A DNA stretch of 64,000 nt. Source: Pseudomonas antarctica (GTDB lineage: Bacteria > Pseudomonadota > Gammaproteobacteria > Pseudomonadales > Pseudomonadaceae). The notes beneath the pieces are model-generated. The model was given only the letters and a program-made list of their open reading frames with translations, searched no databases and was not told the DNA's origin. The stretch's first letter is position 1, and every line of letters starts with the position of its first letter. The stretch spans positions 6,324,001-6,388,000 of the forward strand of contig NZ_CP015600.1 of assembly GCF_001647715.1 (NCBI RefSeq). Direction: 5' to 3'. Made by a program: the position numbers and the translations under genes. Positions 1-64,000 of the stretch are shown here, piece by piece.

Positions 1-2228
1 ACCCAACGCGCTTCAGCTACGACGAGCGCGGTTATTTGCAGCTCATCACCGATGCCCTCGGTGAACGTACCCAATTCAGCTACGACGCCCAGGGCCGATT
101 GCTCAGCAGCCAACTGCCGGACGGCCGCACCGAACATTTCCAGCGCGATGCCAGCGGGCAGTTGGTGGGCTATACCGATCCCGCCGGGCACACCACGCTC
201 TATCAACATAACCGGCGTGGCCAGGTGCGCCAGCGCACCGACGCCCATGGTCGCCAGGTGCAGTTCGGCTACGACAGCTACGGGCGTCTGCAAGCGTTGG
301 TCAATGAAAACGGTGAAAGCTATCGGTTTGCGTGGGATGCCGGCGATCGGCTGGCTGAACAGCAAGACCTCGACGGCAGCGCCAAGCGCTACGACTACGA
401 CCGGCTGGACAACATCACAGCGGTGACTGCCGTTCCGGCGCCTTATGGCAATGGCTTGGCGGTGGTCCCCGAAACGCCGCCAGCGCCCATCGTTCATCGG
501 CTGGAGCGTGATGCGGTCGGCCGACTGGTCGCCAAGACCACCGACGATGGCCGCACTGAGTACAGCTACGATGCGGTGGATCAGCTCACGGCGGTCACTT
601 TCACTGATCTGCAAGGCAATGCCCAGGCGCTGGGTTTCGCCTACGACGCTGTCGGCCAGTTGCTTGCCGAACAAAGTGCCGGCGGCAAGCTGCAACATCA
701 CTACGACGAACTCGGCAACCTGATCCAGACCCAACTGCCGGACGGGCGCTGGCTCAATCGCCTGTACTACGGCAGCGGCCACCTGCACCAGATCAACCTC
801 GACGGCCAGGTCATCAGCGACTTCGAGCGCGACCGCCTGCACCGCGAAGTGCTGCGCACCCAAGGCCAGCTCAGCACCCGCAGCGAATACGACCGCAGCG
901 GCCGCCTGCGCTCACGCCAACGCCGCCTTAACAGCCAGCCATCGCTGATGCCTGCGGCGACGCAAAAGCAGTTCGAATACGACCCCGCCGACAACCTGAT
1001 CGGCAAACTCGACCAGCAACCCGCGGCACAACACCGCCAACTGCTGCACTACGACGCCACCGGCCGCATCATCGCCAGCCAGGACAACCTGCACGGCCAG
1101 CGCGAAACCTTCGCCTACGACGCCGCCGCCAACCTGCTCGACGGCCCGCAGACGGGCGCCGGGTTAGTGGTGCATAACAAGCTGCTGACCTATCAGGACA
1201 AGCGTTATCGCTACGATGCGTTTGGACGGATGATCGAAAAACGCAGCGCCAAGCGCGGTGTGCAGCGGTTTGCGTATGACGCAGAAAGCCGGTTGGTTGA
1301 GGTGCGTAATGAAAGCGGCAGCGTGGTCAGAATGGTCTACGACCCGCTGGGGCGACGGGTTGAAAAAACCGAGCATGGCAGCGATGGGTATCCGTTGGGG
1401 GAAACCCGGTTCACGTGGGATGGGCTGCGGTTGTTGCAGGAGCACAAGCACAGTCAGACGAGCCTTTACGTCTATGAAGACGAAGGCTACCAACCTTTGG
1501 CTCGCGTCGACGGTGCCGGGCCGTTGCAGAAGATTCGTTATTACCACAACGACCTGAACGGGTTGCCGGAGCAACTGACCGAAGCTGACGGACACAGCGT
1601 CTGGCAGGCGACTTATCGGGTGTGGGGCAGCACGCTGGAAGAGGCGCGCGAGCCTTATTACATCGAGGAACAAAATCTACGGTTTCAGGGGCAGTATCTG
1701 GACCGGGAGACGGGGCTGCATTTCAATACGTTCAGGTTTTATGATCCGGATGTGGGGCGGTTTACGACGCCGGATCCGATTGGGTTAAACGGAGGATTGA
1801 ATTTCTACGCATACGCGCTCAACCCGTTCGGTTGGAACGACCCACTAGGGTTGTCCTGCCGCCTGAACTCAGTGGGTAGAACACCAGGTAAAGGCAGCCG
1901 CACAGGAAAAGCCGTAATTGCTAGGATGAGAGCTGAAGGCAAAATAATTGGCTCCGGAAAAAACATGCGGTTCCAGAGTACTGATAAAAAATGGTATTCG
2001 ATCAAAGACGCGGATATGGCTCATAAAACCGACGCCGTTAAGTATTGGAACAGCAAAGGCGGTTATCACGGAGCTAAAACAAAAGAAGTACGGGGTTGGA
2101 TGCGTGACCCTGATAACTACGAGCTGGAATATTATTCCCACAACCGATCCAAAGGCGCGCTGCTGACTGACAGGTACAAAGACCCCGGTGACTTTATCGG
2201 CCCCGCAGAAAAGCCTAAATATTATTAA
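1..2228 (+). CDS. Rhs repeat protein with C-terminal nuclease-like toxin (5' truncated)
   Basis: The window opens inside this gene, reading in frame from base 3; 741 residues are visible. Most of it is YD-type repeats (many copies of a Y-D-x-x-G-R/N-L pattern) that form the Rhs shell. The shell ends in the usual core signature, with DPIGL, then NFYAYALNP and DPLGL, the last encoded at 1839-1853. The 124 residues after DPLGL (from 1854) are the variable toxin tip. The tip has a D-M-A-H-x-x-D-A-V-x-Y-W-N block, a W-M-x-D-P-x-N-Y-E-L block and an S-x-N-R-S motif. This pattern is typical of HNH/Endo VII-superfamily toxins such as the GH-E group, so a DNA- or RNA-cleaving toxin delivered to rivals, probably by a type VI system, is inferred. 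The tip is visibly more AT-rich than the core. The nuclease family is a pattern match from memory, not a search result. Confidence 0.88.
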   Translation, partial: PTRFSYDERGYLQLITDALGERTQFSYDAQGRLLSSQLPDGRTEHFQRDASGQLVGYTDPAGHTTLYQHNRRGQVRQRTDAHGRQVQFGYDSYGRLQALVNENGESYRFAWDAGDRLAEQQDLDGSAKRYDYDRLDNITAVTAVPAPYGNGLAVVPETPPAPIVHRLERDAVGRLVAKTTDDGRTEYSYDAVDQLTAVTFTDLQGNAQALGFAYDAVGQLLAEQSAGGKLQHHYDELGNLIQTQLPDGRWLNRLYYGSGHLHQINLDGQVISDFERDRLHREVLRTQGQLSTRSEYDRSGRLRSRQRRLNSQPSLMPAATQKQFEYDPADNLIGKLDQQPAAQHRQLLHYDATGRIIASQDNLHGQRETFAYDAAANLLDGPQTGAGLVVHNKLLTYQDKRYRYDAFGRMIEKRSAKRGVQRFAYDAESRLVEVRNESGSVVRMVYDPLGRRVEKTEHGSDGYPLGETRFTWDGLRLLQEHKHSQTSLYVYEDEGYQPLARVDGAGPLQKIRYYHNDLNGLPEQLTEADGHSVWQATYRVWGSTLEEAREPYYIEEQNLRFQGQYLDRETGLHFNTFRFYDPDVGRFTTPDPIGLNGGLNFYAYALNPFGWNDPLGLSCRLNSVGRTPGKGSRTGKAVIARMRAEGKIIGSGKNMRFQSTDKKWYSIKDADMAHKTDAVKYWNSKGGYHGAKTKEVRGWMRDPDNYELEYYSHNRSKGALLTDRYKDPGDFIGPAEKPKYY

Positions 2229-2238
2229 GGATTATTGT

Positions 2239-2682
2239 ATGAAAGATTTGGCGGACGAGAATCCAACACTGGCAGATGAGATCATGGCCACTATGGCGGC
2301 AGGCAACGATCTCGATGAACAAAACCGTAAAACTGAAGCGCACGCCCTATACCAAAAGGCATGGAGTTTACTGCCGGAACCAAAGCTTGAGTGGACCCCC
2401 TTATCGTCTTGGGTCACTGGCTCCCTCTTCAACCTTCACTTCGAAAATGGCGAGTTCAACGCAGCCGAGCCATGGGCTCAAAAGACTCTTGAGGGCCGAG
2501 AGTCGGATATAGATACTGGTCCATTAATTAATGTGGGGATGGTATCTCTCGAACTGGGAAGAAGTGCCGAGGCGTATAAATACTTTGATGAAGCTTATAA
2601 ATTCGGTAAGGCACGCGCCTTTCAAGAAAGACCAAAGAAATATTTGAATTTCTATCTGGATGAAAAGAAAAAGAAGCATTGA
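2239..2682 (+). CDS. probable immunity protein to the Rhs toxin, TPR-like
   Basis: This gene encodes 147 residues. It starts 10 bases after the Rhs stop, with an AAGG ribosome site 8 bases before the ATG at 2239. It is predicted to be cytoplasmic, since no signal peptide or membrane segment is seen. It is rich in alternating helices, with TPR-like blocks (A-L-Y-Q-K-A-W near residue 40, and A-Y-K-Y-F-D-E-A-Y-K-F-G near residue 115), and has a very basic end (KKKKH). Position directly behind an Rhs toxin tip, similar low GC and tight spacing point to the cognate immunity protein, which would bind and neutralise the toxin. Only the position and the TPR-like look support this; no specific immunity family was recognised. 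Confidence 0.65.
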   Translation: MKDLADENPTLADEIMATMAAGNDLDEQNRKTEAHALYQKAWSLLPEPKLEWTPLSSWVTGSLFNLHFENGEFNAAEPWAQKTLEGRESDIDTGPLINVGMVSLELGRSAEAYKYFDEAYKFGKARAFQERPKKYLNFYLDEKKKKH

Positions 2683-2696
2683 TTGCTCGTCCCCAC

Positions 2697-2737
2697 AAAA
2701 AATGGGCACCCGACCCAGTCGGCGTGCCCATTTTTTT
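2697..2737. terminator. bidirectional intrinsic terminator
   Basis: A 13-base stem (AAAAAATGGGCAC paired with GTGCCCATTTTTT) encloses a 14-base loop. It has A- and T-runs on both sides, so it can stop transcription from the Rhs/immunity unit on the plus strand and from the HU gene on the minus strand. Confidence 0.85.
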
Positions 2738-2768
2738 CCAACCCGCCTCCCTTCAGACGGTACCGCTC

Positions 2769-3044
2769 TTACGGGTTGACGCTGTCTTTGAGCGACTTGC
2801 CCGGCTTGAACGCAACGGTGTTGCTCGCCTTGATCTTCACAGGCTCACCGGTTTGCGGGTTTTTGCCGGTGCGGGCGCCGCGGTGGCGTTGCAGGAAGGT
2901 ACCGAAGCCAACCAGTGTGACGCTGTCCTTGCGGTGCAGGGCGCCGGTGATTTCTTCGAGAACGGCGTTGAGGACGCGGTTGGCCTGTTCTTTGGTGAGA
3001 TCCGCTTTTTCAGCGATGGCGGCTGCGAGTTCTGGTTTACGCAT
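2769..3044 (-). CDS. hupA: HU-family nucleoid protein
   Basis: This 91-residue histone-like protein bends and compacts DNA as a dimer in the nucleoid. It is full length for the HU/IHF family: an N-terminal helical dimerisation part (MRKPELAAAIAEKADL...), then the G-F-G-T-F saddle and the basic beta arm containing R-x-G-K-N-P-Q-T-G-E, the HU signature. A good AGAGG ribosome site lies 8 bases before the ATG. The gene stands alone between a bidirectional terminator and the rubredoxin reductase gene. In other pseudomonads this HU paralog sits beside the rubredoxin genes and is called hupA; the paralog name rests on that synteny. Confidence 0.93.
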   Translation of the reverse strand: MRKPELAAAIAEKADLTKEQANRVLNAVLEEITGALHRKDSVTLVGFGTFLQRHRGARTGKNPQTGEPVKIKASNTVAFKPGKSLKDSVNP

Positions 3045-3235
3045 AAGTGAAGCCTCTTTGACGGTTTTTTGTTGTTATGTCCGTGCTGCTCTCTTATGGA
3101 GCAACGCCCAAGGCGCCGCAGGCTCTACTCTGCGGCAGACGGGAGTGAGGATGGCATGCCCTCGCACGCTCCGCCAGTCTCGCTGCGACCTTTCTAGAGC
3201 GAAAAACAGGGTTATTCCGACAGAACGACCGGTAT

Positions 3236-4384
3236 TTACGCCAGCAACGGCGGAAGTTCTTTGTTCAGGGCCAGTTTTTCCATCACCGCACTGCCGGTCA
3301 GCGCGTAACCCAGCAGGCGGCCGCTGGCGTCGCGGCACAAGGCCTTGATGTTGGCGCCCTGCCCTTCGACACTCCACACGCCTTCGGTGCCGCGTGGCGG
3401 GGGCGAGACCACCAGCGGGCAGATCGGGGTTTTCACGGTGATCGGCATCGGCCCATAGCTGACGGCCGTAGCGTTGCCGGCCAGGGTCTGGGCCAGGGCG
3501 CGGGCGCAACTCATCAGTGGCATGACGTAGAGCAGGTTCAGGCCATCAACCTCGGCGCAGTCGCCCAGGGCGTAGATGTTGGCGTGGGAGGTCTTGAGGT
3601 GGCGGTCCACCATGATCCCACGGTTGATTTGCAGGCCGGCGGCAGCCGCGAGGTCGACGCGCGGGCGCAGGCCGATGGCCGAGACCACCAGGTCGCAGTG
3701 GATGACTTGACCGTCCGACAGGTGCGCTTCCAGGCCGTCAGCGGTGCGCTGCAGGCGGTTGAGCACCGGACCCAGGTGGAAACGCGCGCCAAGGCCTTCC
3801 AGCCCGGCTTGTACCGCTGCAGCAGCGGCTGGGTGCAGCAGGGTCGGCATGACCTGCTCGCACGGCGCTACCAGGTTGATTTCGTAACCACCGAGGATCA
3901 GGTCGTTGGCGAACTCGCAGCCGATCAGGCCCGCGCCCAGCACCAGCACGCGGCGTTTGCCGGCGGCAGCGGCGCGAAAGCGTGCGTAGTCCTCGAGGTC
4001 GTTGATCGGGAAAATCAGCTCAGCCGCATCACCCTCAACCGGAACGCGCACAGTTTCTGCGCCCCAGGCCAGGATCAGGTCACGGTAGGCCACTGCTTCC
4101 TCGCCGATCCACAGGCGCTTGTGGCCAGGGTCGATGCCGCTGATGCGGGTGTGGGTGCGCACTTCGGCCTTGAGTTGCTCGGCCATGGCACCCGGTTCAG
4201 CCATGCTCAGGCCATCGGCTTCCTTGTTCTTGCCAAAACCGGTGGAGAGCATGGGCTTGGAGTAGGAGCGCCCATCATCCGCAGTGATCAGCAGCAATGG
4301 GGTCTCGCTGTCGAGCTTGCGAAACTCCCGGGCCACGTTGTAACCGGCCAATCCTGTGCCGATGATCACGACAGGTGCGTTCAT
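3236..4384 (-). CDS. rubB: rubredoxin-NAD(+) reductase
   Basis: This 382-residue FAD-dependent pyridine nucleotide-disulfide-type reductase passes electrons from NADH to rubredoxin, which in turn serves alkane hydroxylases or oxidative-stress enzymes. It shows an N-terminal FAD-binding G-T-G-L-A-G (residues 9-14), a second dinucleotide-binding G-A-G-L-I-G near residue 150, and the flavin-binding A-L-G-D-C-A-E near residue 300. It lacks the redox-active CxxxxC of disulfide reductases, as expected for this subgroup. It lies 36 bases downstream of the rubredoxin gene on the same strand, so the two form an operon. No alkane hydroxylase gene is in the window, which suggests a general electron-transfer role. 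Confidence 0.9.
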
Positions 4385-4420
4385 TCCTTTCTCCTTGTAG
4401 TACGTTTCTTAAATCGATGA

Positions 4421-4588
4421 TTAACCGATTTCGATCATTTCGAAATCCATTTTGCCCACGCCACAGTCCGGGCACAGCCAATCTTCAGGGACGTCCTGCC
4501 ACAGGGTACCCGGTGCGATACCGTCATCCGGCCAGCCGTCTTTTTCGTCATAGATCAGGCCGCAGACTACACATTGCCACTTCTTCAT
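4421..4588 (-). CDS. rubA: rubredoxin
   Basis: This is a 55-residue cytoplasmic iron protein. Cys6, Cys9, Cys39 and Cys42 form the two CxxC knuckles that hold one iron, in the contexts C-V-V-C-G and C-P-D-C-G. The start chosen is the ATG at 4588, preceded by a GAGGA ribosome site; a longer upstream reading has no homology-like content. The length is exactly that of classical rubredoxins. It is co-transcribed with the reductase gene that follows it. P. aeruginosa carries two tandem rubredoxin genes here, but only one is present in this window. Confidence 0.94.
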
Positions 4589-4783
4589 TACTTGCTTCCT
4601 CAGGGTCCAGGCATCTTGGCCGACGGTCGATAGACCTACGTTGCCGTGCGGCTCAGGGCGTTTTGTACTGATCGGGGCCGGCAGATGCAAGCGCGATCGA
4701 CGCATGGGGCCGGTTCAGCACGGCAAAAGCCCAGGACGCCATGGTAAGCTCGCCGCCTCTTTTGCTGCCAATACTCACTCACC

Positions 4784-5347
4784 GTGCCGCACTCAATCGC
4801 CCTTCCCGATGCTTGCCAATGGCTGACCCAGAGCCTCCTGAGCCCATTGCCCGCGCCCTTGACCCTTGATTGGCTGTTCGACGAAGGCTCGCTGACGCGC
4901 CGGCTCACGTGGCTGTCCAACGATGGGTTCAGCGTGACGCCGTTGTTCGAAGGCTGGCAGCCGTTGCGCGAGGATGAATGTACGGCGCTCGGCCTGGCCT
5001 CGGCCACTGTCGGCTGGGTGCGCGAGGTGTATCTGCGCGGGCATGGCCAGCCATGGGTGTTCGCCCGCAGCGTGGCGGCGCGCAGTGCCTTGCAGGGCGA
5101 CGGGTTGCACATGGACGAACTGGGCAGCCGTTCGCTGGGCGAGTTGCTGTTTTGCGATCACGCCTTCACCCGCCAGGCCATCGAGGTGTGCCATTACCCA
5201 CGGCAATGGCTGCCGACCGTGAACCAGGCCGACGGCTTGTGGGGGCGCCGCTCGCGCTTTGATCGCGGGCCGCTGAGTGTGCTGGTGGCGGAAATTTTCC
5301 TACCGAGCTTCTGGCACGCGTTGCATGACCATCCGGAGAACTGCTGA
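4784..5347 (+). CDS. ubiC: chorismate pyruvate-lyase
   Basis: This 187-residue cytoplasmic enzyme removes pyruvate from chorismate to give 4-hydroxybenzoate, the first committed step of ubiquinone synthesis. It shows the UbiC hallmarks: the V-Y-L-R-G segment with the substrate-binding arginine, the F-A-R-S-V segment, and a late A-E-I-F-L-P with the catalytic glutamate. It uses a GTG start at 4784. Its TGA overlaps the ubiA ATG by one base (TGATG), so the two are translationally coupled, and its product is the substrate of UbiA. Confidence 0.93.
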
Positions 5348-6237
5348 TGTATCAACGCCTGCTCAAATCCTTGAACCGCCTGAACCCCAGGGCCTGGGAT
5401 TTCATTCAGTTGACCCGCATGGACAAGCCCATCGGCATCTACCTGCTGTTATGGCCAACGCTGTGGGCGCTGTGGATCGCCGGCAAGGGCTCGCCGTCCT
5501 TGATCAATATCGTGATTTTCGTACTGGGCGTGGTGCTGACCCGTGCCGGTGGCTGCGTGATCAATGATTGGGCGGACCGCAAGGTCGATGGCCATGTGAA
5601 ACGCACCGAGCAACGCCCGCTGGTGAGCGGCAAGATCAGCGCCAAAGAGGCGCTGGTGTTTTTTGCGGTGCTGATGGGCATCAGTTTCCTGCTGGTGCTG
5701 CTGACCAACGCCACCACCATCCTGCTGTCCCTCGGCGGTTTGGCGCTGGCGGCGAGCTACCCGTTCATGAAGCGCTACACCTATTACCCGCAAGTGGTGT
5801 TGGGCGCGGCGTTTTCGTGGGGCATGCCGATGGCGTTCACCGCCGAGACTGGCCATCTGCCGGCCACTGCGTGGCTGCTGTACATCGCCAATTTGCTGTG
5901 GACGGTGGGTTACGACACGTATTACGCGATGACCGATCGGGACGATGACTTGAAGATCGGGGTGAAATCCACGGCCATTCTGTTTGGCGATGCCGACCGC
6001 GTGATCATCCTCACTCTGCAAGGCCTGTCGCTGGCCTGCCTGTTGCTGGCGGGCGCGCGGTTCGAGCTGGGAGGCTGGTTCCACCTGGGGTTGCTGGCGG
6101 CGGCGGGCTGTTTTGCCTGGGAGTTCTGGTACACCCGCGACAAAGACCGCATGAAATGCTTCAAGGCGTTTTTGCACAACCACTGGGCCGGGTTGGCGAT
6201 TTTTGTCGGGATTGTGGCGGATTACGGGTTTCGATGA
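5347..6237 (+). CDS. ubiA: 4-hydroxybenzoate polyprenyltransferase
   Basis: This 296-residue inner-membrane enzyme attaches the polyprenyl tail to 4-hydroxybenzoate in ubiquinone synthesis. It has about eight to nine hydrophobic segments and the two aspartate-rich prenyl-diphosphate sites: N-D-x-x-D-x-x-x-D at residues 73-81, and Y-D-x-x-Y-A-x-x-D-R-D-D-D near residues 190-203. The length is normal for the family. It is translationally coupled to ubiC and ends in a strong hairpin that includes its stop codon. Confidence 0.95.
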
Positions 6238-6255
6238 GGGGCCAGGCCCCTCATC
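6233..6255. terminator. hairpin between convergent genes
   Basis: A perfect 11-base stem (GATGAGGGGCC with GGCCCCTCATC) has a one-base nominal centre. The ubiA stop codon lies inside its left arm. There is no long T-run, but its place between convergent genes suits a bidirectional terminator. Confidence 0.55.
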
Positions 6256-6269
6256 GCCAGCGGGTTTAA

Positions 6270-6650
6270 CTAAGGCTTGGCGACCTTCCAGGCGCCTTCC
6301 ATTTTGCCTTCACCGGTCATGTCACCGGCCTTCTTGTCCATGACGAAGGTGTAGAGCGGTTTGCCGCTGTAGGCCCACTGGCTCTTTTGATCGTCACGGG
6401 TGATGACGGTCCATTTGCCCATCGGCTTGTCGGTGGATTCGGCCATCAACGGCGGCCAGTTGGTGGCGCACTTGTCGTTGCACATGGACTTGTCAGCAGA
6501 GTCCTTGGCAAAGGTGTAGAGCGTCATACCCTCGTGGTCCACCAACATGCCGTCTTTGACCGTAGCCGGGTCGGCCGCAAACGCCAGTGTCGGCAGCGTC
6601 AACGCGGCCGTTACCAGCAGGGCTTTCCAGGAAAAAGTACTGTGAGTCAT
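6270..6650 (-). CDS. secreted repeat protein, COG4315 type
   Basis: This 126-residue protein starts at the ATG at 6650, which has an AAGGAAGG ribosome site. A signal peptide ends at about A-F-A-A-D (residue 25), so it is exported to the periplasm. The mature part has two copies of the secreted-repeat motif of the lipoprotein_15 type: L-Y-T-F-A-K-D (first) and L-Y-T-F-V-M-D-K-K (second). Between them is C-x-x-x-C followed by A-T-N-W-P-P. The function of this family is not known; haem or redox roles have been suggested only loosely. It is convergent with ubiA and divergent from phoB, so the phoB promoter region may serve both. Confidence 0.85.
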   Translation of the reverse strand: MTHSTFSWKALLVTAALTLPTLAFAADPATVKDGMLVDHEGMTLYTFAKDSADKSMCNDKCATNWPPLMAESTDKPMGKWTVITRDDQKSQWAYSGKPLYTFVMDKKAGDMTGEGKMEGAWKVAKP

Positions 6651-6732
6651 CGGAACCTTCCTTTTGTGGTTGTCAGGATTCGGACCCAAAGGGTAGTCCA
6701 GAGTGCCAAGAATTGCCCAAGCGACTAAATTA

Positions 6733-6766
6733 CTGTCACACGACTGCAATAATTCCGTTATCTAAT
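6733..6766 (+). promoter_or_regulatory. Pho box and -10 of phoB
   Basis: CTGTCAC (6733-6739), a 4-base spacer and CTGCAAT (6744-6750) form two 7-base PhoB half-sites. A TCTAAT -10 element lies exactly 10 bases further on (6761-6766). This supports autoregulation of phoB under phosphate starvation. Confidence 0.75.
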
Positions 6767-6803
6767 GCGGCGCAAGACAGTTAAATGACAAGAGGATTTA
6801 GGC

Positions 6804-7493
6804 ATGGTTGGCAGGAGCATTCTGATCGTTGACGACGAAGCGCCCATTCGCGAGATGATCGCCGTTGCGTTGGAAATGGCCGGCTATGACTGCCTGGAGG
6901 CGGAGAACTCCCAGCAGGCCCATGCCATTATCGTCGACCGCAAGCCGGACTTGATCCTGCTCGACTGGATGCTGCCCGGCACTTCCGGTATCGAGTTGGC
7001 CCGCCGTCTCAAGCGTGACGAGCTGACCGGGGATATCCCGATCATCATGCTCACCGCCAAGGGTGAAGAGGACAACAAGATCCAGGGCCTGGAAGTCGGC
7101 GCTGATGACTACATCACCAAGCCATTTTCCCCACGTGAACTGGTCGCCCGTCTGAAAGCTGTATTGCGCCGCGCCGGCCCTACCGATGGCGAAGCGCCGA
7201 TCGAAGTCGACGGCCTGATTCTGGACCCGATCAGCCACCGCGTGACCATCGACGGCAAGCCGGCCGAGATGGGCCCGACCGAATATCGCCTGCTGCAATT
7301 TTTCATGACTCACCAGGAGCGCGCCTACACCCGTGGCCAATTGCTCGACCAAGTGTGGGGCGGCAATGTGTACGTGGAAGAGCGCACCGTGGACGTGCAT
7401 ATCCGCCGCCTGCGCAAAGCCTTGGGCGATGCCTACGAGAATCTGGTGCAAACCGTGCGCGGCACCGGCTACCGCTTTTCCACTAAAGGTTGA
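6804..7493 (+). CDS. phoB: phosphate regulon response regulator
   Basis: This 229-residue OmpR-type response regulator activates Pho-box promoters when phosphate is scarce. The receiver domain carries the acidic pair Asp10/Asp11, the phospho-acceptor Asp54, Thr86 and Lys108. The C-terminal winged-helix domain begins near residue 130, with a recognition helix in the [11 protein letters not shown] segment. Its own promoter has a Pho box. phoR follows on the same strand after a gap of about 100 bases that holds a palindromic repeat. Confidence 0.97.
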
Positions 7494-7495
7494 AA

Positions 7496-7569
7496 GCAGC
7501 TAAAGCAGTTAGCTACAAGCGGCAAGTTGAAGCCCATCCGCTTTGACTTGAAGCTTGCAGCTTGAAACT
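7496..7569. repeat. palindromic AGCTACAAGC-type repeat, copy 1
   Basis: This imperfect inverted repeat has a left half around AGCTACAAGCGGCAAG and a right half around CTTGAAGCTTGCAGCTTG. It fills most of the phoB-phoR gap. It shares wording with three other intra-operon copies at 13217, 14165 and 42137. Confidence 0.75.
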
Positions 7570-7592
7570 TTTCACTGTCCGAAGGACCGATT

Positions 7593-8915
7593 GTGAACCA
7601 AAACTGGCATGGCACCCTGATCCGCCACATGCTGCTGTTGATCACCGGCTGCCTGGTGGTAGGCCTGGTCAGCGGCTATTACGGCTGGAGCCTGGCCGTC
7701 GGTATCGGCCTGTATCTGGGCTGGACGCTCAAACAGCTGCTGCGCCTGCATGAATGGCTGCGCCAACACAAACCCGATGAAGCACCACCCGATGGCTACG
7801 GCCTGTGGGGCGAGGTGTTCGACAGCATCTACCACCTGCAACGCCGCGACCAACGGGTACGCGGGCGCCTGCAAGCGGTGATCGACCGTGTGCAGGAGTC
7901 CACCGCCGCGCTCAAAGATGCGGTGATCATGCTCGACAGCGACGGCAACCTGGAATGGTGGAACCGCGCCGCCGAGACCCTGCTGGGCCTCAAGACGCCT
8001 CAGGACAGCGGCCAGCCGGTGACCAACCTGGTGCGCCACCCGCGCTTCAAAGAGTATTTCGAGCAGGAAAACTACGAAGAAGCCCTGGAAATCCCTTCGC
8101 CCACCAACGACCGCGTGCGCATCCAGCTGTACCTGACACGCTACGGCAACAACGAACACCTGATGCTGGTGCGCGATGTCACCCGCATCCACCAGTTGGA
8201 ACAGATGCGCAAAGACTTCGTCGCCAATGTGTCCCACGAGCTGCGCACACCGTTGACGGTGATCTGCGGCTACCTGGAGACGTTGCTGGACAATGTCGAC
8301 GAGATCAACCCGCGCTGGAGCCGTGCCCTGCAGCAGATGCAACAGCAAGGTTCACGCATGCAAACACTGCTCAACGACCTGTTGTTACTGGCCAAACTGG
8401 AAGCCACGGATTACCCGTCGGACAACCACCCCGTGGCGGTACAAAGCCTGTTGCAGACTATCAAGAACGATGCCCAGGCACTTTCCGGCCAGCGCGAGCA
8501 ACAAATCACCCTGGAAGCCGACCCGTTGGTGCTGCTCAAAGGCAGCGAGGGTGAGTTGCGCAGCGCATTTTCCAACCTCGTGTTCAACGCCGTGAAGTAC
8601 ACCCAGGACAAGGGCAATATCCGCATCCGCTGGTGGGCCGACGAGCACGGTGCGCACCTGAGCGTGCAGGATTCCGGCATCGGCATCGACGCCAAGCATC
8701 TGCCCCGCCTGACCGAGCGTTTCTACCGCGTCGACTCCAGCCGCAACTCCAACACCGGCGGCACGGGGCTTGGCCTGGCGATCGTCAAACACGTGCTGCT
8801 GCGCCACCGTGCACGGCTGGAAATCAGCAGCGTGCTGGGCCATGGCAGCACTTTTACCTGTCATTTCCCACCCGTGCAGGTGACCCGCTCGCGGGTGATC
8901 GGCACAGATGAATAA
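7593..8915 (+). CDS. phoR: phosphate regulon sensor kinase
   Basis: This 440-residue inner-membrane histidine kinase phosphorylates PhoB. Two short N-terminal membrane segments (residues about 11-48) are followed by a PAS domain (about 95-200), a dimerisation domain with phospho-acceptor His215 in S-H-E-L-R-T-P, and an ATPase domain with D-S-G-I-G-I and G-G-T-G-L-G-L-A-I-V. There is no large periplasmic part, as in other PhoR proteins, which sense through PstSCAB-PhoU. It uses a GTG start at 7593 with GAAGGA upstream. Confidence 0.96.
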   Translation: MNQNWHGTLIRHMLLLITGCLVVGLVSGYYGWSLAVGIGLYLGWTLKQLLRLHEWLRQHKPDEAPPDGYGLWGEVFDSIYHLQRRDQRVRGRLQAVIDRVQESTAALKDAVIMLDSDGNLEWWNRAAETLLGLKTPQDSGQPVTNLVRHPRFKEYFEQENYEEALEIPSPTNDRVRIQLYLTRYGNNEHLMLVRDVTRIHQLEQMRKDFVANVSHELRTPLTVICGYLETLLDNVDEINPRWSRALQQMQQQGSRMQTLLNDLLLLAKLEATDYPSDNHPVAVQSLLQTIKNDAQALSGQREQQITLEADPLVLLKGSEGELRSAFSNLVFNAVKYTQDKGNIRIRWWADEHGAHLSVQDSGIGIDAKHLPRLTERFYRVDSSRNSNTGGTGLGLAIVKHVLLRHRARLEISSVLGHGSTFTCHFPPVQVTRSRVIGTDE

Positions 8916-8938
8916 CCCGAAAACGACGCTGGACTAAG

Positions 8939-9024
8939 GTGGGAGCGGGCTTGCTCGCGAAGGCGGTGGGTCAGCTATGAATGTGTTGGCTGACCCACCG
9001 CATTCGCGAGCAAGCCCGCTCCCA
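8939..9024. repeat. REPIN, GCGGGCTTGCTCGCGAA subtype
   Basis: Two inverted REP units start with GTGGGAGCGGGC and end with GCCCGCTCCCA. They are joined by arms with matching TGGGTCAG and CTGACCCA. It lies between phoR and the next co-directional gene and can fold into one long hairpin. Confidence 0.9.
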
Positions 9025-9183
9025 AATTGGACATGCAGCGTGTGGACGAATGTATTCCAGGCCCCGCCCGGCAGCGGGCACTAGGCAAGCGCCCTTTCAG
9101 CCGCTACATTGGCCGACTTGCGCCTGCTTTTCAGGCCCTCCTGTCACCCCTTATTGAACACACGGAACCTGCAAAACCCCATC

Positions 9184-10524
9184 ATGGACCCTTCCCCTGG
9201 TATCACCCTCGCCACACTCTTCGCCGACTTTGGCATGATTCTTTTTGCACTGATCCTGGTACTGCTCAACGGTTTTTTCGTTGCGGCGGAGTTTGCCATG
9301 GTCAAATTGCGCGCCACCCGGGTCGAGGCCATCGCCCATAAAAACGGCTGGCGCGGACAGATCCTGCGCACCGTGCACAGCCAGCTCGACGCCTACCTGT
9401 CGGCCTGCCAGCTGGGTATCACCCTCGCCTCCCTGGGCCTGGGCTGGGTCGGTGAGCCGGCCTTTGCGCACATCCTCGAGCCGTTGCTGGGCGCCGTGGG
9501 CGTGCAATCGCCCGAGGTGATCAAGGGCGTGTCGTTCTTTGCCGCCTTCTTCGTGATTTCCTATCTGCACATCGTGGTCGGTGAATTGGCACCCAAATCC
9601 TGGGCGATTCGCAAACCCGAGCTGCTGTCGCTGTGGACGGCAGTGCCGTTGTACCTGTTCTACTGGGCGATGTACCCGGCGATCTACCTGCTCAACGCCA
9701 GCGCCAACGCCATCTTGCGTATCGCCGGCCAAGGCGAGCCCGGCCCACACCATGAGCACCATTACAGCCGCGAAGAACTCAAGCTGATCCTGCACTCCAG
9801 CCGTGGCCAGGACCCGAGCGACCAAGGCATGCGCGTGCTGGCCTCTGCGGTGGAAATGGGCGAGCTGGAAGTGGTGGACTGGGCCAACTCCCGGGAAGAC
9901 CTGGTGACCCTGGACTTCAACGCCCCGCTCAAGGAAATCCTGGCGCTGTTCCGCCGCCACAAATTCAGCCGCTACCCGGTGTACGACGCGGTGCGCAATG
10001 AGTTCGTCGGCCTGCTGCACATCAAGGACCTGCTGCTGGAACTGGCGGCCCTGGACCACATCCCCGAATCGTTCAACCTGGCCGAGCTGACCCGCCCGCT
10101 GGAGCGCGTGTCGCGGCACATGCCGTTGTCGCAGCTGCTGGAGCAGTTCCGCAAAGGCGGCGCGCACTTCGCCCTGGTGGAAGAAGCCGACGGCAAGATC
10201 ATCGGCTACCTGACCATGGAAGATGTGCTGGAAGTGCTGGTCGGCGATATCCAGGACGAACACCGCAAGGCCGAGCGCGGCATCCTCGCCTACCAGCCGG
10301 GCAAACTGCTGGTGCGTGGCGACACGCCGCTGTTCAAGGTGGAGCGCCTGCTGGGCGTCGACCTGGACCACATCGAAGCCGAAACCCTGGCCGGTTTGAT
10401 CTACGACACCCTCAAGCGGGTGCCGGAAGAGGAAGAAGTGCTGGAGGTTGAAGGCTTGCGCATCATCATCAAGAAGATGAAAGGGCCGAAGATCGTGTTG
10501 GCCAAGGTGCTGTTGCTCGATTGA
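9184..10524 (+). CDS. CorC/HlyC-family (UPF0053) membrane protein with CBS pair
   Basis: This 446-residue inner-membrane protein starts at the ATG at 9184; upstream readings run into the REPIN-flanked spacer. It has a DUF21 (CNNM-type) domain of about four membrane segments (residues 1-200) with V-G-E-L-A-P-K-S, two CBS domains (about 215-340) and a C-terminal transporter-associated CorC_HlyC domain (about 355-440). Members are often labelled hemolysin but are better seen as magnesium or divalent-cation efflux or homeostasis proteins. Its location after phoBR is conserved in Pseudomonas. The transported ion is an inference from the family. Confidence 0.87.
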   Translation: MDPSPGITLATLFADFGMILFALILVLLNGFFVAAEFAMVKLRATRVEAIAHKNGWRGQILRTVHSQLDAYLSACQLGITLASLGLGWVGEPAFAHILEPLLGAVGVQSPEVIKGVSFFAAFFVISYLHIVVGELAPKSWAIRKPELLSLWTAVPLYLFYWAMYPAIYLLNASANAILRIAGQGEPGPHHEHHYSREELKLILHSSRGQDPSDQGMRVLASAVEMGELEVVDWANSREDLVTLDFNAPLKEILALFRRHKFSRYPVYDAVRNEFVGLLHIKDLLLELAALDHIPESFNLAELTRPLERVSRHMPLSQLLEQFRKGGAHFALVEEADGKIIGYLTMEDVLEVLVGDIQDEHRKAERGILAYQPGKLLVRGDTPLFKVERLLGVDLDHIEAETLAGLIYDTLKRVPEEEEVLEVEGLRIIIKKMKGPKIVLAKVLLLD

Positions 10525-10533
10525 TCAGATCAA

Positions 10534-10560
10534 CGCAGGAGCGAGCAACTCGCTCCTGCG
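10534..10560 (+). terminator. hairpin downstream of the CorC-like gene
   Basis: A perfect 12-base stem CGCAGGAGCGAG/CTCGCTCCTGCG has a three-base loop and starts 10 bases after the stop codon. There is no T-run. It resembles a single solitary REP arm and sits between convergent genes. Confidence 0.6.
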
Positions 10561-10567
10561 CCGTTGA

Positions 10568-10867
10568 TTATGCCGGCAGCGGGGAGAAGCAGATGTCGAC
10601 CTCCAAATGCGCTGCGGCAGACAAATTGACCAGCGCGTCCAGTGAGAACTTATCGATCTTGCCATTCAGGATGTTATTGAGCCGAGGCTGACTGATATTG
10701 AGCCGCTCGGCGGCCGCTTTCTGCGACAACTCCCAACTGCGAATGGTGTTGCACAGTTCCAGCAGCAACTTTGAGCGCAGCCGCATGTTGGCGGCTTGCT
10801 GCGGAGTATCCTCCAAAGCATCCCAGACACTACTGAAACGTTCGGTTTGAATTTTTGAGTCTGTCAT
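10568..10867 (-). CDS. XRE-family antitoxin
   Basis: This 99-residue DNA-binding protein has an XRE-type helix-turn-helix (about residues 40-80: L-S-Q-K-A-A-A-E-R-L-N-I-S-Q-P-R-L-N-N). It fits the short XRE antitoxins that pair with phage-Gp49-like RelE toxins. It starts 4 bases after the toxin stop codon and so forms one operon, with the toxin gene first, as in HigBA modules. It likely neutralises the toxin and represses the shared promoter. Confidence 0.85.
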   Translation of the reverse strand: MTDSKIQTERFSSVWDALEDTPQQAANMRLRSKLLLELCNTIRSWELSQKAAAERLNISQPRLNNILNGKIDKFSLDALVNLSAAAHLEVDICFSPLPA

Positions 10868-10871
10868 AGGC

Positions 10872-11195
10872 TTAACCTAACTCCTGCAATCTGGCACGAG
10901 CCAGTTCGATATCCCGCCCTTCGGTTTTCTGTGTGGTCTTGCGCAGCGCGTGCAGCACATAGACAGCTTCCGGCCGATTGACCACATAGAAGACTCGAAA
11001 CGCTCCCGATTCCTCCGTGATCCGAATCTCGCTGACGCCCCTCCCGATAGTTTTCATCGGCTTGCAATCAAAAGGCTGTTCACCCTGTTGCAAAAGATCC
11101 AACTGAAAACCGGCTGCCCTTCGGGCGTCGAGAGGAAACTCCTTGAGGTCCTTGAGCGAGCTACCTAGAAACACCACGTCCTTGTGCCTTGGCAT
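10872..11195 (-). CDS. RelE/HigB-type toxin (phage Gp49-like)
   Basis: This 107-residue protein starts at the ATG at 11195 behind a GGAGA ribosome site. The pattern fits the phage-derived Gp49-like toxins of the RelE/ParE superfamily: L-G-S-S-L-K-D-L-K-E-F-P near the start, then R-R-A-A-G-F-Q-L, E-I-R-I, F-R-V-F-Y-V and H-A-L-R-K-T-T-Q-K-T. The last two carry the basic and aromatic residues that in HigB/RelE toxins cut mRNA on the ribosome. The antitoxin gene follows 4 bases later. The pair lies between convergent housekeeping genes, which suggests insertion into the pho region. Confidence 0.85.
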   Translation of the reverse strand: MPRHKDVVFLGSSLKDLKEFPLDARRAAGFQLDLLQQGEQPFDCKPMKTIGRGVSEIRITEESGAFRVFYVVNRPEAVYVLHALRKTTQKTEGRDIELARARLQELG

Positions 11196-11298
11196 TGGCT
11201 TCTCCTTTCCTGGAAAGAAAAAGCGTAATAGACGACTCAGGCGAAGGCGGTGCAGCTTTGTTTCAAGGCATAGCAAAAGCGCGATCGCACTGATGCGC

Positions 11299-11326
11299 TA
11301 TCGAAAGACTATATCGAAACAGATAT
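11299..11326 (-). promoter_or_regulatory. candidate operator of the toxin-antitoxin operon
   Basis: Two direct copies of TATCGAAA lie 13 bases apart (11299 and 11312), and the second overlaps an inverted repeat ATATC/GATAT (11311-11326). The cluster is about 100 bases upstream of the toxin ATG in AT-rich DNA, a likely binding site for the XRE antitoxin. Confidence 0.45.
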
Positions 11327-11340
11327 AAATCAAGTCACCT

Positions 11341-11371
11341 GACGGGAATCAGACAGTCGGTCGATTCCCGT
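11341..11371 (-). terminator. hairpin after the CheY-like gene
   Basis: ACGGGAATC and GATTCCCGT form a 9-base stem with a 12-base loop, starting 12 bases beyond the stop of the minus-strand regulator gene. The T-run is poor. Confidence 0.5.
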
Positions 11372-11382
11372 TATTCAGGCGA

Positions 11383-12270
11383 TCACGCACCCGGCACAAA
11401 GTGCTTCTGCGCCGTGCCGCGCGCGATCAGGCGGGAGATGTAGTCGAGCTTCTGCGCATCCTGGTCGATAAACCGGAAGGTCAGTTGCAGCCAGTCGCTG
11501 TCGGGCCTCGGCTCATAGGCGACGATCGCGTGCAGGTAGCCGTTGAGGCGTGCGACTTCGGCGTTGTCGCCTTGCTCAAGGTCCAGTACCGCGCTTTCCA
11601 GCACCTGAGGCAGGACTTCGCCACGACGCACCACCAGCAGTGCTTCCTTAATGCTCAGCGCCTTGATCACGCATTGCTGGGTGCCGCTGGACAGGCGCAG
11701 TTGGCCCTGACCGCGCCCACCAGCCGGAGCCGCCTGCACAGGCTGGCTGTTAAGCAGGCCGTTGCTCGGCGCTGCCACAGGGGCAGCTTTGACGGCTTCA
11801 GGCCTGCCGCCAGTCAAGGCGCTCAGGGAATCGTTGCCGAAGGCCGAGTTCATCTTGGTCGGCGCGCTGGCGACCAGCGCGTCAAGGCGGCCGACTTTGT
11901 GCAGGGCCTGTTTGACCTTGCTCAGCAACTGTTCGTTGGTGAACGGCTTGCTGACATAGCCGGAAACCCCGGCCTGGATCGCCTGGACTACGTTTTCCTT
12001 GTCGCCACGGCTGGTCACCATCACGAAGGGCATGGCCTTCAGATGGGCTTGCTCACGGCACCAGGTCAGCAATTCAAGACCGGACATCTCGGGCATTTCC
12101 CAGTCGCACAGCACCAGGTCGAAGGTCTCGCGCATCAGGATGGTTTGCGCCTTTTTGCCGTTCACCGCGTCTTCAATCTTGATCCCAGGGAAGTAGTTGC
12201 GCAGGCACTTCTTCACCAGGTCGCGGATAAACGAGGCGTCATCCACCACCAACACACTGACTTTACTCAT
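11383..12270 (-). CDS. CheY-like response regulator with PilZ-like C-terminus
   Basis: This 295-residue protein has an N-terminal receiver domain with Asp10/Asp11, phospho-acceptor Asp56 and Lys108. A low-complexity Ala/Pro-rich linker (about 135-185) follows. The C-terminal part (about 188-295) has Q-L-R-L-S-S-G-T-Q-Q and ends in L-D-Y-I-S-R-L-I-A-R-G, like the edge of PilZ-type folds. The classical RxxxR and D/NxSxxG c-di-GMP motifs are not clear, so c-di-GMP binding is uncertain. The gene follows phoU on the same strand and is conserved beside phoU in Pseudomonas, but a terminator separates them. No partner kinase is adjacent. Confidence 0.8.
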   Translation of the reverse strand: MSKVSVLVVDDASFIRDLVKKCLRNYFPGIKIEDAVNGKKAQTILMRETFDLVLCDWEMPEMSGLELLTWCREQAHLKAMPFVMVTSRGDKENVVQAIQAGVSGYVSKPFTNEQLLSKVKQALHKVGRLDALVASAPTKMNSAFGNDSLSALTGGRPEAVKAAPVAAPSNGLLNSQPVQAAPAGGRGQGQLRLSSGTQQCVIKALSIKEALLVVRRGEVLPQVLESAVLDLEQGDNAEVARLNGYLHAIVAYEPRPDSDWLQLTFRFIDQDAQKLDYISRLIARGTAQKHFVPGA

Positions 12271-12390
12271 CGACCCTTCATCCTATAAAAACTTCGGCAC
12301 GCAAAACGCCTGACTGATGGCATTTTGCCAAAACTCGCTGGTCGCAGAAGGACTATATTGCTCCTGCTGCGCAAAATATTCAGATACCTC

Positions 12391-12422
12391 AAACGAAAAC
12401 GCCCGACCAAAGGCCGGGCGTT
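12391..12422 (-). terminator. intrinsic terminator after phoU
   Basis: On the minus strand AACGCCCGGCC and GGTCGGGCGTT form a stem with a three-base loop, followed by TTTTCGTTT. It ends the pstSCAB-phoU operon. Confidence 0.85.
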
Positions 12423-12438
12423 AATTTCTCGGGCAACC

Positions 12439-13200
12439 TTACTTATCGTCAGATTCGCCCGGAACATTAGGGATTTGATCAGCGGTGCCTTCAACTTCGG
12501 CCTTCATACGCTTGAGCCCCATGTGCCGTACGTCGGTACCGCGCACCAGGTAAATCACCAGTTCCGAGATATTGCGCGCGTGGTCGCCGATACGCTCCAG
12601 GGAGCGCAGCACCCAAATAATGTTCAAGACCCGCGAGATAGAGCGCGGGTCTTCCATCATGTAGGTGGCCAGCTCACGCAGTGCGGTCTTGTATTCGCGG
12701 TCGATGGTCTTGTCGTACTGCGCCACCGACAACGCCAACTCGGCGTCGAAACGGGCAAACGCGTCGAGGGCGTCGCGCACCATGTTGCGTACCTGGTCAC
12801 CGATATGGCGCACTTCCACATAACCGCGCGGTGCTTCGCCTTCTTCGCACAGCTGAATGGCACGGCGGGCGATTTTGGTCGCTTCGTCGCCAATGCGCTC
12901 CAGGTCGATTACCGACTTGGAGATGCTGATGATCAAACGCAGGTCAGACGCCGCCGGTTGGCGACGCGCCAGAATGCGCAGGCATTCTTCGTCGATATTG
13001 CGTTCCATCTGATTGATCTGGTCATCGATCTCGCGCACTTGCTGGGCCAGACCAGAGTCGGCCTCGATCAGCGCAGTGACGGCATCGTTGACTTGCTTCT
13101 CCACCAGCCCGCCCATCGCCAGGAGGTGGCTGCGCACTTCCTCAAGTTCGGCGTTGAACTGCGCGGAGATGTGATGGGTTAAGCCTTCCTTCGAAATCAT
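12439..13200 (-). CDS. phoU: phosphate signalling regulator PhoU
   Basis: This 253-residue cytoplasmic all-helical protein has two tandem PhoU domains (about residues 15-110 and 120-215). Each carries the acidic metal-binding pattern E/D-x-x-x-D, for example in L-E-R-I-G-D-E-A-T-K and L-E-R-I-G-D-H-A-R-N. It links the Pst transporter to PhoR and keeps the kinase off when phosphate is plentiful. The start is the ATG at 13200 with GGAGC upstream. It is the last gene of pstS-C-A-B-phoU and is separated from pstB by a palindromic repeat. Confidence 0.96.
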   Translation of the reverse strand: MISKEGLTHHISAQFNAELEEVRSHLLAMGGLVEKQVNDAVTALIEADSGLAQQVREIDDQINQMERNIDEECLRILARRQPAASDLRLIISISKSVIDLERIGDEATKIARRAIQLCEEGEAPRGYVEVRHIGDQVRNMVRDALDAFARFDAELALSVAQYDKTIDREYKTALRELATYMMEDPRSISRVLNIIWVLRSLERIGDHARNISELVIYLVRGTDVRHMGLKRMKAEVEGTADQIPNVPGESDDK

Positions 13201-13216
13201 GGTTTTGCTCCACAAA

Positions 13217-13310
13217 AGCTGTATGCCGCAAGCTACAAGCTGCAAGTTGATATGTGTCGTTGCATTGAACTGCTTTTACTTGCCGCTTGAAGCTTGCGGC
13301 TCGCAGCTGC
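13217..13310. repeat. palindromic AGCTACAAGC-type repeat, copy 2
   Basis: The left half GCCGCAAGCTACAAGCTGCA and the right half CTTGCCGCTTGAAGCTTGCG are inverted copies of each other. The element fills the pstB-phoU gap of the operon. Confidence 0.8.
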
Positions 13311-13315
13311 TCCAA

Positions 13316-14149
13316 CTAGCCATAACGACCGGTGATGTAGTCTTCGGTCTGCTTCTTCGCCGGATTGGTGAACAGGGTATCGGTGTCGCCGAATTCCACC
13401 AGCTTGCCCATGTACATGAACGCGGTGTAGTCGGAAACCCGCGCCGCCTGTTGCATGTTGTGGGTCACGATGACGATGGTGAACTTGGACTTGAGCTCGT
13501 AGATCAGTTCTTCGACTTTCAGCGTCGAGATCGGGTCAAGTGCCGAGCACGGTTCGTCGAGCAGCAAGACTTCCGGTTCCACGGCGATGGTACGGGCGAT
13601 CACCAGACGCTGCTGCTGGCCGCCGGACAGGCCGAGTGCCGAATCGTGCAGGCGGTCTTTGACCTCTTCCCACAGTGCCGCGCCTTTCAGGGCCCACTCC
13701 ACCGCTTCGTCGAGGATGCGTTTTTTGTTGATGCCCTGGATGCGCAGGCCGTAGACCACGTTTTCGTAGATGGTCTTGGGGAACGGGTTGGGCTTCTGGA
13801 ACACCATGCCCACGCGACGACGCAGCTCGGCCACGTCTTCGCCTTTACGATAGATGTTGGTGCCGTAGAGGTTGATCGCGCCTTCTACGCGGCAACCGTC
13901 GACCAGGTCGTTCATGCGGTTGAAGGTACGCAGCAGCGTCGACTTACCGCAGCCGGACGGACCAATGAAGGCGGTCACGCGCTGTTTCGGGATGTTCATG
14001 CTGACGTCGAACAGCGCCTGCTTTTCACCGTAGTACAGGCTCAGGCCTGGCACTTCGATGGCCACGGTTTCCTGGGCCAGGCTCAGGCTCTGCTTGTCGC
14101 GACCCAGGGCCGACATGTTGATGCCGTGGGTGTGGGTTTCATGTTGCAT
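13316..14149 (-). CDS. pstB: phosphate ABC transporter ATPase
   Basis: This 277-residue ATPase powers high-affinity phosphate import. It shows Walker [10 protein letters not shown] (63-71), the signature L-S-G-G-Q-Q-Q-R-L, Walker B V-L-L-L-D-E-P and the switch histidine in V-T-H-N-M. It has an N-terminal extension of about 30 residues (starting M-Q-H-E-T-H-T-H-G) typical of Pseudomonas PstB. The start is the ATG at 14149 with GGAG 8 bases upstream. Palindromic repeats flank it on both sides within the operon. Confidence 0.97.
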
Positions 14150-14164
14150 GGTCTCACTCCGTTC

Positions 14165-14242
14165 GTAGCTGCCAGCTTCTAGCTGCAAGCTGCAAGATTT
14201 GAGCAAAAGCGGCTTGTAGCTTGCCGCTTGTGGCTAATAGCT
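14165..14242. repeat. palindromic AGCTACAAGC-type repeat, copy 3
   Basis: AGCTGCAAGCTGCAAG and CTTGTAGCTTGCCGCTTG form inverted halves. The element occupies the whole pstA-pstB gap right up to the pstA stop codon at 14243. Confidence 0.75.
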
Positions 14243-15913
14243 TTAGCTGTCCAGCGCTTTGTATTTTTCGCGCAGGTGGTTACGAATCCACACCGCCGAC
14301 AGGTTGAGCGTGGCGATCACCAGCACCAGCAGCAAGGCGGTGGCGTATACCAGCGGTCGTGCGGCTTCGACGTTGGGGCTCTGGAAGCCGACGTCATAAA
14401 TATGGAAGCCCAGGTGCATGATTTTCTGGTCCAGGTGCAGGTACGGGTAGTTGCCATCCAGCGGCAGCGATGGCGCCAGTTTCACCACACCTACCAGCAT
14501 CAGCGGTGCCACTTCACCGGCGGCACGGGCCACGGCGAGGATCATGCCGGTCATCATCGCCGGGCTGGCCATTGGCAGCACGATCTTCCACAGCGTTTCC
14601 GCCTTGGTCGCGCCAAGCGCCAACGAACCTTCACGCACCGTGCGAGGAATCCGCGCCAGGCCTTCTTCGGTCGCGACGATCACCACTGGCACCGCGAGCA
14701 ACGCCAGGGTCAGCGAGGCCCACAACAGGCCAGGCGTGCCGAAGGTCGGTGCCGGCAGGGCTTCGGCGAAGAACAAACGGTCGACCGAGCCGCCGAGCAC
14801 ATACACGAAGAAGCCCAGGCCGAACACGCCGTAGACGATGGCCGGTACGCCGGCCAAGTTGTTCACGGCGATACGGATAATCCGGGTCAGGGTGTTCTGC
14901 TTGGCGTATTCACGCAGGTACACCGCTGCCAGCACGCCGAACGGGGTCACGATCATCGCCATGATCAGGGTCATCATCACGGTGCCGAAAATCGCCGGGA
15001 AGATCCCGCCTTCGGTGTTGGCTTCCCGTGGGTCATCGCTGAGGAATTCCCAGACCTTGCTGAAGTAGAAGCCGACCTTGGTCAGCGTGCCCATGGCGTT
15101 CGGCTGGTAGGCATGCACCACTTTGCCGATGCCGATTTCCACTTCTTTGCCGTTGGCGTCGCGAGCGGTCAGGCTGTCGCGGTTGAACTGGGCGTGCAAG
15201 TCGGCCAGGCGCGCTTCGACGTCCTTGTAGCGGTTGTTCAGTTCGGCACGGCCTGAATCCATGTCCGCTTGGGCGGTAGCATCGAGCTTACCTTCCAGCT
15301 CAAGCTTGCGACCGTGCAGGCGGATGCGCTCCAACCCGGCGTTGATCGCGCCGATATCGGTTTTTTCCAGGCTCTTGAGCTGCGCAGCCAACTTGTTCAC
15401 GCGGTCGACGCGGGCTTGGAGCTCCGGCCAAGCGGCTTCGCCTTCGGCGATGACCTTGCCATCCTGCTTGACGTTGACCAGCGTGCCGTAGAAGTTGCCC
15501 CACTCACGCCGCTCGATGGTCATCAGGTTGGCAGGCTTGGTCTGGTCCTTGAGCCACTCGCCGACGATCCAGGTGAAATCGTTGCCGTTCAAGTCACGGT
15601 TGCCGACCTTGATCAGCTCGCGGGTCATGAATTCCGGGCCTTGGTCCGGTACCGGCAAGCCAGCGCTTTTCAGGCGCTCGCGCGGTACTTCTTCCTTCTG
15701 TACCACTTCGCCGATGACGATATGGTTTTCCTGGCCCGGCACGTTGTAGTTGGCCTGGATCAGGTCAGCCGGCCAGAAGTGGCCCAAACCGCGCACCGCA
15801 ATCACAGCCAGCAAACCAATGGTCATGATGACCGCGATGGACACCGCGCCACCGCTGATCCAGACGCCGGGGGCGCCGCTCTTGAACCATCCATTCAGGG
15901 AGTTCTGTTTCAC
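14243..15913 (-). CDS. pstA: phosphate ABC transporter permease PstA (long form)
   Basis: This is a 556-residue inner-membrane permease, almost twice the length of E. coli PstA. An N-terminal membrane segment (about 20-42) is followed by a large soluble, partly coiled periplasmic region (about 45-290; many charged Leu-rich stretches). The C-terminal half then has about five to six membrane segments and the permease loop around E-G-S-L-A-L-G-A-T-K that contacts PstB. The long N-terminal region is normal for Pseudomonas. It lies 15 bases after pstC. Confidence 0.95.
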   Translation of the reverse strand: MKQNSLNGWFKSGAPGVWISGGAVSIAVIMTIGLLAVIAVRGLGHFWPADLIQANYNVPGQENHIVIGEVVQKEEVPRERLKSAGLPVPDQGPEFMTRELIKVGNRDLNGNDFTWIVGEWLKDQTKPANLMTIERREWGNFYGTLVNVKQDGKVIAEGEAAWPELQARVDRVNKLAAQLKSLEKTDIGAINAGLERIRLHGRKLELEGKLDATAQADMDSGRAELNNRYKDVEARLADLHAQFNRDSLTARDANGKEVEIGIGKVVHAYQPNAMGTLTKVGFYFSKVWEFLSDDPREANTEGGIFPAIFGTVMMTLIMAMIVTPFGVLAAVYLREYAKQNTLTRIIRIAVNNLAGVPAIVYGVFGLGFFVYVLGGSVDRLFFAEALPAPTFGTPGLLWASLTLALLAVPVVIVATEEGLARIPRTVREGSLALGATKAETLWKIVLPMASPAMMTGMILAVARAAGEVAPLMLVGVVKLAPSLPLDGNYPYLHLDQKIMHLGFHIYDVGFQSPNVEAARPLVYATALLLVLVIATLNLSAVWIRNHLREKYKALDS

Positions 15914-15928
15914 AGACTTCTACCTTTC

Positions 15929-18214
15929 TTAAAGCGACGAGTATTTCTTGCGCAGACGCTGACGAATCAGCTCGGCGAGGGTGTTCATGATGAAAGTGAA
16001 CAGCAGCAGCACCAGCGCCGAGAGGAACAGCACGCGGTAGTGACTACCACCGACTTCCGACTCAGGCATTTCCACCGCGACGTTGGCCGCCAGGGTGCGC
16101 AGGCCTTCGAACAGGTTCATCTCCATCACCGGAGTGTTACCGGTGGCCATCAGCACGATCATGGTCTCGCCGACGGCGCGGCCCATGCCGATCATCAGCG
16201 CCGAGAAAATCCCCGGGCTGGCGGTCAGGATGACGACGCGCGTCATGGTCTGCCATGGCGTGGCGCCCAGGGCCAGGGAACCCAGGGTCAGGCCGCGCGG
16301 CACGCTGAACACGGCGTCTTCGGCGATGGAGTAGATGTTCGGGATCACCGCAAAGCCCATGGCCAAACCGACTACCAGGGCGTTGCGCTGGTCGTAGGTG
16401 ATACCCAGGTCATGGGAAATCCACATGCGCATGTCGCCGCCGAAGAACCAGGTTTCCAGGTACGGGCTCATGTACAGCGAGAGCCAGCCCACAAACAGGA
16501 TCACCGGAATCAGGATGGCGCTTTCCCAGCCATCGGGAACGCGCAGGCGGATCGATTCAGGCAGGCGGCTGAACACAAACCCAGCGACCAGGATGCCAAT
16601 CGGCAGCAGCATCAGCAGGCTGAAAATCCCCGGCAAATGCCCTTCCACATATGGCGCAAGGAACAGGCCGGCGAAGAAGCCGAGGATCACCGTCGGCATC
16701 GCTTCCATCAATTCGATCACCGGCTTGACCTTGCGGCGCAGGCTCGGGGCCATGAAGTAAGCGGTGTAGATCGCAGCGGCGACGGCCAGTGGCGCGGCCA
16801 GCAGCATGGCGTAGAACGCGGCTTTCAGCGTACCGAAGGTCAGCGGCGCCAGGCTCATCTTGGGTTCGAAGTCGGTGTTGGCGGCGGTCGATTGCCAGAC
16901 GTATTTAGGCTCGTCGTAGTTCTCGTACCAGACCTTGCTCCACAACGCGCTCCAGGACACTTCCGGGTGTGGGTTGTCCAGTAGCAGCGGTTGCAGCTTG
17001 CCACCGGCTTCGACGATCACACGGTTGGCGCGTGGCGACATGCCGAACACACCCTGGCCATCGACCACCGGGTCCACCAGCAAGGTGCGATGCGCCGTGC
17101 TGTGGAACACGCCGAACTTGCCGGACGCATCGAGCGCCGTGAAGCCTTTGCGACGTTCTTCAGCGGTGATTTCCACAATCGGCGCGGTGCCCATCTGGAA
17201 GGTACGGATCTGCTTCAGGCGCTGTTCGCCATCCGGGTCGCGCGCCATGAACCACTGGGCCAGGCCACCCTTTGAGTTGCCGACGATCAGCGAGATACCG
17301 CCCACCAGCTGGGTGCTGGCGGTGATTTCGGCGTTGCCGTCCTCGAGCAGTTTGTAGCGACCGTTGAGGCTCTTGTCGCGCAGGCTGAACACATCGGCCA
17401 GGGCGCGACCGTTGATCACATACAGCCACTGCTGGCGTGGGTCGATGAAGATCGCCTTCACCGGCTCGGTCATTTGCGGCAGCTCGATGCGCTTCTGCTC
17501 GCTGGTGACTTCACCCGTCATCATGTTTTCTTCGCGGCTCAGGGCCAACACGTTCAAGTGCGAACCGGCCGAACCGGCGACCACCAGCGACGAGTCGGTG
17601 GCATTGAGGGCGACGTGTTCCAACGGACGACCGGCTTCATCCAGCACGATCGGCGTTTCGCCGTAAGGGTATTCAACCGCAGGCGTAATGGTTTTCTTGC
17701 CGTCCGGGTAGGACACCTTATAGGTGTGGCGGAACACCAGGGACTGGCCATTCGACAAACCGAGGATCACCAGCGGGCTGCCCGGCTGGTCTTCACCAAT
17801 GGAGGCAACACGGGTGCCTGCCGGAAGCGGCAAGTCGACACGCTTGAGCTCGGCACCCGTGTCCACATTAAAGAACAGCGCCTGGCCCTTGTCGGAAACC
17901 CGCATGGCGACCTGGTTCTGTTCTTCGAGAGAGATCATCAACGGCTTGCCGGCGTCCTGGATCCAGGCTGGCGTCAGCGCGTCTTCCTTGGTCAGCGAGG
18001 CACCTTGGAACAACGGCGCAACGACATAAGCGAGGAAGAAGAAAATCAGGGTAATGGCGCCGAGGACGGCGAGGCCGCCGATTAACACGTACCAACGGGT
18101 CAGGCGATCTTTCAGCGCGCGAATACGGCGCTTGCGTTGCAGCTCAGGCGTATTGAAATCAATGCGCTTGGGGGGAGAAGTCGTCGTCATGGTGGAATTG
18201 GCCAGATCATTCAT
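15929..18214 (-). CDS. pstC: phosphate ABC transporter permease PstC (long form)
   Basis: This 761-residue permease is more than double the E. coli protein. A first membrane segment (about 42-68) is followed by a periplasmic domain of some 350 residues, rich in beta-strand-like repeats around Y-V-I-N-G-R-A and L-V-V-A-G-S. The transport part is C-terminal, with the loop R-G-L-T-L-G-S-L-A-L-G-A-T that contacts PstB. The start is the ATG at 18214, with AGGG 7 bases before it; a GTG at 18220 is also in frame. A separate Pho box lies just upstream, so it can be expressed apart from pstS. Confidence 0.93.
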   Translation of the reverse strand: MNDLANSTMTTTSPPKRIDFNTPELQRKRRIRALKDRLTRWYVLIGGLAVLGAITLIFFFLAYVVAPLFQGASLTKEDALTPAWIQDAGKPLMISLEEQNQVAMRVSDKGQALFFNVDTGAELKRVDLPLPAGTRVASIGEDQPGSPLVILGLSNGQSLVFRHTYKVSYPDGKKTITPAVEYPYGETPIVLDEAGRPLEHVALNATDSSLVVAGSAGSHLNVLALSREENMMTGEVTSEQKRIELPQMTEPVKAIFIDPRQQWLYVINGRALADVFSLRDKSLNGRYKLLEDGNAEITASTQLVGGISLIVGNSKGGLAQWFMARDPDGEQRLKQIRTFQMGTAPIVEITAEERRKGFTALDASGKFGVFHSTAHRTLLVDPVVDGQGVFGMSPRANRVIVEAGGKLQPLLLDNPHPEVSWSALWSKVWYENYDEPKYVWQSTAANTDFEPKMSLAPLTFGTLKAAFYAMLLAAPLAVAAAIYTAYFMAPSLRRKVKPVIELMEAMPTVILGFFAGLFLAPYVEGHLPGIFSLLMLLPIGILVAGFVFSRLPESIRLRVPDGWESAILIPVILFVGWLSLYMSPYLETWFFGGDMRMWISHDLGITYDQRNALVVGLAMGFAVIPNIYSIAEDAVFSVPRGLTLGSLALGATPWQTMTRVVILTASPGIFSALMIGMGRAVGETMIVLMATGNTPVMEMNLFEGLRTLAANVAVEMPESEVGGSHYRVLFLSALVLLLFTFIMNTLAELIRQRLRKKYSSL

Positions 18215-18220
18215 GCGCAC

Positions 18221-18254
18221 ACCCTAGCGATCCTGTATGACAGAAAGATGACAA
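18221..18254 (-). promoter_or_regulatory. Pho box and -10 directly before pstC
   Basis: On the minus strand TTGTCAT, a CTTT spacer and CTGTCAT match the PhoB consensus almost perfectly (18254-18237). A TAGGGT -10 element follows 10 bases later (18226-18221), only 6 bases from the pstC ATG. Confidence 0.8.
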
Positions 18255-18327
18255 TGCAGTGACGCAAGAAATCCGCCGCGGAGCAGAGCTGGCAGCGGAC
18301 TAAAAAATTAGGGGTGTAGACGGTGAG

Positions 18328-18412
18328 TGGGGGAGCGGTTTTGCCCGCGATGGCGTCATACGGTTTCAACTCTAAACCGCGTCGCCAGCATCGCGGGCAA
18401 GCCCGCTCCCAC
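18328..18412. repeat. REPIN, GCGGGC..GCCCGCGAT subtype
   Basis: Inverted REP units (TGGGGGAGCGGTTTTGCCCG and CGGGCAAGCCCGCTCCCACA) lie between pstS and pstC. The structure may shield or end the pstS transcript and so lower downstream expression. Confidence 0.88.
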
Positions 18413-18446
18413 AGAAAAACATGCGTCTACACCAGGTCTTGCAGGC

Positions 18447-19433
18447 TTAGTTGCCTTCTTTCAAACCCAGGTCAGCCAGGGCCTTGGCGGCAACTTTGGC
18501 TGGCAGTGGGATGTAGCCGTCTTTGACGACCACTTCCTGGCCCTGTTTGGACAGAACCAGTTTCACGAACTCAGCTTCCAGCGGGGCCAGAGGCTTGTTC
18601 GGGGCTTTGTTGACGTACACGTAGAGGAAACGCGACAGCGGGTATTTGCCGTTCAGGGCGTTTTCTTCGCTGTCTTCGATGAAGTCAGTGCTGCCTTTCT
18701 TGGCCAGGGCCACGGTCTTCACGCTTGCAGTCTTGTAGCCGATGCCCGAGTAACCGATGCCGTTCAGCGAGGAACTGATCGACTGCACGACCGACGCCGA
18801 GCCTGGCTGTTCGTTCACGTTAGGCTTGTAGTCGCCTTTGCACAGGGCTTCTTCTTTGAAGTAGCCGTAGGTGCCGGATACCGAGTTACGACCGAACAAT
18901 TGCACCGGCTTGTTGGCCAGGTCGCCGGTCACACCCAGGTCGCCCCAGGTTTTCACGTCGGCTTTAGCGCCGCACAGACGAGTAGACGAGAAGATCGCGT
19001 CAACTTGTTCCATGGTCAGGTGCTGGATCGGGTTGTCCTTGTGCACGAATACAGCCAGGGCATCCACAGCCACCGGAATAGCGGTTGGCTTGTAGCCGTA
19101 CTTCTGCTCGAAGGCCGCCAGTTCGGTGTCCTTCATTTTGCGGCTCATCGGGCCCAGGTTGGAGGTGCCTTCAGTCAGCGCAGGAGGTGCAGTCGCGGAG
19201 CCGGCAGCCTGAATCTGGATGTTGACGTTCGGGTATTCCTTTTTGTAGGACTCAGCCCACAGGGTCATCAGGTTAGCCAGAGTGTCGGAACCAACGCTGG
19301 ACAAGTTGCCCGAGACGCCGGTGGTCTTGGCGTAAGCCGGAATTGCCGGGTCAACACCAGCGGCCACCGCGTGGGCGGTCGCAACGCCAGCAGCGACAAA
19401 AGTCATTGCCGCCATCAAACGCTTCAGTTTCAT
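18447..19433 (-). CDS. pstS: periplasmic phosphate-binding protein
   Basis: This 328-residue protein has a signal peptide ending near A-H-A-V-A-A (residue 25). The mature protein captures phosphate for PstCAB. The phosphate-binding loops are visible: N-L-S-S-V-G-S-D-T near residue 43, M-S-R-K-M and [10 protein letters not shown] near residue 180. It is the first gene of the pst operon, with its own Pho box upstream and a REPIN between it and pstC, which suits its need for much higher expression than the permeases. Confidence 0.97.
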
Positions 19434-19495
19434 GCCTTGCTCCTAGCAGATAGGGATAGTTGGATCGGGGCCAAGTATCGGTAGGCCGTGTGAAC

Positions 19496-19529
19496 ACTCT
19501 ATGTCCGCAATGTGACAATTAGATGAAAG
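19496..19529 (-). promoter_or_regulatory. Pho box and -10 of pstS
   Basis: On the minus strand CTTTCAT, CTAA and TTGTCAC (19529-19512) form the PhoB site. A TAGAGT -10 lies 10 bases downstream (19501-19496), giving a leader of about 55 bases to the pstS ATG. Confidence 0.8.
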
Positions 19530-19641
19530 GCCAGCATTTATGAAAAACCTGACAGGAAGGGGAAAGATCAATAAATACGGGGCTTGCGAGGAGGTTGACG
19601 CGCTTGAAGCGGTGTTTCAGAAATACTCTGTAATCTATGAC

Positions 19642-19667
19642 CGTTCCTACACAGCTGCGTAGGAACG
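19642..19667 (-). terminator. hairpin after the MHS transporter gene
   Basis: A 9-base stem CGTTCCTAC/GTAGGAACG lies 16 bases beyond the stop codon of the minus-strand transporter. There is no T-run. Confidence 0.45.
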
Positions 19668-19683
19668 ATCTTCAAATATCGGC

Positions 19684-20973
19684 TTACCGCCCGCGCTTCC
19701 ACAGGTACCCACCGACCAACGTCCCCATCACGCACAACACGGCGACATAGTAAGCAGGGCCCATGGGGCTTTCCTTCATCAGCAGCGACACCGCCAGCGG
19801 CGTCAACCCCCCAAACACGGCGTAGGCGACGTTGTAGGAAAACGACAACCCGCTGAAACGCACTACCGGTGGGAAGGCTTTCACCATCACGTAAGGCACC
19901 ACGCCGATCACACCGACAAACAGACCCGTCAGGGTGTACAGCGGGAAGAGCCAGTTCGGGTGATCGATCAGGCTGTGGTAAAGCGTCCACGACGTCGCCA
20001 ACAGCAACAGGCAACCGATGACCAGTACGCGGCCGGCGCCAAAGCGGTCGGCCAGGGCGCCGGAGGCGACGCAGCCGAGGCTGAGGGTGACGATGGCCAG
20101 GCTATTGGCTTGCAGCGCGATGGTCGGGCTGAAGTGATAGACGGTTTGCAGCACGGTCGGGGTCATCAGGATGACCACGACAACACCGGCCGACAGCAAC
20201 CAAGTCAGCAACATCGACAGCACGATGGCGCCACGGTGGTCGCGCAACACGGCGCGCAAGGGCAGTTCGGCAGCCAGGGTTTTGCGTTGCTGCATTTCGG
20301 CAAAGATCGGCGTTTCATGCAGCCAGCGGCGCAGGTAAACCGAAAGCAGGCCGAACACGCCACCCAGCAGGAACGGGATTCGCCAGGCGTAATCCGACAC
20401 TTGCTCCGGGCTATAAAGGGTGTTGATGGCGGTGGCCACCAGCGAGCCGAGCAGGATGCCGGCAGTGAGGCCGCTGGTCAGGGTGCCGCAGGCGTAGCCG
20501 ATATGGCGCGGCGGTACGTGTTCGGAGACGAACACCCAGGCGCCCGGTACTTCGCCGCCAATCGCCGCGCCCTGGATAACGCGCATCAACAGAAGCAGGA
20601 GCGGCGCCCACAGGCCGATCTGCGCATAGGTCGGCAGCAGGCCCATGATCAGGGTCGGCACGGCCATCATGAAGATGCTCAAGGTGAACATTTTCTTGCG
20701 ACCCAGCAAGTCGCCGAAGTGCGCCATGATGATGCCGCCCAACGGCCGCGCCAGGTAGCCGGCGGCGAAGATGCCGAAGGTCTGCATCATGCGCAGCCAT
20801 TCCGGCATGTCGACGGGGAAAAACAGTTTTCCGACCACGGTGGCGAAAAACACAAAGATGATGAAGTCGTAAAATTCCAGCGCCCCGCCCAAGGCAGACA
20901 GTGACAGGGTTTTGTAGTCGTTGCGGGTGAGCGGGCGCGACGGTTGCGCACTGCTTGCGGGCACGGAGGACAT
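19684..20973 (-). CDS. MFS transporter, metabolite:H+ symporter type
   Basis: This 429-residue inner-membrane protein has 12 predicted membrane segments. The first segment has the A-L-E-F-Y-D-F motif typical of the MHS subgroup (ShiA, ProP, KgtP). Loop 2-3 has R-P-L-G-G-I-I-M-A-H-F-G-D-L-L-G-R-K, the MFS signature. These transporters bring in small organic acids, betaines or related solutes with protons; the substrate here cannot be read from sequence. The start is the ATG at 20973, and longer readings are not MFS-like. It stands alone next to the pst operon, as in other pseudomonads. Confidence 0.88.
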   Translation of the reverse strand: MSSVPASSAQPSRPLTRNDYKTLSLSALGGALEFYDFIIFVFFATVVGKLFFPVDMPEWLRMMQTFGIFAAGYLARPLGGIIMAHFGDLLGRKKMFTLSIFMMAVPTLIMGLLPTYAQIGLWAPLLLLLMRVIQGAAIGGEVPGAWVFVSEHVPPRHIGYACGTLTSGLTAGILLGSLVATAINTLYSPEQVSDYAWRIPFLLGGVFGLLSVYLRRWLHETPIFAEMQQRKTLAAELPLRAVLRDHRGAIVLSMLLTWLLSAGVVVVILMTPTVLQTVYHFSPTIALQANSLAIVTLSLGCVASGALADRFGAGRVLVIGCLLLLATSWTLYHSLIDHPNWLFPLYTLTGLFVGVIGVVPYVMVKAFPPVVRFSGLSFSYNVAYAVFGGLTPLAVSLLMKESPMGPAYYVAVLCVMGTLVGGYLWKRGR

Positions 20974-21428
20974 GGCAAGGCTTCTCTTATAGTAGTGACG
21001 GCAAGCCCGGGACTTGCGGCGGGTCTGGCAAGATAGCAAATCGCTTGAAAAAGCACAGCGCCCTCCGAATAACAGTTTAAAGGCGCGCGTTATTCCCCGT
21101 TCCTGCGCTTTATTAGCCATCAGAAGCACAGTTGCGGGAAAAAGCCGCATTACAGCCGCGATTTGCCGACCAAATGAGTGCCGGGAGGTCGTCGCGGCGC
21201 CAGGGTCTCGATATACTCGGCCCGTGCAAGCGCCAAACCCGCTGTCTTGACGGGCTGCTGTGCCAAAACGTCGTTGGGTGCCATCCAGCCGATTTGGCAG
21301 AGTTTCCCTTTAGTACGCCTTATGAGAAACGTATCGAGCGGTGTATGTTGGTGCTGAAACGTTTTTCCGGAAGACGGCTATCCACTTGAAATACCCATGA
21401 AGCGTCACGGGTCAGAGGCACCCTCGGC
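20974..21428. other. intergenic region between divergent genes, no gene seen
   Basis: These 455 bases separate the minus-strand transporter from the plus-strand thioesterase. No convincing coding potential is seen. A TATACT-like -10 at about 21211-21216 faces the thioesterase, and an inverted GCCCG/CGGGC is nearby. It should hold both promoters. Confidence 0.4.
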
Positions 21429-21833
21429 ATGATCGAACTCGAACAAGAAGATCCTATCCCGCAAGGCGACCTCGCCCTGCAAATCACCGCCCTCCCGCGT
21501 GAAACCAACGGTTTTGGCGATATTTTCGGCGGCTGGCTGGTCGCGCAGATGGACCTGGCCGGTACGGCCATGGCCAGCAAGGTAGCGGGCGGACGTGTGG
21601 CCACCGTGGCCATCGATCGCATGGCGTTCCTGGTACCGGTGGCGGTGGGCGCGCAATTGTCCTTCTATACCCAGGCTCTGGAAATCGGCCGCAGTTCGAT
21701 CCAGATGATGGTCGAAGTCTGGAGCGACGACCCGCTGTCCAGCGAATGGCGCAAAGTCACCGAGGCGGTGTTTGTGTTCGTCGCGATTGATGGCAGCGGC
21801 CGCACGCGTTCAGTGCCGTCACGCGCACGTTAA
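21429..21833 (+). CDS. acyl-CoA thioesterase, hotdog fold (YciA-like)
   Basis: This 134-residue single-hotdog protein hydrolyses acyl-CoA to free CoA and acid in the cytoplasm. It shows the family block N-G-F-G-D-I-F-G-G-W-L-V-A-Q-M-D, with the catalytic aspartate, and a later V-A-I-D-R-M-A-F. The length matches YciA/BACH-type short thioesterases. It sits 57 bases upstream of a mutarotase gene on the same strand and may be co-transcribed. Chain-length preference cannot be inferred. Confidence 0.87.
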   Translation: MIELEQEDPIPQGDLALQITALPRETNGFGDIFGGWLVAQMDLAGTAMASKVAGGRVATVAIDRMAFLVPVAVGAQLSFYTQALEIGRSSIQMMVEVWSDDPLSSEWRKVTEAVFVFVAIDGSGRTRSVPSRAR

Positions 21834-21890
21834 ACCTCGCCGGGTTTTGACGGTCAATTGCCCCATTGCCTGCCATAAAGAGTGCTCTGT

Positions 21891-22790
21891 ATGCCTACGC
21901 CCCACGTTGAAACCGTGAAAATCGACGAGCTGGACTGCTGGCGCATCCGTCACAACGGCGCCGAACTGCTGGTGGCCCAACAGGGCGCACATATCTTCAG
22001 TTACCAGCGTCAGGGCGAGCAGCCGTTGATCTGGCCGAACCCCGAGGCGGTGTTCAAGCAGGGCAAAGGCATTCGTACCGGCGTGCCGGTGTGCTGGCCG
22101 TGGTTCGGCGTGTTCGACCGCAACCCGCAAAGCGTACAAACGATGCGCCAGAGCGATCAACCTGCCGGCGCCCACGGTTTTGTACGGACTGCACGCTGGG
22201 AATTGGCCGGGACCACGATTGAAGGCGATGCAGTGCGCGTCGACCTGGTATTGCCAGTGCCTGCAGGCGGTTTCCCCGGCTGGCCCCATCAGGTCGACCT
22301 GAAGCTGAGCCTGTTGCTGGACGATCAACTGCATATCCAGCTGACCAGCCACAACCGTGGCACCGATACGGTAACCCTCAGCCAGGCGCTGCACACCTAT
22401 TTCGCCGTGAGCGACGTGCGCAACGTACAGGTCGAAGGCCTGGACGGGCTGGCGTATATCGACACCGCCGACGGCTGGAGCAACAAACAGCAATCCGGGT
22501 TGCTGCACTTCACGGCCGAGACCGACCGTATCTACCTCAATACCCCGGCGCAGTTGAACATTGTCGATAAAGACTGGCAGCGCCGCATCCAGCTCACCAG
22601 CCAGGGCTCGAACTCGACGGTGATCTGGAACCCCTGGACCGAACGCGCCAAGGCGTTCGACGACATGGCCGATGATGGCTGGCAGGGCATGCTGTGCATC
22701 GAGACGGCGAATGTGCTGGATGATGTGGTGAGCTTGGCGCCGGGTGAAAGCCATACGCTTGGCGTAAGCATCACCGGTATCGCCCTGTAA
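21891..22790 (+). CDS. D-hexose-6-phosphate mutarotase
   Basis: This 299-residue cytoplasmic aldose 1-epimerase-type enzyme of the YeaD group interconverts the alpha and beta forms of glucose-6-phosphate and related sugars. Typical features are G-A-H-I-F-S-Y near residue 36, P-V-C-W-P-W-F-G-V-F, H-G-F-V-R with a catalytic histidine near residue 93, and H-T-Y-F near residue 166. The ATG at 21891 is preferred to an in-frame GTG 9 bases earlier, because the protein then begins M-P-T-P-H as in relatives. A REPIN follows. Confidence 0.88.
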   Translation: MPTPHVETVKIDELDCWRIRHNGAELLVAQQGAHIFSYQRQGEQPLIWPNPEAVFKQGKGIRTGVPVCWPWFGVFDRNPQSVQTMRQSDQPAGAHGFVRTARWELAGTTIEGDAVRVDLVLPVPAGGFPGWPHQVDLKLSLLLDDQLHIQLTSHNRGTDTVTLSQALHTYFAVSDVRNVQVEGLDGLAYIDTADGWSNKQQSGLLHFTAETDRIYLNTPAQLNIVDKDWQRRIQLTSQGSNSTVIWNPWTERAKAFDDMADDGWQGMLCIETANVLDDVVSLAPGESHTLGVSITGIAL

Positions 22791-22804
22791 ACGCCGATCA
22801 AAAT

Positions 22805-22889
22805 GTGGGAGCTGGCTTGCCTGCGATAGCATCGCCGCAGTGAACCAGTGAAACCGAGGTGCCTGTATCGCAGGCAAGCCAGCTCCCAC
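22805..22889. repeat. REPIN, GCTGGCTTGCCTGCGAT subtype
   Basis: GTGGGAGCTGGCTTGCCTGC and its inverse GCAGGCAAGCCAGCTCCCAC flank a variable centre. It lies between convergent genes and can act as a double-sided stop structure. Confidence 0.9.
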
Positions 22890-22907
22890 ATTGATGGGTG
22901 TTGTGGA

Positions 22908-23444
22908 TTACAGATCCGATTCCTTCACCACCCGCACTTTCCCCGCATCCAGCGCATACGCCGCATCCGCCAAATCGTTATTCACCTTCTCCACCTTCAA
23001 CGCGCCCGTGACCCACAGCGGTGTGTAGATATCATCCAGCTTCAACCCCTTGGGATAACGCACCAGCACCAACTGGTTAGGCGGCGGTGGCGGCACATGG
23101 ATGCAGGCGCCCGGGTAAGGCACCAGGAAGAACAGCGTGCTGCGGCCTTTGGCATCGGTTTCCAACGGCACCGGGTAACCGCCGATACGGATGTTCTTGC
23201 CGTTCATGGCGGCCACGGTCTTGGTCGAATACATCACCGCCGGCAAGCCTTTGCTTTGCTTCAAGCCACCTTTGTCGGTGAACGTGCCTTGGGCTTCGGG
23301 GGAGTTGTGGTCGATCTCGGGCATGGCTTCGAGGGCTTTCTGATCCGACAGCGGCATCAGGTCGAGCCAATCGGTTTCTGGCAGTTCGCCAGCGTGGGCC
23401 AGGCCGGAGCCCAACAAAAGGAGAGTCAAAAGAAGGCGGCGCAT
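22908..23444 (-). CDS. secreted DUF3299 protein
   Basis: This 178-residue protein has a signal peptide ending at A-H-A-G (about residue 19), so it is exported. The mature part matches the DUF3299 pattern, with L-P-E-T-D-W-L-D-L-M-P, I-R-I-G-G-Y-P-V-P-L-E, F-F-L-V-P-Y-P-G-A-C-I-H and P-P-P-P-P-N-Q. A single cysteine followed by histidine sits in the C-I-H-V-P-P stretch. The function is unknown; relatives are often near ABC lipoprotein-type exporters, not seen here. The ATG at 23444 is chosen over a TTG 15 bases upstream. Confidence 0.85.
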   Translation of the reverse strand: MRRLLLTLLLLGSGLAHAGELPETDWLDLMPLSDQKALEAMPEIDHNSPEAQGTFTDKGGLKQSKGLPAVMYSTKTVAAMNGKNIRIGGYPVPLETDAKGRSTLFFLVPYPGACIHVPPPPPNQLVLVRYPKGLKLDDIYTPLWVTGALKVEKVNNDLADAAYALDAGKVRVVKESDL

Positions 23445-23521
23445 GGAGAGGCTCGGCAATTACAAGTGACGAGCATTCTAGCCCTCTGCGCCTGCGCAGC
23501 GCAGAGGGCTTTGTCGCTTAA

Positions 23522-23767
23522 TTATTTTTTACGCAGCAGACCGTAAATCACCAGCAACACGATGGCGCCGATCAGCGCACCGATAAAGCCTGCGCCTTGA
23601 CCCGCCTGGTAGATGCCCAGGGCCTGACCGCCATAAGTGGCGACCAGGGAACCTGCGATACCCAACAGGATAGTCATGATCCAACCCATGCTGTCGTCGC
23701 CAGGCTTGAGGAAACGCGCGAGCAGACCGACGATCAGGCCGATAAAAATGGTTCCGATGATACCCAT
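23522..23767 (-). CDS. GlsB/YeaQ/YmgE family membrane protein
   Basis: This 81-residue, very hydrophobic protein has three membrane segments and the family pattern G-L-L-A-R-F-L-K-P-G in the first loop and G-x-x-G-S-L-V-A near the second. It is also known as the transglycosylase-associated protein family. Members are small inner-membrane proteins induced by stress; the exact role is unknown. It is preceded by a good GAGGGAAAT-type ribosome site. It stands alone downstream of purK on the same strand. Confidence 0.9.
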   Translation of the reverse strand: MGIIGTIFIGLIVGLLARFLKPGDDSMGWIMTILLGIAGSLVATYGGQALGIYQAGQGAGFIGALIGAIVLLVIYGLLRKK

Positions 23768-23874
23768 GGCATTTCCCTCTGAATTGAATGTGAGTCATGC
23801 CAAAGCCTAGTCAGGCTTTGCCATCCTGCAATCAGAGAGACGGCGGCAACCAATGGTTCCCGCCGCCCCCCGGG

Positions 23875-24960
23875 TTATTGCTCGGCGATCAGCGCTTCGA
23901 CCTTGAGGATCTGCCCTTGCAGGGTCGCGCGGTCCTTGCAGCGCAGGTTGGCGTGGCCGACCTTACGCCCGGCCTTGAAGGCCTTGCCGTAGTGATGCAG
24001 GTGGCAGTCGTCGATGGCGATAACTTTTTCCACTGGCGGTACAACACCAATGAAGTTGAGCATGGCGCTCTCACCGACCTTGGCCGTGGAGCCCAACGGC
24101 AAGCCCGCCACCGCCCGCAGGTGGTTTTCGAACTGGCTGCACTCGGCGCCTTCGGTGGTCCAGTGCCCGGAGTTGTGCACGCGCGGGGCGATTTCGTTGG
24201 CCTTGAGGCCACCGTCGACTTCAAAGAACTCGAACGCCATCACGCCGACGTAATCCAGCTGCTTGAGCACACGGCTGGAATAGTCTTCAGCCAGGGCCTG
24301 CAACGGATGGTCAGTGCTGGCCACGGACAGCTTGAGGATGCCGCTGTCGTGGGTGTTGTGCACCAACGGGTAGAAGCGGGTTTCGCCATCACGGGCACGC
24401 ACGGCGATCAGGGAGACTTCACCGGTGAACGGCACGAAGCCTTCCAGCAGGCAGGCAACGCTGCCCAGCTCGGCGAAGGTGCCGACCACATCGGCAGCCG
24501 TGCGCAGGACTTTCTGGCCCTTGCCGTCGTAACCCAGGGTGCGGGTTTTCAGCACGGCCGGCAGGCCGATGGAGGCAACGGCGGCGTCCAGGTCGGCTTG
24601 GGACTGGATGTCGGCGAACGCCGGCGTCGGGATGCCCAAATCCTTGAACATGCTCTTCTCGAACCAGCGGTCACGCGCGATGCGCAAGGCTTCGGCGCTC
24701 GGGTACACCGGTACGAACTGCGAGAGGAAGGCCACGGTTTCGGCCGGGACGCTTTCGAACTCGAAGGTCACCAGGTCGACTTCGTCGGCCAGTTGGCGCA
24801 GGTGATCCGGGTCGCTGTAGTCAGCCCGCAGGTGCTCGCCGAGTGCCGCCGCGCAAGCGTCGGGCGCCGGGTCCAGGAAAGCAAAGTTCATCCCCAGCGG
24901 GGTTCCCGCCAAGGCCAGCATGCGGCCCAACTGGCCGCCACCGATTACACCGATCTTCAT
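23875..24960 (-). CDS. purK: N5-carboxyaminoimidazole ribonucleotide synthase
   Basis: This 361-residue ATP-grasp enzyme makes N5-CAIR from AIR, ATP and bicarbonate in purine synthesis. It has an N-terminal G-V-I-G-G-G-Q-L-G-R-M-L nucleotide-binding start, the ATP-grasp block K-T-R-T-L-G-Y-D-G-K-G-Q (near residue 150) and the metal-binding E-I-A-P-R-V-H-N-S-G-H. It begins 11 bases after the purE stop codon with GAGG upstream. The in-frame TTG at 24969 is rejected. PurE uses its product directly. Confidence 0.96.
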   Translation of the reverse strand: MKIGVIGGGQLGRMLALAGTPLGMNFAFLDPAPDACAAALGEHLRADYSDPDHLRQLADEVDLVTFEFESVPAETVAFLSQFVPVYPSAEALRIARDRWFEKSMFKDLGIPTPAFADIQSQADLDAAVASIGLPAVLKTRTLGYDGKGQKVLRTAADVVGTFAELGSVACLLEGFVPFTGEVSLIAVRARDGETRFYPLVHNTHDSGILKLSVASTDHPLQALAEDYSSRVLKQLDYVGVMAFEFFEVDGGLKANEIAPRVHNSGHWTTEGAECSQFENHLRAVAGLPLGSTAKVGESAMLNFIGVVPPVEKVIAIDDCHLHHYGKAFKAGRKVGHANLRCKDRATLQGQILKVEALIAEQ

Positions 24961-24971
24961 CGTCAACAACC

Positions 24972-25463
24972 TCAGGCGATGCGTGGGTCTGGATTGTCCA
25001 GCACGCTGTCTGTCTGCTCAGCACGGAATTTTTTCAGCACCGCATGGAACTGCGGGTGCTTGGCGCCCAGGATGCTGGCGGACAACAACGCGGCGTTGAT
25101 CGCGCCGGCCTTGCCGATCGCCAGGGTCGCCACCGGGATACCGGCCGGCATCTGCACGATGGACAACAGCGAATCCACACCCGAGAGCATCGACGACTGC
25201 ACCGGCACGCCGAGCACCGGCAGGTGGGTCTTGGCCGCACACATGCCTGGCAGGTGCGCCGCACCGCCGGCACCGGCGATGATCACCTCGATGCCACGGG
25301 ATTCTGCTTCATCGGCATACTGGAACAGCAAATCCGGGGTGCGGTGGGCAGAGACCACTTTCACTTCATACGGAATGCCGAGTTTTTCCAGCATATCGGC
25401 GGTGTGGCTAAGGGTGGACCAATCGGACTTGGAGCCCATGATCACGCCAACCAATGCACTCAT
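24972..25463 (-). CDS. purE: N5-CAIR mutase
   Basis: This 163-residue cytoplasmic enzyme rearranges N5-CAIR to CAIR. It has the class I PurE signature: M-G-S-K-S-D-W near residue 10, the active-site S-A-H-R-T-P near residue 40 and [11 protein letters not shown] near residue 66. The length is standard. It is the first gene of the purEK operon, whose leader carries a terminator-like hairpin close to the start codon. Confidence 0.97.
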
Positions 25464-25501
25464 CGTCGTGCCTCTTCTCTCTGGGCGCCCGCAGGCGCGT
25501 C

Positions 25502-25587
25502 AAAAAACAACAAGCCACGCGGGAAATCCGGCGTGGCTTGTTGTACGAAATTTGGCCGGTTGGACCGGCCGAAGGCCGCGCAGTATA
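25502..25587 (-). promoter_or_regulatory. purEK leader with terminator-like hairpin (possible attenuator)
   Basis: Reading toward purE on the minus strand, there is a possible -10 TATACT (25587-25582) and a hairpin GGCCGGT/ACCGGCC (25570-25554). A perfect 14-base stem ACAACAAGCCACGC/GCGTGGCTTGTTGT (25544-25507) follows, and then a T6 run. The terminator-like element ends about 40 bases before the purE ATG. It may alternatively end the upstream LysR transcript. Confidence 0.5.
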
Positions 25588-25708
25588 CCGTAATAATCCA
25601 GATAAACAGCCCCTGGAATGACCATCTGTCCAGCGGCGCAAACCGGCGGTTTTATTGACTTTCAGGTCAGCGAAAACACCGCCGATCAACCATGGGACTT
25701 GGAACAAT

Positions 25709-25793
25709 GTGGGAGCTGGCTTGCCTGCGATAGCATCACCTCAATATGCCTGATGTATCGAGGTGCCCGCATCGCAGGCAAGCCAGCTCCCAC
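25709..25793. repeat. REPIN, GCTGGCTTGCCTGCGAT subtype
   Basis: This is nearly identical in both arms to the copy at 22805, with a different centre. It lies between the LysR gene and the purEK leader. Confidence 0.9.
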
Positions 25794-25811
25794 ATTTGAT
25801 CTTCATCCCTT

Positions 25812-26720
25812 TCAGGTGCCTTGTGCAGCACCACCTTCTAACTTACGCCACAACAACCGCACGTTCGCCTTGCGCACCAACGCGCAGCGATACAGGCGAA
25901 TTTCCAGCGGTACATGCCATTGCGGCCCGCCGCAGACCACCAGTTCGCCGCGCGCCAGTTCGGCCCGCACGCTCAGTTGGGGCACCCAGGCAATGCCGAG
26001 GCCTTCCAGCGCCATGCTCTTGAGGCTGTCGGCCATAGCGGTTTCGTACACCGTGGTAAAACGCAGTGCGCGTTGGCGCAGCAACAGGTTCACCGAGCGA
26101 CCGAGAAATGCCCCGGCGCTGTAGGCCAGCAGCGGCACACTGCCCTCGCCTTCCAGGTCGAACAACGGCTTGCCGTCGGCATCGGCAGCGCACACCGGGA
26201 GCATTTCGGTATTGCCCAGGTGCAGCGACGGGAAGATCTCCGGATCCATCTGCATCGCCGCATCCGGGTCGTAGAACGCCAGCATCAAATCGCAGCCGCC
26301 TTCACGCAGGGCGTGCACCGCGTCACCGACGTTGGTGGCGACCAGCCGTGTAGCAATATTCAGCCCTTCGTTACGCAGTTGCGCGATCCAGCGCGGGAAG
26401 AAGCCTAAAGCCAGGGAGTGAGCGGCCGCCACTTGCATGACTTCGCCCTGCCCGCCTTCCAAGTGATGCAAATGGCGCAGCACTTCACCGAGTTGCTCGA
26501 CCACCGTGCGCGCAGTCACCAGGAACAACTGCCCCGCCGCCGTCAATTCGACTGGCGTGCGCGAGCGGTTGACCAGGGTCAAGCCGAGCGCAGCTTCCAG
26601 GCTGCGAATACGACGGCTGAACGCTGGCTGGGTAACAAAGCGCCGCTCCGCCGCTTGGGAAAAGCTGCGAGTCGCCGCCAAGGCGCTGAAGTCTTCCAGC
26701 CATTTGCTCTCAAGGTTCAT
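25812..26720 (-). CDS. LysR-family regulator divergent from aspA
   Basis: This 302-residue regulator has an N-terminal winged helix-turn-helix (about 5-62, with F-S-Q-A-A-E-R-R-F-V-T-Q-P-A-F-S-R-R-I) and a two-lobe effector domain (about 90-300). The start is the ATG at 26720 with a strong GGAGG upstream. It is transcribed away from aspA across a gap of about 180 bases, the classic layout for a LysR protein that controls its neighbour, so control of aspartate catabolism is inferred. The effector is unknown. Confidence 0.88.
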   Translation of the reverse strand: MNLESKWLEDFSALAATRSFSQAAERRFVTQPAFSRRIRSLEAALGLTLVNRSRTPVELTAAGQLFLVTARTVVEQLGEVLRHLHHLEGGQGEVMQVAAAHSLALGFFPRWIAQLRNEGLNIATRLVATNVGDAVHALREGGCDLMLAFYDPDAAMQMDPEIFPSLHLGNTEMLPVCAADADGKPLFDLEGEGSVPLLAYSAGAFLGRSVNLLLRQRALRFTTVYETAMADSLKSMALEGLGIAWVPQLSVRAELARGELVVCGGPQWHVPLEIRLYRCALVRKANVRLLWRKLEGGAAQGT

Positions 26721-26902
26721 CACTTCCTCCCACGGGTACGCACCATTTTGGCACACACGCCCGCCATGATAGCTGGGTCACACCTGCATTATGCCGTTTG
26801 TGCATAGGCCAGTGTTTAACAGCATTGGCTCAAAAACTCCCACAAGCCTAGCATTCGCAGCGTTCCGGCCAGTTCCGGGTCCATATCGAGATGATTTCCG
26901 TC

Positions 26903-28327
<1,425 letters not shown>

Positions 28328-28381
28328 GCGTTTGTTGCACCGCTCACCAGGTTGAGGGACTAGACACCTCTCACCTTTTGA

Positions 28382-28416
28382 GGGCTTGGAGAACCATTCT
28401 CCAGGCCCTTTTTTTT
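28382..28416 (+). terminator. intrinsic terminator after aspA
   Basis: A GC-rich stem (GGGCTTGGAGAA with TTCTCCAGGCCC) with a three-base loop is followed by eight T residues. Confidence 0.9.
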
Positions 28417-28669
28417 GCCTGTCGTAAAGCCTCGACAGATACAAAAGCAAGCGCCCTCTTTTTCGTGTGTGAAGTCCTGCGCGGACGTTGCAGACACAGA
28501 TGCTTTCTCCTTGCCAGGGCTGGAAACCTGATAGCAGGAGCACTCAGTACGGAGGATGGAGCCTTCCAGCGCAATCTATGGTTTTTGAATGTGCTGTTAG
28601 CTATGGTGGGCGCAGGGCTTGTCGCACTCACGGCCAGGGTCAAATTCTTTAGTAAAATGGAACTTTATA
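28417..28669. other. unassigned region between aspA terminator and GNAT gene
   Basis: No credible gene is seen in these 253 bases. Open frames on both strands read as basic, low-complexity text (for example R-R-T-S-H-T-K-K-R-A). The last 60 bases become AT-rich and should hold the promoter of the GNAT gene, which has only a weak ribosome site. Confidence 0.4.
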
Positions 28670-29119
28670 ATGAAAAAGAATGATGATTTTTTTACTGCTG
28701 AGGGCTACCGCTTGAACGCAGACAAGCGCCTGCTGGACCTGGACTTTATCCATGGGTTTCTCGTCCAGTCGACGTGGGCCAAAGGCATTACCCGTGACCG
28801 TGTGCAATTAAGCATTGATAACAGTTTATGCATGGGCGTCTATCACCATGAGCGGCAAGTCGGTTTTGCCCGGCTGGTGACGGATTTTGCGACGTTCGGC
28901 TATTTGTGCGATGTGTTTGTCGACGAACAATATCAAGGTAAAGGCCTCGGCCGCTGGGTGTCCGAAGGCATACTGGCGGGCCCCGAGGCCGAGCAGCTGC
29001 GCCGCATCATACTGGCCACTACGACAGCGCCGTGGCTGTATGAAAAGATGGGCTTTGTGCCGGTTAACCAACCGAACTACATCTGGCAAGTCTTCCGCTC
29101 CGATATCTACCAGCGCTGA
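28670..29119 (+). CDS. GNAT-family N-acetyltransferase
   Basis: This 149-residue cytoplasmic protein has the acetyl-CoA-binding motif A: V-F-V-D-E-Q-Y-Q-G-K-G-L-G-R-W near residue 80, after the beta-strand Y-L-C-D. It ends with W-L-Y-E-K-M-G-F-V-P, the usual motif B. The substrate is unknown. The start codon at 28670 has only a weak TGGA-type ribosome site, and the first 20 codons are more AT-rich than neighbours. A hairpin follows the stop. Confidence 0.87.
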   Translation: MKKNDDFFTAEGYRLNADKRLLDLDFIHGFLVQSTWAKGITRDRVQLSIDNSLCMGVYHHERQVGFARLVTDFATFGYLCDVFVDEQYQGKGLGRWVSEGILAGPEAEQLRRIILATTTAPWLYEKMGFVPVNQPNYIWQVFRSDIYQR

Positions 29120-29136
29120 AACCTCGTTAAACCCCG

Positions 29137-29159
29137 CCTGGGGAACCACCCCAGGCGTG
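29137..29159 (+). terminator. hairpin after the GNAT gene
   Basis: CGCCTGGGG and CCCCAGGCG form a perfect 9-base stem with a five-base loop, about 20 bases after the stop codon. There is no T-run. Confidence 0.55.
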
Positions 29160-29426
29160 AGCGTTCATCGGTCCATAAGCCGGTGGTCACTGACCGCTGC
29201 ATCTTCCTTTAATCGCCTCATGCAGACGTATGCCGTTCGGCTAGGTATAGTGCGGCCCCTCTTCGCGTCTGCGGCCGTCGGTAACGAGGCCCGGATACAA
29301 CGCGAAAGCGCATGAATAACAACACCCGCAAAAGGATTGGGGCGAAGCGTCGTGCACTGCCTGGTGCCGAGCGACGCGTCGGACCGTCCTGCGTTTGCCA
29401 TTAGAAAAATCAGCGAGGAACACTCC
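29160..29426 (+). other. promoter and leader of the AGCS symporter gene
   Basis: No gene is seen in these 267 bases. A TATAGT -10-like element near 29247 implies a leader of about 170 bases. Complementary GCGTCG and CGACGC segments around 29347-29377 could pair. No known riboswitch class was recognised. Confidence 0.35.
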
Positions 29427-30878
29427 ATGCTCGAAGTCATCAACGACTTCCTCTCAGGGAAAGTACTGATCGTGCTCATTGTCGGGCTCGGCGGTTATTT
29501 CACGATCCGCTCGCGTTTCGTTCAATTGCGTCACTTTTTCCACATGTTCTCGGTGTTTAAAGACAGCCTGAAGAGCAGCGCCGGCCAACTCAGCTCGTTC
29601 CAGGCGCTGATGCTCAGCCTGGCCGGCCGCGTCGGTGCCGGTAACATCGCCGGTGTCGGCATTGCCGTCACCCTGGGTGGCCCGGGTGCCGTGTTCTGGA
29701 TGTGGGTCACCGCGTTGGTGGGCATGTCCTCGAGCTTTATCGAATGCTCGCTCGGCCAGCTGTATAAGCGCACCGACGCTGAAGGCACCTACCGCGGTGG
29801 CCCGGCCTACTACATCCAGCACGGCCTGCATAAGCGCTGGCTGGGTATGGTCATGGCGTTCCTGTTGCTGGTGACCTTCGGTTTCGCCTTCAACGGCCTG
29901 CAAGCCCACGCCGTGACCCACTCGCTGAACAATGCTTTTGGCCTCGACACCACCTACACCGGCCTCGCGCTGGCCGTATTGCTGGGCCTGGTGTTCATCG
30001 GCGGGATCAAGCGTATCGCCTCGATCGCCGACCTGCTGGTACCGGTCAAGACCCTGGTCTACATCGCCGTGACCCTCTACGTGATCGTGCTGCAATTCGA
30101 CCACGTGCCGGCCATGCTCGCGACCATCGTCAAGAGCGCTTTCGGCCTCGACCAAGCCTTTGGTGGCCTGGTGGGCAGCGCAATCATCATGGGTGTGAAG
30201 CGCGGCGTGTTCGCCAACGAAGCCGGTTTGGGCAGTGCGCCTAACGTGGCAGCCGTGGCCTCGGTAGAACACCCGATCGCCCAAGGCGTGGTCCAGGCAT
30301 TCAGCGTGTTCCTCGACACCTTCGTGATCTGCACCTGCACCGCGTTGCTGATCCTGCTCTCCGGTTTCTACACCCCAGGTTTTGAAGGCGACGGCATTGC
30401 CCTGACCCAGAACTCCCTGGCAGCCGTGGTCGGCGACTGGGGCCGCATGTTCATTTCGGTGGCCCTGGCGTTGTTCGTGTTCACCTCGATCATGTACAAC
30501 TACTACCTCGGTGAGAGCAACCTGCGCTTCCTGGTGGGCAACAACCGCAAGGTGCTGATGGGCTACCGCGCGTTGGTGCTGGTGCTGATTTTCTGGGGTT
30601 CCATCGAGAACCTGGGTACCGTGTTCGCCTTCGCCGACATCACCATGACCATGCTGGCGTTCGTCAACCTGTTCGCCCTGGCGTTCCTGTTCAAGATCGC
30701 CATGCGCATCCTGAATGACTACGACGGCCAGCGGGCTGCGGGCATCAAGACGCCAGTGTTCGATTCCAGCAAATTCCCTGACCTGGACCTGGACCGCAAG
30801 GCCTGGCCGGCAAATCCAGCGAAGCCTGAGCCTGGCGCTCAAGCATCGGCTGAACTGAACGCTCAAGCGCAACGCTGA
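29427..30878 (+). CDS. sodium:alanine symporter (AGCS family)
   Basis: This 483-residue inner-membrane protein of about 11 membrane segments imports alanine or glycine with sodium. Family marks are L-A-G-R-V-G-A-G-N-I-A-G-V near residue 65, G-G-P-G-A-V-F-W-M-W and G-V-F-A-N-E-A-G-L-G-S-A. The start is the ATG at 29427 with GAGGA upstream; upstream in-frame codons are leader. A terminator and then an asparaginase gene follow on the same strand, fitting an amino-acid uptake and breakdown cluster with aspA. Confidence 0.92.
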   Translation: MLEVINDFLSGKVLIVLIVGLGGYFTIRSRFVQLRHFFHMFSVFKDSLKSSAGQLSSFQALMLSLAGRVGAGNIAGVGIAVTLGGPGAVFWMWVTALVGMSSSFIECSLGQLYKRTDAEGTYRGGPAYYIQHGLHKRWLGMVMAFLLLVTFGFAFNGLQAHAVTHSLNNAFGLDTTYTGLALAVLLGLVFIGGIKRIASIADLLVPVKTLVYIAVTLYVIVLQFDHVPAMLATIVKSAFGLDQAFGGLVGSAIIMGVKRGVFANEAGLGSAPNVAAVASVEHPIAQGVVQAFSVFLDTFVICTCTALLILLSGFYTPGFEGDGIALTQNSLAAVVGDWGRMFISVALALFVFTSIMYNYYLGESNLRFLVGNNRKVLMGYRALVLVLIFWGSIENLGTVFAFADITMTMLAFVNLFALAFLFKIAMRILNDYDGQRAAGIKTPVFDSSKFPDLDLDRKAWPANPAKPEPGAQASAELNAQAQR

Positions 30879-30902
30879 GCGTAGAAGCCTAGATAGATGA
30901 CA

Positions 30903-30945
30903 CGCCGCCCGGCCTTGGGCATGCTCTGGGCCCGGCGGCGTTTTT
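30903..30945 (+). terminator. intrinsic terminator between symporter and asparaginase
   Basis: A CGCCGCC/GGCGGCG stem with inner GC pairs is followed by T5. It ends 18 bases before the asparaginase ATG, so it could also act as a leader element for that gene. Confidence 0.8.
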
Positions 30946-30963
30946 CGTTCAGGAGAATTCTCG

Positions 30964-31941
30964 ATGTCCAAAGCTAACAACATCATGGTGCTCTACACCG
31001 GCGGCACCATCGGCATGCAAGCCAGCGCCAACGGCCTGGCCCCGGCTTCCGGCTTCGAGGCGCGCATGCGCGAACAGCTTGCCGACCGGCCAGTGCCTGC
31101 CTGGCGCTTCCGGGAAATGGCGCCGCTGATCGACAGCGCCAACATGACCCCCGCCTACTGGCAGCGCCTGCGCACCGCTGTGATTGAAGCCGTGGATGAC
31201 GGCTGCGACGCCGTGCTGATCCTGCACGGCACCGATACGCTGGCCTACAGCGCGGCGGCGATGAGTTTCCAACTGCTGGGCCTGCCCGCACCGGTGGTTT
31301 TCACCGGCTCGATGCTCCCCGCTGGCGTGCCTGACAGCGATGCCTGGGAAAACGTCAGCGGCGCCCTGCTGGCATTGGGCGAAGGCCTGGCACCGGGCGT
31401 GCAGCTGTACTTCCACGGCGCGCTGATGGCACCGACCCGATGCGCGAAGATTCGCAGCTTTGGTCGCCATCCATTTGCTGCCTTGCAGCGTAATGGCGGC
31501 GTAGCCAAGGCCGATTCACTGCCGCCAGCCCTGGATTATCGCCAACCCAAAGCGCTGGCCAACGTCGGCGTGCTGCCGCTGGTGCCGGGTATCGCCGCCG
31601 CGCAACTGGACGCACTGATCGACAGCGGCATTCAGGCGTTGGTGCTGGAATGCTTCGGCAGCGGCACTGGGCCGAGCGATAACCCGGCGTTCCTCGCCAG
31701 CCTCAAACGCGCGCAGGACCTGGGCGTGGTCGTGGTGGCGATCACCCAATGCCATGAAGGCGGCGTGGAACTCGACGTCTACGAAGCCGGCAGCCGTCTG
31801 CGCGGCGTGGGCGTGCTGTCCGGTGGCGGCATGACGCGCGAAGCGGTGTTCGGCAAGCTGCAGGTGCTGCTGGGTGCCGGGCTGGCGACCAGCGAGGTAC
31901 GCCGCCTGGTAGAACTGGACCTGTGCGGCGAACTGAGCTGA
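30964..31941 (+). CDS. L-asparaginase
   Basis: This 325-residue amidohydrolase converts asparagine to aspartate and ammonia. It has no signal peptide, so a cytoplasmic type I-like enzyme is likely. The two catalytic blocks are present: T-G-G-T-I-G at 12-17 (nucleophile Thr) and H-G-T-D-T at 88-92. An AGGAG ribosome site precedes the ATG. Its product feeds AspA, encoded about 3 kb upstream. A terminator separates it from the symporter gene. Confidence 0.92.
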   Translation: MSKANNIMVLYTGGTIGMQASANGLAPASGFEARMREQLADRPVPAWRFREMAPLIDSANMTPAYWQRLRTAVIEAVDDGCDAVLILHGTDTLAYSAAAMSFQLLGLPAPVVFTGSMLPAGVPDSDAWENVSGALLALGEGLAPGVQLYFHGALMAPTRCAKIRSFGRHPFAALQRNGGVAKADSLPPALDYRQPKALANVGVLPLVPGIAAAQLDALIDSGIQALVLECFGSGTGPSDNPAFLASLKRAQDLGVVVVAITQCHEGGVELDVYEAGSRLRGVGVLSGGGMTREAVFGKLQVLLGAGLATSEVRRLVELDLCGELS

Positions 31942-31991
31942 CCGGCATGTAACTTGCTCCACTTCCAGCCATCCCCTGGCTGGAAGTTCCC

Positions 31992-32984
31992 ATGCTGCAC
32001 TCCCACCTCACCACCCTCAATGCCGTTTCCCTGGTCCTCAGCACGTTCAAGGCCGAAGGCTTGCCTTTTGAAGCGCTGCTGGCCGGCAGTGGCATCTGTG
32101 CGGCGGACTTGAGCCGCGCGGACACGCGCATCACCACCAATCAGGAAATGCGCGTATGCGCCAACGCCGTGGCCCTGCGTCGGGATGTGGGCCTGGAGTT
32201 GGGCCGGCAGATGCATGTCTCGGCCTACGGCATGCTCGGTTACGCCCTGCTCACCAGTGCCACCTTCGGTGACGCTTTGCGCCTGGCGTTGCGTTATCCG
32301 GCGCTGCTGGGAACACTTTTCGAGCTCAGCCTTGAAGAAGACGCTGAGCGCATCTGGTTCACCGCCAGCGACTACCGGGAAAACCCGAGCCTTGCGATGT
32401 TCAACGTCGAACTGTGCCTGGCGTCGCTGAAGGTCATCTGCGACGACTTGCTCGGCCAACCGCTGCCGCTGCTCGCCGCGCGCTTTGAACACAGCGCACC
32501 GGATTATCACGCACGCTACAGCGAGTGCTTTGCATGCTCGCTGCATTTTGAAACCACCACCAACGCGTTCGCCTTCGACAAACGCTGGTTGGACCACCCC
32601 CTGCCTCTGGCCGACGCGGTCACTCACCAGGCCATGGCCGAGCGTTGCCGCAAGCAGAACCTGGAATTCACCGGTCGCCAGGCCTGGCTCGGCAGAATCC
32701 GCCAACTGCTCGCCAGCCAACTCGGCGCGGCGCCGGGGATTGAAGGCCTGGCCGAACAGATGAACTGCTCGGCCCGTACCTTGCGTCGACACCTGCATGA
32801 CCTGGGCTGCAGCTACCAGGAACTGCTCGACGAGCTGCGCTTCGAGCGAGCCAAGCAATGGCTGGCCGAAGATGAACTGCCCATCTACCGGATCGCCGAG
32901 CAACTCGGCTTCAGTGAAACCGCCAGTTTTCGGCACGCCTTCGTGCGCTGGAGCGGCGTGGCGCCCAGCCAGTTCCGGCCCTGA
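31992..32984 (+). CDS. AraC-family regulator with AraC-like ligand domain
   Basis: This 330-residue protein has an N-terminal arabinose_bd-type sensing domain (about 15-200) and a C-terminal pair of helix-turn-helix motifs (about 235-330, with C-S-A-R-T-L-R-R-H-L and I-A-E-Q-L-G-F-S-E-T-A-S-F). It lies on the same strand upstream of the polyamine deacetylase gene, with direct repeats in the gap, so control of that operon is a fair guess. The effector is unknown; polyamine derivatives are possible. Confidence 0.88.
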   Translation: MLHSHLTTLNAVSLVLSTFKAEGLPFEALLAGSGICAADLSRADTRITTNQEMRVCANAVALRRDVGLELGRQMHVSAYGMLGYALLTSATFGDALRLALRYPALLGTLFELSLEEDAERIWFTASDYRENPSLAMFNVELCLASLKVICDDLLGQPLPLLAARFEHSAPDYHARYSECFACSLHFETTTNAFAFDKRWLDHPLPLADAVTHQAMAERCRKQNLEFTGRQAWLGRIRQLLASQLGAAPGIEGLAEQMNCSARTLRRHLHDLGCSYQELLDELRFERAKQWLAEDELPIYRIAEQLGFSETASFRHAFVRWSGVAPSQFRP

Positions 32985-33038
32985 TGCCTGTTGAGAGAGC
33001 ATGGCCGCGCCATTTCGGGGCGAATTGAGGACAGATAA

Positions 33039-33065
33039 TTTGGCCAGATTTATCCCCTTTTGGCC
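33039..33065 (+). promoter_or_regulatory. direct repeat, candidate AraC-type operator
   Basis: TTTGGCC occurs at 33039-33045 and again at 33059-33065, 20 bases apart (two helical turns), in the gap before the polyamine deacetylase gene. Confidence 0.4.
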
Positions 33066-33137
33066 GCTCCTGCCATTCTCATAAAACCCGCCCGCCGCAA
33101 GACTGCATCCACCGATACAGCCTGCGGAGAACAATAA

Positions 33138-34172
33138 ATGCTGACGATCTACTCGGACGATCACCACCTGCATCACGGCCGTTGCGAATTGATGGACGGG
33201 CAACTGATGCCCTGCTTCGAAATGCCATCACGCGCCGATCATGTGTTGCAACGGGTCAAGGACCGCGAGCTGGGCCCGGTTCAGGCACCGCAGGACTTTG
33301 GCCTGGCACCGCTGCAACGCATTCACAGCCGCGACTACCTCGACTTCTTCAAAGGTGCCTGGGCGCGCTGGACCGAGTTCGGCCAGGACGGCGACTTGCT
33401 GCCCTACACCTGGCCTGCCCGCACCCTGCGCCGGGTACTGCCTGCCAGCCTGCACGGCCAACTGGGTTATTACAGTTTTGACGGCGGCGCACCGATTACT
33501 GCCGGCACTTGGCAAGCGGCCTACAGCGCCGCGCAAGTCGCCCTGACGGCGCAACAGGCAATCGCACAAGGTGCAAACGCCGCCTTTGCCCTGTGTCGCC
33601 CGCCGGGGCACCACGCCGCCAGCGACTTGATGGGCGGTTATTGCTACCTCAACAACGCGGCCATTGCCGCTCAGGCATTTCTCGACCAAGGCCATAAAAA
33701 GGTCGCGATTCTCGACGTGGATTACCATCACGGTAATGGCACGCAGTCGATTTTTTATGCCCGCAGCGACGTGCTCTTCACCTCGATCCATGGGCACCCA
33801 GAAGCGGAGTTTCCGTTTTTCCTGGGGTATGCCGACGAACTGGGAGAAGACGCCGGCGAAGGCTTCAACTTCAACTACCCGTTGCCGGCAGGTTCCGGCT
33901 GGGATCGCTGGAGCGCGGCACTTGAAGAAGCCTGCACTGAGATTGAGCGCTACGGCGCCGACATCATCGTCGTTTCCCTGGGTGTGGATACATTCAAAGA
34001 CGACCCCATCTCGCAATTCAAACTCGACAGCCCGGACTACCTGGCGATGGGTGCGCGCATCGCCCGTTTGGGCAGACCCACGCTGTTTGTGATGGAAGGC
34101 GGCTACGCCGTGGAAGAAATCGGCATCAACGCCGTCAACGTGCTCGAAGGTTTTGAGGAGTCCGCCCAATGA
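33138..34172 (+). CDS. acetylpolyamine amidohydrolase (histone deacetylase family)
   Basis: This 344-residue zinc hydrolase removes acetyl groups from acetylated putrescine, cadaverine or spermidine. The zinc ligands Asp195, His197 and Asp284 and the active-site His158/His159 and Tyr323 are all present, in the contexts [17 protein letters not shown] and G-V-D-T-F-K-D-D-P. Length and residue spacing agree with characterised bacterial acetylpolyamine deacetylases. The stop overlaps the next gene by four bases (ATGA), coupling it to a polyamine-binding protein. Confidence 0.92.
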
Positions 34173-35260
34173 ACATGCTCAAGTCACTCGTCCTCTGTGC
34201 AGCCGTTCTCGGCGGCGCGGCCCACGCCGAAGAGAAAACCCTCAAGGTCTACAACTGGTTCGACTACATCACCCCCAAGGCGCTTGAAGACTTCAAGGCA
34301 CAGCACCCGCAGGTCAAGCTGGTGTACGACATCTTCGACACCAACGAAGCCCTTGAGGCCAAGTTGCTCACCGGCAACTCGGGCTATGACGTGGTGGTGC
34401 CGTCCAACGTGTTCCTGGCCAAGCAGATCGAAGCCGGCGTGTTCCAGCCGCTGGACCGGAGCCAGTTGCCCAACTGGAACCACCTCGACCCCAAGCTGAT
34501 GAAGCTGATCGAAGCCAACGACCCCGGCAATAAATTCGCCGTGCCCTATATGTACGGCACCATCCTGATCGGCTTCAACCCGGCCAAGGTCAAAGCGGTG
34601 TTGGGCGATAACGCGCCGGTGGACAGTTGGGACCTGATCTTCAAGGAAGAGAACATCAGCAAACTCAAACAATGCGGGGTCGCCCTGCTGGATTCGCCCT
34701 CGGAAATCCTGCCCCTGGCCTTGCAACACCTGGGCCTGGACCCCAACAGCAGCAACCCCAAGGATTACGTCAAGGCTGAGGCGCTGTTGATGAAAATCCG
34801 CCCCTACATCACCTACTTTCACTCGTCCAAATACATGGCTGATATCGCCAACGGCGACATCTGTGTGGCCGTGGGTTATTCCGGTAGCTTTTCCCAGGCC
34901 GCCAACCGCGCCAAAGAGGCCAAAAATGGCGTAACCGTGGACATGCGCCTGCCCAAAGAAGGCGCGCCGATCTGGTTCGACATGCTCGCCATTCCCAAGG
35001 GCGCGCAAAACCCGCAGGACGCCTACACCTTTATCAACTACCTGCTGCAACCCCAGGTGATCGCGCCGATCAGTGATTTTGTCGGCTACCCCAACCCGAA
35101 CAAGGACGCCACCGAGTTAGTCGACCCGGCAATTCGCAATAATCCCAACCTGTACCCAACCGAGGCGGCCATGGCCACGCTGTATACCTTGAAGCCATTG
35201 GGGCGTGATGCGGAACGGGCCAGAACGCGGGCCTGGACCAAGATCAAGTCGGGGACCTGA
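34169..35260 (+). CDS. periplasmic polyamine-binding protein (PotF/SpuD type)
   Basis: This 363-residue protein has a signal peptide ending at A-H-A-E (residue 20). The mature protein starts with the family mark [10 protein letters not shown] and has G-Y-D-V-V-V-P-S-N and A-V-G-Y-S-G-S, as in putrescine/spermidine receptors. It is translationally coupled to the deacetylase gene. No permease or ATPase genes follow, so it must share a transporter encoded elsewhere or act as a sensor. The exact ligand, possibly an acetylated polyamine, is inferred only from context. Confidence 0.9.
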
Positions 35261-35274
35261 ACCGACAGGCAAAC

Positions 35275-36822
35275 TCAGCCAGGGCGGGCGCCCCATGCCT
35301 GCCTTAAGCGCGACAGCGCCACGGCGATATCCGCTTCGGGCACGGCGGCGAAGCCCAGCACCAGCCCGGCACGCTGATCGACCGGCGTGGTGGACTGGGG
35401 CAGCCAATAGCTGCTCAAGCCGTTGACCTCGACGCCTGCCGCGTGGGCCTGGGCCAGCAATTGCTGCTCGCGCGCCAGGCTGTCCACGCGCACCGTCAGG
35501 TGCAACCCCGCCGCAACGCCGAGCAGTTCGCTGACACCTGGCAACCCATTGGGCCAACCGGCGAGCAAGGCGTTTCGCCGACTCAACGCCGCACGCCGCA
35601 TGCGGCGGATATGCCGCTGGAAATGCCCGGCGGCCATAAACTCCGCCATCACCGCCTGGGTACTCACTTCGGAATGGCGCATGTCCACGGCGCGGCGCCG
35701 GGTAAAAGCGTCCACCAGGCCGGGTGGCAATACCAGATAACCGAGGCGCAGCGCCGGGAACGCCACCTTGCCGAAGGTGCCGACATACAACACTCGCCCA
35801 CTACGATCCAGCGCCGCCAACGGCGAGAGGGGCGCGCCGCTGTAGCGGTACTCACCGTCATAGTCGTCCTCGATGACCCAGCCGCTCGTACGTTCAGCCC
35901 AGGCCAGCAGCTCCAGGCGCCGCGCCAGGCTCATCACCACACCCAGCGGGTACTGATGAGAAGGCGTGACATACGCCACACGACAGTCATCCAGTGTGTT
36001 GAGCACTTGGCAATCAATCCCCTCGCCGTCCACCGGTACGCCTTGCAGTCGCCCACCCGCCAGGGCAAATGCATGCCCAGCCGCGCGATAGCCCGGGTTT
36101 TCCACCGCCACCCGGTCTCCCGGCTCCACCAGCAACTGTGCACAAAGGCTGATTGCCTGTTGCGCACCACAGGTGATTACAATTTGCTCAGCCGAACACT
36201 GCATGCCCCGCGAGCTGCGCAGGTAAGCGGCGATCAAACCGCGCAGACGGCCGTCACCTGCCGGGTCGCCATAGCAAAGCTGTTCCAGGTCAGGCTTGCG
36301 CCAGAACGCCCCATTCAGCTTGGCCCAGACCTCAAACGGAAACAGATCAAAGGCCGGCACACCCACGCGAAATGCCCGAGGCGGCCCCGAGGGAGGCAGG
36401 GAAAGATGGTTATTTTTGACCCGCGCCACGCCCGCACTGTGGATAACTTCATTGTCGAGATCTTCCGGCAAATCCGCCCATTTTGTGGATAAGGCTGTGG
36501 GTAAGCCTGTGTAAAACCCTGTGGATACTTTTGTGGATAGTTTTTTTGGCGTGGGCAATTGGGCGACATACGTGCCATCACCCACCCGGCTCTCAATAAA
36601 CCCCTCCGCATACAACTGATCGTAGGCGCGCACCACACTGTTGCGGGAGATCGACAGTGCTGCCGCCAAGTCGCGGGTGGCGGGCAACCGCGTGCCACTG
36701 ACCAGCCGCCCGTCCAGCACCCGCTGGCGCAACGCGCCGTAGAGTTGGCGAGTCAGGCCCTGACGGCGATCCAGCTCAATGCCTGCGGGGTTGAATAACA
36801 GCGGCGGCGAAATAGGCGGCAT
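35275..36822 (-). CDS. MocR-family regulator (GntR helix-turn-helix plus aminotransferase domain)
   Basis: This 515-residue regulator has a GntR-type winged helix (about 20-90) and a class I aminotransferase-like domain (about 150-510) that binds pyridoxal phosphate. The PLP-lysine region reads Y-V-G-T-F-G-K-V-A-F-P-A-L-R-L-G-Y, with the lysine kept; E-D-D-Y-D-G-E-Y and the late H-L-T-V block are also typical. The linker contains a five-unit 12-base tandem repeat. It diverges from the PaiB-like gene at 36909 and likely controls it or polyamine/PLP functions nearby. Confidence 0.9.
   Translation of the reverse strand: MPPISPPLLFNPAGIELDRRQGLTRQLYGALRQRVLDGRLVSGTRLPATRDLAAALSISRNSVVRAYDQLYAEGFIESRVGDGTYVAQLPTPKKLSTKVSTGFYTGLPTALSTKWADLPEDLDNEVIHSAGVARVKNNHLSLPPSGPPRAFRVGVPAFDLFPFEVWAKLNGAFWRKPDLEQLCYGDPAGDGRLRGLIAAYLRSSRGMQCSAEQIVITCGAQQAISLCAQLLVEPGDRVAVENPGYRAAGHAFALAGGRLQGVPVDGEGIDCQVLNTLDDCRVAYVTPSHQYPLGVVMSLARRLELLAWAERTSGWVIEDDYDGEYRYSGAPLSPLAALDRSGRVLYVGTFGKVAFPALRLGYLVLPPGLVDAFTRRRAVDMRHSEVSTQAVMAEFMAAGHFQRHIRRMRRAALSRRNALLAGWPNGLPGVSELLGVAAGLHLTVRVDSLAREQQLLAQAHAAGVEVNGLSSYWLPQSTTPVDQRAGLVLGFAAVPEADIAVALSRLRQAWGARPG
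36481..36540. repeat. 5 x 12-base tandem repeat in the MocR linker
   Basis: The 60 bases divide exactly into five 12-mers built on nnnTGTGgnTAn, such as TTTTGTGGATAA and CCCTGTGGATAC. In the gene each unit codes four residues (LSTK, VSTG, FYTG, LPTA, LSTK). One unit and one site at 36438 match the DnaA-box core TTATCCACA on the complementary strand. Confidence 0.85.
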
Positions 36823-36908
36823 ATTGGACCCATGAAATTGGCGCTAGATGGCTCTTACAACGAACCATTAGCCTGCCTACGATGCAGGCATTCGCCAAGG
36901 AAAATTTC

Positions 36909-37547
36909 ATGTACACACCACGCGCCTTTGCCCTCGAAGATTTGCCTGAACTGCAGCAACTGATCCAGCACACCCGCCTGGCGCAGTTGGTGACCTTTGG
37001 TGAACAAGGCTTGCAAGCCAGCCACTTGCCGCTGCTGCTCAACCCCGACGAAGGCCCGTATGGCACGCTCTATGGGCACCTCGCCAAGGCTAATCCGCAG
37101 TGGCGCGAGCTGCAAAATGGCAACGAAGCCCTGGTGATCTTTGCCGGTGCCGAAGGCTATGTCAGCCCGGCGTTTTACCCGTCCAAGGCCGAGCACGGCA
37201 AAGTGGTGCCTACCTGGAATTACCTCGCTGTACATGCCTATGGCAAAGCCGAGGTGTTTACCGACGCCGAGCGCCTGCTGACCGTGGTCAGCGCCCTCAC
37301 TGACCGTCACGAAGGCCGCCGCGCCCAACCCTGGAAAGTCAGCGACGCGCCGGCCGACTACATCGACGGCATGCTCAAGGCCATCGTCGGCTTCGCCCTG
37401 CCGATCGAGCGCCTGCTCGGCAAGCGCAAACTCAGCCAGAACCGCAGCCCGGCCGACATCGCCGGTGTGCGCGAGGGCCTGGCCGCCAGCGTGGATATGC
37501 GCGACCAGACCCTCGCCCGCTTTATTCCCCAAGGAGTTTCAGAATGA
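36909..37547 (+). CDS. FMN-binding negative regulator, PaiB-like
   Basis: This 212-residue protein of the PaiB/FMN_bind_2 family has a split-barrel flavin-binding fold. Typical features are M-Y-T-P-R-A-F at the start, G-H-L-A-K-A-N-P-Q-W near residue 65, Y-V-S-P-A-F-Y-P-S-K and V-P-T-W-N-Y near residue 100. In Bacillus the family is linked to polyamine-related acetylation and protease control. Here it is coupled by an ATGA overlap to a GNAT gene, echoing the Bacillus PaiA/PaiB pair, and a MocR gene diverges from it. Confidence 0.87.
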   Translation: MYTPRAFALEDLPELQQLIQHTRLAQLVTFGEQGLQASHLPLLLNPDEGPYGTLYGHLAKANPQWRELQNGNEALVIFAGAEGYVSPAFYPSKAEHGKVVPTWNYLAVHAYGKAEVFTDAERLLTVVSALTDRHEGRRAQPWKVSDAPADYIDGMLKAIVGFALPIERLLGKRKLSQNRSPADIAGVREGLAASVDMRDQTLARFIPQGVSE

Positions 37548-37990
37548 GCCAGATCGACATCCGCCAGGTGACTGCCGCCGACCACGGCGCCTGGTTACCG
37601 CTGTGGCAAGCGTATTTGACGTTTTACAACACCGAACTGCCGGACGCTGTCAGCCAAAGCACCTGGCAACGCCTGATCGACGCCAACGAGCCGACTCACT
37701 CGGCCCTCGCCTGGCAGGACGGCAAGGCAGTGGGCATGGTCAACTTCATCTACCACCGCTCAAACTGGAGCATCGAAAACGCCTGCTACTTGCAGGACTT
37801 GCTGGTGGACCCGGCGCAACGCGGCACCGGCGTGGGGCGTAAGCTCATCGAATTCGTCTACGCCACCGCCAAGGACGATGGCTGCTGCAAGGTGCATTGG
37901 CTGACTCACGAGACCAATGCCACGGCGATTCAACTGTATGAACGCATTGCCGAACGCCCCGGTTTCATTCAATTTCGCAAAGGTCTTTAA
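37544..37990 (+). CDS. GNAT-family N-acetyltransferase (PaiA-like position)
   Basis: This 148-residue GNAT protein has motif A L-L-V-D-P-A-Q-R-G-T-G-V-G-R-K-L near residue 90 and N-A-T-A-I-Q-L-Y-E near residue 125. Its ATG overlaps the PaiB-like stop codon, so the two are made together. A polyamine or amino-acid substrate is a guess from context (PaiB partner, polyamine genes 2-4 kb away). Confidence 0.85.
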   Translation: MSQIDIRQVTAADHGAWLPLWQAYLTFYNTELPDAVSQSTWQRLIDANEPTHSALAWQDGKAVGMVNFIYHRSNWSIENACYLQDLLVDPAQRGTGVGRKLIEFVYATAKDDGCCKVHWLTHETNATAIQLYERIAERPGFIQFRKGL

Positions 37991-38000
37991 GGAGCGCAGC

Positions 38001-38672
38001 ATGCCTATCTCACCCGCCGACTGGAAAGGCGTCCCCGCGCCCACGGTTCAATTGCTGGAAGGGCGCTACATCCGCCTGGAAAAACTCGACCCGGCCCGCC
38101 ATGGCGACGAACTGTTTCAAGCCCTTCATGGCCCCGGCGCCGACCCCAAGCTGTGGGACTATTTGCCCTACGGCCCGTTTGCCGAACGCGCCGCGTTTGA
38201 TACCTGGCTCAACAACCATGCCCAGCACAACGAACCGTATTTCTTCAGCGTAATCGACCGCGCCAGCGGCGACGTCCAAGGCATCCTCAGCCTGATGTCC
38301 ATCGTCCCGGCCCAGGGCCGTATCGAAATCGGTCACGTCACCTTCGGCGCGCCGATGCAGCGCTCACCGAAAAGCACCGAGGCCGTGTACTTGCTGGCCA
38401 AGTACGCTTTCGAACAGGGCTACCGTCGCCTGGAATGGAAGTGCAACAACGGCAATGCTCGCTCCAAATACGCGGCCGAGCGCTTGGGGTTCAGTTTTGA
38501 AGGCGTATTCCGCCAGCACATGGTCGTGAAGGGGCAGAACCGCGATACGGCGTGGTATTCGATCCTGGATTCGGAATGGCCAAAGGTCGCGGCTGGCTTT
38601 GAAGCGTGGTTGTCCGAGGCGAATCAGAGTGGGGACGGCCAACTGAAAACACTGGCCGAGTGCCGAGCCTGA
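38001..38672 (+). CDS. GNAT-family N-acetyltransferase (RimJ/RimL type)
   Basis: This 223-residue protein of the larger RimL-like subgroup has R-Y-I-R-L-E-K-L near residue 27, H-V-T-F-G-A-P-M-Q-R-S-P (115-126), and W-K-C-N-N-G-N-A-R-S-K-Y-A-A-E-R-L-G-F, with motif B, near residue 155. It starts 10 bases after the previous gene with an AAGGAG ribosome site, completing a three-gene operon (paiB-like, GNAT, GNAT). The substrate is unknown. Confidence 0.85.
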   Translation: MPISPADWKGVPAPTVQLLEGRYIRLEKLDPARHGDELFQALHGPGADPKLWDYLPYGPFAERAAFDTWLNNHAQHNEPYFFSVIDRASGDVQGILSLMSIVPAQGRIEIGHVTFGAPMQRSPKSTEAVYLLAKYAFEQGYRRLEWKCNNGNARSKYAAERLGFSFEGVFRQHMVVKGQNRDTAWYSILDSEWPKVAAGFEAWLSEANQSGDGQLKTLAECRA

Positions 38673-38760
38673 CGCTCACTGACAACACAGAACCACACTT
38701 TAGATCGTCAGCGATTTCAAACGATGGGTTCAGCCGCCTTTGCCCACCTTGCAGTCCAAC

Positions 38761-38829
38761 GCCTTCAAGGCATCACACCCATCCGCAACAACAGATGCGC
38801 TGACGGGGCAATGGCAGATGAGTTTTTAA
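38761..38829 (+). pseudogene. 3'-end remnant of an autotransporter gene
   Basis: A 25-base stretch (38805-38829) matches 23 of 25 bases with the last 25 bases, including the stop, of the intact autotransporter gene (40207-40231). In frame it reads L-T-G-Q-W-Q-M-S-F-stop against L-M-G-Q-W-K-M-N-F-stop. Upstream in the same frame a stop occurs at 38701 and no signal peptide or barrel is left. It looks like the tail of a deleted paralog. Confidence 0.55.
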
Positions 38830-38938
38830 TCGCGCCGGACTAGAGAAAGCTCCCGCAAACCAAGGGTCGATTACCTGACAGTTATCACCCCGCTATCTCG
38901 CTAAATTCCCGGCCTCATTCATCAGAGGTCGGGATTAC

Positions 38939-40231
38939 ATGCCCTTTACACATCACAGACTTGCCCTTCTCATGGCCCTCGCGATCAGTGCCGCCAGCCT
39001 TCAATCCGCACAGGCGCAAGGTGATATCGCCTTCACACCCTACGTATTTGATCCCCTCCCGGCATTTAACAATGCGTGGTTTTACGCCCCGCCAGTGCAA
39101 GCGCCCTCCATCGACGGTTACCTCACTCGCCAGGCCACCACGCATAACGGCCTGCAGGTCGCCAAGGTCCTGGAGCCCGCGCTGAGTCGCCTACTGGAAT
39201 CCGGTGAGTTGACCAGAAGACAGATCAACGCACTGGAACGGTTCGGTGACGATCTTGCTGCCCAACCCGGAGGAGTCGGTGCAGTTCTCGAACAATTGGC
39301 GGGCAGCCAAAATGCCAATCTGGCTGGCGCAACCCAGGCCATCACCGGAAAAATCAGCAACCAATTGCTCTCAACCCTGCGCACGCTGCCCACCAATGAC
39401 GATGGCCACTTTTGGGTGCAAGGCCTGGGCGACGACGGCAAGCTCGACAAACAGAACGGCAGCGACGGGCTCAAACATGACACCAAAGGCCTGATGCTGG
39501 GCGCCGATTGGGCGGTGGCTGACGCCTGGCGAGTCGGTGTGATGGGCGCAAAATCCTCCAGTGAGCTTCAAGCTCAACGCTTTCGGGCCGAACTCGACAG
39601 CTTGCACCTGGGCGGTTACGCCGTGCGCCAGGACGGCCCTTTGGCCCTGCGCCTGGGGGCGATCTACAGTGCCCATACCGGGGAGAACAAACGCAGCGTC
39701 AACCTGCTTGATTACAAAGAGCAGCTCAAAGGCCGTTACAACGCCCAAAGCCAAAGCGTATTTTCCGAACTGGGCTATCAACTGGGCAGTGCAGACTTAC
39801 GCGTGGAGCCCTTCGCAGGCCTCGGCTATCAGCGCTATCACCGCGGCAGTTTCAAAGAAAGCGGTGGCCTGACCGCGCTGAACACAGGCTCACAAACCCA
39901 GCAGAACCTGAGCAGTAACTTTGGCCTTCGTCTGGCAACGGTGTATCGGTTCGACAACCGGATGAGCCTCACACCCCACGTGAGTACGAGCTGGAAACAC
40001 CTCTACGGCGAAGTCGATAGCCAGGTGCGCCAATCGTATCGCTACACGCCCGGACTCATTGATGGTTTCACCCTCAACGGCACCTCGCTGGACCGTAATA
40101 GCCTGGATATGCAGGCGGGCCTGGACCTCGCCTTATCCAGCCAACACACCGTCGGCCTGACCTATAACGCACAAACCGGCAGCCAAAGCCAAAGCCAGGG
40201 CCTGATGGGGCAATGGAAGATGAATTTTTAA
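38939..40231 (+). CDS. autotransporter beta-barrel protein with short passenger
   Basis: This 430-residue protein has a signal peptide ending at A-Q-A-Q (residue 27), a short helical passenger or linker (about 28-150), and a C-terminal autotransporter barrel (about 155-430). The barrel contains alternating strands such as W-V-Q-G-L-G-D and the terminal G-Q-W-K-M-N-F with the final phenylalanine needed for outer-membrane insertion. The passenger is too short for a classical adhesin or protease. It may be an outer-membrane barrel with a plug, or a remnant of a longer autotransporter. A terminator for the opposite strand follows. Confidence 0.85.
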   Translation: MPFTHHRLALLMALAISAASLQSAQAQGDIAFTPYVFDPLPAFNNAWFYAPPVQAPSIDGYLTRQATTHNGLQVAKVLEPALSRLLESGELTRRQINALERFGDDLAAQPGGVGAVLEQLAGSQNANLAGATQAITGKISNQLLSTLRTLPTNDDGHFWVQGLGDDGKLDKQNGSDGLKHDTKGLMLGADWAVADAWRVGVMGAKSSSELQAQRFRAELDSLHLGGYAVRQDGPLALRLGAIYSAHTGENKRSVNLLDYKEQLKGRYNAQSQSVFSELGYQLGSADLRVEPFAGLGYQRYHRGSFKESGGLTALNTGSQTQQNLSSNFGLRLATVYRFDNRMSLTPHVSTSWKHLYGEVDSQVRQSYRYTPGLIDGFTLNGTSLDRNSLDMQAGLDLALSSQHTVGLTYNAQTGSQSQSQGLMGQWKMNF

Positions 40232-40256
40232 CGGCGCCCAGCGATAAATTCGAGGC

Positions 40257-40283
40257 AAAAAAAAGGGGAGCACCTGCCCCCCC
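40257..40283 (-). terminator. intrinsic terminator after pycB
   Basis: On the minus strand GGGG and CCCC with inner GC pairs form a hairpin, followed by eight T residues. It also lies just behind the convergent autotransporter gene. Confidence 0.8.
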
Positions 40284-40313
40284 GAGGATTAAGCGATAGT
40301 GTCGAAGGCTGAA

Positions 40314-42122
40314 TCAGCCTTCGATTTCAATCAGGATTTCGCCAGGATTGACCCGGTCGCCCTTGGCCACATGAACGGCGGTCACCTTGCCGGCGATCGC
40401 GGCCTGCACTTCGGTTTCCATCTTCATGGCTTCGGTAATCAGCACGGCCTGGCCGGCCTTGACCACGTCGCCTTCCTTGACCAGCACGTCGACGATATTG
40501 CCCGGCATCGCGGTGCTGACATGGCCCGGCTCAGTGGCGTGCTTGCGCTTGCTACCGCCGCTGCTGACAAACTCGTTGAGCGGTTCGAACACCACTTCTT
40601 CCGGCATGCCGTCGATGGACAGGTAGAAGTGACGCTTGCCTTCGGCCTTCACGCCAACACCCGTAATGTCGACACGGTAGCTTTCGCCGTGCACGTCGAT
40701 AACGAATTCGGTCGGTACGCCTTCGCCACCGGCACGGGCCACACCGCCGGCCTCAGGGATCGGCAACAGCACTTCCGGCGCCAGGGTGCCGGCGTCGCGT
40801 TCTTCGAGGAACTTGCGACCGATGTCGGGGAACATGGCGTAGGTCAGCACGTCTTCTTCGGACTTGGCCAACGCACCGATTTCGCCACGCAGCTTGGTCA
40901 TTTCCGGCTTGAGCAAATCAGCCGGGCGATGGTCGATCACTTCTTCGCTGCCGATGGCCTGGCGACGCAGTTTTTCGTTCACGGTGCCCGGCGCTTTGCC
41001 GTAGCCGCCTTGCAGGTAGAGCTTCACTTCGTTGGTGATGGTCTTGTAGCGCTCGCCGGCCAGTACGTTGAAGAACGCCTGGGTACCGACGATCTGCGAA
41101 GTCGGCGTCACCAATGGCGGGAAGCCGAGGTCTTCACGCACCCGTGGGATTTCGGCCAGCACTTCGCTCATGCGGTTGAGTGCGCCCTGCTCTTTCAACT
41201 GGTTGGCCAGGTTGGAAATCATCCCGCCCGGCACCTGGTTGACTTGCACACGGGTGTCGACAGCGGTGAACTCGCTTTCAAACTGGTGGTACTTCTTACG
41301 CACCGCGTAGAAGTACAGGCCGATTTCCTGCAGCAGTTCCAGGTCGAGACCGGTGTCGAACTCGCTGCCTTTGAGGGCGGCGACCATCGACTCGGTGCCA
41401 GGGTGGCTGGTGCCCCAGGCGAAGCTGGAAATGGCGGTGTCGATGTGGTCGGCGCCGTTTTCGATGGCCTTGAGTTGGCACATCGCAGCCAGACCCGCCG
41501 TGTCATGCGAGTGAATAAAGATCGGCAGGCTTTGCTCGGCCTTCAACGCTTTGACCAGTTCGCCAGTGGCGTACGGGGTCAACAGCCCGGCCATGTCCTT
41601 GATCGCCACCGAGTCGCAACCCATGGCTTCCATTTGCTTGGCCTGGGCCACAAACGCGCCGATGGTGTGCACCGGGCTGGTGGTGTAGGCGATGGTGCCC
41701 TGTGCATGTTTGCCGGCGGCTTTGACCGCTTCGATGGCTACGCGCAGGTTACGCACGTCGTTCATCGCGTCGAAGATGCGGAACACGTCGATGCCATTCA
41801 CGGCGGCCTTGGCGACGAAGGCTCTGACCACGTCGTCGCTGTAGTGGCGGTAGCCCAGCAGGTTCTGGCCGCGCAGCAGCATTTGCAGACGCGTGTTAGG
41901 CAATGCGGCGCGCAGTTTGCGCAGGCGCTCCCACGGGTCTTCTTTCAAAAAGCGTACGCAGGCGTCGAAGGTCGCGCCGCCCCAGACTTCCAGCGACCAG
42001 TAGCCGACTTTGTCGAGCTTGTCGCAGATCGGCAGCATGTCGTCGGTGCGCATGCGGGTGGCCAGCAACGATTGGTGGGCGTCGCGCAGGATGGTGTCGG
42101 TTACGAAGATCTTTTTAGTCAT
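40314..42122 (-). CDS. pycB: pyruvate carboxylase subunit B (carboxyltransferase + biotin carrier)
   Basis: This 602-residue protein has an N-terminal TIM-barrel carboxyltransferase domain (about 1-300) with D-T-I-L-R-D-A-H-Q-S and I-K-D-M-A-G-L, a PYC/OADA domain (about 300-460), and a C-terminal biotinyl domain with the biotin lysine 567 in E-A-M-K-M-E-T. It is often annotated oadA (oxaloacetate decarboxylase alpha) by similarity, but no beta/gamma sodium-pump subunits are present. With pycA upstream it makes a two-subunit pyruvate carboxylase that refills oxaloacetate. Confidence 0.94.
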   Translation of the reverse strand: MTKKIFVTDTILRDAHQSLLATRMRTDDMLPICDKLDKVGYWSLEVWGGATFDACVRFLKEDPWERLRKLRAALPNTRLQMLLRGQNLLGYRHYSDDVVRAFVAKAAVNGIDVFRIFDAMNDVRNLRVAIEAVKAAGKHAQGTIAYTTSPVHTIGAFVAQAKQMEAMGCDSVAIKDMAGLLTPYATGELVKALKAEQSLPIFIHSHDTAGLAAMCQLKAIENGADHIDTAISSFAWGTSHPGTESMVAALKGSEFDTGLDLELLQEIGLYFYAVRKKYHQFESEFTAVDTRVQVNQVPGGMISNLANQLKEQGALNRMSEVLAEIPRVREDLGFPPLVTPTSQIVGTQAFFNVLAGERYKTITNEVKLYLQGGYGKAPGTVNEKLRRQAIGSEEVIDHRPADLLKPEMTKLRGEIGALAKSEEDVLTYAMFPDIGRKFLEERDAGTLAPEVLLPIPEAGGVARAGGEGVPTEFVIDVHGESYRVDITGVGVKAEGKRHFYLSIDGMPEEVVFEPLNEFVSSGGSKRKHATEPGHVSTAMPGNIVDVLVKEGDVVKAGQAVLITEAMKMETEVQAAIAGKVTAVHVAKGDRVNPGEILIEIEG

Positions 42123-42136
42123 TGGTATCTCCTCAT

Positions 42137-42222
42137 AGCGGCAAGTCTCAAGCTACAAGCTGCAAGAAAAAGCCAATCTGCTTTTACTTGCCGCTTGTAG
42201 CTAAAGGCTCGCAGCTGTTTCA
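42137..42222. repeat. palindromic AGCTACAAGC-type repeat, copy 4
   Basis: AGCGGCAAGTCTCAAGCTAC and CTTGCCGCTTGTAGCTAAAG are inverted halves. It fills the pycA-pycB gap, like the three copies in the pho region. Confidence 0.8.
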
Positions 42223-42223
42223 T

Positions 42224-43639
42224 TCATAGGCCTGCGTGGGCGGCGATGGCGGCGGCGATGGCCAGGGCCAGCTCTTCGGGTTTGCGCTTGATCGAGTAGT
42301 TGGTCAGCTCAGGATGGCTTTCCACAAAGCTGGTGTTGAACTGGCCGCTGCGGAATTCCGGATTGCGCAGGATTTCCTGGTAGTAGGCGGCCGTGGTCTT
42401 CACGCCTTGCAGGCGCATGTCGTCCAGGGCACGCAGGCCGCGGTCCATGGCTTCTTCCCAGGTCAACGCCCATACCACCAGTTTCAGGCACATGGAGTCG
42501 TAGAACGGCGGGATGGTGTAGCCGGTATAAATCGCCGTGTCGGTGCGCACGCCGGGGCCGCCGGGCGCGTAGTAACGGGTGATCTTGCCGAAGCTTGGGA
42601 GGAAGTTGTTCTTCGGGTCTTCGGCGTTGATGCGGAACTGCAACGCGAAGCCACGGTGCTGAATGTCTTCCTGCTTCACCGACAACGGCAGGCCCGACGC
42701 GATGCGGATCTGCTCACGCACGATGTCGATGCCGGTGATTTCTTCGGTGATGGTGTGTTCCACCTGCACCCGGGTGTTCATCTCCATGAAGTACACCTCG
42801 CCCTCGGCGAGCAGGAACTCCACGGTGCCGGCGTTCTCGTAGCCCACGGCCTTCGCGGCGCGCACCGACAGGTCGCCGATGTAGGCGCGCTGTTCAGGGG
42901 TCAGCTGCGGGCTGGGCGCGATTTCGATGAGCTTCTGGTTACGGCGCTGGATCGAGCAATCACGCTCGAACAGGTGCACCACGTTGCCAAAGCTGTCACC
43001 GAGGATCTGCGCCTCAATATGCTTGGGATTGACGATGCATTTTTCCAGGAACACTTCCGCCGAGCCGAACGCCTTGGTGGCTTCGGATATAACGCGGGGG
43101 AACGCTTGTTCAAGTTCTTCGCGGCTGTTGCAACGACGGATACCGCGACCGCCACCACCGGAGGTGGCCTTGAGCATTACCGGGTAACCAATGCGGTCGC
43201 CTTCGGTCAGGGCTTCGGCGATGTCCGCAACGTTGCCTTCGGTGCCCGGCGTGACCGGCACACCGGCCTTGATCATGCTGCGGCGCGCTTCGGTCTTGTC
43301 GCCCATGCGGCGAATGACTTCTGCCGACGGGCCAATGAATTTGATGCCGCGTTCGGCGCAGATGTCCGCCAGCTCGGCGTTTTCCGACAGGAAACCATAG
43401 CCGGGGTGCAACGCATCACAACCGGTTTCCACCGCCAGGTTCACCAGCTTGCGCGGGTTGAGGTAACCGGCCAGGGGCTCGGCACCAATGCTGTGGGCTT
43501 CGTCGGCACGTTTGACGTGCAACGCATGGCGGTCGGCGTCGGAATAGACCGCGACCGAGCGAATGCCCATCTCGGCGCAAGCACGCACGATTCGTACGGC
43601 AATTTCACCACGGTTGGCGATCAGGATCTTTTTTATCAC
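42224..43639 (-). CDS. pycA: pyruvate carboxylase subunit A (biotin carboxylase)
   Basis: This 471-residue ATP-grasp enzyme carboxylates the biotin carried by PycB. It shows the N-terminal I-A-N-R-G-E-I-A-V-R, the glycine-rich ATP loop T-S-G-G-G-G-R-G-I-R-R near residue 163, F-M-E-M-N-T-R-V-Q-V-E-H near residue 286 and E-R-D-C-S-I-Q-R-R-N-Q-K. It is first in the operon with pycB, and the LysR gene diverges from it across a gap of about 200 bases rich in palindromes. Confidence 0.95.
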   Translation of the reverse strand: MIKKILIANRGEIAVRIVRACAEMGIRSVAVYSDADRHALHVKRADEAHSIGAEPLAGYLNPRKLVNLAVETGCDALHPGYGFLSENAELADICAERGIKFIGPSAEVIRRMGDKTEARRSMIKAGVPVTPGTEGNVADIAEALTEGDRIGYPVMLKATSGGGGRGIRRCNSREELEQAFPRVISEATKAFGSAEVFLEKCIVNPKHIEAQILGDSFGNVVHLFERDCSIQRRNQKLIEIAPSPQLTPEQRAYIGDLSVRAAKAVGYENAGTVEFLLAEGEVYFMEMNTRVQVEHTITEEITGIDIVREQIRIASGLPLSVKQEDIQHRGFALQFRINAEDPKNNFLPSFGKITRYYAPGGPGVRTDTAIYTGYTIPPFYDSMCLKLVVWALTWEEAMDRGLRALDDMRLQGVKTTAAYYQEILRNPEFRSGQFNTSFVESHPELTNYSIKRKPEELALAIAAAIAAHAGL

Positions 43640-43762
43640 TTGGAAATTCCCTTGAGCCGATTGCTGCGTTCTTCAACCCTTTGGATCCGGGTCGGCGCGT
43701 GACCAAATGTTTCATGACAGTCGCGAGACACACACTATGCGCACCGGAGGATTAACAAAAAT

Positions 43763-43798
43763 CAATAATTATTGGGTCGTGCATAAGTAAAGACTTAT
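43763..43798. promoter_or_regulatory. palindromes in the pycA-pycR divergent promoter
   Basis: A perfect 12-base palindrome CAATAATTATTG (43763-43774) and an inverted repeat ATAAG-6-CTTAT (43783-43798) sit between the two start codons in AT-rich DNA. They are candidate binding sites for the LysR protein. Confidence 0.5.
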
Positions 43799-43835
43799 AG
43801 TTGGCCGAACGGCCCCAGGCGAGAGCACTTAGATA

Positions 43836-44810
43836 ATGCGTAAGTCATTGATGCGTATGACATTACGCCAATTGCAGATTTTTAATGAAGTCTGTGATTT
43901 GCGTTCCTACAGCCGCGCAGCCGAAGAAATGTCCCTCACACAACCGGCCGTTAGCCTACAAATTCGCCAGCTGGAAGAACTGATCGGCCAGCCGCTGTTC
44001 GATTATGTCGGCAAAAAGCTCTACATGACCGAGGCTGCCGAAGCCTTGCAACGGGCCAGCCGCGATATTTTCGGGCGCCTGGAAAACCTCGATATGCAGC
44101 TGTCGGACATGCAGGGCTCGCTGCAGGGGCAGTTGAAACTGGCCGTGGAATCCAGCGCCAAGTACTTCGTGCCGCACCTGTTTGCCGCCTTCAAGCGCCA
44201 GCATCCGGAGGTGCAGCTGCACCTGACGGTGGTCAACCGGGCCCAAGTGATTCGCCGGCTTTCAGATAACCGGGATGACCTGGTGATCATGTCCATGGTG
44301 CCCCAGGACATGGGCCTGGAATTCCTGCCGTTTCTCAACAATCCGATCGTTGCCGTGGCGCCGCCCGATCATCCGTTGAGCCTGCAAGGACCGCTGCGCC
44401 TGCAGGACCTGGAGCCTTACACGCTGCTGATACGTGAACCGGGTTCCGGCACGCGACTGGCCTGCGAGGAGTACTTCAAGGAAAAACGCGTGCACTTCAC
44501 CCAAACGGTGGAGGTGGCTTCGGCCGAGGCGCAGCGTGAGTGTGTGAGCGCAGGGTTGGGCGTGGCGCTGCTGACGCGCCACGCGGTCAACCTGGAACTG
44601 GCCACCGGCGGGCTCAAGGAGCTGCCGGTGGAGGAACTGCCGCTGTACCGCAGTTGGTGCCTGGTGCAAGCCAAAGCCAAGCGCCTGTCACCGGTGGCCC
44701 ATGCGTTCCTGGGCTTTATCCGCAGCGAACGGGTGCAGATCAGCGCGTTGGCTGAACGCTTCGCTGGGCAGCCGCGGGTGCCTGCCAGTGGAGTTCCGGG
44801 TAGTCACTGA
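43836..44810 (+). CDS. pycR: LysR-family regulator of pyruvate carboxylase
   Basis: This 324-residue LysR protein has a winged helix-turn-helix at about residues 8-67 (Y-S-R-A-A-E-E-M-S-L-T-Q-P-A-V-S-L-Q-I-R) and the effector domain at about 95-300. It diverges from pycA, the arrangement known for PycR of P. aeruginosa, so control of pycAB is likely. The start at 43836 is uncertain; in-frame ATG codons at 43851 and 43857 are alternatives. Its last 71 bases overlap a small gene on the other strand. Confidence 0.88.
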   Translation: MRKSLMRMTLRQLQIFNEVCDLRSYSRAAEEMSLTQPAVSLQIRQLEELIGQPLFDYVGKKLYMTEAAEALQRASRDIFGRLENLDMQLSDMQGSLQGQLKLAVESSAKYFVPHLFAAFKRQHPEVQLHLTVVNRAQVIRRLSDNRDDLVIMSMVPQDMGLEFLPFLNNPIVAVAPPDHPLSLQGPLRLQDLEPYTLLIREPGSGTRLACEEYFKEKRVHFTQTVEVASAEAQRECVSAGLGVALLTRHAVNLELATGGLKELPVEELPLYRSWCLVQAKAKRLSPVAHAFLGFIRSERVQISALAERFAGQPRVPASGVPGSH

Positions 44811-44934
44811 TGCTCTGGAGCAATTGACGCTCCTCGCAACGGTCTTCGATTGCGCGACGGAACGCCATGCGGCGCTGGTCTTCCTGCTGACGACGGGTTT
44901 TGACGGTGCTGCTGTCTTCGTATTGCCGGGCCAT
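44740..44934 (-). CDS. small conserved protein, PA3496-like
   Basis: This 64-residue, highly charged protein has no signal peptide or membrane segment. It contains the compact basic helix V-K-T-R-R-Q-Q-E-D-Q-R-R-M-A-F-R-R-A-I-E, which I recall from a small Pseudomonas family (PA3496-like, sometimes described as a putative envelope-integrity protein). A GGGAG ribosome site lies before the ATG at 44934. Its 3' end overlaps the convergent pycR gene by 71 bases. The family assignment is from memory and the function is unknown. Confidence 0.6.
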   Translation of the reverse strand: MARQYEDSSTVKTRRQQEDQRRMAFRRAIEDRCEERQLLQSISDYPELHWQAPAAAQRSVQPTR

Positions 44935-45046
44935 TTTGAGTCTCCCAATGCGAGTACGGGGAGGTCAGGATGGGCGCGCGGGATGACGGTTTGGCGGCGC
45001 GGGGGTTACAGGACGATGAATCTTCGGAAACTGGCGCAAAGCCAAT

Positions 45047-45129
45047 GTGGGCTGGCTTGCGATAGCAGTGCATCAGCCACCCACTATGGCAACTGGCAGA
45101 CCGTAATCGCAGGCAAGCCAGCTCCCACA
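45047..45129. repeat. degraded REPIN, GCTGGCTTGCCTGCGAT subtype
   Basis: The right arm (GCAGGCAAGCCAGCTCCCAC) is intact, but the left arm has lost bases (GTGGGCTGGCTTGCGATAG), so the pairing is asymmetric. It lies between two minus-strand genes. Confidence 0.85.
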
Positions 45130-45153
45130 TGTTTGACCGCGTTCAGCCGCTGA

Positions 45154-46020
45154 TCAGTCGTCGAGGGCTTTGACGGATTTAGGCGAGAGACGAAGGCTGC
45201 GCAAGCTGCGCTTCACGCTCTTGAGGTGGTTGACCAGGCTCGGCCCGCGCGCCATGGCCACGCCCATCGCCAGCACGTCGATCACCACCAAGTGGGCGAT
45301 GCGCGAGGTCAACGGCGTGTAGATTTCGGTGTCTTCGTGCACATCGATCGCCAGGTTGACCGTGGACAGCTCCGCCAACGGCGTCTGGCTTGGGCACAGG
45401 GTGATCAGCGTCGCGCCGCTTTCACGCACCAGGTTGGCGGTAATCAGCAAGTCTTTGGAGCGACCGGACTGGGAAATGCAGATGGCCACGTCAGTCGGTT
45501 TCAGCGTGACCGCCGACATCGCCTGCATGTGCGGGTCGCTATAGGCCGCTGCGGTGAGCAGCAGGCGGAAGAATTTGTGCTGGGCATCCGCAGCAACGGC
45601 ACCCGACGCACCGAAGCCATAAAACTCCACGCGCTGCGCCTGGGACATCGCCGTCACGGCCTTCTGCAGCTCCACAGGGTCGAGCTTCTCGCGCACTTCC
45701 ATGAGGGTGTGCAAGGTGGTGTCGAAGATTTTCAGGCTGTAGTCGGCGACGGAATCGTCTTCGTGAATCGCAAACTGCCCGAAGCTCGCACCGGCCGCCA
45801 GGCTCTGGGCCAGTTTGAGTTTCAAGTCCTGGAACCCGGAGCAACCGATGGCGCGGCAGAAGCGCACGATGGTCGGCTCACTGATGCCCACGCTGTGGGC
45901 CAGGTCGGCCATGGAACTGTGCATCACAGCCGCAGGATCAAGCAGCACGTGATCGGCAACCTTGAGTTCCGATTTGCGTAACAGGTGGCGCGACTGGGCG
46001 ATATGTTGCAACAGGTTCAA
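45154..46020 (-). CDS. RpiR/HexR-family sugar-phosphate-responsive regulator
   Basis: This 288-residue regulator has an N-terminal RpiR-type helix-turn-helix (about 1-78, with H-S-V-G-I-S-E-P-T-I-V-R-F-C-R-A) and a C-terminal SIS sugar-phosphate-binding domain (about 120-250, with G-F-G-A-S-G and S-Q-S-G-R-S-K-D). HexR proteins repress glucose-catabolic genes and respond to KDPG. This is the paralog located near pycR in pseudomonads. A perfect palindrome lies 45-63 bases upstream of its start and may be its own operator. Confidence 0.9.
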   Translation of the reverse strand: MNLLQHIAQSRHLLRKSELKVADHVLLDPAAVMHSSMADLAHSVGISEPTIVRFCRAIGCSGFQDLKLKLAQSLAAGASFGQFAIHEDDSVADYSLKIFDTTLHTLMEVREKLDPVELQKAVTAMSQAQRVEFYGFGASGAVAADAQHKFFRLLLTAAAYSDPHMQAMSAVTLKPTDVAICISQSGRSKDLLITANLVRESGATLITLCPSQTPLAELSTVNLAIDVHEDTEIYTPLTSRIAHLVVIDVLAMGVAMARGPSLVNHLKSVKRSLRSLRLSPKSVKALDD

Positions 46021-46064
46021 AGGACAGGACTCTTGTTATTGGCGGGTGCCAGGGATGTAGCAAG

Positions 46065-46083
46065 CTTGTAGTTATACTACAAG
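46065..46083. promoter_or_regulatory. palindromic operator upstream of the HexR-like gene
   Basis: CTTGTAGT, TAT and ACTACAAG form a 19-base site with perfect 8-base arms. It resembles the TTGT...ACAA and TGTAnTnnAnTACA sites of HexR/RpiR regulators. Confidence 0.65.
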
Positions 46084-46125
46084 AATTGCCGTTTTGCCCG
46101 TCCGATGCATCACTAAATCGCCCTG

Positions 46126-46148
46126 CTGCCCTCTGATTCAAAGGGCAG
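46126..46148 (-). terminator. hairpin after the GGDEF-EAL gene
   Basis: CTGCCCT and AGGGCAG form a 7-base stem about 35 bases past the stop of the minus-strand gene. The T-run is weak. Confidence 0.45.
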
Positions 46149-46182
46149 AGGCTTTGTAGCCACACGGGCGGCCTTGGCGTCA

Positions 46183-49056
46183 TTAAGAAAAATCTGCATT
46201 TTTCCGTAACAAATCTGCCAACCCCTCGGCCTGCATCGGCCGGCTGATCAGGTAGCCCTGCACCTCATCGCATCGCTCCCCTCGCAGGAAATCCAGCTGC
46301 TGCTGATCTTCCACTCCTTCGGCCACCACCTTGAGTGCCAGGCCATGGGCCATCGCGATGATCGCCCGGGTGATGGCCGCGTCTTCACGGCCTTGGCCAA
46401 GCCCGCGAATAAACGTCTGGTCGATCTTCACGTAGTCCACGGGGATACGCTTGAGGTAACTGAGGGACGAATAGCCCGTGCCGAAGTCATCAATGGCCAG
46501 CTTCACGCCCAAATCGCGCAGTTGCTGGAAGGTGGCGATAATGTGTTCAACATTGTCGAGCAGCTGGCTTTCGGTCAGCTCCAGCTCCAGGTAGTGCGGG
46601 GCCAGGCCGGTTTCTTCAAGTACCTGGCGCACCAGGCTGACCAACTTGCCCTGGCGCAACTGATGCACTGACAGGTTCACCGACACCCGGATCGGTGCAA
46701 GCCCCTGGCGCTGCCATTCGCACGCCTGCCAACACGCCTGGCGCAGCACGAACTCGCCCAGCGGTACGATCAAGCCGGTCTCTTCGGCCAGGCCGATAAA
46801 GTCCCCCGGCGGCACCATGCCCCATTGCGGATGCTCCCAGCGAACCAGTGCTTCGGCAGCGTTCAATTTGCCCGTGGCCAGGCACAGTTTCGGCTGGTAG
46901 AACACCGTGAGCTGGCGCTCGTCGATGGCCTTGCGCAAGTGGTTCTCCAGCTGCAAACGCTCCAGGGTGCTGGCTTGCAGGCTATCGGTGTAGAACTGGA
47001 AATTATTGCCGCCCAAGTGCTTGGCGTGCTGCATGGCCATGTTCGATTGGCTGACCAGCGCGGAAATCTCCCGCGCATTATCCGGCAGCAGGCTTACGCC
47101 CATTGAGGCGCTGACCACCAGCTCATGCCCTTCTACCGTCACCGGCACGCGCAGTTTGGCCAGGAGCCGCGTGGCCACACGCGCCAGGCTCGACAAGTTG
47201 CCGTAGCCGTCGAACAGTACGGCGAATTCATCACCGGACAGCCGCGCAATGGTGTCGGCTTCGGGCAAGGCATTGATCAATCGCCGCGCCATTTTCTGCA
47301 ACAGCTGATCCGCGACTTCATGGCCGAGGCTGTCATTAAGCAGCTTGAAGCGGTCCAGGTTGATATGCAGCAGTGCCAGGCTGCGCCCGCCCTGACGCAC
47401 GCGTTGGTGAGCTTCGCGCAGCCGTTCGCGAAACAGCGAGCGGTTGGCCAGGCCCGTCAACTCGTCATAGTGAGTGAGGTAGCGCATGCGCTCTTCGGAT
47501 TCACGCCGCGCGGAAAGATCGGCGAAGAAGCCGACAATATGACTGACTTTTCCGCGAGCATCGCGCACTACATTCAGTTGCAGCCATTGCGGGTACAGCT
47601 CGCCGTTTTTGCGCGTTTCCACCAGCTCGCCCTGCCAGGTGCCATGGCTGAGCAGTGCCTGGCGGATCACCGGAAAATGCCGGCGGGCGTCACGACTGCT
47701 GGGCAGTTCCACGACATTGCGGCCAATCATGTCGTCCATTTCAAAACCGGTGACACGGCTGAAGGCCTGGTTGACCGCAATCAGCACGTACTCCGGGTTG
47801 AGGATCACAATGCCTTCGCTGGCGGCTTCGAAGACGGTCGACGCGAGGCGCTGCTGCTCTTCCAGGACCTTGCCGGCGCTGATGTCGCGGCGGGTGCCGA
47901 GCATGCGCGTGACGCGTCCGCTGGGCGTGCGCTCCACGGCGCGACCACGGTCTTCGATCCATACCCAATGGCCAGCGCCATGGCGCACACGGTATTCGAC
48001 CTGATAATCCTCGCTGCGGCCCTTGAGGTGCTCCACCAGGGCGCGCTTGAGCAGCGGCAGGTCGTCGGGGTGCAGGCGTGGCTTGAGATGGCTGAGCATT
48101 GCAGTAACGTACTCAGGCTCCAGGCCGAACAGTTCCTTGAGTTGGGTATGGTGCACTTCATCGGTTTGCAGGTTCCAGTCCCACAAGCCCAGTTCGCTGG
48201 CTTGCAGGGCCATGGCCAGGCGCGCTTCGCTTTTATTCAGGGCGAGGCTGGCGGCGTCCAGTTCCTGGCTGCGTTGCGCCACACGGTCTTGCAGACCGGT
48301 TTGCGCCTCGCGCAATTCCTGTTCGACCTGCCGACGCTGGCCAACTTCACGCACCAGTTCCTGATTCAATTGCTCGCTGCGCTGCTGCGCCTGCTGGAGA
48401 TGCTCGATCAACGCCTGGTTCTGGAAGCGCCGCAACAACCCGCGCTGAATCAGGCGGTTGACCTGCCACGCCACCAGGCTCAAAGAGGCCAGCAGAATCA
48501 GGCCGAGTACTCCCCAACCTTGCTGCTGCGGGGCACCATTCCAGAACAGATAGACAATGGCAGGCACCAGGCACGGCACGGCAAATGACAGGAAGGCGGG
48601 CAGGCTCACGGCATAGGCCACGCTGGCCGACAGCGTCGCTGCGCCGATCAGGCCGAACACCCAGGCTTGCTGCATAAAACTGTCGACAGGCACCAGGGCG
48701 ATGGCGGCAGTCGCCAGTGTCAGGCCGCTGACCGCCGAGCCCAGCATGAACATGCCCCGCCAGATCGGCCGGGCCTGGCGACTGGGCATCGCCGAATCAA
48801 AAGCCGCCACCTGGATCACACGCAGGGCCACCAGAGCGAGCAGCCAGACCAGCCAGATGCTGTCCAACACATATTGCTTGGGGTTCCACAGCAACCAGGC
48901 ACACACCAGGCCGTTGACCAACATCAATAACGTCGGCAGCAAAGACCCCTGATACAAGAGGCGCGTGCGTTCGACCGCCATCTCGGTTGCGTAATGTTTA
49001 CGGATGACCTGCGCGGGCGCCGCCGAGGGGCCGAACAGATCGGGACTGAGGGTCAT
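46183..49056 (-). CDS. membrane GGDEF-EAL c-di-GMP enzyme with PAS domains
   Basis: This 957-residue protein has an N-terminal membrane module of about six hydrophobic segments (residues 40-205), a coiled coil (about 215-275), two PAS/PAC domains (about 280-400 and 410-525), a GGDEF domain (about 535-695) and an EAL domain (about 705-950). The GGDEF site reads S-G-D-E-F, so cyclase activity is possible but not certain. The EAL site keeps E-A-L-V-R-W and D-D-F-G-T-G-Y-S-S-L and looks active, so net c-di-GMP breakdown is likely. The start at 49056 has no clear ribosome site. Confidence 0.88.
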   Translation of the reverse strand: MTLSPDLFGPSAAPAQVIRKHYATEMAVERTRLLYQGSLLPTLLMLVNGLVCAWLLWNPKQYVLDSIWLVWLLALVALRVIQVAAFDSAMPSRQARPIWRGMFMLGSAVSGLTLATAAIALVPVDSFMQQAWVFGLIGAATLSASVAYAVSLPAFLSFAVPCLVPAIVYLFWNGAPQQQGWGVLGLILLASLSLVAWQVNRLIQRGLLRRFQNQALIEHLQQAQQRSEQLNQELVREVGQRRQVEQELREAQTGLQDRVAQRSQELDAASLALNKSEARLAMALQASELGLWDWNLQTDEVHHTQLKELFGLEPEYVTAMLSHLKPRLHPDDLPLLKRALVEHLKGRSEDYQVEYRVRHGAGHWVWIEDRGRAVERTPSGRVTRMLGTRRDISAGKVLEEQQRLASTVFEAASEGIVILNPEYVLIAVNQAFSRVTGFEMDDMIGRNVVELPSSRDARRHFPVIRQALLSHGTWQGELVETRKNGELYPQWLQLNVVRDARGKVSHIVGFFADLSARRESEERMRYLTHYDELTGLANRSLFRERLREAHQRVRQGGRSLALLHINLDRFKLLNDSLGHEVADQLLQKMARRLINALPEADTIARLSGDEFAVLFDGYGNLSSLARVATRLLAKLRVPVTVEGHELVVSASMGVSLLPDNAREISALVSQSNMAMQHAKHLGGNNFQFYTDSLQASTLERLQLENHLRKAIDERQLTVFYQPKLCLATGKLNAAEALVRWEHPQWGMVPPGDFIGLAEETGLIVPLGEFVLRQACWQACEWQRQGLAPIRVSVNLSVHQLRQGKLVSLVRQVLEETGLAPHYLELELTESQLLDNVEHIIATFQQLRDLGVKLAIDDFGTGYSSLSYLKRIPVDYVKIDQTFIRGLGQGREDAAITRAIIAMAHGLALKVVAEGVEDQQQLDFLRGERCDEVQGYLISRPMQAEGLADLLRKNADFS

Positions 49057-49335
49057 AGGCAGTATTCTTATAATGGTGAGCCCGAAACGTCGACGGAGCA
49101 TACACAAGCAAGCGCTTGGGCCAAACTGCTCCACGTCATAAAAACCGCACTGGAATCGGCCGCAAACCTTCGAGCCAGACTGCTTGAGCGAGAGCCCGTG
49201 CGGGCTGTGGCCCATGACCAACCAGTCATCACCCCCGGCAGAATGTTTGCCCGGCCACTGTCACGCTGGATGTTTTCCATCGACCACCCGGCATTGGGAT
49301 TTGCCCCACTCCCGTTAGGCCCATAGAATGCGCCG

Positions 49336-51519
49336 ATGCGCGATGATCTCTCTCTTTTGCTGAACTCCCTCAACGATGCCCAACGCCAGGCCGTAGCAGC
49401 CCCCGTTGGCCGTCAGTTGGTCCTGGCCGGTGCTGGCTCCGGTAAAACCCGAGTGCTGGTGCACCGTATCGCCTGGTTGATCCAGGTCGAAAACGCGTCC
49501 CCGCATTCGATCCTGTCGGTAACCTTCACCAACAAGGCCGCTGCCGAAATGCGTCACCGCATCGAGCAGTTGATGGGCATCAGCCCCGCTGGCATGTGGG
49601 TGGGCACGTTCCACGGCCTGGCACACCGCCTGTTGCGAGCGCACTGGCAGGAAGCGGGCTTGAGCCAGACGTTCCAGATCCTCGACAGCGACGACCAGCA
49701 ACGCTTGGTCAAGCGCGTGATCCGCGAACTGGGCCTCGACGAACAACGCTGGCCTGCGCGTCAGGCGCAGTGGTTTATCAACGGCCAGAAAGACGAAGGC
49801 TTGCGCCCGCAACATATCCAGGCCAGCGGCGATTTGTTCCTCGCCACCATGCGCAGCATCTATGAAGCGTACGAGGCGGCCTGCGTACGCGCCGGCGTGA
49901 TCGACTTCTCCGAGCTGCTGCTGCGCGCCCTCGACCTGTGGCGCGACAACCCCGGCTTGCTGGCGCATTACCAGAAGCGCTTCCGGCACATTCTGGTGGA
50001 CGAGTTCCAGGACACCAACGCCGTGCAGTACGCCTGGTTGCGCTTGCTGGCCAAGGGCGGTGACAGCCTGATGGTGGTGGGCGACGACGACCAGTCGATC
50101 TACGGCTGGCGCGGCGCGAAAATCGAGAACATCTACCAGTATTCCGACGACTTCCCGGACGCAATCACCATCCGCCTGGAGCAGAACTACCGCTCCACCG
50201 CCGGCATCCTCAAGGCTGCCAACGCGCTGATCGCCAATAACACCGGGCGCATGGGCAAAGAGCTGTGGACCGACGGCGGCGAAGGCGAAGCGATCAACCT
50301 GTACGCCGCGTTCAACGAACACGATGAAGCGCGCTATGTGGTGGAAACCATCGAAAGCGCGCTGAAAACCGGTTTGGCGCGCAGCGATATCGCCATCCTG
50401 TATCGCTCCAACGCCCAATCGCGGGTGTTGGAGGAAGCCTTGCTGCGCGAACGCATCCCGTACCGCATCTATGGCGGCCAGCGCTTCTTCGAGCGGGCGG
50501 AAATCAAGAACGCCATGGCCTACCTGCGTTTGCTGGAAGGTCGTGGCAACGATGCGGCGCTGGAGCGGGTGATCAATATCCCGGCGCGTGGCATCGGCGA
50601 AAAAACCGTCGAAGCTATTCGCGACCACGCGCGCCACGCCGATGTGTCGATGTGGGAAGCCATGCGCTTGCTAATCGCCAATAAAGGCCTGACCGGCCGC
50701 GCCGCCGGTGCTTTGGGTGTGTTTGTCGAACTGATCGAGAACCTGGCGGCCAAGTGCGCAGAAATGCCGCTGCACTTGATGACCCAGACCGTGATCGAGC
50801 AGTCCGGGCTGATCGCCTATCACGAAGCGGAAAAAGGCGAGAAAGGCCAGGCCCGGGTAGAAAACCTTGAGGAACTGGTCAGCGCCGCCCGCGCGTTCGA
50901 AAACACTGAAGAAGATGAAGAGCTGACCCCGCTCGCCGCGTTTCTGGGTCATGCCTCGCTGGAAGCCGGCGATACCCAGGCCGATGAGCATGAAGACAGC
51001 ATCCAGCTGATGACCTTGCACAGCGCCAAGGGCCTGGAATTTCCGTATGTGTTCCTGGTGGGCATGGAAGAAGGCCTGTTCCCGCACAAGATGAGCCTGG
51101 AAGAGCCCGGCCGCCTTGAGGAAGAACGCCGCCTGGCCTACGTGGGCATCACGCGTGCCATGCAGAACCTGGTGATGACCTATGCCGAGACCCGACGCCT
51201 GTACGGCAGCGAAACCTACAACAAGGTGTCGCGCTTCGTACGTGAAGTGCCGAAGGGGCTGATTCAGGAAGTGCGCCTGTCCAACAGCGTCAGCCGCCCG
51301 TTCGGCGGCGGCCAGCAGCAGAACTCCAGCAACCTGTTTGCTGGTTCCGAGATTCCGGAAACACCGTTCAGCCTTGGCCAGCAGGTCAAGCATGCGATCT
51401 TTGGCGAAGGCGTGATTCTCAACTTCGAAGGCGCTGGCGCCCAGGCACGGGTGCAGGTGAATTTCGCCGAAGGCAGCAAGTGGCTGATGATGGGCTACGC
51501 GAAGCTCGAAGCAATCTGA
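49336..51519 (+). CDS. uvrD: DNA helicase II
   Basis: This 727-residue 3'-5' superfamily 1 helicase acts in nucleotide-excision and mismatch repair. All main motifs are present: A-G-A-G-S-G-K-T-R (Walker A) near residue 33, F-T-N-K-A-A-A-E-M, D-E-F-Q-D-T, G-D-D-D-Q-S-I-Y-G-W-R-G-A, Q-N-Y-R-S-T, T-L-H-S-A-K-G-L-E-F and V-G-I-T-R-A. The C-terminal tail ends with the UvrD-type Tudor-like region (F-G-E-G-V-I-L-N-F-E-G). A hairpin follows. Confidence 0.97.
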   Translation: MRDDLSLLLNSLNDAQRQAVAAPVGRQLVLAGAGSGKTRVLVHRIAWLIQVENASPHSILSVTFTNKAAAEMRHRIEQLMGISPAGMWVGTFHGLAHRLLRAHWQEAGLSQTFQILDSDDQQRLVKRVIRELGLDEQRWPARQAQWFINGQKDEGLRPQHIQASGDLFLATMRSIYEAYEAACVRAGVIDFSELLLRALDLWRDNPGLLAHYQKRFRHILVDEFQDTNAVQYAWLRLLAKGGDSLMVVGDDDQSIYGWRGAKIENIYQYSDDFPDAITIRLEQNYRSTAGILKAANALIANNTGRMGKELWTDGGEGEAINLYAAFNEHDEARYVVETIESALKTGLARSDIAILYRSNAQSRVLEEALLRERIPYRIYGGQRFFERAEIKNAMAYLRLLEGRGNDAALERVINIPARGIGEKTVEAIRDHARHADVSMWEAMRLLIANKGLTGRAAGALGVFVELIENLAAKCAEMPLHLMTQTVIEQSGLIAYHEAEKGEKGQARVENLEELVSAARAFENTEEDEELTPLAAFLGHASLEAGDTQADEHEDSIQLMTLHSAKGLEFPYVFLVGMEEGLFPHKMSLEEPGRLEEERRLAYVGITRAMQNLVMTYAETRRLYGSETYNKVSRFVREVPKGLIQEVRLSNSVSRPFGGGQQQNSSNLFAGSEIPETPFSLGQQVKHAIFGEGVILNFEGAGAQARVQVNFAEGSKWLMMGYAKLEAI

Positions 51520-51543
51520 TACATCTTCTCTACATGAAGGTTG

Positions 51544-51578
51544 TTGGCCCGCCCTTGTTTTTAACAAGCGCGGGCCAA
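51544..51578 (+). terminator. hairpin after uvrD
   Basis: TTGGCCCG/CGGGCCAA outer and CTTGTT/AACAAG inner stems form a long hairpin 24 bases after the uvrD stop. There is no T-run beyond it. Confidence 0.6.
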
Positions 51579-51709
51579 TATCAGTAATAAGTCCTACAGG
51601 CCATTCTGATTCGGGCCTACGCAAAAGCCCGAAACATTATGTCGCTAGCCACTGCCACAACACCTGTGCAACATGGCGCGCGTGCAATCCACAAATGGGA
51701 ATTCCCTTT

Positions 51710-52579
51710 ATGAAACGTTTTCTTAGCATCGCCATGGCGTTGTGCATCGGCTTGACGATGAGCCTCGACGCCAACGCCAAGCGCTTCGGTGGCGGCAAAA
51801 GCATGGGCTCGGCGCCGACTCACCAGACCAGCCAAATGGCTCCATCCGCCGGTGCCGGCGGTGCAGCGGCTACCGCTGGCGCAGCCGGTGCGGCTGGCGC
51901 GGCTGCCAAGGCCGGCGGTGCTTCGCGCTGGTTGGGCCCTCTGGCCGGTATCGCAGCCGGTGGCCTGCTCGCGTCCATGTTCATGGGCGGCGGCTTCCAG
52001 GGCATGCAGATCTTCGACATCCTGATCATGGCCGTCATCGCCTTCCTGATCTTCCGCTTTATCGCCGCCCGTCGCCGCAAGCAGCAGGAGCACATGGCTC
52101 CAGCCGGCGCGCCGATGCAGCGTGAAGTGTTCGAACAAAAACCAGCCGTGGGCTCGATCTTCGGTGGTTCGGCTGCTCCTGCTGCCGCCCGTCCGGTAAT
52201 CAATGCACCGGCCTGGTTCAACGAAGAGCGTTTCGTCGAAGCGGCCCGCAGCCACTTCCAGTCCCTGCAGCAGCACTGGGACGCCAACGAGATGGACAAG
52301 ATCTCCGAGTTCGTGACCCCGCAACTGCTGGAGTTCCTCAAGCGCGAACGCGCCGACCTGGGCGACGGCTTCCAGTCTACCTACATCGACGACCTGCGCG
52401 TCCAGTTGGAAGGTGTGGATGATCGCGCCGACAAGACCATCGCCACCCTGACCTTCAGCGGCGTGTCGAAGACCTCGCGTTTCGACCAGGGCGAAGTGTT
52501 CAGCGAAAGCTGGAACATGGAACGCGCCCAAGGCGACAACCAGCCTTGGCTGGTCGCCGGTATCCGTCAGAACGGCTGA
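51710..52579 (+). CDS. Tim44-like domain protein
   Basis: This 289-residue protein has a signal-like start (M-K-R-F-L-S-I-A to A-N-A, about residue 24), then a Gly/Ala-rich low-complexity stretch (about 25-72). One or two membrane segments follow (about 75-120), and then a C-terminal Tim44/MBA1-type domain (about 165-289, with W-F-N-E-E-R-F-V-E-A-A-R-S-H-F). It is probably anchored in the inner membrane. Bacterial homologues have no settled role. The ATG at 51710 is chosen over one 15 bases upstream because it gives a clean signal peptide. Confidence 0.87.
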   Translation: MKRFLSIAMALCIGLTMSLDANAKRFGGGKSMGSAPTHQTSQMAPSAGAGGAAATAGAAGAAGAAAKAGGASRWLGPLAGIAAGGLLASMFMGGGFQGMQIFDILIMAVIAFLIFRFIAARRRKQQEHMAPAGAPMQREVFEQKPAVGSIFGGSAAPAAARPVINAPAWFNEERFVEAARSHFQSLQQHWDANEMDKISEFVTPQLLEFLKRERADLGDGFQSTYIDDLRVQLEGVDDRADKTIATLTFSGVSKTSRFDQGEVFSESWNMERAQGDNQPWLVAGIRQNG

Positions 52580-52606
52580 TAGCTGCGCGTTTGAGCACTT
52601 GGTCAT

Positions 52607-52634
52607 AAAAACCCCGGACATGTTCCGGGGTTTT
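52607..52634. terminator. intrinsic terminator after the Tim44-like gene
   Basis: AAAACCCCGGA and TCCGGGGTTTT form a perfect 11-base stem with a 5-base loop and A/T flanks on both sides. Confidence 0.88.
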
Positions 52635-52715
52635 CTATTTCACGGTTGCACTTATAGCGAGCTACTGTATAAAACGCCCCTATAAACCGCGCCATCTAGC
52701 AAGAGGATCCCGGCC

Positions 52716-53123
52716 GTGGAAGAAATCATCGAACAATTGCGTGAAGCCAACGAACCGGTCCCGGTTCCTCTGGAGCTGCCTGACGAAGACCAACTGGTGG
52801 AAATCGAAGAACAACTGTTCATCGACATCCCCTTTGTCTTCCGCGAATTCCTGCTGACCGTCAGCGACGTGGTGTATGGCAGCCTGGAGCCGGTGACCGT
52901 CACCGACCCGCAATCCCACACCTACCTGCCGGACGTTGCCGCCAACGCCTGGGATGCCGGTGTTGACCGCAGCATGATCCCGATCTGCCAGGACGGCGAC
53001 GACTACTACTGCGTCGAAGAAGACGGCACCGTGGTGCTGTGGTCCGGCGAAGAAGAACTCGTCACCGAAGAAACCTGGGAATCGGTATGGCACTGGGCGC
53101 GGGACGTCTGGCTGGAAAGCTGA
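52716..53123 (+). CDS. SMI1/KNR4-family protein
   Basis: This very acidic 135-residue cytoplasmic protein has the SMI1/KNR4 pattern: E-E-Q-L-F-I-D-I-P-F-V-F-R-E-F-L-L near residue 30, then V-V-Y-G-S-L-E-P, and I-P-I-C-Q-D-G-D-D-Y-Y-C near residue 88. It uses a GTG start at 52716 with AGAGGA upstream. Many members of this superfamily are immunity proteins for secreted toxins, but no toxin gene is next to it, and housekeeping examples exist in Pseudomonas. It is convergent with the antiporter gene. Confidence 0.85.
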   Translation: MEEIIEQLREANEPVPVPLELPDEDQLVEIEEQLFIDIPFVFREFLLTVSDVVYGSLEPVTVTDPQSHTYLPDVAANAWDAGVDRSMIPICQDGDDYYCVEEDGTVVLWSGEEELVTEETWESVWHWARDVWLES

Positions 53124-53140
53124 GTCGCACCACCGGGGCT

Positions 53141-54904
53141 CTAGTGCTCCGGCGTATCCTTGTGGTTATCCAGCGTCTCCAGCAAGGCGACCTGCATCCG
53201 CGTATGTACGCGGATGAACCACCGCCAGAGCACAGCCGCGACTGCTGCCGTGACTATGGCAATCAGCACCAGCAACTTGTTGGTCGGCAGAATACTGGCC
53301 GACAAGGCTGCCAGTAGCAGGAAGATCACCAGCAGCGAGAGGATGGGGATCAGTTCGGCGATCACCCGCCGCACACGCTGGGTATGCCGCCCGGCCATTT
53401 CCGGCTTCACGCTCATCTCCGCCAGCAACATCGACAGAGCCTTGAGTTTGCGATACGCCGCAATCAGGAACGGCAGCGACAACAGCAACGCCGCGCCCCA
53501 GATCAATGCCTTCTGCCAACTCGGATCACTGATCCAGCCTTCCAGATACCCACCGATGCGCGCCGCGAAAAAGCTGCCGGTGAAGAATATCGCCACCACC
53601 AGCGCCAGGTTGACCCCCACTTGCAGGATGATTTTGCGGATCATCGACGCCAGCATTGCCCCTTCACCCTGAGGCTGGATGCTGCGTAGCCATTCGCCAT
53701 ACATCCCAAATACCCGGCTCATGCGCTTAGGTATCACCGAGGCAATCTTTAACGACAACGGGTCGGCACCGCGGATCAGGTAAGGCGTCAGCAAGGTGGT
53801 AATTGCCGAAACCGCCACCGCCACCGGATAGAGGAAGTCACTGGTAACCTGCAAGGTCATGCCCAGCGCGGCGATGATGAATGAAAACTCGCCAATCTGT
53901 GACAGCCCCATGCCAACCCGCAGTGAGGTGCGGCCGTCGTTGCCGGCAATAAAAGCCCCCAGGCCGCAGGACAACATCTTGCCCAGCACCACCGCAACGG
54001 TAATCACCGCGATCGGCCACGCGTACTGCAGCAGGATTTGCGGGTCGATCATCAAACCGATGGCGACAAAGAAGATCGCGCTGAACATGTCTCGCACTGG
54101 CTCGATCAAGCGCTCGATCTTAATCAACTGGCGGGACTCGGCCATGATCGCGCCGATCAGGAACGCGCCCAGCACCATGCTGTATTCCAGCTTGACCACC
54201 AGCAGGCAGAAGCCGAAACACAGACCCAATACGGTGATCAGCAGCATCTCGTTGCTTTCGAACTTGGCCACGTAGGCCAGCAGGCGTGGCACCAGCAAAA
54301 TGCCGATGACCAGCGCGACGATCATGAACAGCGAGAGCTTGCCGACCGTGGAGAACACCTCGCCGGAGCTGACCGTACCACTGACGGCGATACTCGACAG
54401 CAAGGCGATAATGCCGATGCCGAGGATGTCCTCAACGATCAACACGCCAAAAATCAGCTGGGCGAAACGCTGGTTTTTCATCTTCAGGTCATTCAGTGCC
54501 TTGACGATGATGGTGGTCGAGGAGATCGCCAGGATCGCGCCGAGGAACAGCGAGTCCATGGTGTTCCAGGCGAACCATCGGCCGATCTCGTAGCCGATCC
54601 AGATCATCAGGATGATTTCGAGGAACGCCGCTATAAACGCGGTGGCGCCGACCTTGAACAACTTGCGCAGGCTGAACTCAAGGCCCAGACAGAACATCAG
54701 GAAGATCACCCCCAGCTCGGCGAGGGTCTTGATGGTGTCTTCGTCATGGATCAGGCCGAATGGCGGGGTGTGAGGGCCGATGATGAACCCGGCGACGATA
54801 TACCCCAGCACCACCGGCTGCTTGAGGCGATGAAACAGGACAGTGACAACCCCTGCCACCAGCATGATCACGGCCAAGTCCTGGATAAAGCTGATGGCGT
54901 GCAT
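53141..54904 (-). CDS. CPA2-family monovalent cation:proton antiporter
   Basis: This 587-residue inner-membrane protein has about 12 membrane segments in its first 390 residues and further hydrophobic segments up to about 560. It contains the CPA2 marks G-Y-I-V-A-G-F-I-I-G-P, G-V-I-F-L-M-F-C-L-G-L-E and S-S-T-T-I-I-V-K-A-L. It lacks the C-terminal TrkA-N (KTN) domain of KefB/KefC. It exchanges Na+ or K+ for protons; the ion is not fixed by sequence. The start is the ATG at 54904 with AGGAG upstream. Confidence 0.9.
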   Translation of the reverse strand: MHAISFIQDLAVIMLVAGVVTVLFHRLKQPVVLGYIVAGFIIGPHTPPFGLIHDEDTIKTLAELGVIFLMFCLGLEFSLRKLFKVGATAFIAAFLEIILMIWIGYEIGRWFAWNTMDSLFLGAILAISSTTIIVKALNDLKMKNQRFAQLIFGVLIVEDILGIGIIALLSSIAVSGTVSSGEVFSTVGKLSLFMIVALVIGILLVPRLLAYVAKFESNEMLLITVLGLCFGFCLLVVKLEYSMVLGAFLIGAIMAESRQLIKIERLIEPVRDMFSAIFFVAIGLMIDPQILLQYAWPIAVITVAVVLGKMLSCGLGAFIAGNDGRTSLRVGMGLSQIGEFSFIIAALGMTLQVTSDFLYPVAVAVSAITTLLTPYLIRGADPLSLKIASVIPKRMSRVFGMYGEWLRSIQPQGEGAMLASMIRKIILQVGVNLALVVAIFFTGSFFAARIGGYLEGWISDPSWQKALIWGAALLLSLPFLIAAYRKLKALSMLLAEMSVKPEMAGRHTQRVRRVIAELIPILSLLVIFLLLAALSASILPTNKLLVLIAIVTAAVAAVLWRWFIRVHTRMQVALLETLDNHKDTPEH

Positions 54905-55198
54905 GGCGAGGGGCTCCTTGAGGGTACTGGCGCTTTTCCCACTTCCACTCACGCCTTTGAAAAGTCGCAAAGAGCGGAAGGAAAAGTCTGCCTTGATCGT
55001 AAGAAATTCCCTGAGATGGGCGTTTGAAGGTTAACACCGCGACTTCCGGCAGAAAGCCGGTGCAATATATGGAAACAGATCGGTGCACGCGTGACGGCAA
55101 GCCGCCCACCGGCGTCCCGTTAGGGAGAGCGCTGCAAAGAGTTCAGCACCCGTAGAGGTGCCGCCCCCCAACCAATGCCTACAACCCGTGAGTGTGCT

Positions 55199-55684
55199 AT
55201 GGAACCCGGAAACGCCCAGCTGTCGATGACGGTATTGATGACCCCTGACATGGCCAACTTCTCAGGCAATGTCCACGGCGGCACCCTGCTCAAGTACCTC
55301 GACGAAGTGGCCTACGCCTGCGCGAGCCGTTACGCGGGCCGCTATGTCGTCACGTTGTCGGTCGACCAGGTGATCTTTCGCGAGCCGATCCATGTCGGCG
55401 AGTTGGTGACCTTCCTTGCCTCGGTCAACTACACCGGCAACACCTCAATGGAAGTGGGCATTAAGGTGGTGACCGAGAACATCCGTGAGCGCTCGGTGCG
55501 CCATACCAACAGCTGCTTTTTCACCATGGTGGCCGTGGACGACCAGCGCAAACCCGCCGCCGTACCGCCGCTGCAGCCGCAGAACAGCGAAGACAAGCGC
55601 CGGTTTGTGCAGGCCCAGCAGCGTCGGCAGATTCGCCAGGAGCTGGAAAAGCGCTATCAGGAAATCAAAGCCGACGCGCCGTAA
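55199..55684 (+). CDS. acyl-CoA thioesterase, hotdog fold
   Basis: This 161-residue single-hotdog protein has N-F-S-G-N-V-H-G-G-T-L-L-K-Y-L-D-E-V-A near residue 19, containing the catalytic asparagine/aspartate, and V-T-L-S-V-D-Q-V-I-F. A charged helical tail (about 125-161, rich in Q, R, E and K) follows the hotdog domain. It is distinct from the thioesterase at 21429. It is preceded by about 290 bases without a gene and followed by a REPIN. Confidence 0.88.
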   Translation: MEPGNAQLSMTVLMTPDMANFSGNVHGGTLLKYLDEVAYACASRYAGRYVVTLSVDQVIFREPIHVGELVTFLASVNYTGNTSMEVGIKVVTENIRERSVRHTNSCFFTMVAVDDQRKPAAVPPLQPQNSEDKRRFVQAQQRRQIRQELEKRYQEIKADAP

Positions 55685-55711
55685 GCCTCAGGCTGTAAAT
55701 CCAATCAAAAT

Positions 55712-55799
55712 GTGGGAGCGGGCTTGCTCGCGAATACGGTGGGTCAGTCATTGGTAAGTCGACTGACACTCCGCTTTCGCGAGCAAGCCCGCTCCCACA
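55712..55799. repeat. REPIN, GCGGGCTTGCTCGCGAA subtype
   Basis: GTGGGAGCGGGCTTGCTCGC and GCGAGCAAGCCCGCTCCCAC are inverted arms, the same subtype as the copy at 8939. It lies between convergent genes. Confidence 0.9.
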
Positions 55800-55814
55800 T
55801 TGGGTTCCGGGTAC

Positions 55815-56687
55815 TTACAGACTGATCGGCGTGGCCTCGAAGCGTACCCGGGGGTGGGCGATACGGTCCTGGGCGCGTACCAGTTCCAACTCGTAACTGG
55901 CGCAGGCCTGGGTTTCCAGCAGCACTTCATGCACCGCAGCCGCCGTAAACTCGAAGGCCGCCAGCAAGCTGTCACCCAACAGCACCCGCGCCAGGAACAG
56001 CCCTGACGTCAGGTCGCCCACGCCCACCGGCTGGCGCGGGAACGCCAGCAACGGCCGACGCAAGTGCCAGCTGCCGTCGGCAGTCACCAGCAGCATCTCG
56101 AAACCCTCCGGCAATTTGCCCGGGTAATCCAGGTGCTTGACCAGGACCGCCTTCGGCCCGCGTGCCAGCAATGCCTTGGCCATGCCCAGGCAGTCGAACA
56201 GCGATTGCGGCTTGCGCCCGGCAAAGCTGTCGAGCTCCAGCTGGTTGGGGCACAGGAAATCCGCCAGGGCGGCCGCCTCGTCCAGCAGGAAATCGCTGAC
56301 TTCCTGGGGCACGATACAACCCTTTTCCGGGTGACCCATCACCGGGTCGCACAGGTACAGGGCCTTGGGGTTGATGGCTTTGATCCGCGCCACACCCGTC
56401 AGAATCGCACGGCCCTGGTCCGCACTGCCGAGGTAGCCGGACAGCACCGCATCGCAGTTGCCGAGCTCGCCAATCGCGGCAATGCCTTCCACCAGTGCCG
56501 GAATTTGCTGCGGCGCCAACACTTCGCCCGCCCACTGGCCATACTGAGTGTGATTGGAGAATTGCACGGTGTTGAGCGGCCAGACGTTCACCCCGACCCG
56601 CTGCATGGGGAACACGGCGGCGCTGTTTCCGGCGTGGCCAAAGACCACATGAGACTGGATCGCAAGCAGATGAGGTGTGCGTTTCAT
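55815..56687 (-). CDS. pdxY: pyridoxal kinase PdxY
   Basis: This 290-residue ribokinase-fold enzyme phosphorylates pyridoxal in the PLP salvage pathway. Features are [13 protein letters not shown] at the start (substrate loop), L-C-D-P-V-M-G-H near residue 113, and the anion-hole [10 protein letters not shown] near residue 222, with the catalytic aspartate. The length is standard. It is convergent with the thioesterase gene across a REPIN. Confidence 0.94.
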
Positions 56688-56804
56688 GCGGGGGATTTCC
56701 GTAAAGCCGTTGAAATTCTAGCCGCGCAGTATGCGACTAAACACAGCCTATACGACAGACCAGAGACACAGTTAAGCTGCTCTCACTTTGTTGGAGTTCA
56801 TCGC

Positions 56805-57200
56805 ATGCTGACCCTGGGAAACATCTTTGTGTTGATGCTGCTGGCGACTGGCGCCGCTTGGGTGTGGCACAACCACGGCCTGCGCGAGCGGGCGCTGGAG
56901 CGGGTCAAGCAACATTGCGCCAAGCTCGATATCGAACTGCTCGACGGCGCGGTGGCGTTGAAACGCATCGGTTTTGTGAAGGATGCCAAGGGTCGGCGGC
57001 GCTTGGCACGTATCTATAACTTTGAATTCACCGTGACCGGCGAAACCCGCCATCCCGGGACTATCACCCAGTTCGGCGCCCACAGCGCGCAGATTGAACT
57101 GGCGCCCTACCCGTTCGAGATCAAGACGCCGCTGCCCAGCGCGGAAGTGATCGAGCTAAGCCAGTGGCGCCAGGACCACGCCACCAAGACGCGTCACTGA
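56805..57200 (+). CDS. DUF3301 membrane-anchored protein
   Basis: This 131-residue protein has one N-terminal membrane segment (about 3-22, M-L-T-L-G-N-I-F-V-L-M-L-L) followed by a soluble basic domain with C-A-K-L-D-I-E-L-L-D and R-I-Y-N-F-E-F-T-V-T-G. This matches the DUF3301 family of gamma-proteobacteria, whose role is unknown. The ATG at 56805 with GGAG upstream is used; the long open frame continuing upstream is antisense to pdxY. It overlaps the convergent GTPase gene by 7 bases. Confidence 0.87.
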   Translation: MLTLGNIFVLMLLATGAAWVWHNHGLRERALERVKQHCAKLDIELLDGAVALKRIGFVKDAKGRRRLARIYNFEFTVTGETRHPGTITQFGAHSAQIELAPYPFEIKTPLPSAEVIELSQWRQDHATKTRH

Positions 57201-58168
57201 CGACAGGCGGCCAGCGCGCTCTGCAATGCGACTACGTCCTGTGGCTCGCTGAAAATCAATTCAATGCGCGAATCGCGGCGCCACTCGCTGGGTTGCCAGA
57301 CGAGTGGGCTTTTATCCACAGCGTTGGCGCTGACCCACCCATGGCGGCTGTGGATAACCAGTTTGGCGCGGCGCCATGCAAGACTTGTCAGCCAATGGGA
57401 CAGGCGCCCGGTTTCGAATTGCTGGCTCGGGTGCCAACGCCAACCGATGCTCCAGCCACCCTCTTGAGCCTGGCTCAGGCAGATGGGCAGTGTGGGATCG
57501 CTCCAGATGGCTGGCATCTGCGCCAAGCCTTTGGGCACATCGAAGTTATCCACAGGGGCGCCAGCTTTGGTCTGGAGGCCCGGCAACTGCGCGAGCGGCA
57601 AGTGCGCCTGGCGGGTCCAGTAAAGCGGGCAGTCGGGTAATTGTCTTTCGACGGCTTGGCGCTGCGCGGTATCCAGTGTTTCGTCCTTGTTCAATACCAG
57701 CAGCCCGGCGCTGGCCAAGGTCTCGCGCTGCGCTTGTGGCAAGGGTTTGCCCGCCGCCAATGCCTGGGCATCCAGCACCAGTACACAAGGCTGGACCGCC
57801 AGCACGTTTTGCCAGGGTGCTTCGCGCAATTGCTTGAGCAATTGTGCGGGATGACCCAAACCCGAGGGCTCGATAAACAACCGATCCGGTTTAGCCTTGC
57901 GCAATAAGCGGCCCAGGCCTACCTGGAACGGTGCACCATTCACACAGCACAAACAGCCACCGGCGACTTCGCCCAGGGCAATGCCATCGTCGTCCTGGGT
58001 GAGTAACGCCGCATCCAGGCCAATCTGCCCGAACTCATTGATCAGTACCGCCCAGCGCTCGTTGGCCGGGCGTTGGGCCAGCAGGTGCTTGATCAGGCTG
58101 GTCTTGCCGGCGCCCAAAGGCCCGGCAATCACGTGAGTAGGAATGTTCTGCAGCATGATAGGCATCAT
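57194..58168 (-). CDS. COG0523 (CobW/G3E) GTPase
   Basis: This 324-residue G3E P-loop GTPase is a possible metal chaperone. It has Walker A G-P-L-G-A-G-K-T-S at residues 16-24, the CxCC-type metal motif C-L-C-C at 72-75 and the base-recognition N-K-D near residue 158. The C-terminal domain is short. It is the fourth gene of the dksA2-zigA-DUF1826 operon under a Zur box, so it most likely works in zinc shortage, delivering zinc to a client protein; the client is unknown. Several in-frame ATGs (58168, 58165, 58156) make the start uncertain. Confidence 0.87.
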   Translation of the reverse strand: MMPIMLQNIPTHVIAGPLGAGKTSLIKHLLAQRPANERWAVLINEFGQIGLDAALLTQDDDGIALGEVAGGCLCCVNGAPFQVGLGRLLRKAKPDRLFIEPSGLGHPAQLLKQLREAPWQNVLAVQPCVLVLDAQALAAGKPLPQAQRETLASAGLLVLNKDETLDTAQRQAVERQLPDCPLYWTRQAHLPLAQLPGLQTKAGAPVDNFDVPKGLAQMPAIWSDPTLPICLSQAQEGGWSIGWRWHPSQQFETGRLSHWLTSLAWRRAKLVIHSRHGWVSANAVDKSPLVWQPSEWRRDSRIELIFSEPQDVVALQSALAACRQ

Positions 58169-58200
58169 TCAGACCGTGTAGAGAGCTTGATCCTACCCGG

Positions 58201-58848
58201 TTATGCCAGCCAATCCAGCGTCAGGATCAACCGTCGCTCATCGGCCTTGAGCGCCGGCGAGCGGTGAATCAGGCCATGGGCTTCGTTGCCGTGCCACTTG
58301 GTGCCCTTGAGCAAGGCCACCTCGCCACAGTCGATTTGCTCAATGCGCTCGGTGGGTTCGGCATCCGGTTGGCTCAGTTTTCGGCGGTCCATCACCCCTT
58401 CGCGCAACCACTGGCTACCGATTCCGGCGTAGGTGGTAATCAACCGAACGGGTACATGGTCAACGTGAAAACGTGGGCACATGGCCTTGTCCAACAGGCG
58501 CAAACGCACGCCAATACGCTTGGCACCGAGCAGGCAGGCGAACGCGCTGACCAGCCACGACACATCGGCGATAAACCCTTCGTAGCCTTCAAGATCACGG
58601 CAACTTGACGCCAAACCCTGCAAATTCGGCTCGGCGTCTTCGTTGTTGAGTTCGATCACCAGGGATTCGGCCAAAGGCTCATTCAGCGCCACCAGCAAGG
58701 CGCCGAATTCGGCAATATGATGGGGCAATTGGCGCCGCCATGTCGCCAGGTTTACGCCTTCTTCCAGAATATCGGACAGTGCCAGCGGGGTTTCCCCGCG
58801 GGTCTGACGTATCACGGGACGCAGGGGGATAACCGGTGCCAACATCAC
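58201..58848 (-). CDS. DUF1826 protein of the zinc-starvation operon
   Basis: This 215-residue soluble protein belongs to DUF1826, a family found next to COG0523 GTPases. It is coupled to zigA by a four-base ATGA overlap. A conserved-looking core has C124, F-H-V-D (His128, Asp130), V-R-L, then G-T-K-W-H-G-N-E near residue 183 and L-I-H-R-S-P (His195) followed by Arg205/Arg206. This H-x-D...H...R order is like the iron site and 2-oxoglutarate arginine of Fe(II) dioxygenases, but could also be a zinc or other metal site. No function is established. Confidence 0.85.
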
Positions 58849-60050
58849 GCGACCTCTTCATACCAAGGGCCAAAGGGGTCGGCCAGCAAGCGCCAACTTT
58901 CGACACCCAGAGCCATTTCGTCATCCGTGAGCAAACAGGCGTCCAGCTCGGCGCGCATCTGGCTGAAGTCGATGTTTTGCCCGATAAACACCAGCTCCTG
59001 GCGGCAATCGCCGGTGCTCAGCTGCCAGTTGCCCATGATCGCCGCCACGCTTTCTTCGTCCTGAGGCCATTGGCTTTTCGGCACAAAACGCCACCAGCGC
59101 CCAGCAAAGCCATGGCGCATCAATCCTCCGGCCTGAGACCAACTGCCCGCATCCTGATGCTTGCTGGCCAGCCAGAAAAAGCCTTTGGAGCGCAGCAGTT
59201 TGCCGTTTACCCACGGACGGTCGATGAAGTTGAAAAAGCGCTGCGGATGAAATGGGCGGCGCGCACGATAAGCCGTGGAAGCGATGCCGTATTCTTGCGT
59301 TTCCGGCACATGTTCACCGCGCAATTCCTGCAACCAGCCAGGGGCCTGGGCAGCGCGTTCGAAGTCAAAGCGGCCGGTGTTCAGGATCTTGTTAAGCGGC
59401 ACCTCACCCATGACCATCGGAATGATTTCTGCTTGGGCGTTGAGGCGCTCGAGGATGGCCATCAGTTCTTCGCGTTCGCGGCTGCTGATCAGGTCGATCT
59501 TGCTGATCAAGATCACGTCGGCGAACTCGATTTGCTCGATCAGCAGGTCGGTGATCGAGCGTTCATCTTCTTCGCCGAGGGTTTCGCCGCGTGAGGCCAG
59601 GCTTTCAGCGGCCTGGTAGTCGAGCAGGAAGTTCATGCCATCCACCACGGTGACCATGGTGTCCAGGCGCGCAATATCGGCCAGGCTCTGCTCGTTTTCA
59701 TCACGAAAGGTGAACGTTTCTGCCACGGGCAACGGCTCGGAAATACCAGTGGATTCGATCAACAGGTAATCGAACCGACCTTCCTTGGCGAGTTTTCCGA
59801 CTTCTTCCAGCAAGTCTTCACGCAAAGTGCAGCAGATGCAGCCGTTGCTCATTTCTACCAGTTTTTCTTCGGAGCGGTTCAGGGTGACATCACGCTGAAC
59901 CTCGCTGCCGTCAATGTTGATTTCGCTCATGTCGTTGACGATCACCGCCACCCGCAGGTTTTCGCGGTTGCGCAGGACGTAGTTGAGCAGCGTGCTTTTA
60001 CCGGCGCCTAGAAAACCGGACAACACGGTAACGGGGAGACGATCTGGCAT
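58845..60050 (-). CDS. zigA: zinc-responsive COG0523 GTPase ZigA
   Basis: This 401-residue G3E GTPase has Walker [11 protein letters not shown] at 11-20, the metal-binding C-I-C-C at 71-74, E-S-T-G-I-S-E-P near residue 99 and S-K-I-D near residue 183. The C-terminal CobW_C domain (about 260-390) carries R-P-F-H-P-Q-R-F and several histidines. ZigA homologues are induced by zinc starvation and are thought to move zinc to client enzymes. It starts 27 bases after dksA2 and shares its Zur-controlled promoter. Confidence 0.92.
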
Positions 60051-60077
60051 CAGGTATTCCTCATCAGGGTTGGCCGG

Positions 60078-60482
60078 TCAAATCGCCCGTTTATGGCGTT
60101 CGCGCAGCTCTTCACGTTCTTTGGCTTCGATACTCAAGGTGGCGGTGGGGCGCAGTAGCAAGCGTTGCAGGCCAATGGATTCGCCAGTGTCACGGCACCA
60201 GCCGTATTCGCCGCGGGCCAGCAGTTCGAGGGCGTCGTCGATCTTGTCCAACAGCTTCTTTTCCCGCTCAAGCAGGCGTAGTTGCCATTGGCGCTGTTCT
60301 TCGGCGCTGCCCATATCGGCGGGGTCGCTATTGGTTTCCTGCTCACGCAGCACCAGGAACTGGCCCTCAATGCGCGCTTGCAGCTCAGTACGCTGGGCAA
60401 GCAGCAATTCACGGAAGAACCTTTGCTGGGCTTCATTCATGTAGTTGGCGGGCGGTTGGGCCAGCAGGTCTTGTTCAGTCAT
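60078..60482 (-). CDS. dksA2: zinc-independent DksA paralog
   Basis: This 134-residue RNA polymerase-binding factor has a long coiled coil (about 20-90) with the acidic tip D53-P-A-D56. The four-cysteine zinc finger of DksA is missing: only Cys96 remains (G-Y-G-type context E-Y-G-W-C-R-D-T-G). The alanine of the usual D-x-x-D-x-A tip is Gly58. DksA2 proteins replace DksA when zinc is scarce. It is first in the operon, with a perfect Zur palindrome 34 bases upstream of its ATG. Confidence 0.94.
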   Translation of the reverse strand: MTEQDLLAQPPANYMNEAQQRFFRELLLAQRTELQARIEGQFLVLREQETNSDPADMGSAEEQRQWQLRLLEREKKLLDKIDDALELLARGEYGWCRDTGESIGLQRLLLRPTATLSIEAKEREELRERHKRAI

Positions 60483-60515
60483 AGGAAGCGGGTCACGGGT
60501 CAGGCTGTGGTTTTA

Positions 60516-60530
60516 TGTTATAGTATAACA
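60516..60530. promoter_or_regulatory. Zur box, dksA2 / small secreted protein
   Basis: TGTTATA G TATAACA is a perfect palindrome with 7-base arms that matches the gamma-proteobacterial Zur core GTTATAnTATAAC. It lies between divergent genes and overlaps a TATACT-like -10 on the dksA2 side. Confidence 0.88.
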
Positions 60531-60610
60531 ACACAAATAAGCTAATCCCGACTTGCTCACCACGACGAAGGGCGCAATGCTTGAGCACTTCCCTTGCCCC
60601 GAGAAACGCT

Positions 60611-60979
60611 ATGAAACGCCTGTTGTACGCCCTGTTATTGGCAGCGGCAGGACCTGCCTGCGCCCAAATGCCAAGCCTGTTGGCGAACTGCACGCGCAGC
60701 GCCAACCTGCTGGCCTGCGTGGATCCGTTGGGGAATGCCTACAGCGTGGCGACTGTCGGCAGCACCACGTACTTGCGCGGTTTCGAGGTGATCGGCAAAC
60801 GCTACTGGGCACAAACCAACAGCCGCTATGGGCAGCTGACGTTCTTTACTGGGTTAGCGTCCGACGGAGAGGCGTGGGTCGGCTACACGCGACGCGTGGG
60901 CTGGACCACCCTCAACCGGTTTTCCAGCTCAGGTGGCGCCAGTGCCAAGTTCACGTGCAGCCGTATGACCGGCTGTTAG
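60611..60979 (+). CDS. small secreted four-cysteine protein
   Basis: This 122-residue protein has a signal peptide ending at A-C-A-Q (about residue 19), so it is exported. The mature part has four cysteines, two near its start (N-C-T-R-S, A-C-V-D) and two at the very end (F-T-C-S-R, T-G-C), which suggests two disulfides closing the fold. It is rich in aromatic and glycine residues (W-V-G-Y-T-R-R-V-G-W). It diverges from dksA2 across the Zur box and occupies the place of an unnamed zinc-regulon gene in P. aeruginosa. The function is unknown. Confidence 0.82.
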   Translation: MKRLLYALLLAAAGPACAQMPSLLANCTRSANLLACVDPLGNAYSVATVGSTTYLRGFEVIGKRYWAQTNSRYGQLTFFTGLASDGEAWVGYTRRVGWTTLNRFSSSGGASAKFTCSRMTGC

Positions 60980-62187
60980 ACCTGGCCGTTCTTCTGCTCT
61001 TGAACCCAGGCCATGTAGCTGTTCATCGGTGGGTTCTTCTCGAAGTATTTTTTCAATCCCTCAAACAGGCCATCCGCCACCGCCTGTTGATGACGCGCAG
61101 TCACCAACCGCTGGGCGTCCTGGGTATTAGAGATAAACCCGGTCTCGACCAGAATAGAGGGGACGTCCGGTGATTTAAGTACCGCAAAACCAGCCTGCTC
61201 CACGCGCTTCTGGTGCAGCGTGGTGATGCTCTGCAGGCTGCCCAACACCGAGCTGCCCAGTTGCAGGCTGGAGGCGATGGTGGCGTTCATCGACATATCG
61301 AGAATCACCCCGGCCAACATCGGGTCCTTGTCCTTGAGATTGAGCAAGGTCGTGGCGCCCAACAGGTCCGCGCCGTTTTCGCGCTGCGCCATAAAGCGCG
61401 CCGTAGCGGAAGTTGCGCCCCCTTCAGACAACGCATACACCGAGGCACCGGATGCCGTGAGACGTGGCGCGGCGTCGGCATGCACCGAGATAAACATATC
61501 GGCCTTGTGCTGGCGCGCAATGTCCACACGCTTGCGCAGCGGCACGAAGAAGTCATCGTTGCGCACCAGTTTCACGTCAAAGCCCTTCTCACGCTTCAAG
61601 CGTTTGGCCAGCAATTGGGCGATCGATAGCACCACGTCTTTTTCGCGCTGGCCCCTGGAGCCGATGGCGCCAGGGTCTTTACCGCCGTGGCCGGGGTCAA
61701 CCACCACGATGATGTCGCGCTTGGGATGCGCTTTGTCTACCGGCGCGACCAGAGGAGGCGGTTCAGCGGCTATTTGGCGCGGGGCATGAGTGGCGTTGGT
61801 CAGGTCGAGCACCAGGCGATGACCTTGGCCATCCTGGGGCGGCAATAAAAAGCTGTTGAGCTGCATCGGCGCGGCCAGGTCCAGCACGATGCGTGTGTCG
61901 CCTTTGCCGAAATGCCCGGAGCGGATCGAAGTAATCCCGCTGTTCTTCAATGCCAGCTGAGAAAAATCCCCCGACAGCCCGGCGCCGCTCAGGTCGATGA
62001 TCAAACGTTCCGGTGAGGTCAGGGAAAAGGTCTTGTATTGCACCGGGCCGCTAAGGTCGAACACCAGCCGCAGTTTATCGTCCGAGCGCCACAGGCGCGC
62101 ATTGCGGATCTGCGTGGCGTAGGCCCCCAAAGGCAAGGTGAACAGGGGACTGACCAGCAGCAGGTTGAGGAGCTGACGTCTGTGCAT
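60976..62187 (-). CDS. N-acetylmuramoyl-L-alanine amidase (AmiC/AmiA type)
   Basis: This 403-residue periplasmic zinc amidase cleaves peptide stems from peptidoglycan. It begins with a twin-arginine-like export signal (H-R-R-Q-L-L-N-L-L-L), then an AMIN domain (about 25-130) and an Amidase_3 domain (about 165-385) with the zinc-site motifs V-D-P-G-H-G-G-K-D-P-G, R-E-K-D, S-V-H-A-D-A and V-E-T-G-F-I-S-N. A Zur box lies 84 bases upstream, so this copy is probably a zinc-starvation paralog. It overlaps the convergent small secreted gene by 4 bases. Confidence 0.93.
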   Translation of the reverse strand: MHRRQLLNLLLVSPLFTLPLGAYATQIRNARLWRSDDKLRLVFDLSGPVQYKTFSLTSPERLIIDLSGAGLSGDFSQLALKNSGITSIRSGHFGKGDTRIVLDLAAPMQLNSFLLPPQDGQGHRLVLDLTNATHAPRQIAAEPPPLVAPVDKAHPKRDIIVVVDPGHGGKDPGAIGSRGQREKDVVLSIAQLLAKRLKREKGFDVKLVRNDDFFVPLRKRVDIARQHKADMFISVHADAAPRLTASGASVYALSEGGATSATARFMAQRENGADLLGATTLLNLKDKDPMLAGVILDMSMNATIASSLQLGSSVLGSLQSITTLHQKRVEQAGFAVLKSPDVPSILVETGFISNTQDAQRLVTARHQQAVADGLFEGLKKYFEKNPPMNSYMAWVQEQKNGQV

Positions 62188-62270
62188 GACATATACCGCA
62201 AATAGAGGAGCGTCCCTGCTCGACATGACTGAAGAAAGGCTGGAGCAGAAAAATCATCGTCGATTCAATA

Positions 62271-62283
62271 GTTATAATATAAC
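62271..62283. promoter_or_regulatory. Zur box, amidase / folE2
   Basis: GTTATA A TATAAC is a perfect palindrome with 6-base arms, matching the site at 60516. It is placed between the divergent amidase and folE2 genes, 33 bases before the folE2 ATG. Confidence 0.87.
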
Positions 62284-62315
62284 ATGTCTTTTTATTTCCA
62301 ACGATGGACCTGCCC

Positions 62316-63212
62316 ATGAATGCGCTGACTCTGCCGGATATTGCCGCGCAGGCTTCACGCCAAGCTGTGCCGCTCGACTGGGTAGGCATGTGCGGCATTG
62401 CCCTGCCGATCCTCATCGACGGCCAACGCTTGACCGCCACTGCCGATGCGGGCGTCAGCCTGGACGATGGCGAGGCCCGTGGCATTCATATGTCACGCCT
62501 GTACCTGGCCCTGGAAATGCTCGACCAACAGCCTCTTACGCCTGCGCTTCTGCGTACTCTACTTGAGCGCTTTCTTGAGAGTCATGAAGGTTTATCTAAG
62601 AACGCCTACCTGCGTATCCACGCGGATTTGCTACTCAAACGGCCTGCGCTGGTCAGCCCTTTAACCGGCTGGAAAGGCTACCCGGTGAGCATCGAAGCGC
62701 GCCTGGAAAACCAGATGTTCCACGTGGAACTAAAAATTGACGTTACTTACTCTTCCACCTGCCCTTGCTCGGCCGCGCTCGCCAGGCAGTTGATTCAGCA
62801 GCAATTTCTCGAAGATTTCGCCAACACACCACTGCAGCACGAGGATGTTCTGACGTGGCTTGGCAGCGCCAACGGCATCGTCGCCACGCCCCACAGCCAA
62901 CGAAGCAGCGCAGAACTGTCCATCCAGCTGGAAGCCAACCAGTCCACCTTGCCCCTAACCGACCTGATCAACGACGTTGAAACCGCCCTCGGCACTGCCG
63001 TGCAAACCGCTGTGAAACGTGCGGACGAACAAGCCTTCGCCCTGGCCAACGGGCAGAACCTGATGTTCTGCGAAGACGCCGCCCGCCGCCTGAACCTCGC
63101 CTTGAAACGCTCGGATGCCGTCAAAGCCTTCCACTTGAAAGTGATCCACGCCGAAAGCCTGCACGCGCACGATGCCGTGGCTGAAAGCCGCTGGACGAGA
63201 GACTCTGCATGA
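62316..63212 (+). CDS. folE2: GTP cyclohydrolase FolE2 (type IB)
   Basis: This 298-residue enzyme makes 7,8-dihydroneopterin triphosphate, the first folate step, without the zinc needed by FolE. The catalytic cysteine is Cys149 in S-T-C-P-C-S; R-G-I-H-M-S-R-L near residue 55 and P-V-S-I-E-A-R near residue 123 are family marks. A Zur box controls it, so it backs up FolE in zinc shortage. The ATG at 62316 is preferred to one 12 bases upstream. It overlaps the next gene by four bases (ATGA). Confidence 0.95.
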   Translation: MNALTLPDIAAQASRQAVPLDWVGMCGIALPILIDGQRLTATADAGVSLDDGEARGIHMSRLYLALEMLDQQPLTPALLRTLLERFLESHEGLSKNAYLRIHADLLLKRPALVSPLTGWKGYPVSIEARLENQMFHVELKIDVTYSSTCPCSAALARQLIQQQFLEDFANTPLQHEDVLTWLGSANGIVATPHSQRSSAELSIQLEANQSTLPLTDLINDVETALGTAVQTAVKRADEQAFALANGQNLMFCEDAARRLNLALKRSDAVKAFHLKVIHAESLHAHDAVAESRWTRDSA

Positions 63213-63877
63213 TCACCTGTAACGCTTTGCGCTGGGGCGCCCCCGGGCAACCGCTCACACCGGCGCTGGATTTGAAGCTGGAAAAAGGCAGCCTCACCGG
63301 CATCATCGGCGCGAATGGCACAGGCAAAAGCAGCCTGCTCAAGGTCATTGCCGGCCTGCAAAAGCCGCTGACGGGCAACGTCAGCGTGGAGGTTCCACGC
63401 CGCGGCGGCCTGTCATTCCTGCCCCAGCAACAACATTTGGATCGCCAGTTCCCGATCAGCCTGCAAGAGTTGGTCGCCGCCGGTTTCTGGGGCACCCAGC
63501 TCACTCCGCAACACCGTAGCCAACGGCTGCAAGCGGTGCTGGAAGACTGGTGCCTCAGTGGTCTGGAACACCGTCCGTTGATGGCGCTGTCCGGCGGCGA
63601 ACTGCAACGCGCCCTGCTCGCTCGCATGAGCCTGGCCGAAGCGCCAGTCCTGCTTCTCGACGAACCTCACGCCGCCCTCGACGAAGAAGGCCAGGCGCTC
63701 TGCTGGAAACACATTCACGCCTGGCACGATGAAGGCCGCACACTGATCGTCGTCTGTCATGACTTGGCGTCGGTGCGTCACCACACCCAGCAAGTGGTGC
63801 AGATCAAAAGCACCGGCTGCCTATTCGGCCCCAGTAAAGAGCTGATCCGCCCGCAACCGCACATGCAGGTGGCCTGA
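63209..63877 (+). CDS. metal ABC transporter ATPase (ZnuC-like)
   Basis: This 222-residue ABC ATPase has Walker A G-A-N-G-T-G-K-S-S near residue 34, the signature L-S-G-G-E-L-Q-R-A near residue 130, Walker B L-L-L-D-E-P and the H-loop V-C-H-D. It is similar to the ATPases of zinc/manganese/iron ABC-3 importers. Overlapping start/stop codons couple it to folE2 and to the permease gene, so it is inside the Zur-controlled operon. Zinc uptake is the likely job, but zincophore or other-metal import is possible; its solute-binding protein is not in view. Confidence 0.88.
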   Translation: MITCNALRWGAPGQPLTPALDLKLEKGSLTGIIGANGTGKSSLLKVIAGLQKPLTGNVSVEVPRRGGLSFLPQQQHLDRQFPISLQELVAAGFWGTQLTPQHRSQRLQAVLEDWCLSGLEHRPLMALSGGELQRALLARMSLAEAPVLLLDEPHAALDEEGQALCWKHIHAWHDEGRTLIVVCHDLASVRHHTQQVVQIKSTGCLFGPSKELIRPQPHMQVA

Positions 63878-64000
63878 TGCACTTCGCCGCCCATCTGTGG
63901 ATGCCATTCCTCGACTTTGTCTTTATGCGCCGCGCGCTCATCGGCGGGCTGGTCCTCGCTTGCAGCACCGCGCCGCTGGGCGTGTTTCTGATCCTGCGCC
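63877..64000 (+). CDS. metal ABC transporter permease (3' truncated)
   Basis: The first 41 residues are visible before the window ends. It starts with an ATG that shares one base with the ATPase stop. The text (M-P-F-L-D-F-V-F-M-R-R-A-L-I-G-G, then a hydrophobic segment G-L-V-L-A-C-S-T-A-P-L-G-V-F) matches the start of ABC-3 family permeases such as ZnuB. It should pair with the ATPase encoded just before it. Confidence 0.85.
   Translation, partial: MHFAAHLWMPFLDFVFMRRALIGGLVLACSTAPLGVFLILR

What the first reader, a model, noticed from the sequence alone, without database searches (positions are those of the whole stretch)
57194..64000. Compact zinc-starvation island with two divergent Zur promoters
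Two perfect Zur-type palindromes (60516-60530 and 62271-62283) each control a pair of divergent units. Together they cover dksA2-zigA-DUF1826-cobW, a small secreted protein, an amidase, and folE2 fused by overlaps to a metal ABC transporter. Zinc-free stand-ins (DksA2, FolE2), two COG0523 GTPases, import and cell-wall work sit in one block. It reads as a single adaptive program with several members of unknown role.
Basis: partly seen in the sequence, partly recalled or inferred. Interest (0 to 1): 0.8.

Follow-up and report, generated by a model that had tools for sequence, protein, structure and literature searches.

The report
Pseudomonas zinc-starvation gene island
This is the already described block of genes that Pseudomonas bacteria switch on when zinc runs out; the one new lead is that an unnamed gene in its middle looks like an iron-dependent oxygenase, which would tie zinc shortage to iron and oxygen chemistry.

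Summary
The 13-mers at 60517-60529 and 62271-62283 are the only exact matches to GTTATANTATAAC in the 6.6 Mb genome (about 0.007 expected). The two one-mismatch matches precede a TonB receptor gene and an L31 (rpmE2-like) gene. Each site lies between divergent genes. The right-hand operon runs past the window end: folE2, AztABC-like importer, hisI2, gamma-carbonic anhydrase, pyrC2. The amidase and HisI2 keep zinc ligands, so not all members are zinc-free.

The new part is DUF1826 (58201-58848). A confident AlphaFold model (pLDDT 94.5) matches only the Fe(II)/2-oxoglutarate oxygenase superfamily among the 50 PDB hits listed. H128-x-D130...H195...R206 is kept in 34 of 34 full-length sequences. 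Zur-like boxes precede it in 23 of 33 other loci (0.03 expected); zigA adjoins it in 19 of 33. Sequence profiles do not support the link, and activity is untested. The small secreted protein, often named glutamine synthetase, is not one; an exact box precedes it in 29 of 30 loci examined, but its role is unknown.

The parts
57194..58168 (-). Second COG0523-type GTPase (CobW nucleotide-binding domain only), last gene of the left operon
   Evidence: Pfam cobW 143.1 bits, no CobW_C match; GCLCC motif
58201..58848 (-). DUF1826 protein, predicted Fe(II)/2-oxoglutarate oxygenase fold; H128, D130, H195, R206 as proposed active site
   Evidence: Pfam DUF1826 220 bits; model pLDDT 94.5; Foldseek and VIA-align; conservation 34 of 34 full-length sequences, own included
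58845..60050 (-). ZigA, COG0523 zinc metallochaperone GTPase; overlaps DUF1826 by 4 nt
   Evidence: NCBIfam NF038288 684.7 bits, cut-off 600
60078..60482 (-). DksA2, zinc-independent DksA; 1 of 4 zinc-finger cysteines left
   Evidence: 196.2 bits to solved chain 4ijj (DksA/TraR family protein); alignment to 1tjl shows C, T, S, A at the four Cys positions
60517..60529 (.). Zur-type palindrome GTTATAGTATAAC between dksA2 (35 nt) and the small secreted gene (82 nt)
60611..60979 (+). 122-aa protein with signal-like start, PA5537 family, four invariant Cys in the mature part; role unknown
   Evidence: 686 proteins at E<=0.001, no Pfam or NCBIfam match; invariant C27 C36 C116 C122 in 31 aligned sequences
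60976..62226 (-). AMIN + Amidase_3 amidase (AmiA/AmiC type) with a twin-arginine start region; zinc ligands kept
   Evidence: Pfam; alignment to 4bin, 8c2o, 8c0j; RRQLL after a possible internal start
62271..62283 (.). Zur-type palindrome GTTATAATATAAC between the amidase (45 nt) and folE2 (21 nt)
62304..63212 (+). FolE2, zinc-independent type GTP cyclohydrolase
   Evidence: NCBIfam NF010200 330.8 bits, cut-off 215
63209..63877 (+). ABC ATPase, AztA-like; overlaps folE2 by 4 nt
   Evidence: NCBIfam AztA 166.3 bits, below cut-off 220
63877..64000 (+). Start of the ABC-3 permease (ends at window-frame 64743); beyond the window follow the substrate-binding protein 64755-65633, HisI2 65630-66043, gamma-carbonic anhydrase 66040-66600, PyrC2 66604-67941
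   Evidence: L003

Best explanation
This is the conserved Pseudomonas zinc-starvation island. Zinc-loaded Zur sits on two shared operator sites and shuts four transcription units at once. When zinc falls, Zur leaves and all four are made: dksA2-zigA-DUF1826-cobW to the left of site 1, the small secreted protein to its right, the amidase to the left of site 2, and folE2-aztABC-hisI2-cam-pyrC2 to its right. The products replace zinc enzymes (DksA2, FolE2, probably PyrC2 and the gamma-carbonic anhydrase), import metal, and direct what zinc is left (ZigA, second GTPase), while the Tat-type amidase and HisI2 are extra copies of enzymes that still seem to need zinc. My proposal for the unnamed member is that DUF1826 is an Fe(II)/2-oxoglutarate-dependent hydroxylase that works with ZigA, most likely on a protein substrate. 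Shown by sequence: sites, genes, conservation and linkage. Shown by others in P. aeruginosa: induction, and Zur binding at dksA2. Inferred: operon structure, the DUF1826 fold and active site (about 0.7), its activity (about 0.5), its substrate (unknown).
Against: No expression or binding was measured in this strain. For DUF1826: profile-profile comparison with 24 P4H-type sequences was not significant (probability 0.4, E 0.17), though the HxD motifs came out in register over 65 columns; of seven control comparisons six scored worse and one, zigA, scored better (E 0.078, 26 columns). None of 28 members matched a 2OG Pfam family. TM-scores over the 50 listed hits are only 0.34-0.48 by query length. 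Model coordinates could not be inspected, so the geometry of the proposed triad was not checked. An invariant Cys four residues before the HxD is not part of the usual site. 10 of 33 loci lack the box within 2.5 kb and 4 of 33 have neither box nor adjacent zigA. In the 2025 proteomics preprint the PA5534 change is not significant in one method (p 0.423) and p 0.056 in the other. Genome counts are not corrected for relatedness.
Confidence: 0.82

Rival explanations
1. DUF1826 has the oxygenase fold but is not an enzyme: its H128, D130, H195 site, perhaps with the invariant C124, holds zinc and hands it to or from ZigA, as a chaperone or reserve.
For: C124 is invariant in 34 of 34 full-length sequences; the gene is linked to ZigA and Zur-like boxes; a 2025 preprint guesses 'another Zn-sparing paralog or Zn-chaperone' for PA5534 (passage).
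Against: R206, at the place where 2OG enzymes bind the co-substrate (recalled), is kept in 35 of 35; a plain zinc holder has no need of it.
Confidence: 0.25
2. DUF1826 is a small-molecule hydroxylase that supports uptake of a metal complex, as the Fur-controlled dioxygenase CciO is needed for the transporter CciT in Caulobacter.
For: A dioxygenase-transporter partnership exists for iron (PMC11870441 passages); in G046 DUF1826 follows znuCB-like genes behind a Zur-like box, and in G182 zigA-DUF1826 follows znuCB-like genes.
Against: The commonest neighbour found is ZigA (19 of 33). Neighbours were compared only with this island's own proteins, so metallophore genes were not looked for.
Confidence: 0.2
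3. The palindromes are chance or belong to another regulator, and the genes are neighbours without common control.
For: Sites with up to two mismatches are fewer than in the reversed control (17 against 55).
Against: Exact sites 2 against 0.007 expected; an exact box before the small gene in 29 of 30 loci; published induction of the same block.
Confidence: 0.02

Closest known systems
P. aeruginosa PA5532-PA5541 zinc-starvation cluster
   Same: dksA2, zigA, DUF1826 (PA5534), a second COG0523, small protein PA5537, AmiA, FolE2, gamma-carbonic anhydrase, PyrC2; Zur sites at both equivalent intergenic places (passages)
   Different: Here an AztABC-like importer and HisI2 stand between folE2 and cam; no such genes are listed for the PAO1 cluster in the passages seen
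P. protegens Pf-5 PFL_6178-PFL_6184 cluster and the P. fluorescens regulon of Haas 2009
   Same: ABC importer in the cluster; folE2, amiC, can, pyrC2, hisI2, dksA and yciC/yciC2 in the zinc-limitation response; two COG0523, FolE2, AmiA, DksA, HisI, Cam, PyrC
   Different: None seen in gene content; the Pf-5 paper itself (Lim 2013) was not seen, only cited in others
Fe(II)/2-oxoglutarate oxygenases of the prolyl-hydroxylase type (P. putida P4H 4j25, PHD2)
   Same: Predicted fold, HxD...H...R residues
   Different: No significant sequence-profile similarity; conserved H-R-S-P at the distal His and an invariant Cys before the HxD; Zur-like boxes
Caulobacter CciO dioxygenase
   Same: Metal-starvation-controlled, likely 2OG/Fe(II) dioxygenase beside metal homeostasis genes (passages)
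   Different: Fur and iron, TonB transporter partner; here Zur-like box and ZigA neighbour
AztABC zinc importer
   Same: AztA, AztB and AztC are the best NCBIfam matches of the three subunits
   Different: All three fall below the curated cut-offs; none of the five genes tested downstream matched an AztD model

Membership tests
Pseudomonas Zur zinc-starvation island | dksA2-zigA-DUF1826 operon and folE2 operon beside shared Zur boxes | tested here: met
Pseudomonas Zur zinc-starvation island | Zinc-dependent Zur binding and induction without zinc in this strain | not testable with these tools
   Published only for relatives (passages)
Fe(II)/2-oxoglutarate oxygenase superfamily (DUF1826) | Double-stranded beta-helix fold | tested here: met
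Fe(II)/2-oxoglutarate oxygenase superfamily (DUF1826) | HxD...H facial triad and distal Arg for 2OG (roles recalled) | tested here: met
   H128, D130 in 34 of 34 full-length; H195, R206 in 35 of 35; triad geometry not inspected
Fe(II)/2-oxoglutarate oxygenase superfamily (DUF1826) | Detectable sequence-profile relationship | tested here: not met
   hhalign probability 0.4 against 24 P4H-type sequences, one of seven controls scored better; no 2OG Pfam match among 28 members. Not a strict requirement of so diverse a superfamily
Fe(II)/2-oxoglutarate oxygenase superfamily (DUF1826) | Iron- and 2OG-dependent turnover | not testable with these tools
   needs purified protein
Zinc-independent DksA (DksA2) | Loss of the four-Cys zinc finger | tested here: met
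   C96 only; T, S, A at the others
Zinc-independent paralogs: amidase and HisI2 | Loss of zinc ligands | tested here: not met
   Amidase keeps H in DPGHGG, E in REKD, H in HADA and E in VETGF; HisI2 keeps DCDGD and ACHTGRPTC; ligand identity recalled, same conclusion in PMC2770081
AztABC zinc importer | Scores above NCBIfam equivalog cut-offs | tested here: not met
   AztA 166.3/220, AztB 232.8/280, AztC 271.1/350 bits
Glutamine synthetase (database name of the small secreted protein) | Glutamine synthetase domain | tested here: not met
   No Pfam or NCBIfam match at E<=0.001; 122 aa

The most novel reading that the evidence does not exclude
DUF1826 is a Zur-controlled Fe(II)/2OG hydroxylase, partner of ZigA, that hydroxylates a protein (a zinc-site protein, or a translation factor, as the P. 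putida P4H solved in complex with EF-Tu suggests) and so helps cells free or re-metal proteins when zinc is short. Zinc sparing would then depend on iron, oxygen and 2-oxoglutarate in many Pseudomonadota.
Probability: 0.35. Interest if true: 0.75.

Novelty: new member of a known kind. Interest (0 to 1): 0.42.

Why it matters
The island itself is a known adaptation. The DUF1826 assignment would give a testable biochemical role to a gene induced 57.5-fold in a znuA-deleted P. aeruginosa, which recent papers leave unannotated or describe as a metallochaperone and COG0523-like GTPase; in this window the protein has no GTPase domain match. It would add an oxidation step to the zinc-sparing response and offer a partner for COG0523 proteins, whose role has long been open.

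Tried and rejected

Print claims: 'DUF1826' occurs in 3 papers of the held library, and the matching passages do not call it an oxygenase; 'COG0523, dioxygenase, Zur, hydroxylase' together in none; '2-oxoglutarate, Zur regulon, oxygenase' in 3, of which one was seen in passages and concerns Fur and iron, the other listed one was not opened. Subscription papers were not searchable.

Full report
Observation. The window (60% GC) lies in a 6.6 Mb genome; among named database proteins close relatives of the small protein come from Pseudomonas canadensis, poae and orientalis. The eight genes of the finding are present with the expected domains. The two 13-mers GTTATAGTATAAC (60517-60529) and GTTATAATATAAC (62271-62283) lie 35 and 82 nt from the starts of dksA2 and the small secreted gene, and 45 and 21 nt from the starts of the amidase and folE2. 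They are the only exact matches in the genome. About 0.007 exact matches, and 0.49 with at most one mismatch, were expected from first-order statistics of the window; 2 and 4 were found. The two one-mismatch places stand before a TonB-dependent receptor gene (L006) and an L31 gene (L007, rpmE2-like by its sequence). At up to two mismatches the reversed control has more places (55) than the pattern (17); of the 13 places with exactly two mismatches one stands 32 nt before a ZrgA-family zinc uptake gene, the others were not taken as targets.

Extent. The operon starting with folE2 goes on past the window end: ABC permease (start codon at window 63877), ZnuA-type binding protein, HisI2, gamma-carbonic anhydrase and PyrC2, ending at window-frame 67941; neighbouring genes overlap or lie 3 nt apart, except for 11 nt before the binding protein. 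The ABC subunits are closest to AztA, AztB and AztC but below the curated cut-offs. A FUR-family protein, taken as Zur, is encoded elsewhere between a ZnuA gene and znuC/znuB-like genes, so this importer is a second system. Further copies exist for several members: one more HisI, one more Amidase_3 protein, two more proteins with the DksA-type finger, and three FolE1-type proteins.

Zinc-free or not. DksA2 keeps one of four finger cysteines. FolE2 scores 330.8 bits to its equivalog model (cut-off 215). PyrC2 has Gln where the dihydroorotase 3mpg has the first His of the metal motif; its closest solved relative 2gwn has Gln too. The amidase keeps the two His and the Glu zinc ligands and the catalytic Glu in alignment with AmiC 4bin, AmiA 8c2o and 8c0j, and HisI2 keeps the DCDGD and ACHTGRPTC motifs; ligand roles are recalled. 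Haas 2009 made the same distinction (passage). The amidase start region contains MHRRQLLNLLL, a likely twin-arginine signal; for P. aeruginosa AmiA the Tat route and a zinc-loading reason have been proposed (PMC11753293 passages).

Relatives of the small secreted gene. It was found in 56 of 198 family genomes, and loci were returned and examined for 30 of the 56. In 29 of 30, the own one included, an exact GTTATANTATAAC begins 76-113 nt upstream of the start chosen; the thirtieth (L064) has one mismatch at 44 nt. zigA is in the flank in 30 of 30 and dksA2 in 25; the divergent order was read by the script in 29 and is blurred by overlapping open frames in L064. NCBI names it glutamine synthetase, and so do Pederick 2015 and a 2018 review (passages); it has no such domain. 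It has a signal-like start and four invariant cysteines in the mature part, and in the window no histidine, so it is not an obvious zinc binder. Its model is poor and its role stays open.

Linkage of DUF1826. It occurs in 34 of 299 Pseudomonadota genomes, 35 matches. Leaving out the own genome and one fragment (G067) gives 33 loci. A Zur-like box with at most one mismatch lies within 2.5 kb upstream in 23 of 33, against 0.03 expected from dinucleotide shuffles; in nine of these it stands within 530 nt of the DUF1826 match with no zigA between. zigA is the adjacent gene in 19 of 33, counted by me from the rows; 29 of 33 have at least one of the two marks; L112, L121, L123 and L126 have neither, though L126 has zigA about 1 kb away. 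Strong ZigA matches (best E 1e-120 or better, counted by me from the table as 57 of 299) occur in 26 of 34 DUF1826 genomes and 31 of 265 others (Fisher P 4.6e-15, not corrected for relatedness).

What is known. All papers were seen as passages only. Haas 2009 lists this regulon for P. fluorescens and names DUF1826 in its Figure 4 legend; PMC5786701 states that a DUF1826 gene of P. fluorescens lies downstream of a predicted Zur site; Pederick 2015 gives the induction values and notes the Pf-5 cluster with its ABC importer; a 2018 review lists hisI2 and the rest for P. protegens; a 2025 preprint places Zur sites between PA5536/PA5537 and PA5538/PA5539, counts PA5534 among the enriched proteins (values 3.478, p 0.423, and 4.255, p 0.056) and calls it not annotated; PMC9431628 names PA5534 as a DUF1826 gene; PMC13083405 groups PA5534 with COG0523 GTPases, which the Pfam result for this window's counterpart contradicts. 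Zur binding at the dksA2 promoter was shown by others (PMC8531726 passage).

Verdict. The finding is correct and ordinary in its main claim. The open part worth pursuing is DUF1826 as an oxygenase arm of zinc sparing: predicted fold, residues and linkage are supported by computation; activity and substrate are not known.

Noticed in passing
L003:15441-17390 (window-frame about 71440-73389): Bufferin locus downstream: BufA2-type metallophore precursor (94.6 bits, cut-off 60), MNIO maturase BufB (381 bits, cut-off 310) and a DUF2063 protein; known kind of system near the zinc island.
   Followed up: partly
L047:1479-1491 (own genome C1:5724678): Two-mismatch Zur-like box GTTATAAGATTAC 32 nt before a ZrgA-family zinc uptake gene followed by an ABC ATPase gene; looks like the PA4063-type zinc operon.
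   Followed up: partly
L010:1501-1513 (own genome C1:721755) and L012:1501-1513 (C1:4022367): Two-mismatch Zur-like boxes at the start of a TonB receptor gene next to a PepSY_TM gene, and before an OprD-family porin gene; weak targets or chance.
   Followed up: partly
L114:6282-7501: zigA is read in two overlapping pieces with stop codons inside, while the adjacent DUF1826 is open; either a broken gene or a sequencing error.
   Followed up: no
L107:2936-6361 and L140:2362-10465: DUF1826 follows znuCB-like genes (L107), and zigA-DUF1826 follows znuCB-like genes with pyrC2, cam and cobW after it (L140), both with a one-mismatch Zur-like box; other arrangements of the same programme.
   Followed up: partly
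L065, L067-L074, L076-L079; L106: In these 13 small-gene loci folE2 follows without an amidase between; in L106, a longer stretch of the L068 genome, the two boxes are about 0.5 kb apart.
   Followed up: partly
window 58843-58848: DUF1826 begins with GTG immediately followed by ATG; the GTG overlaps the zigA stop and the ATG adjoins it, suggesting coupled translation.
   Followed up: no
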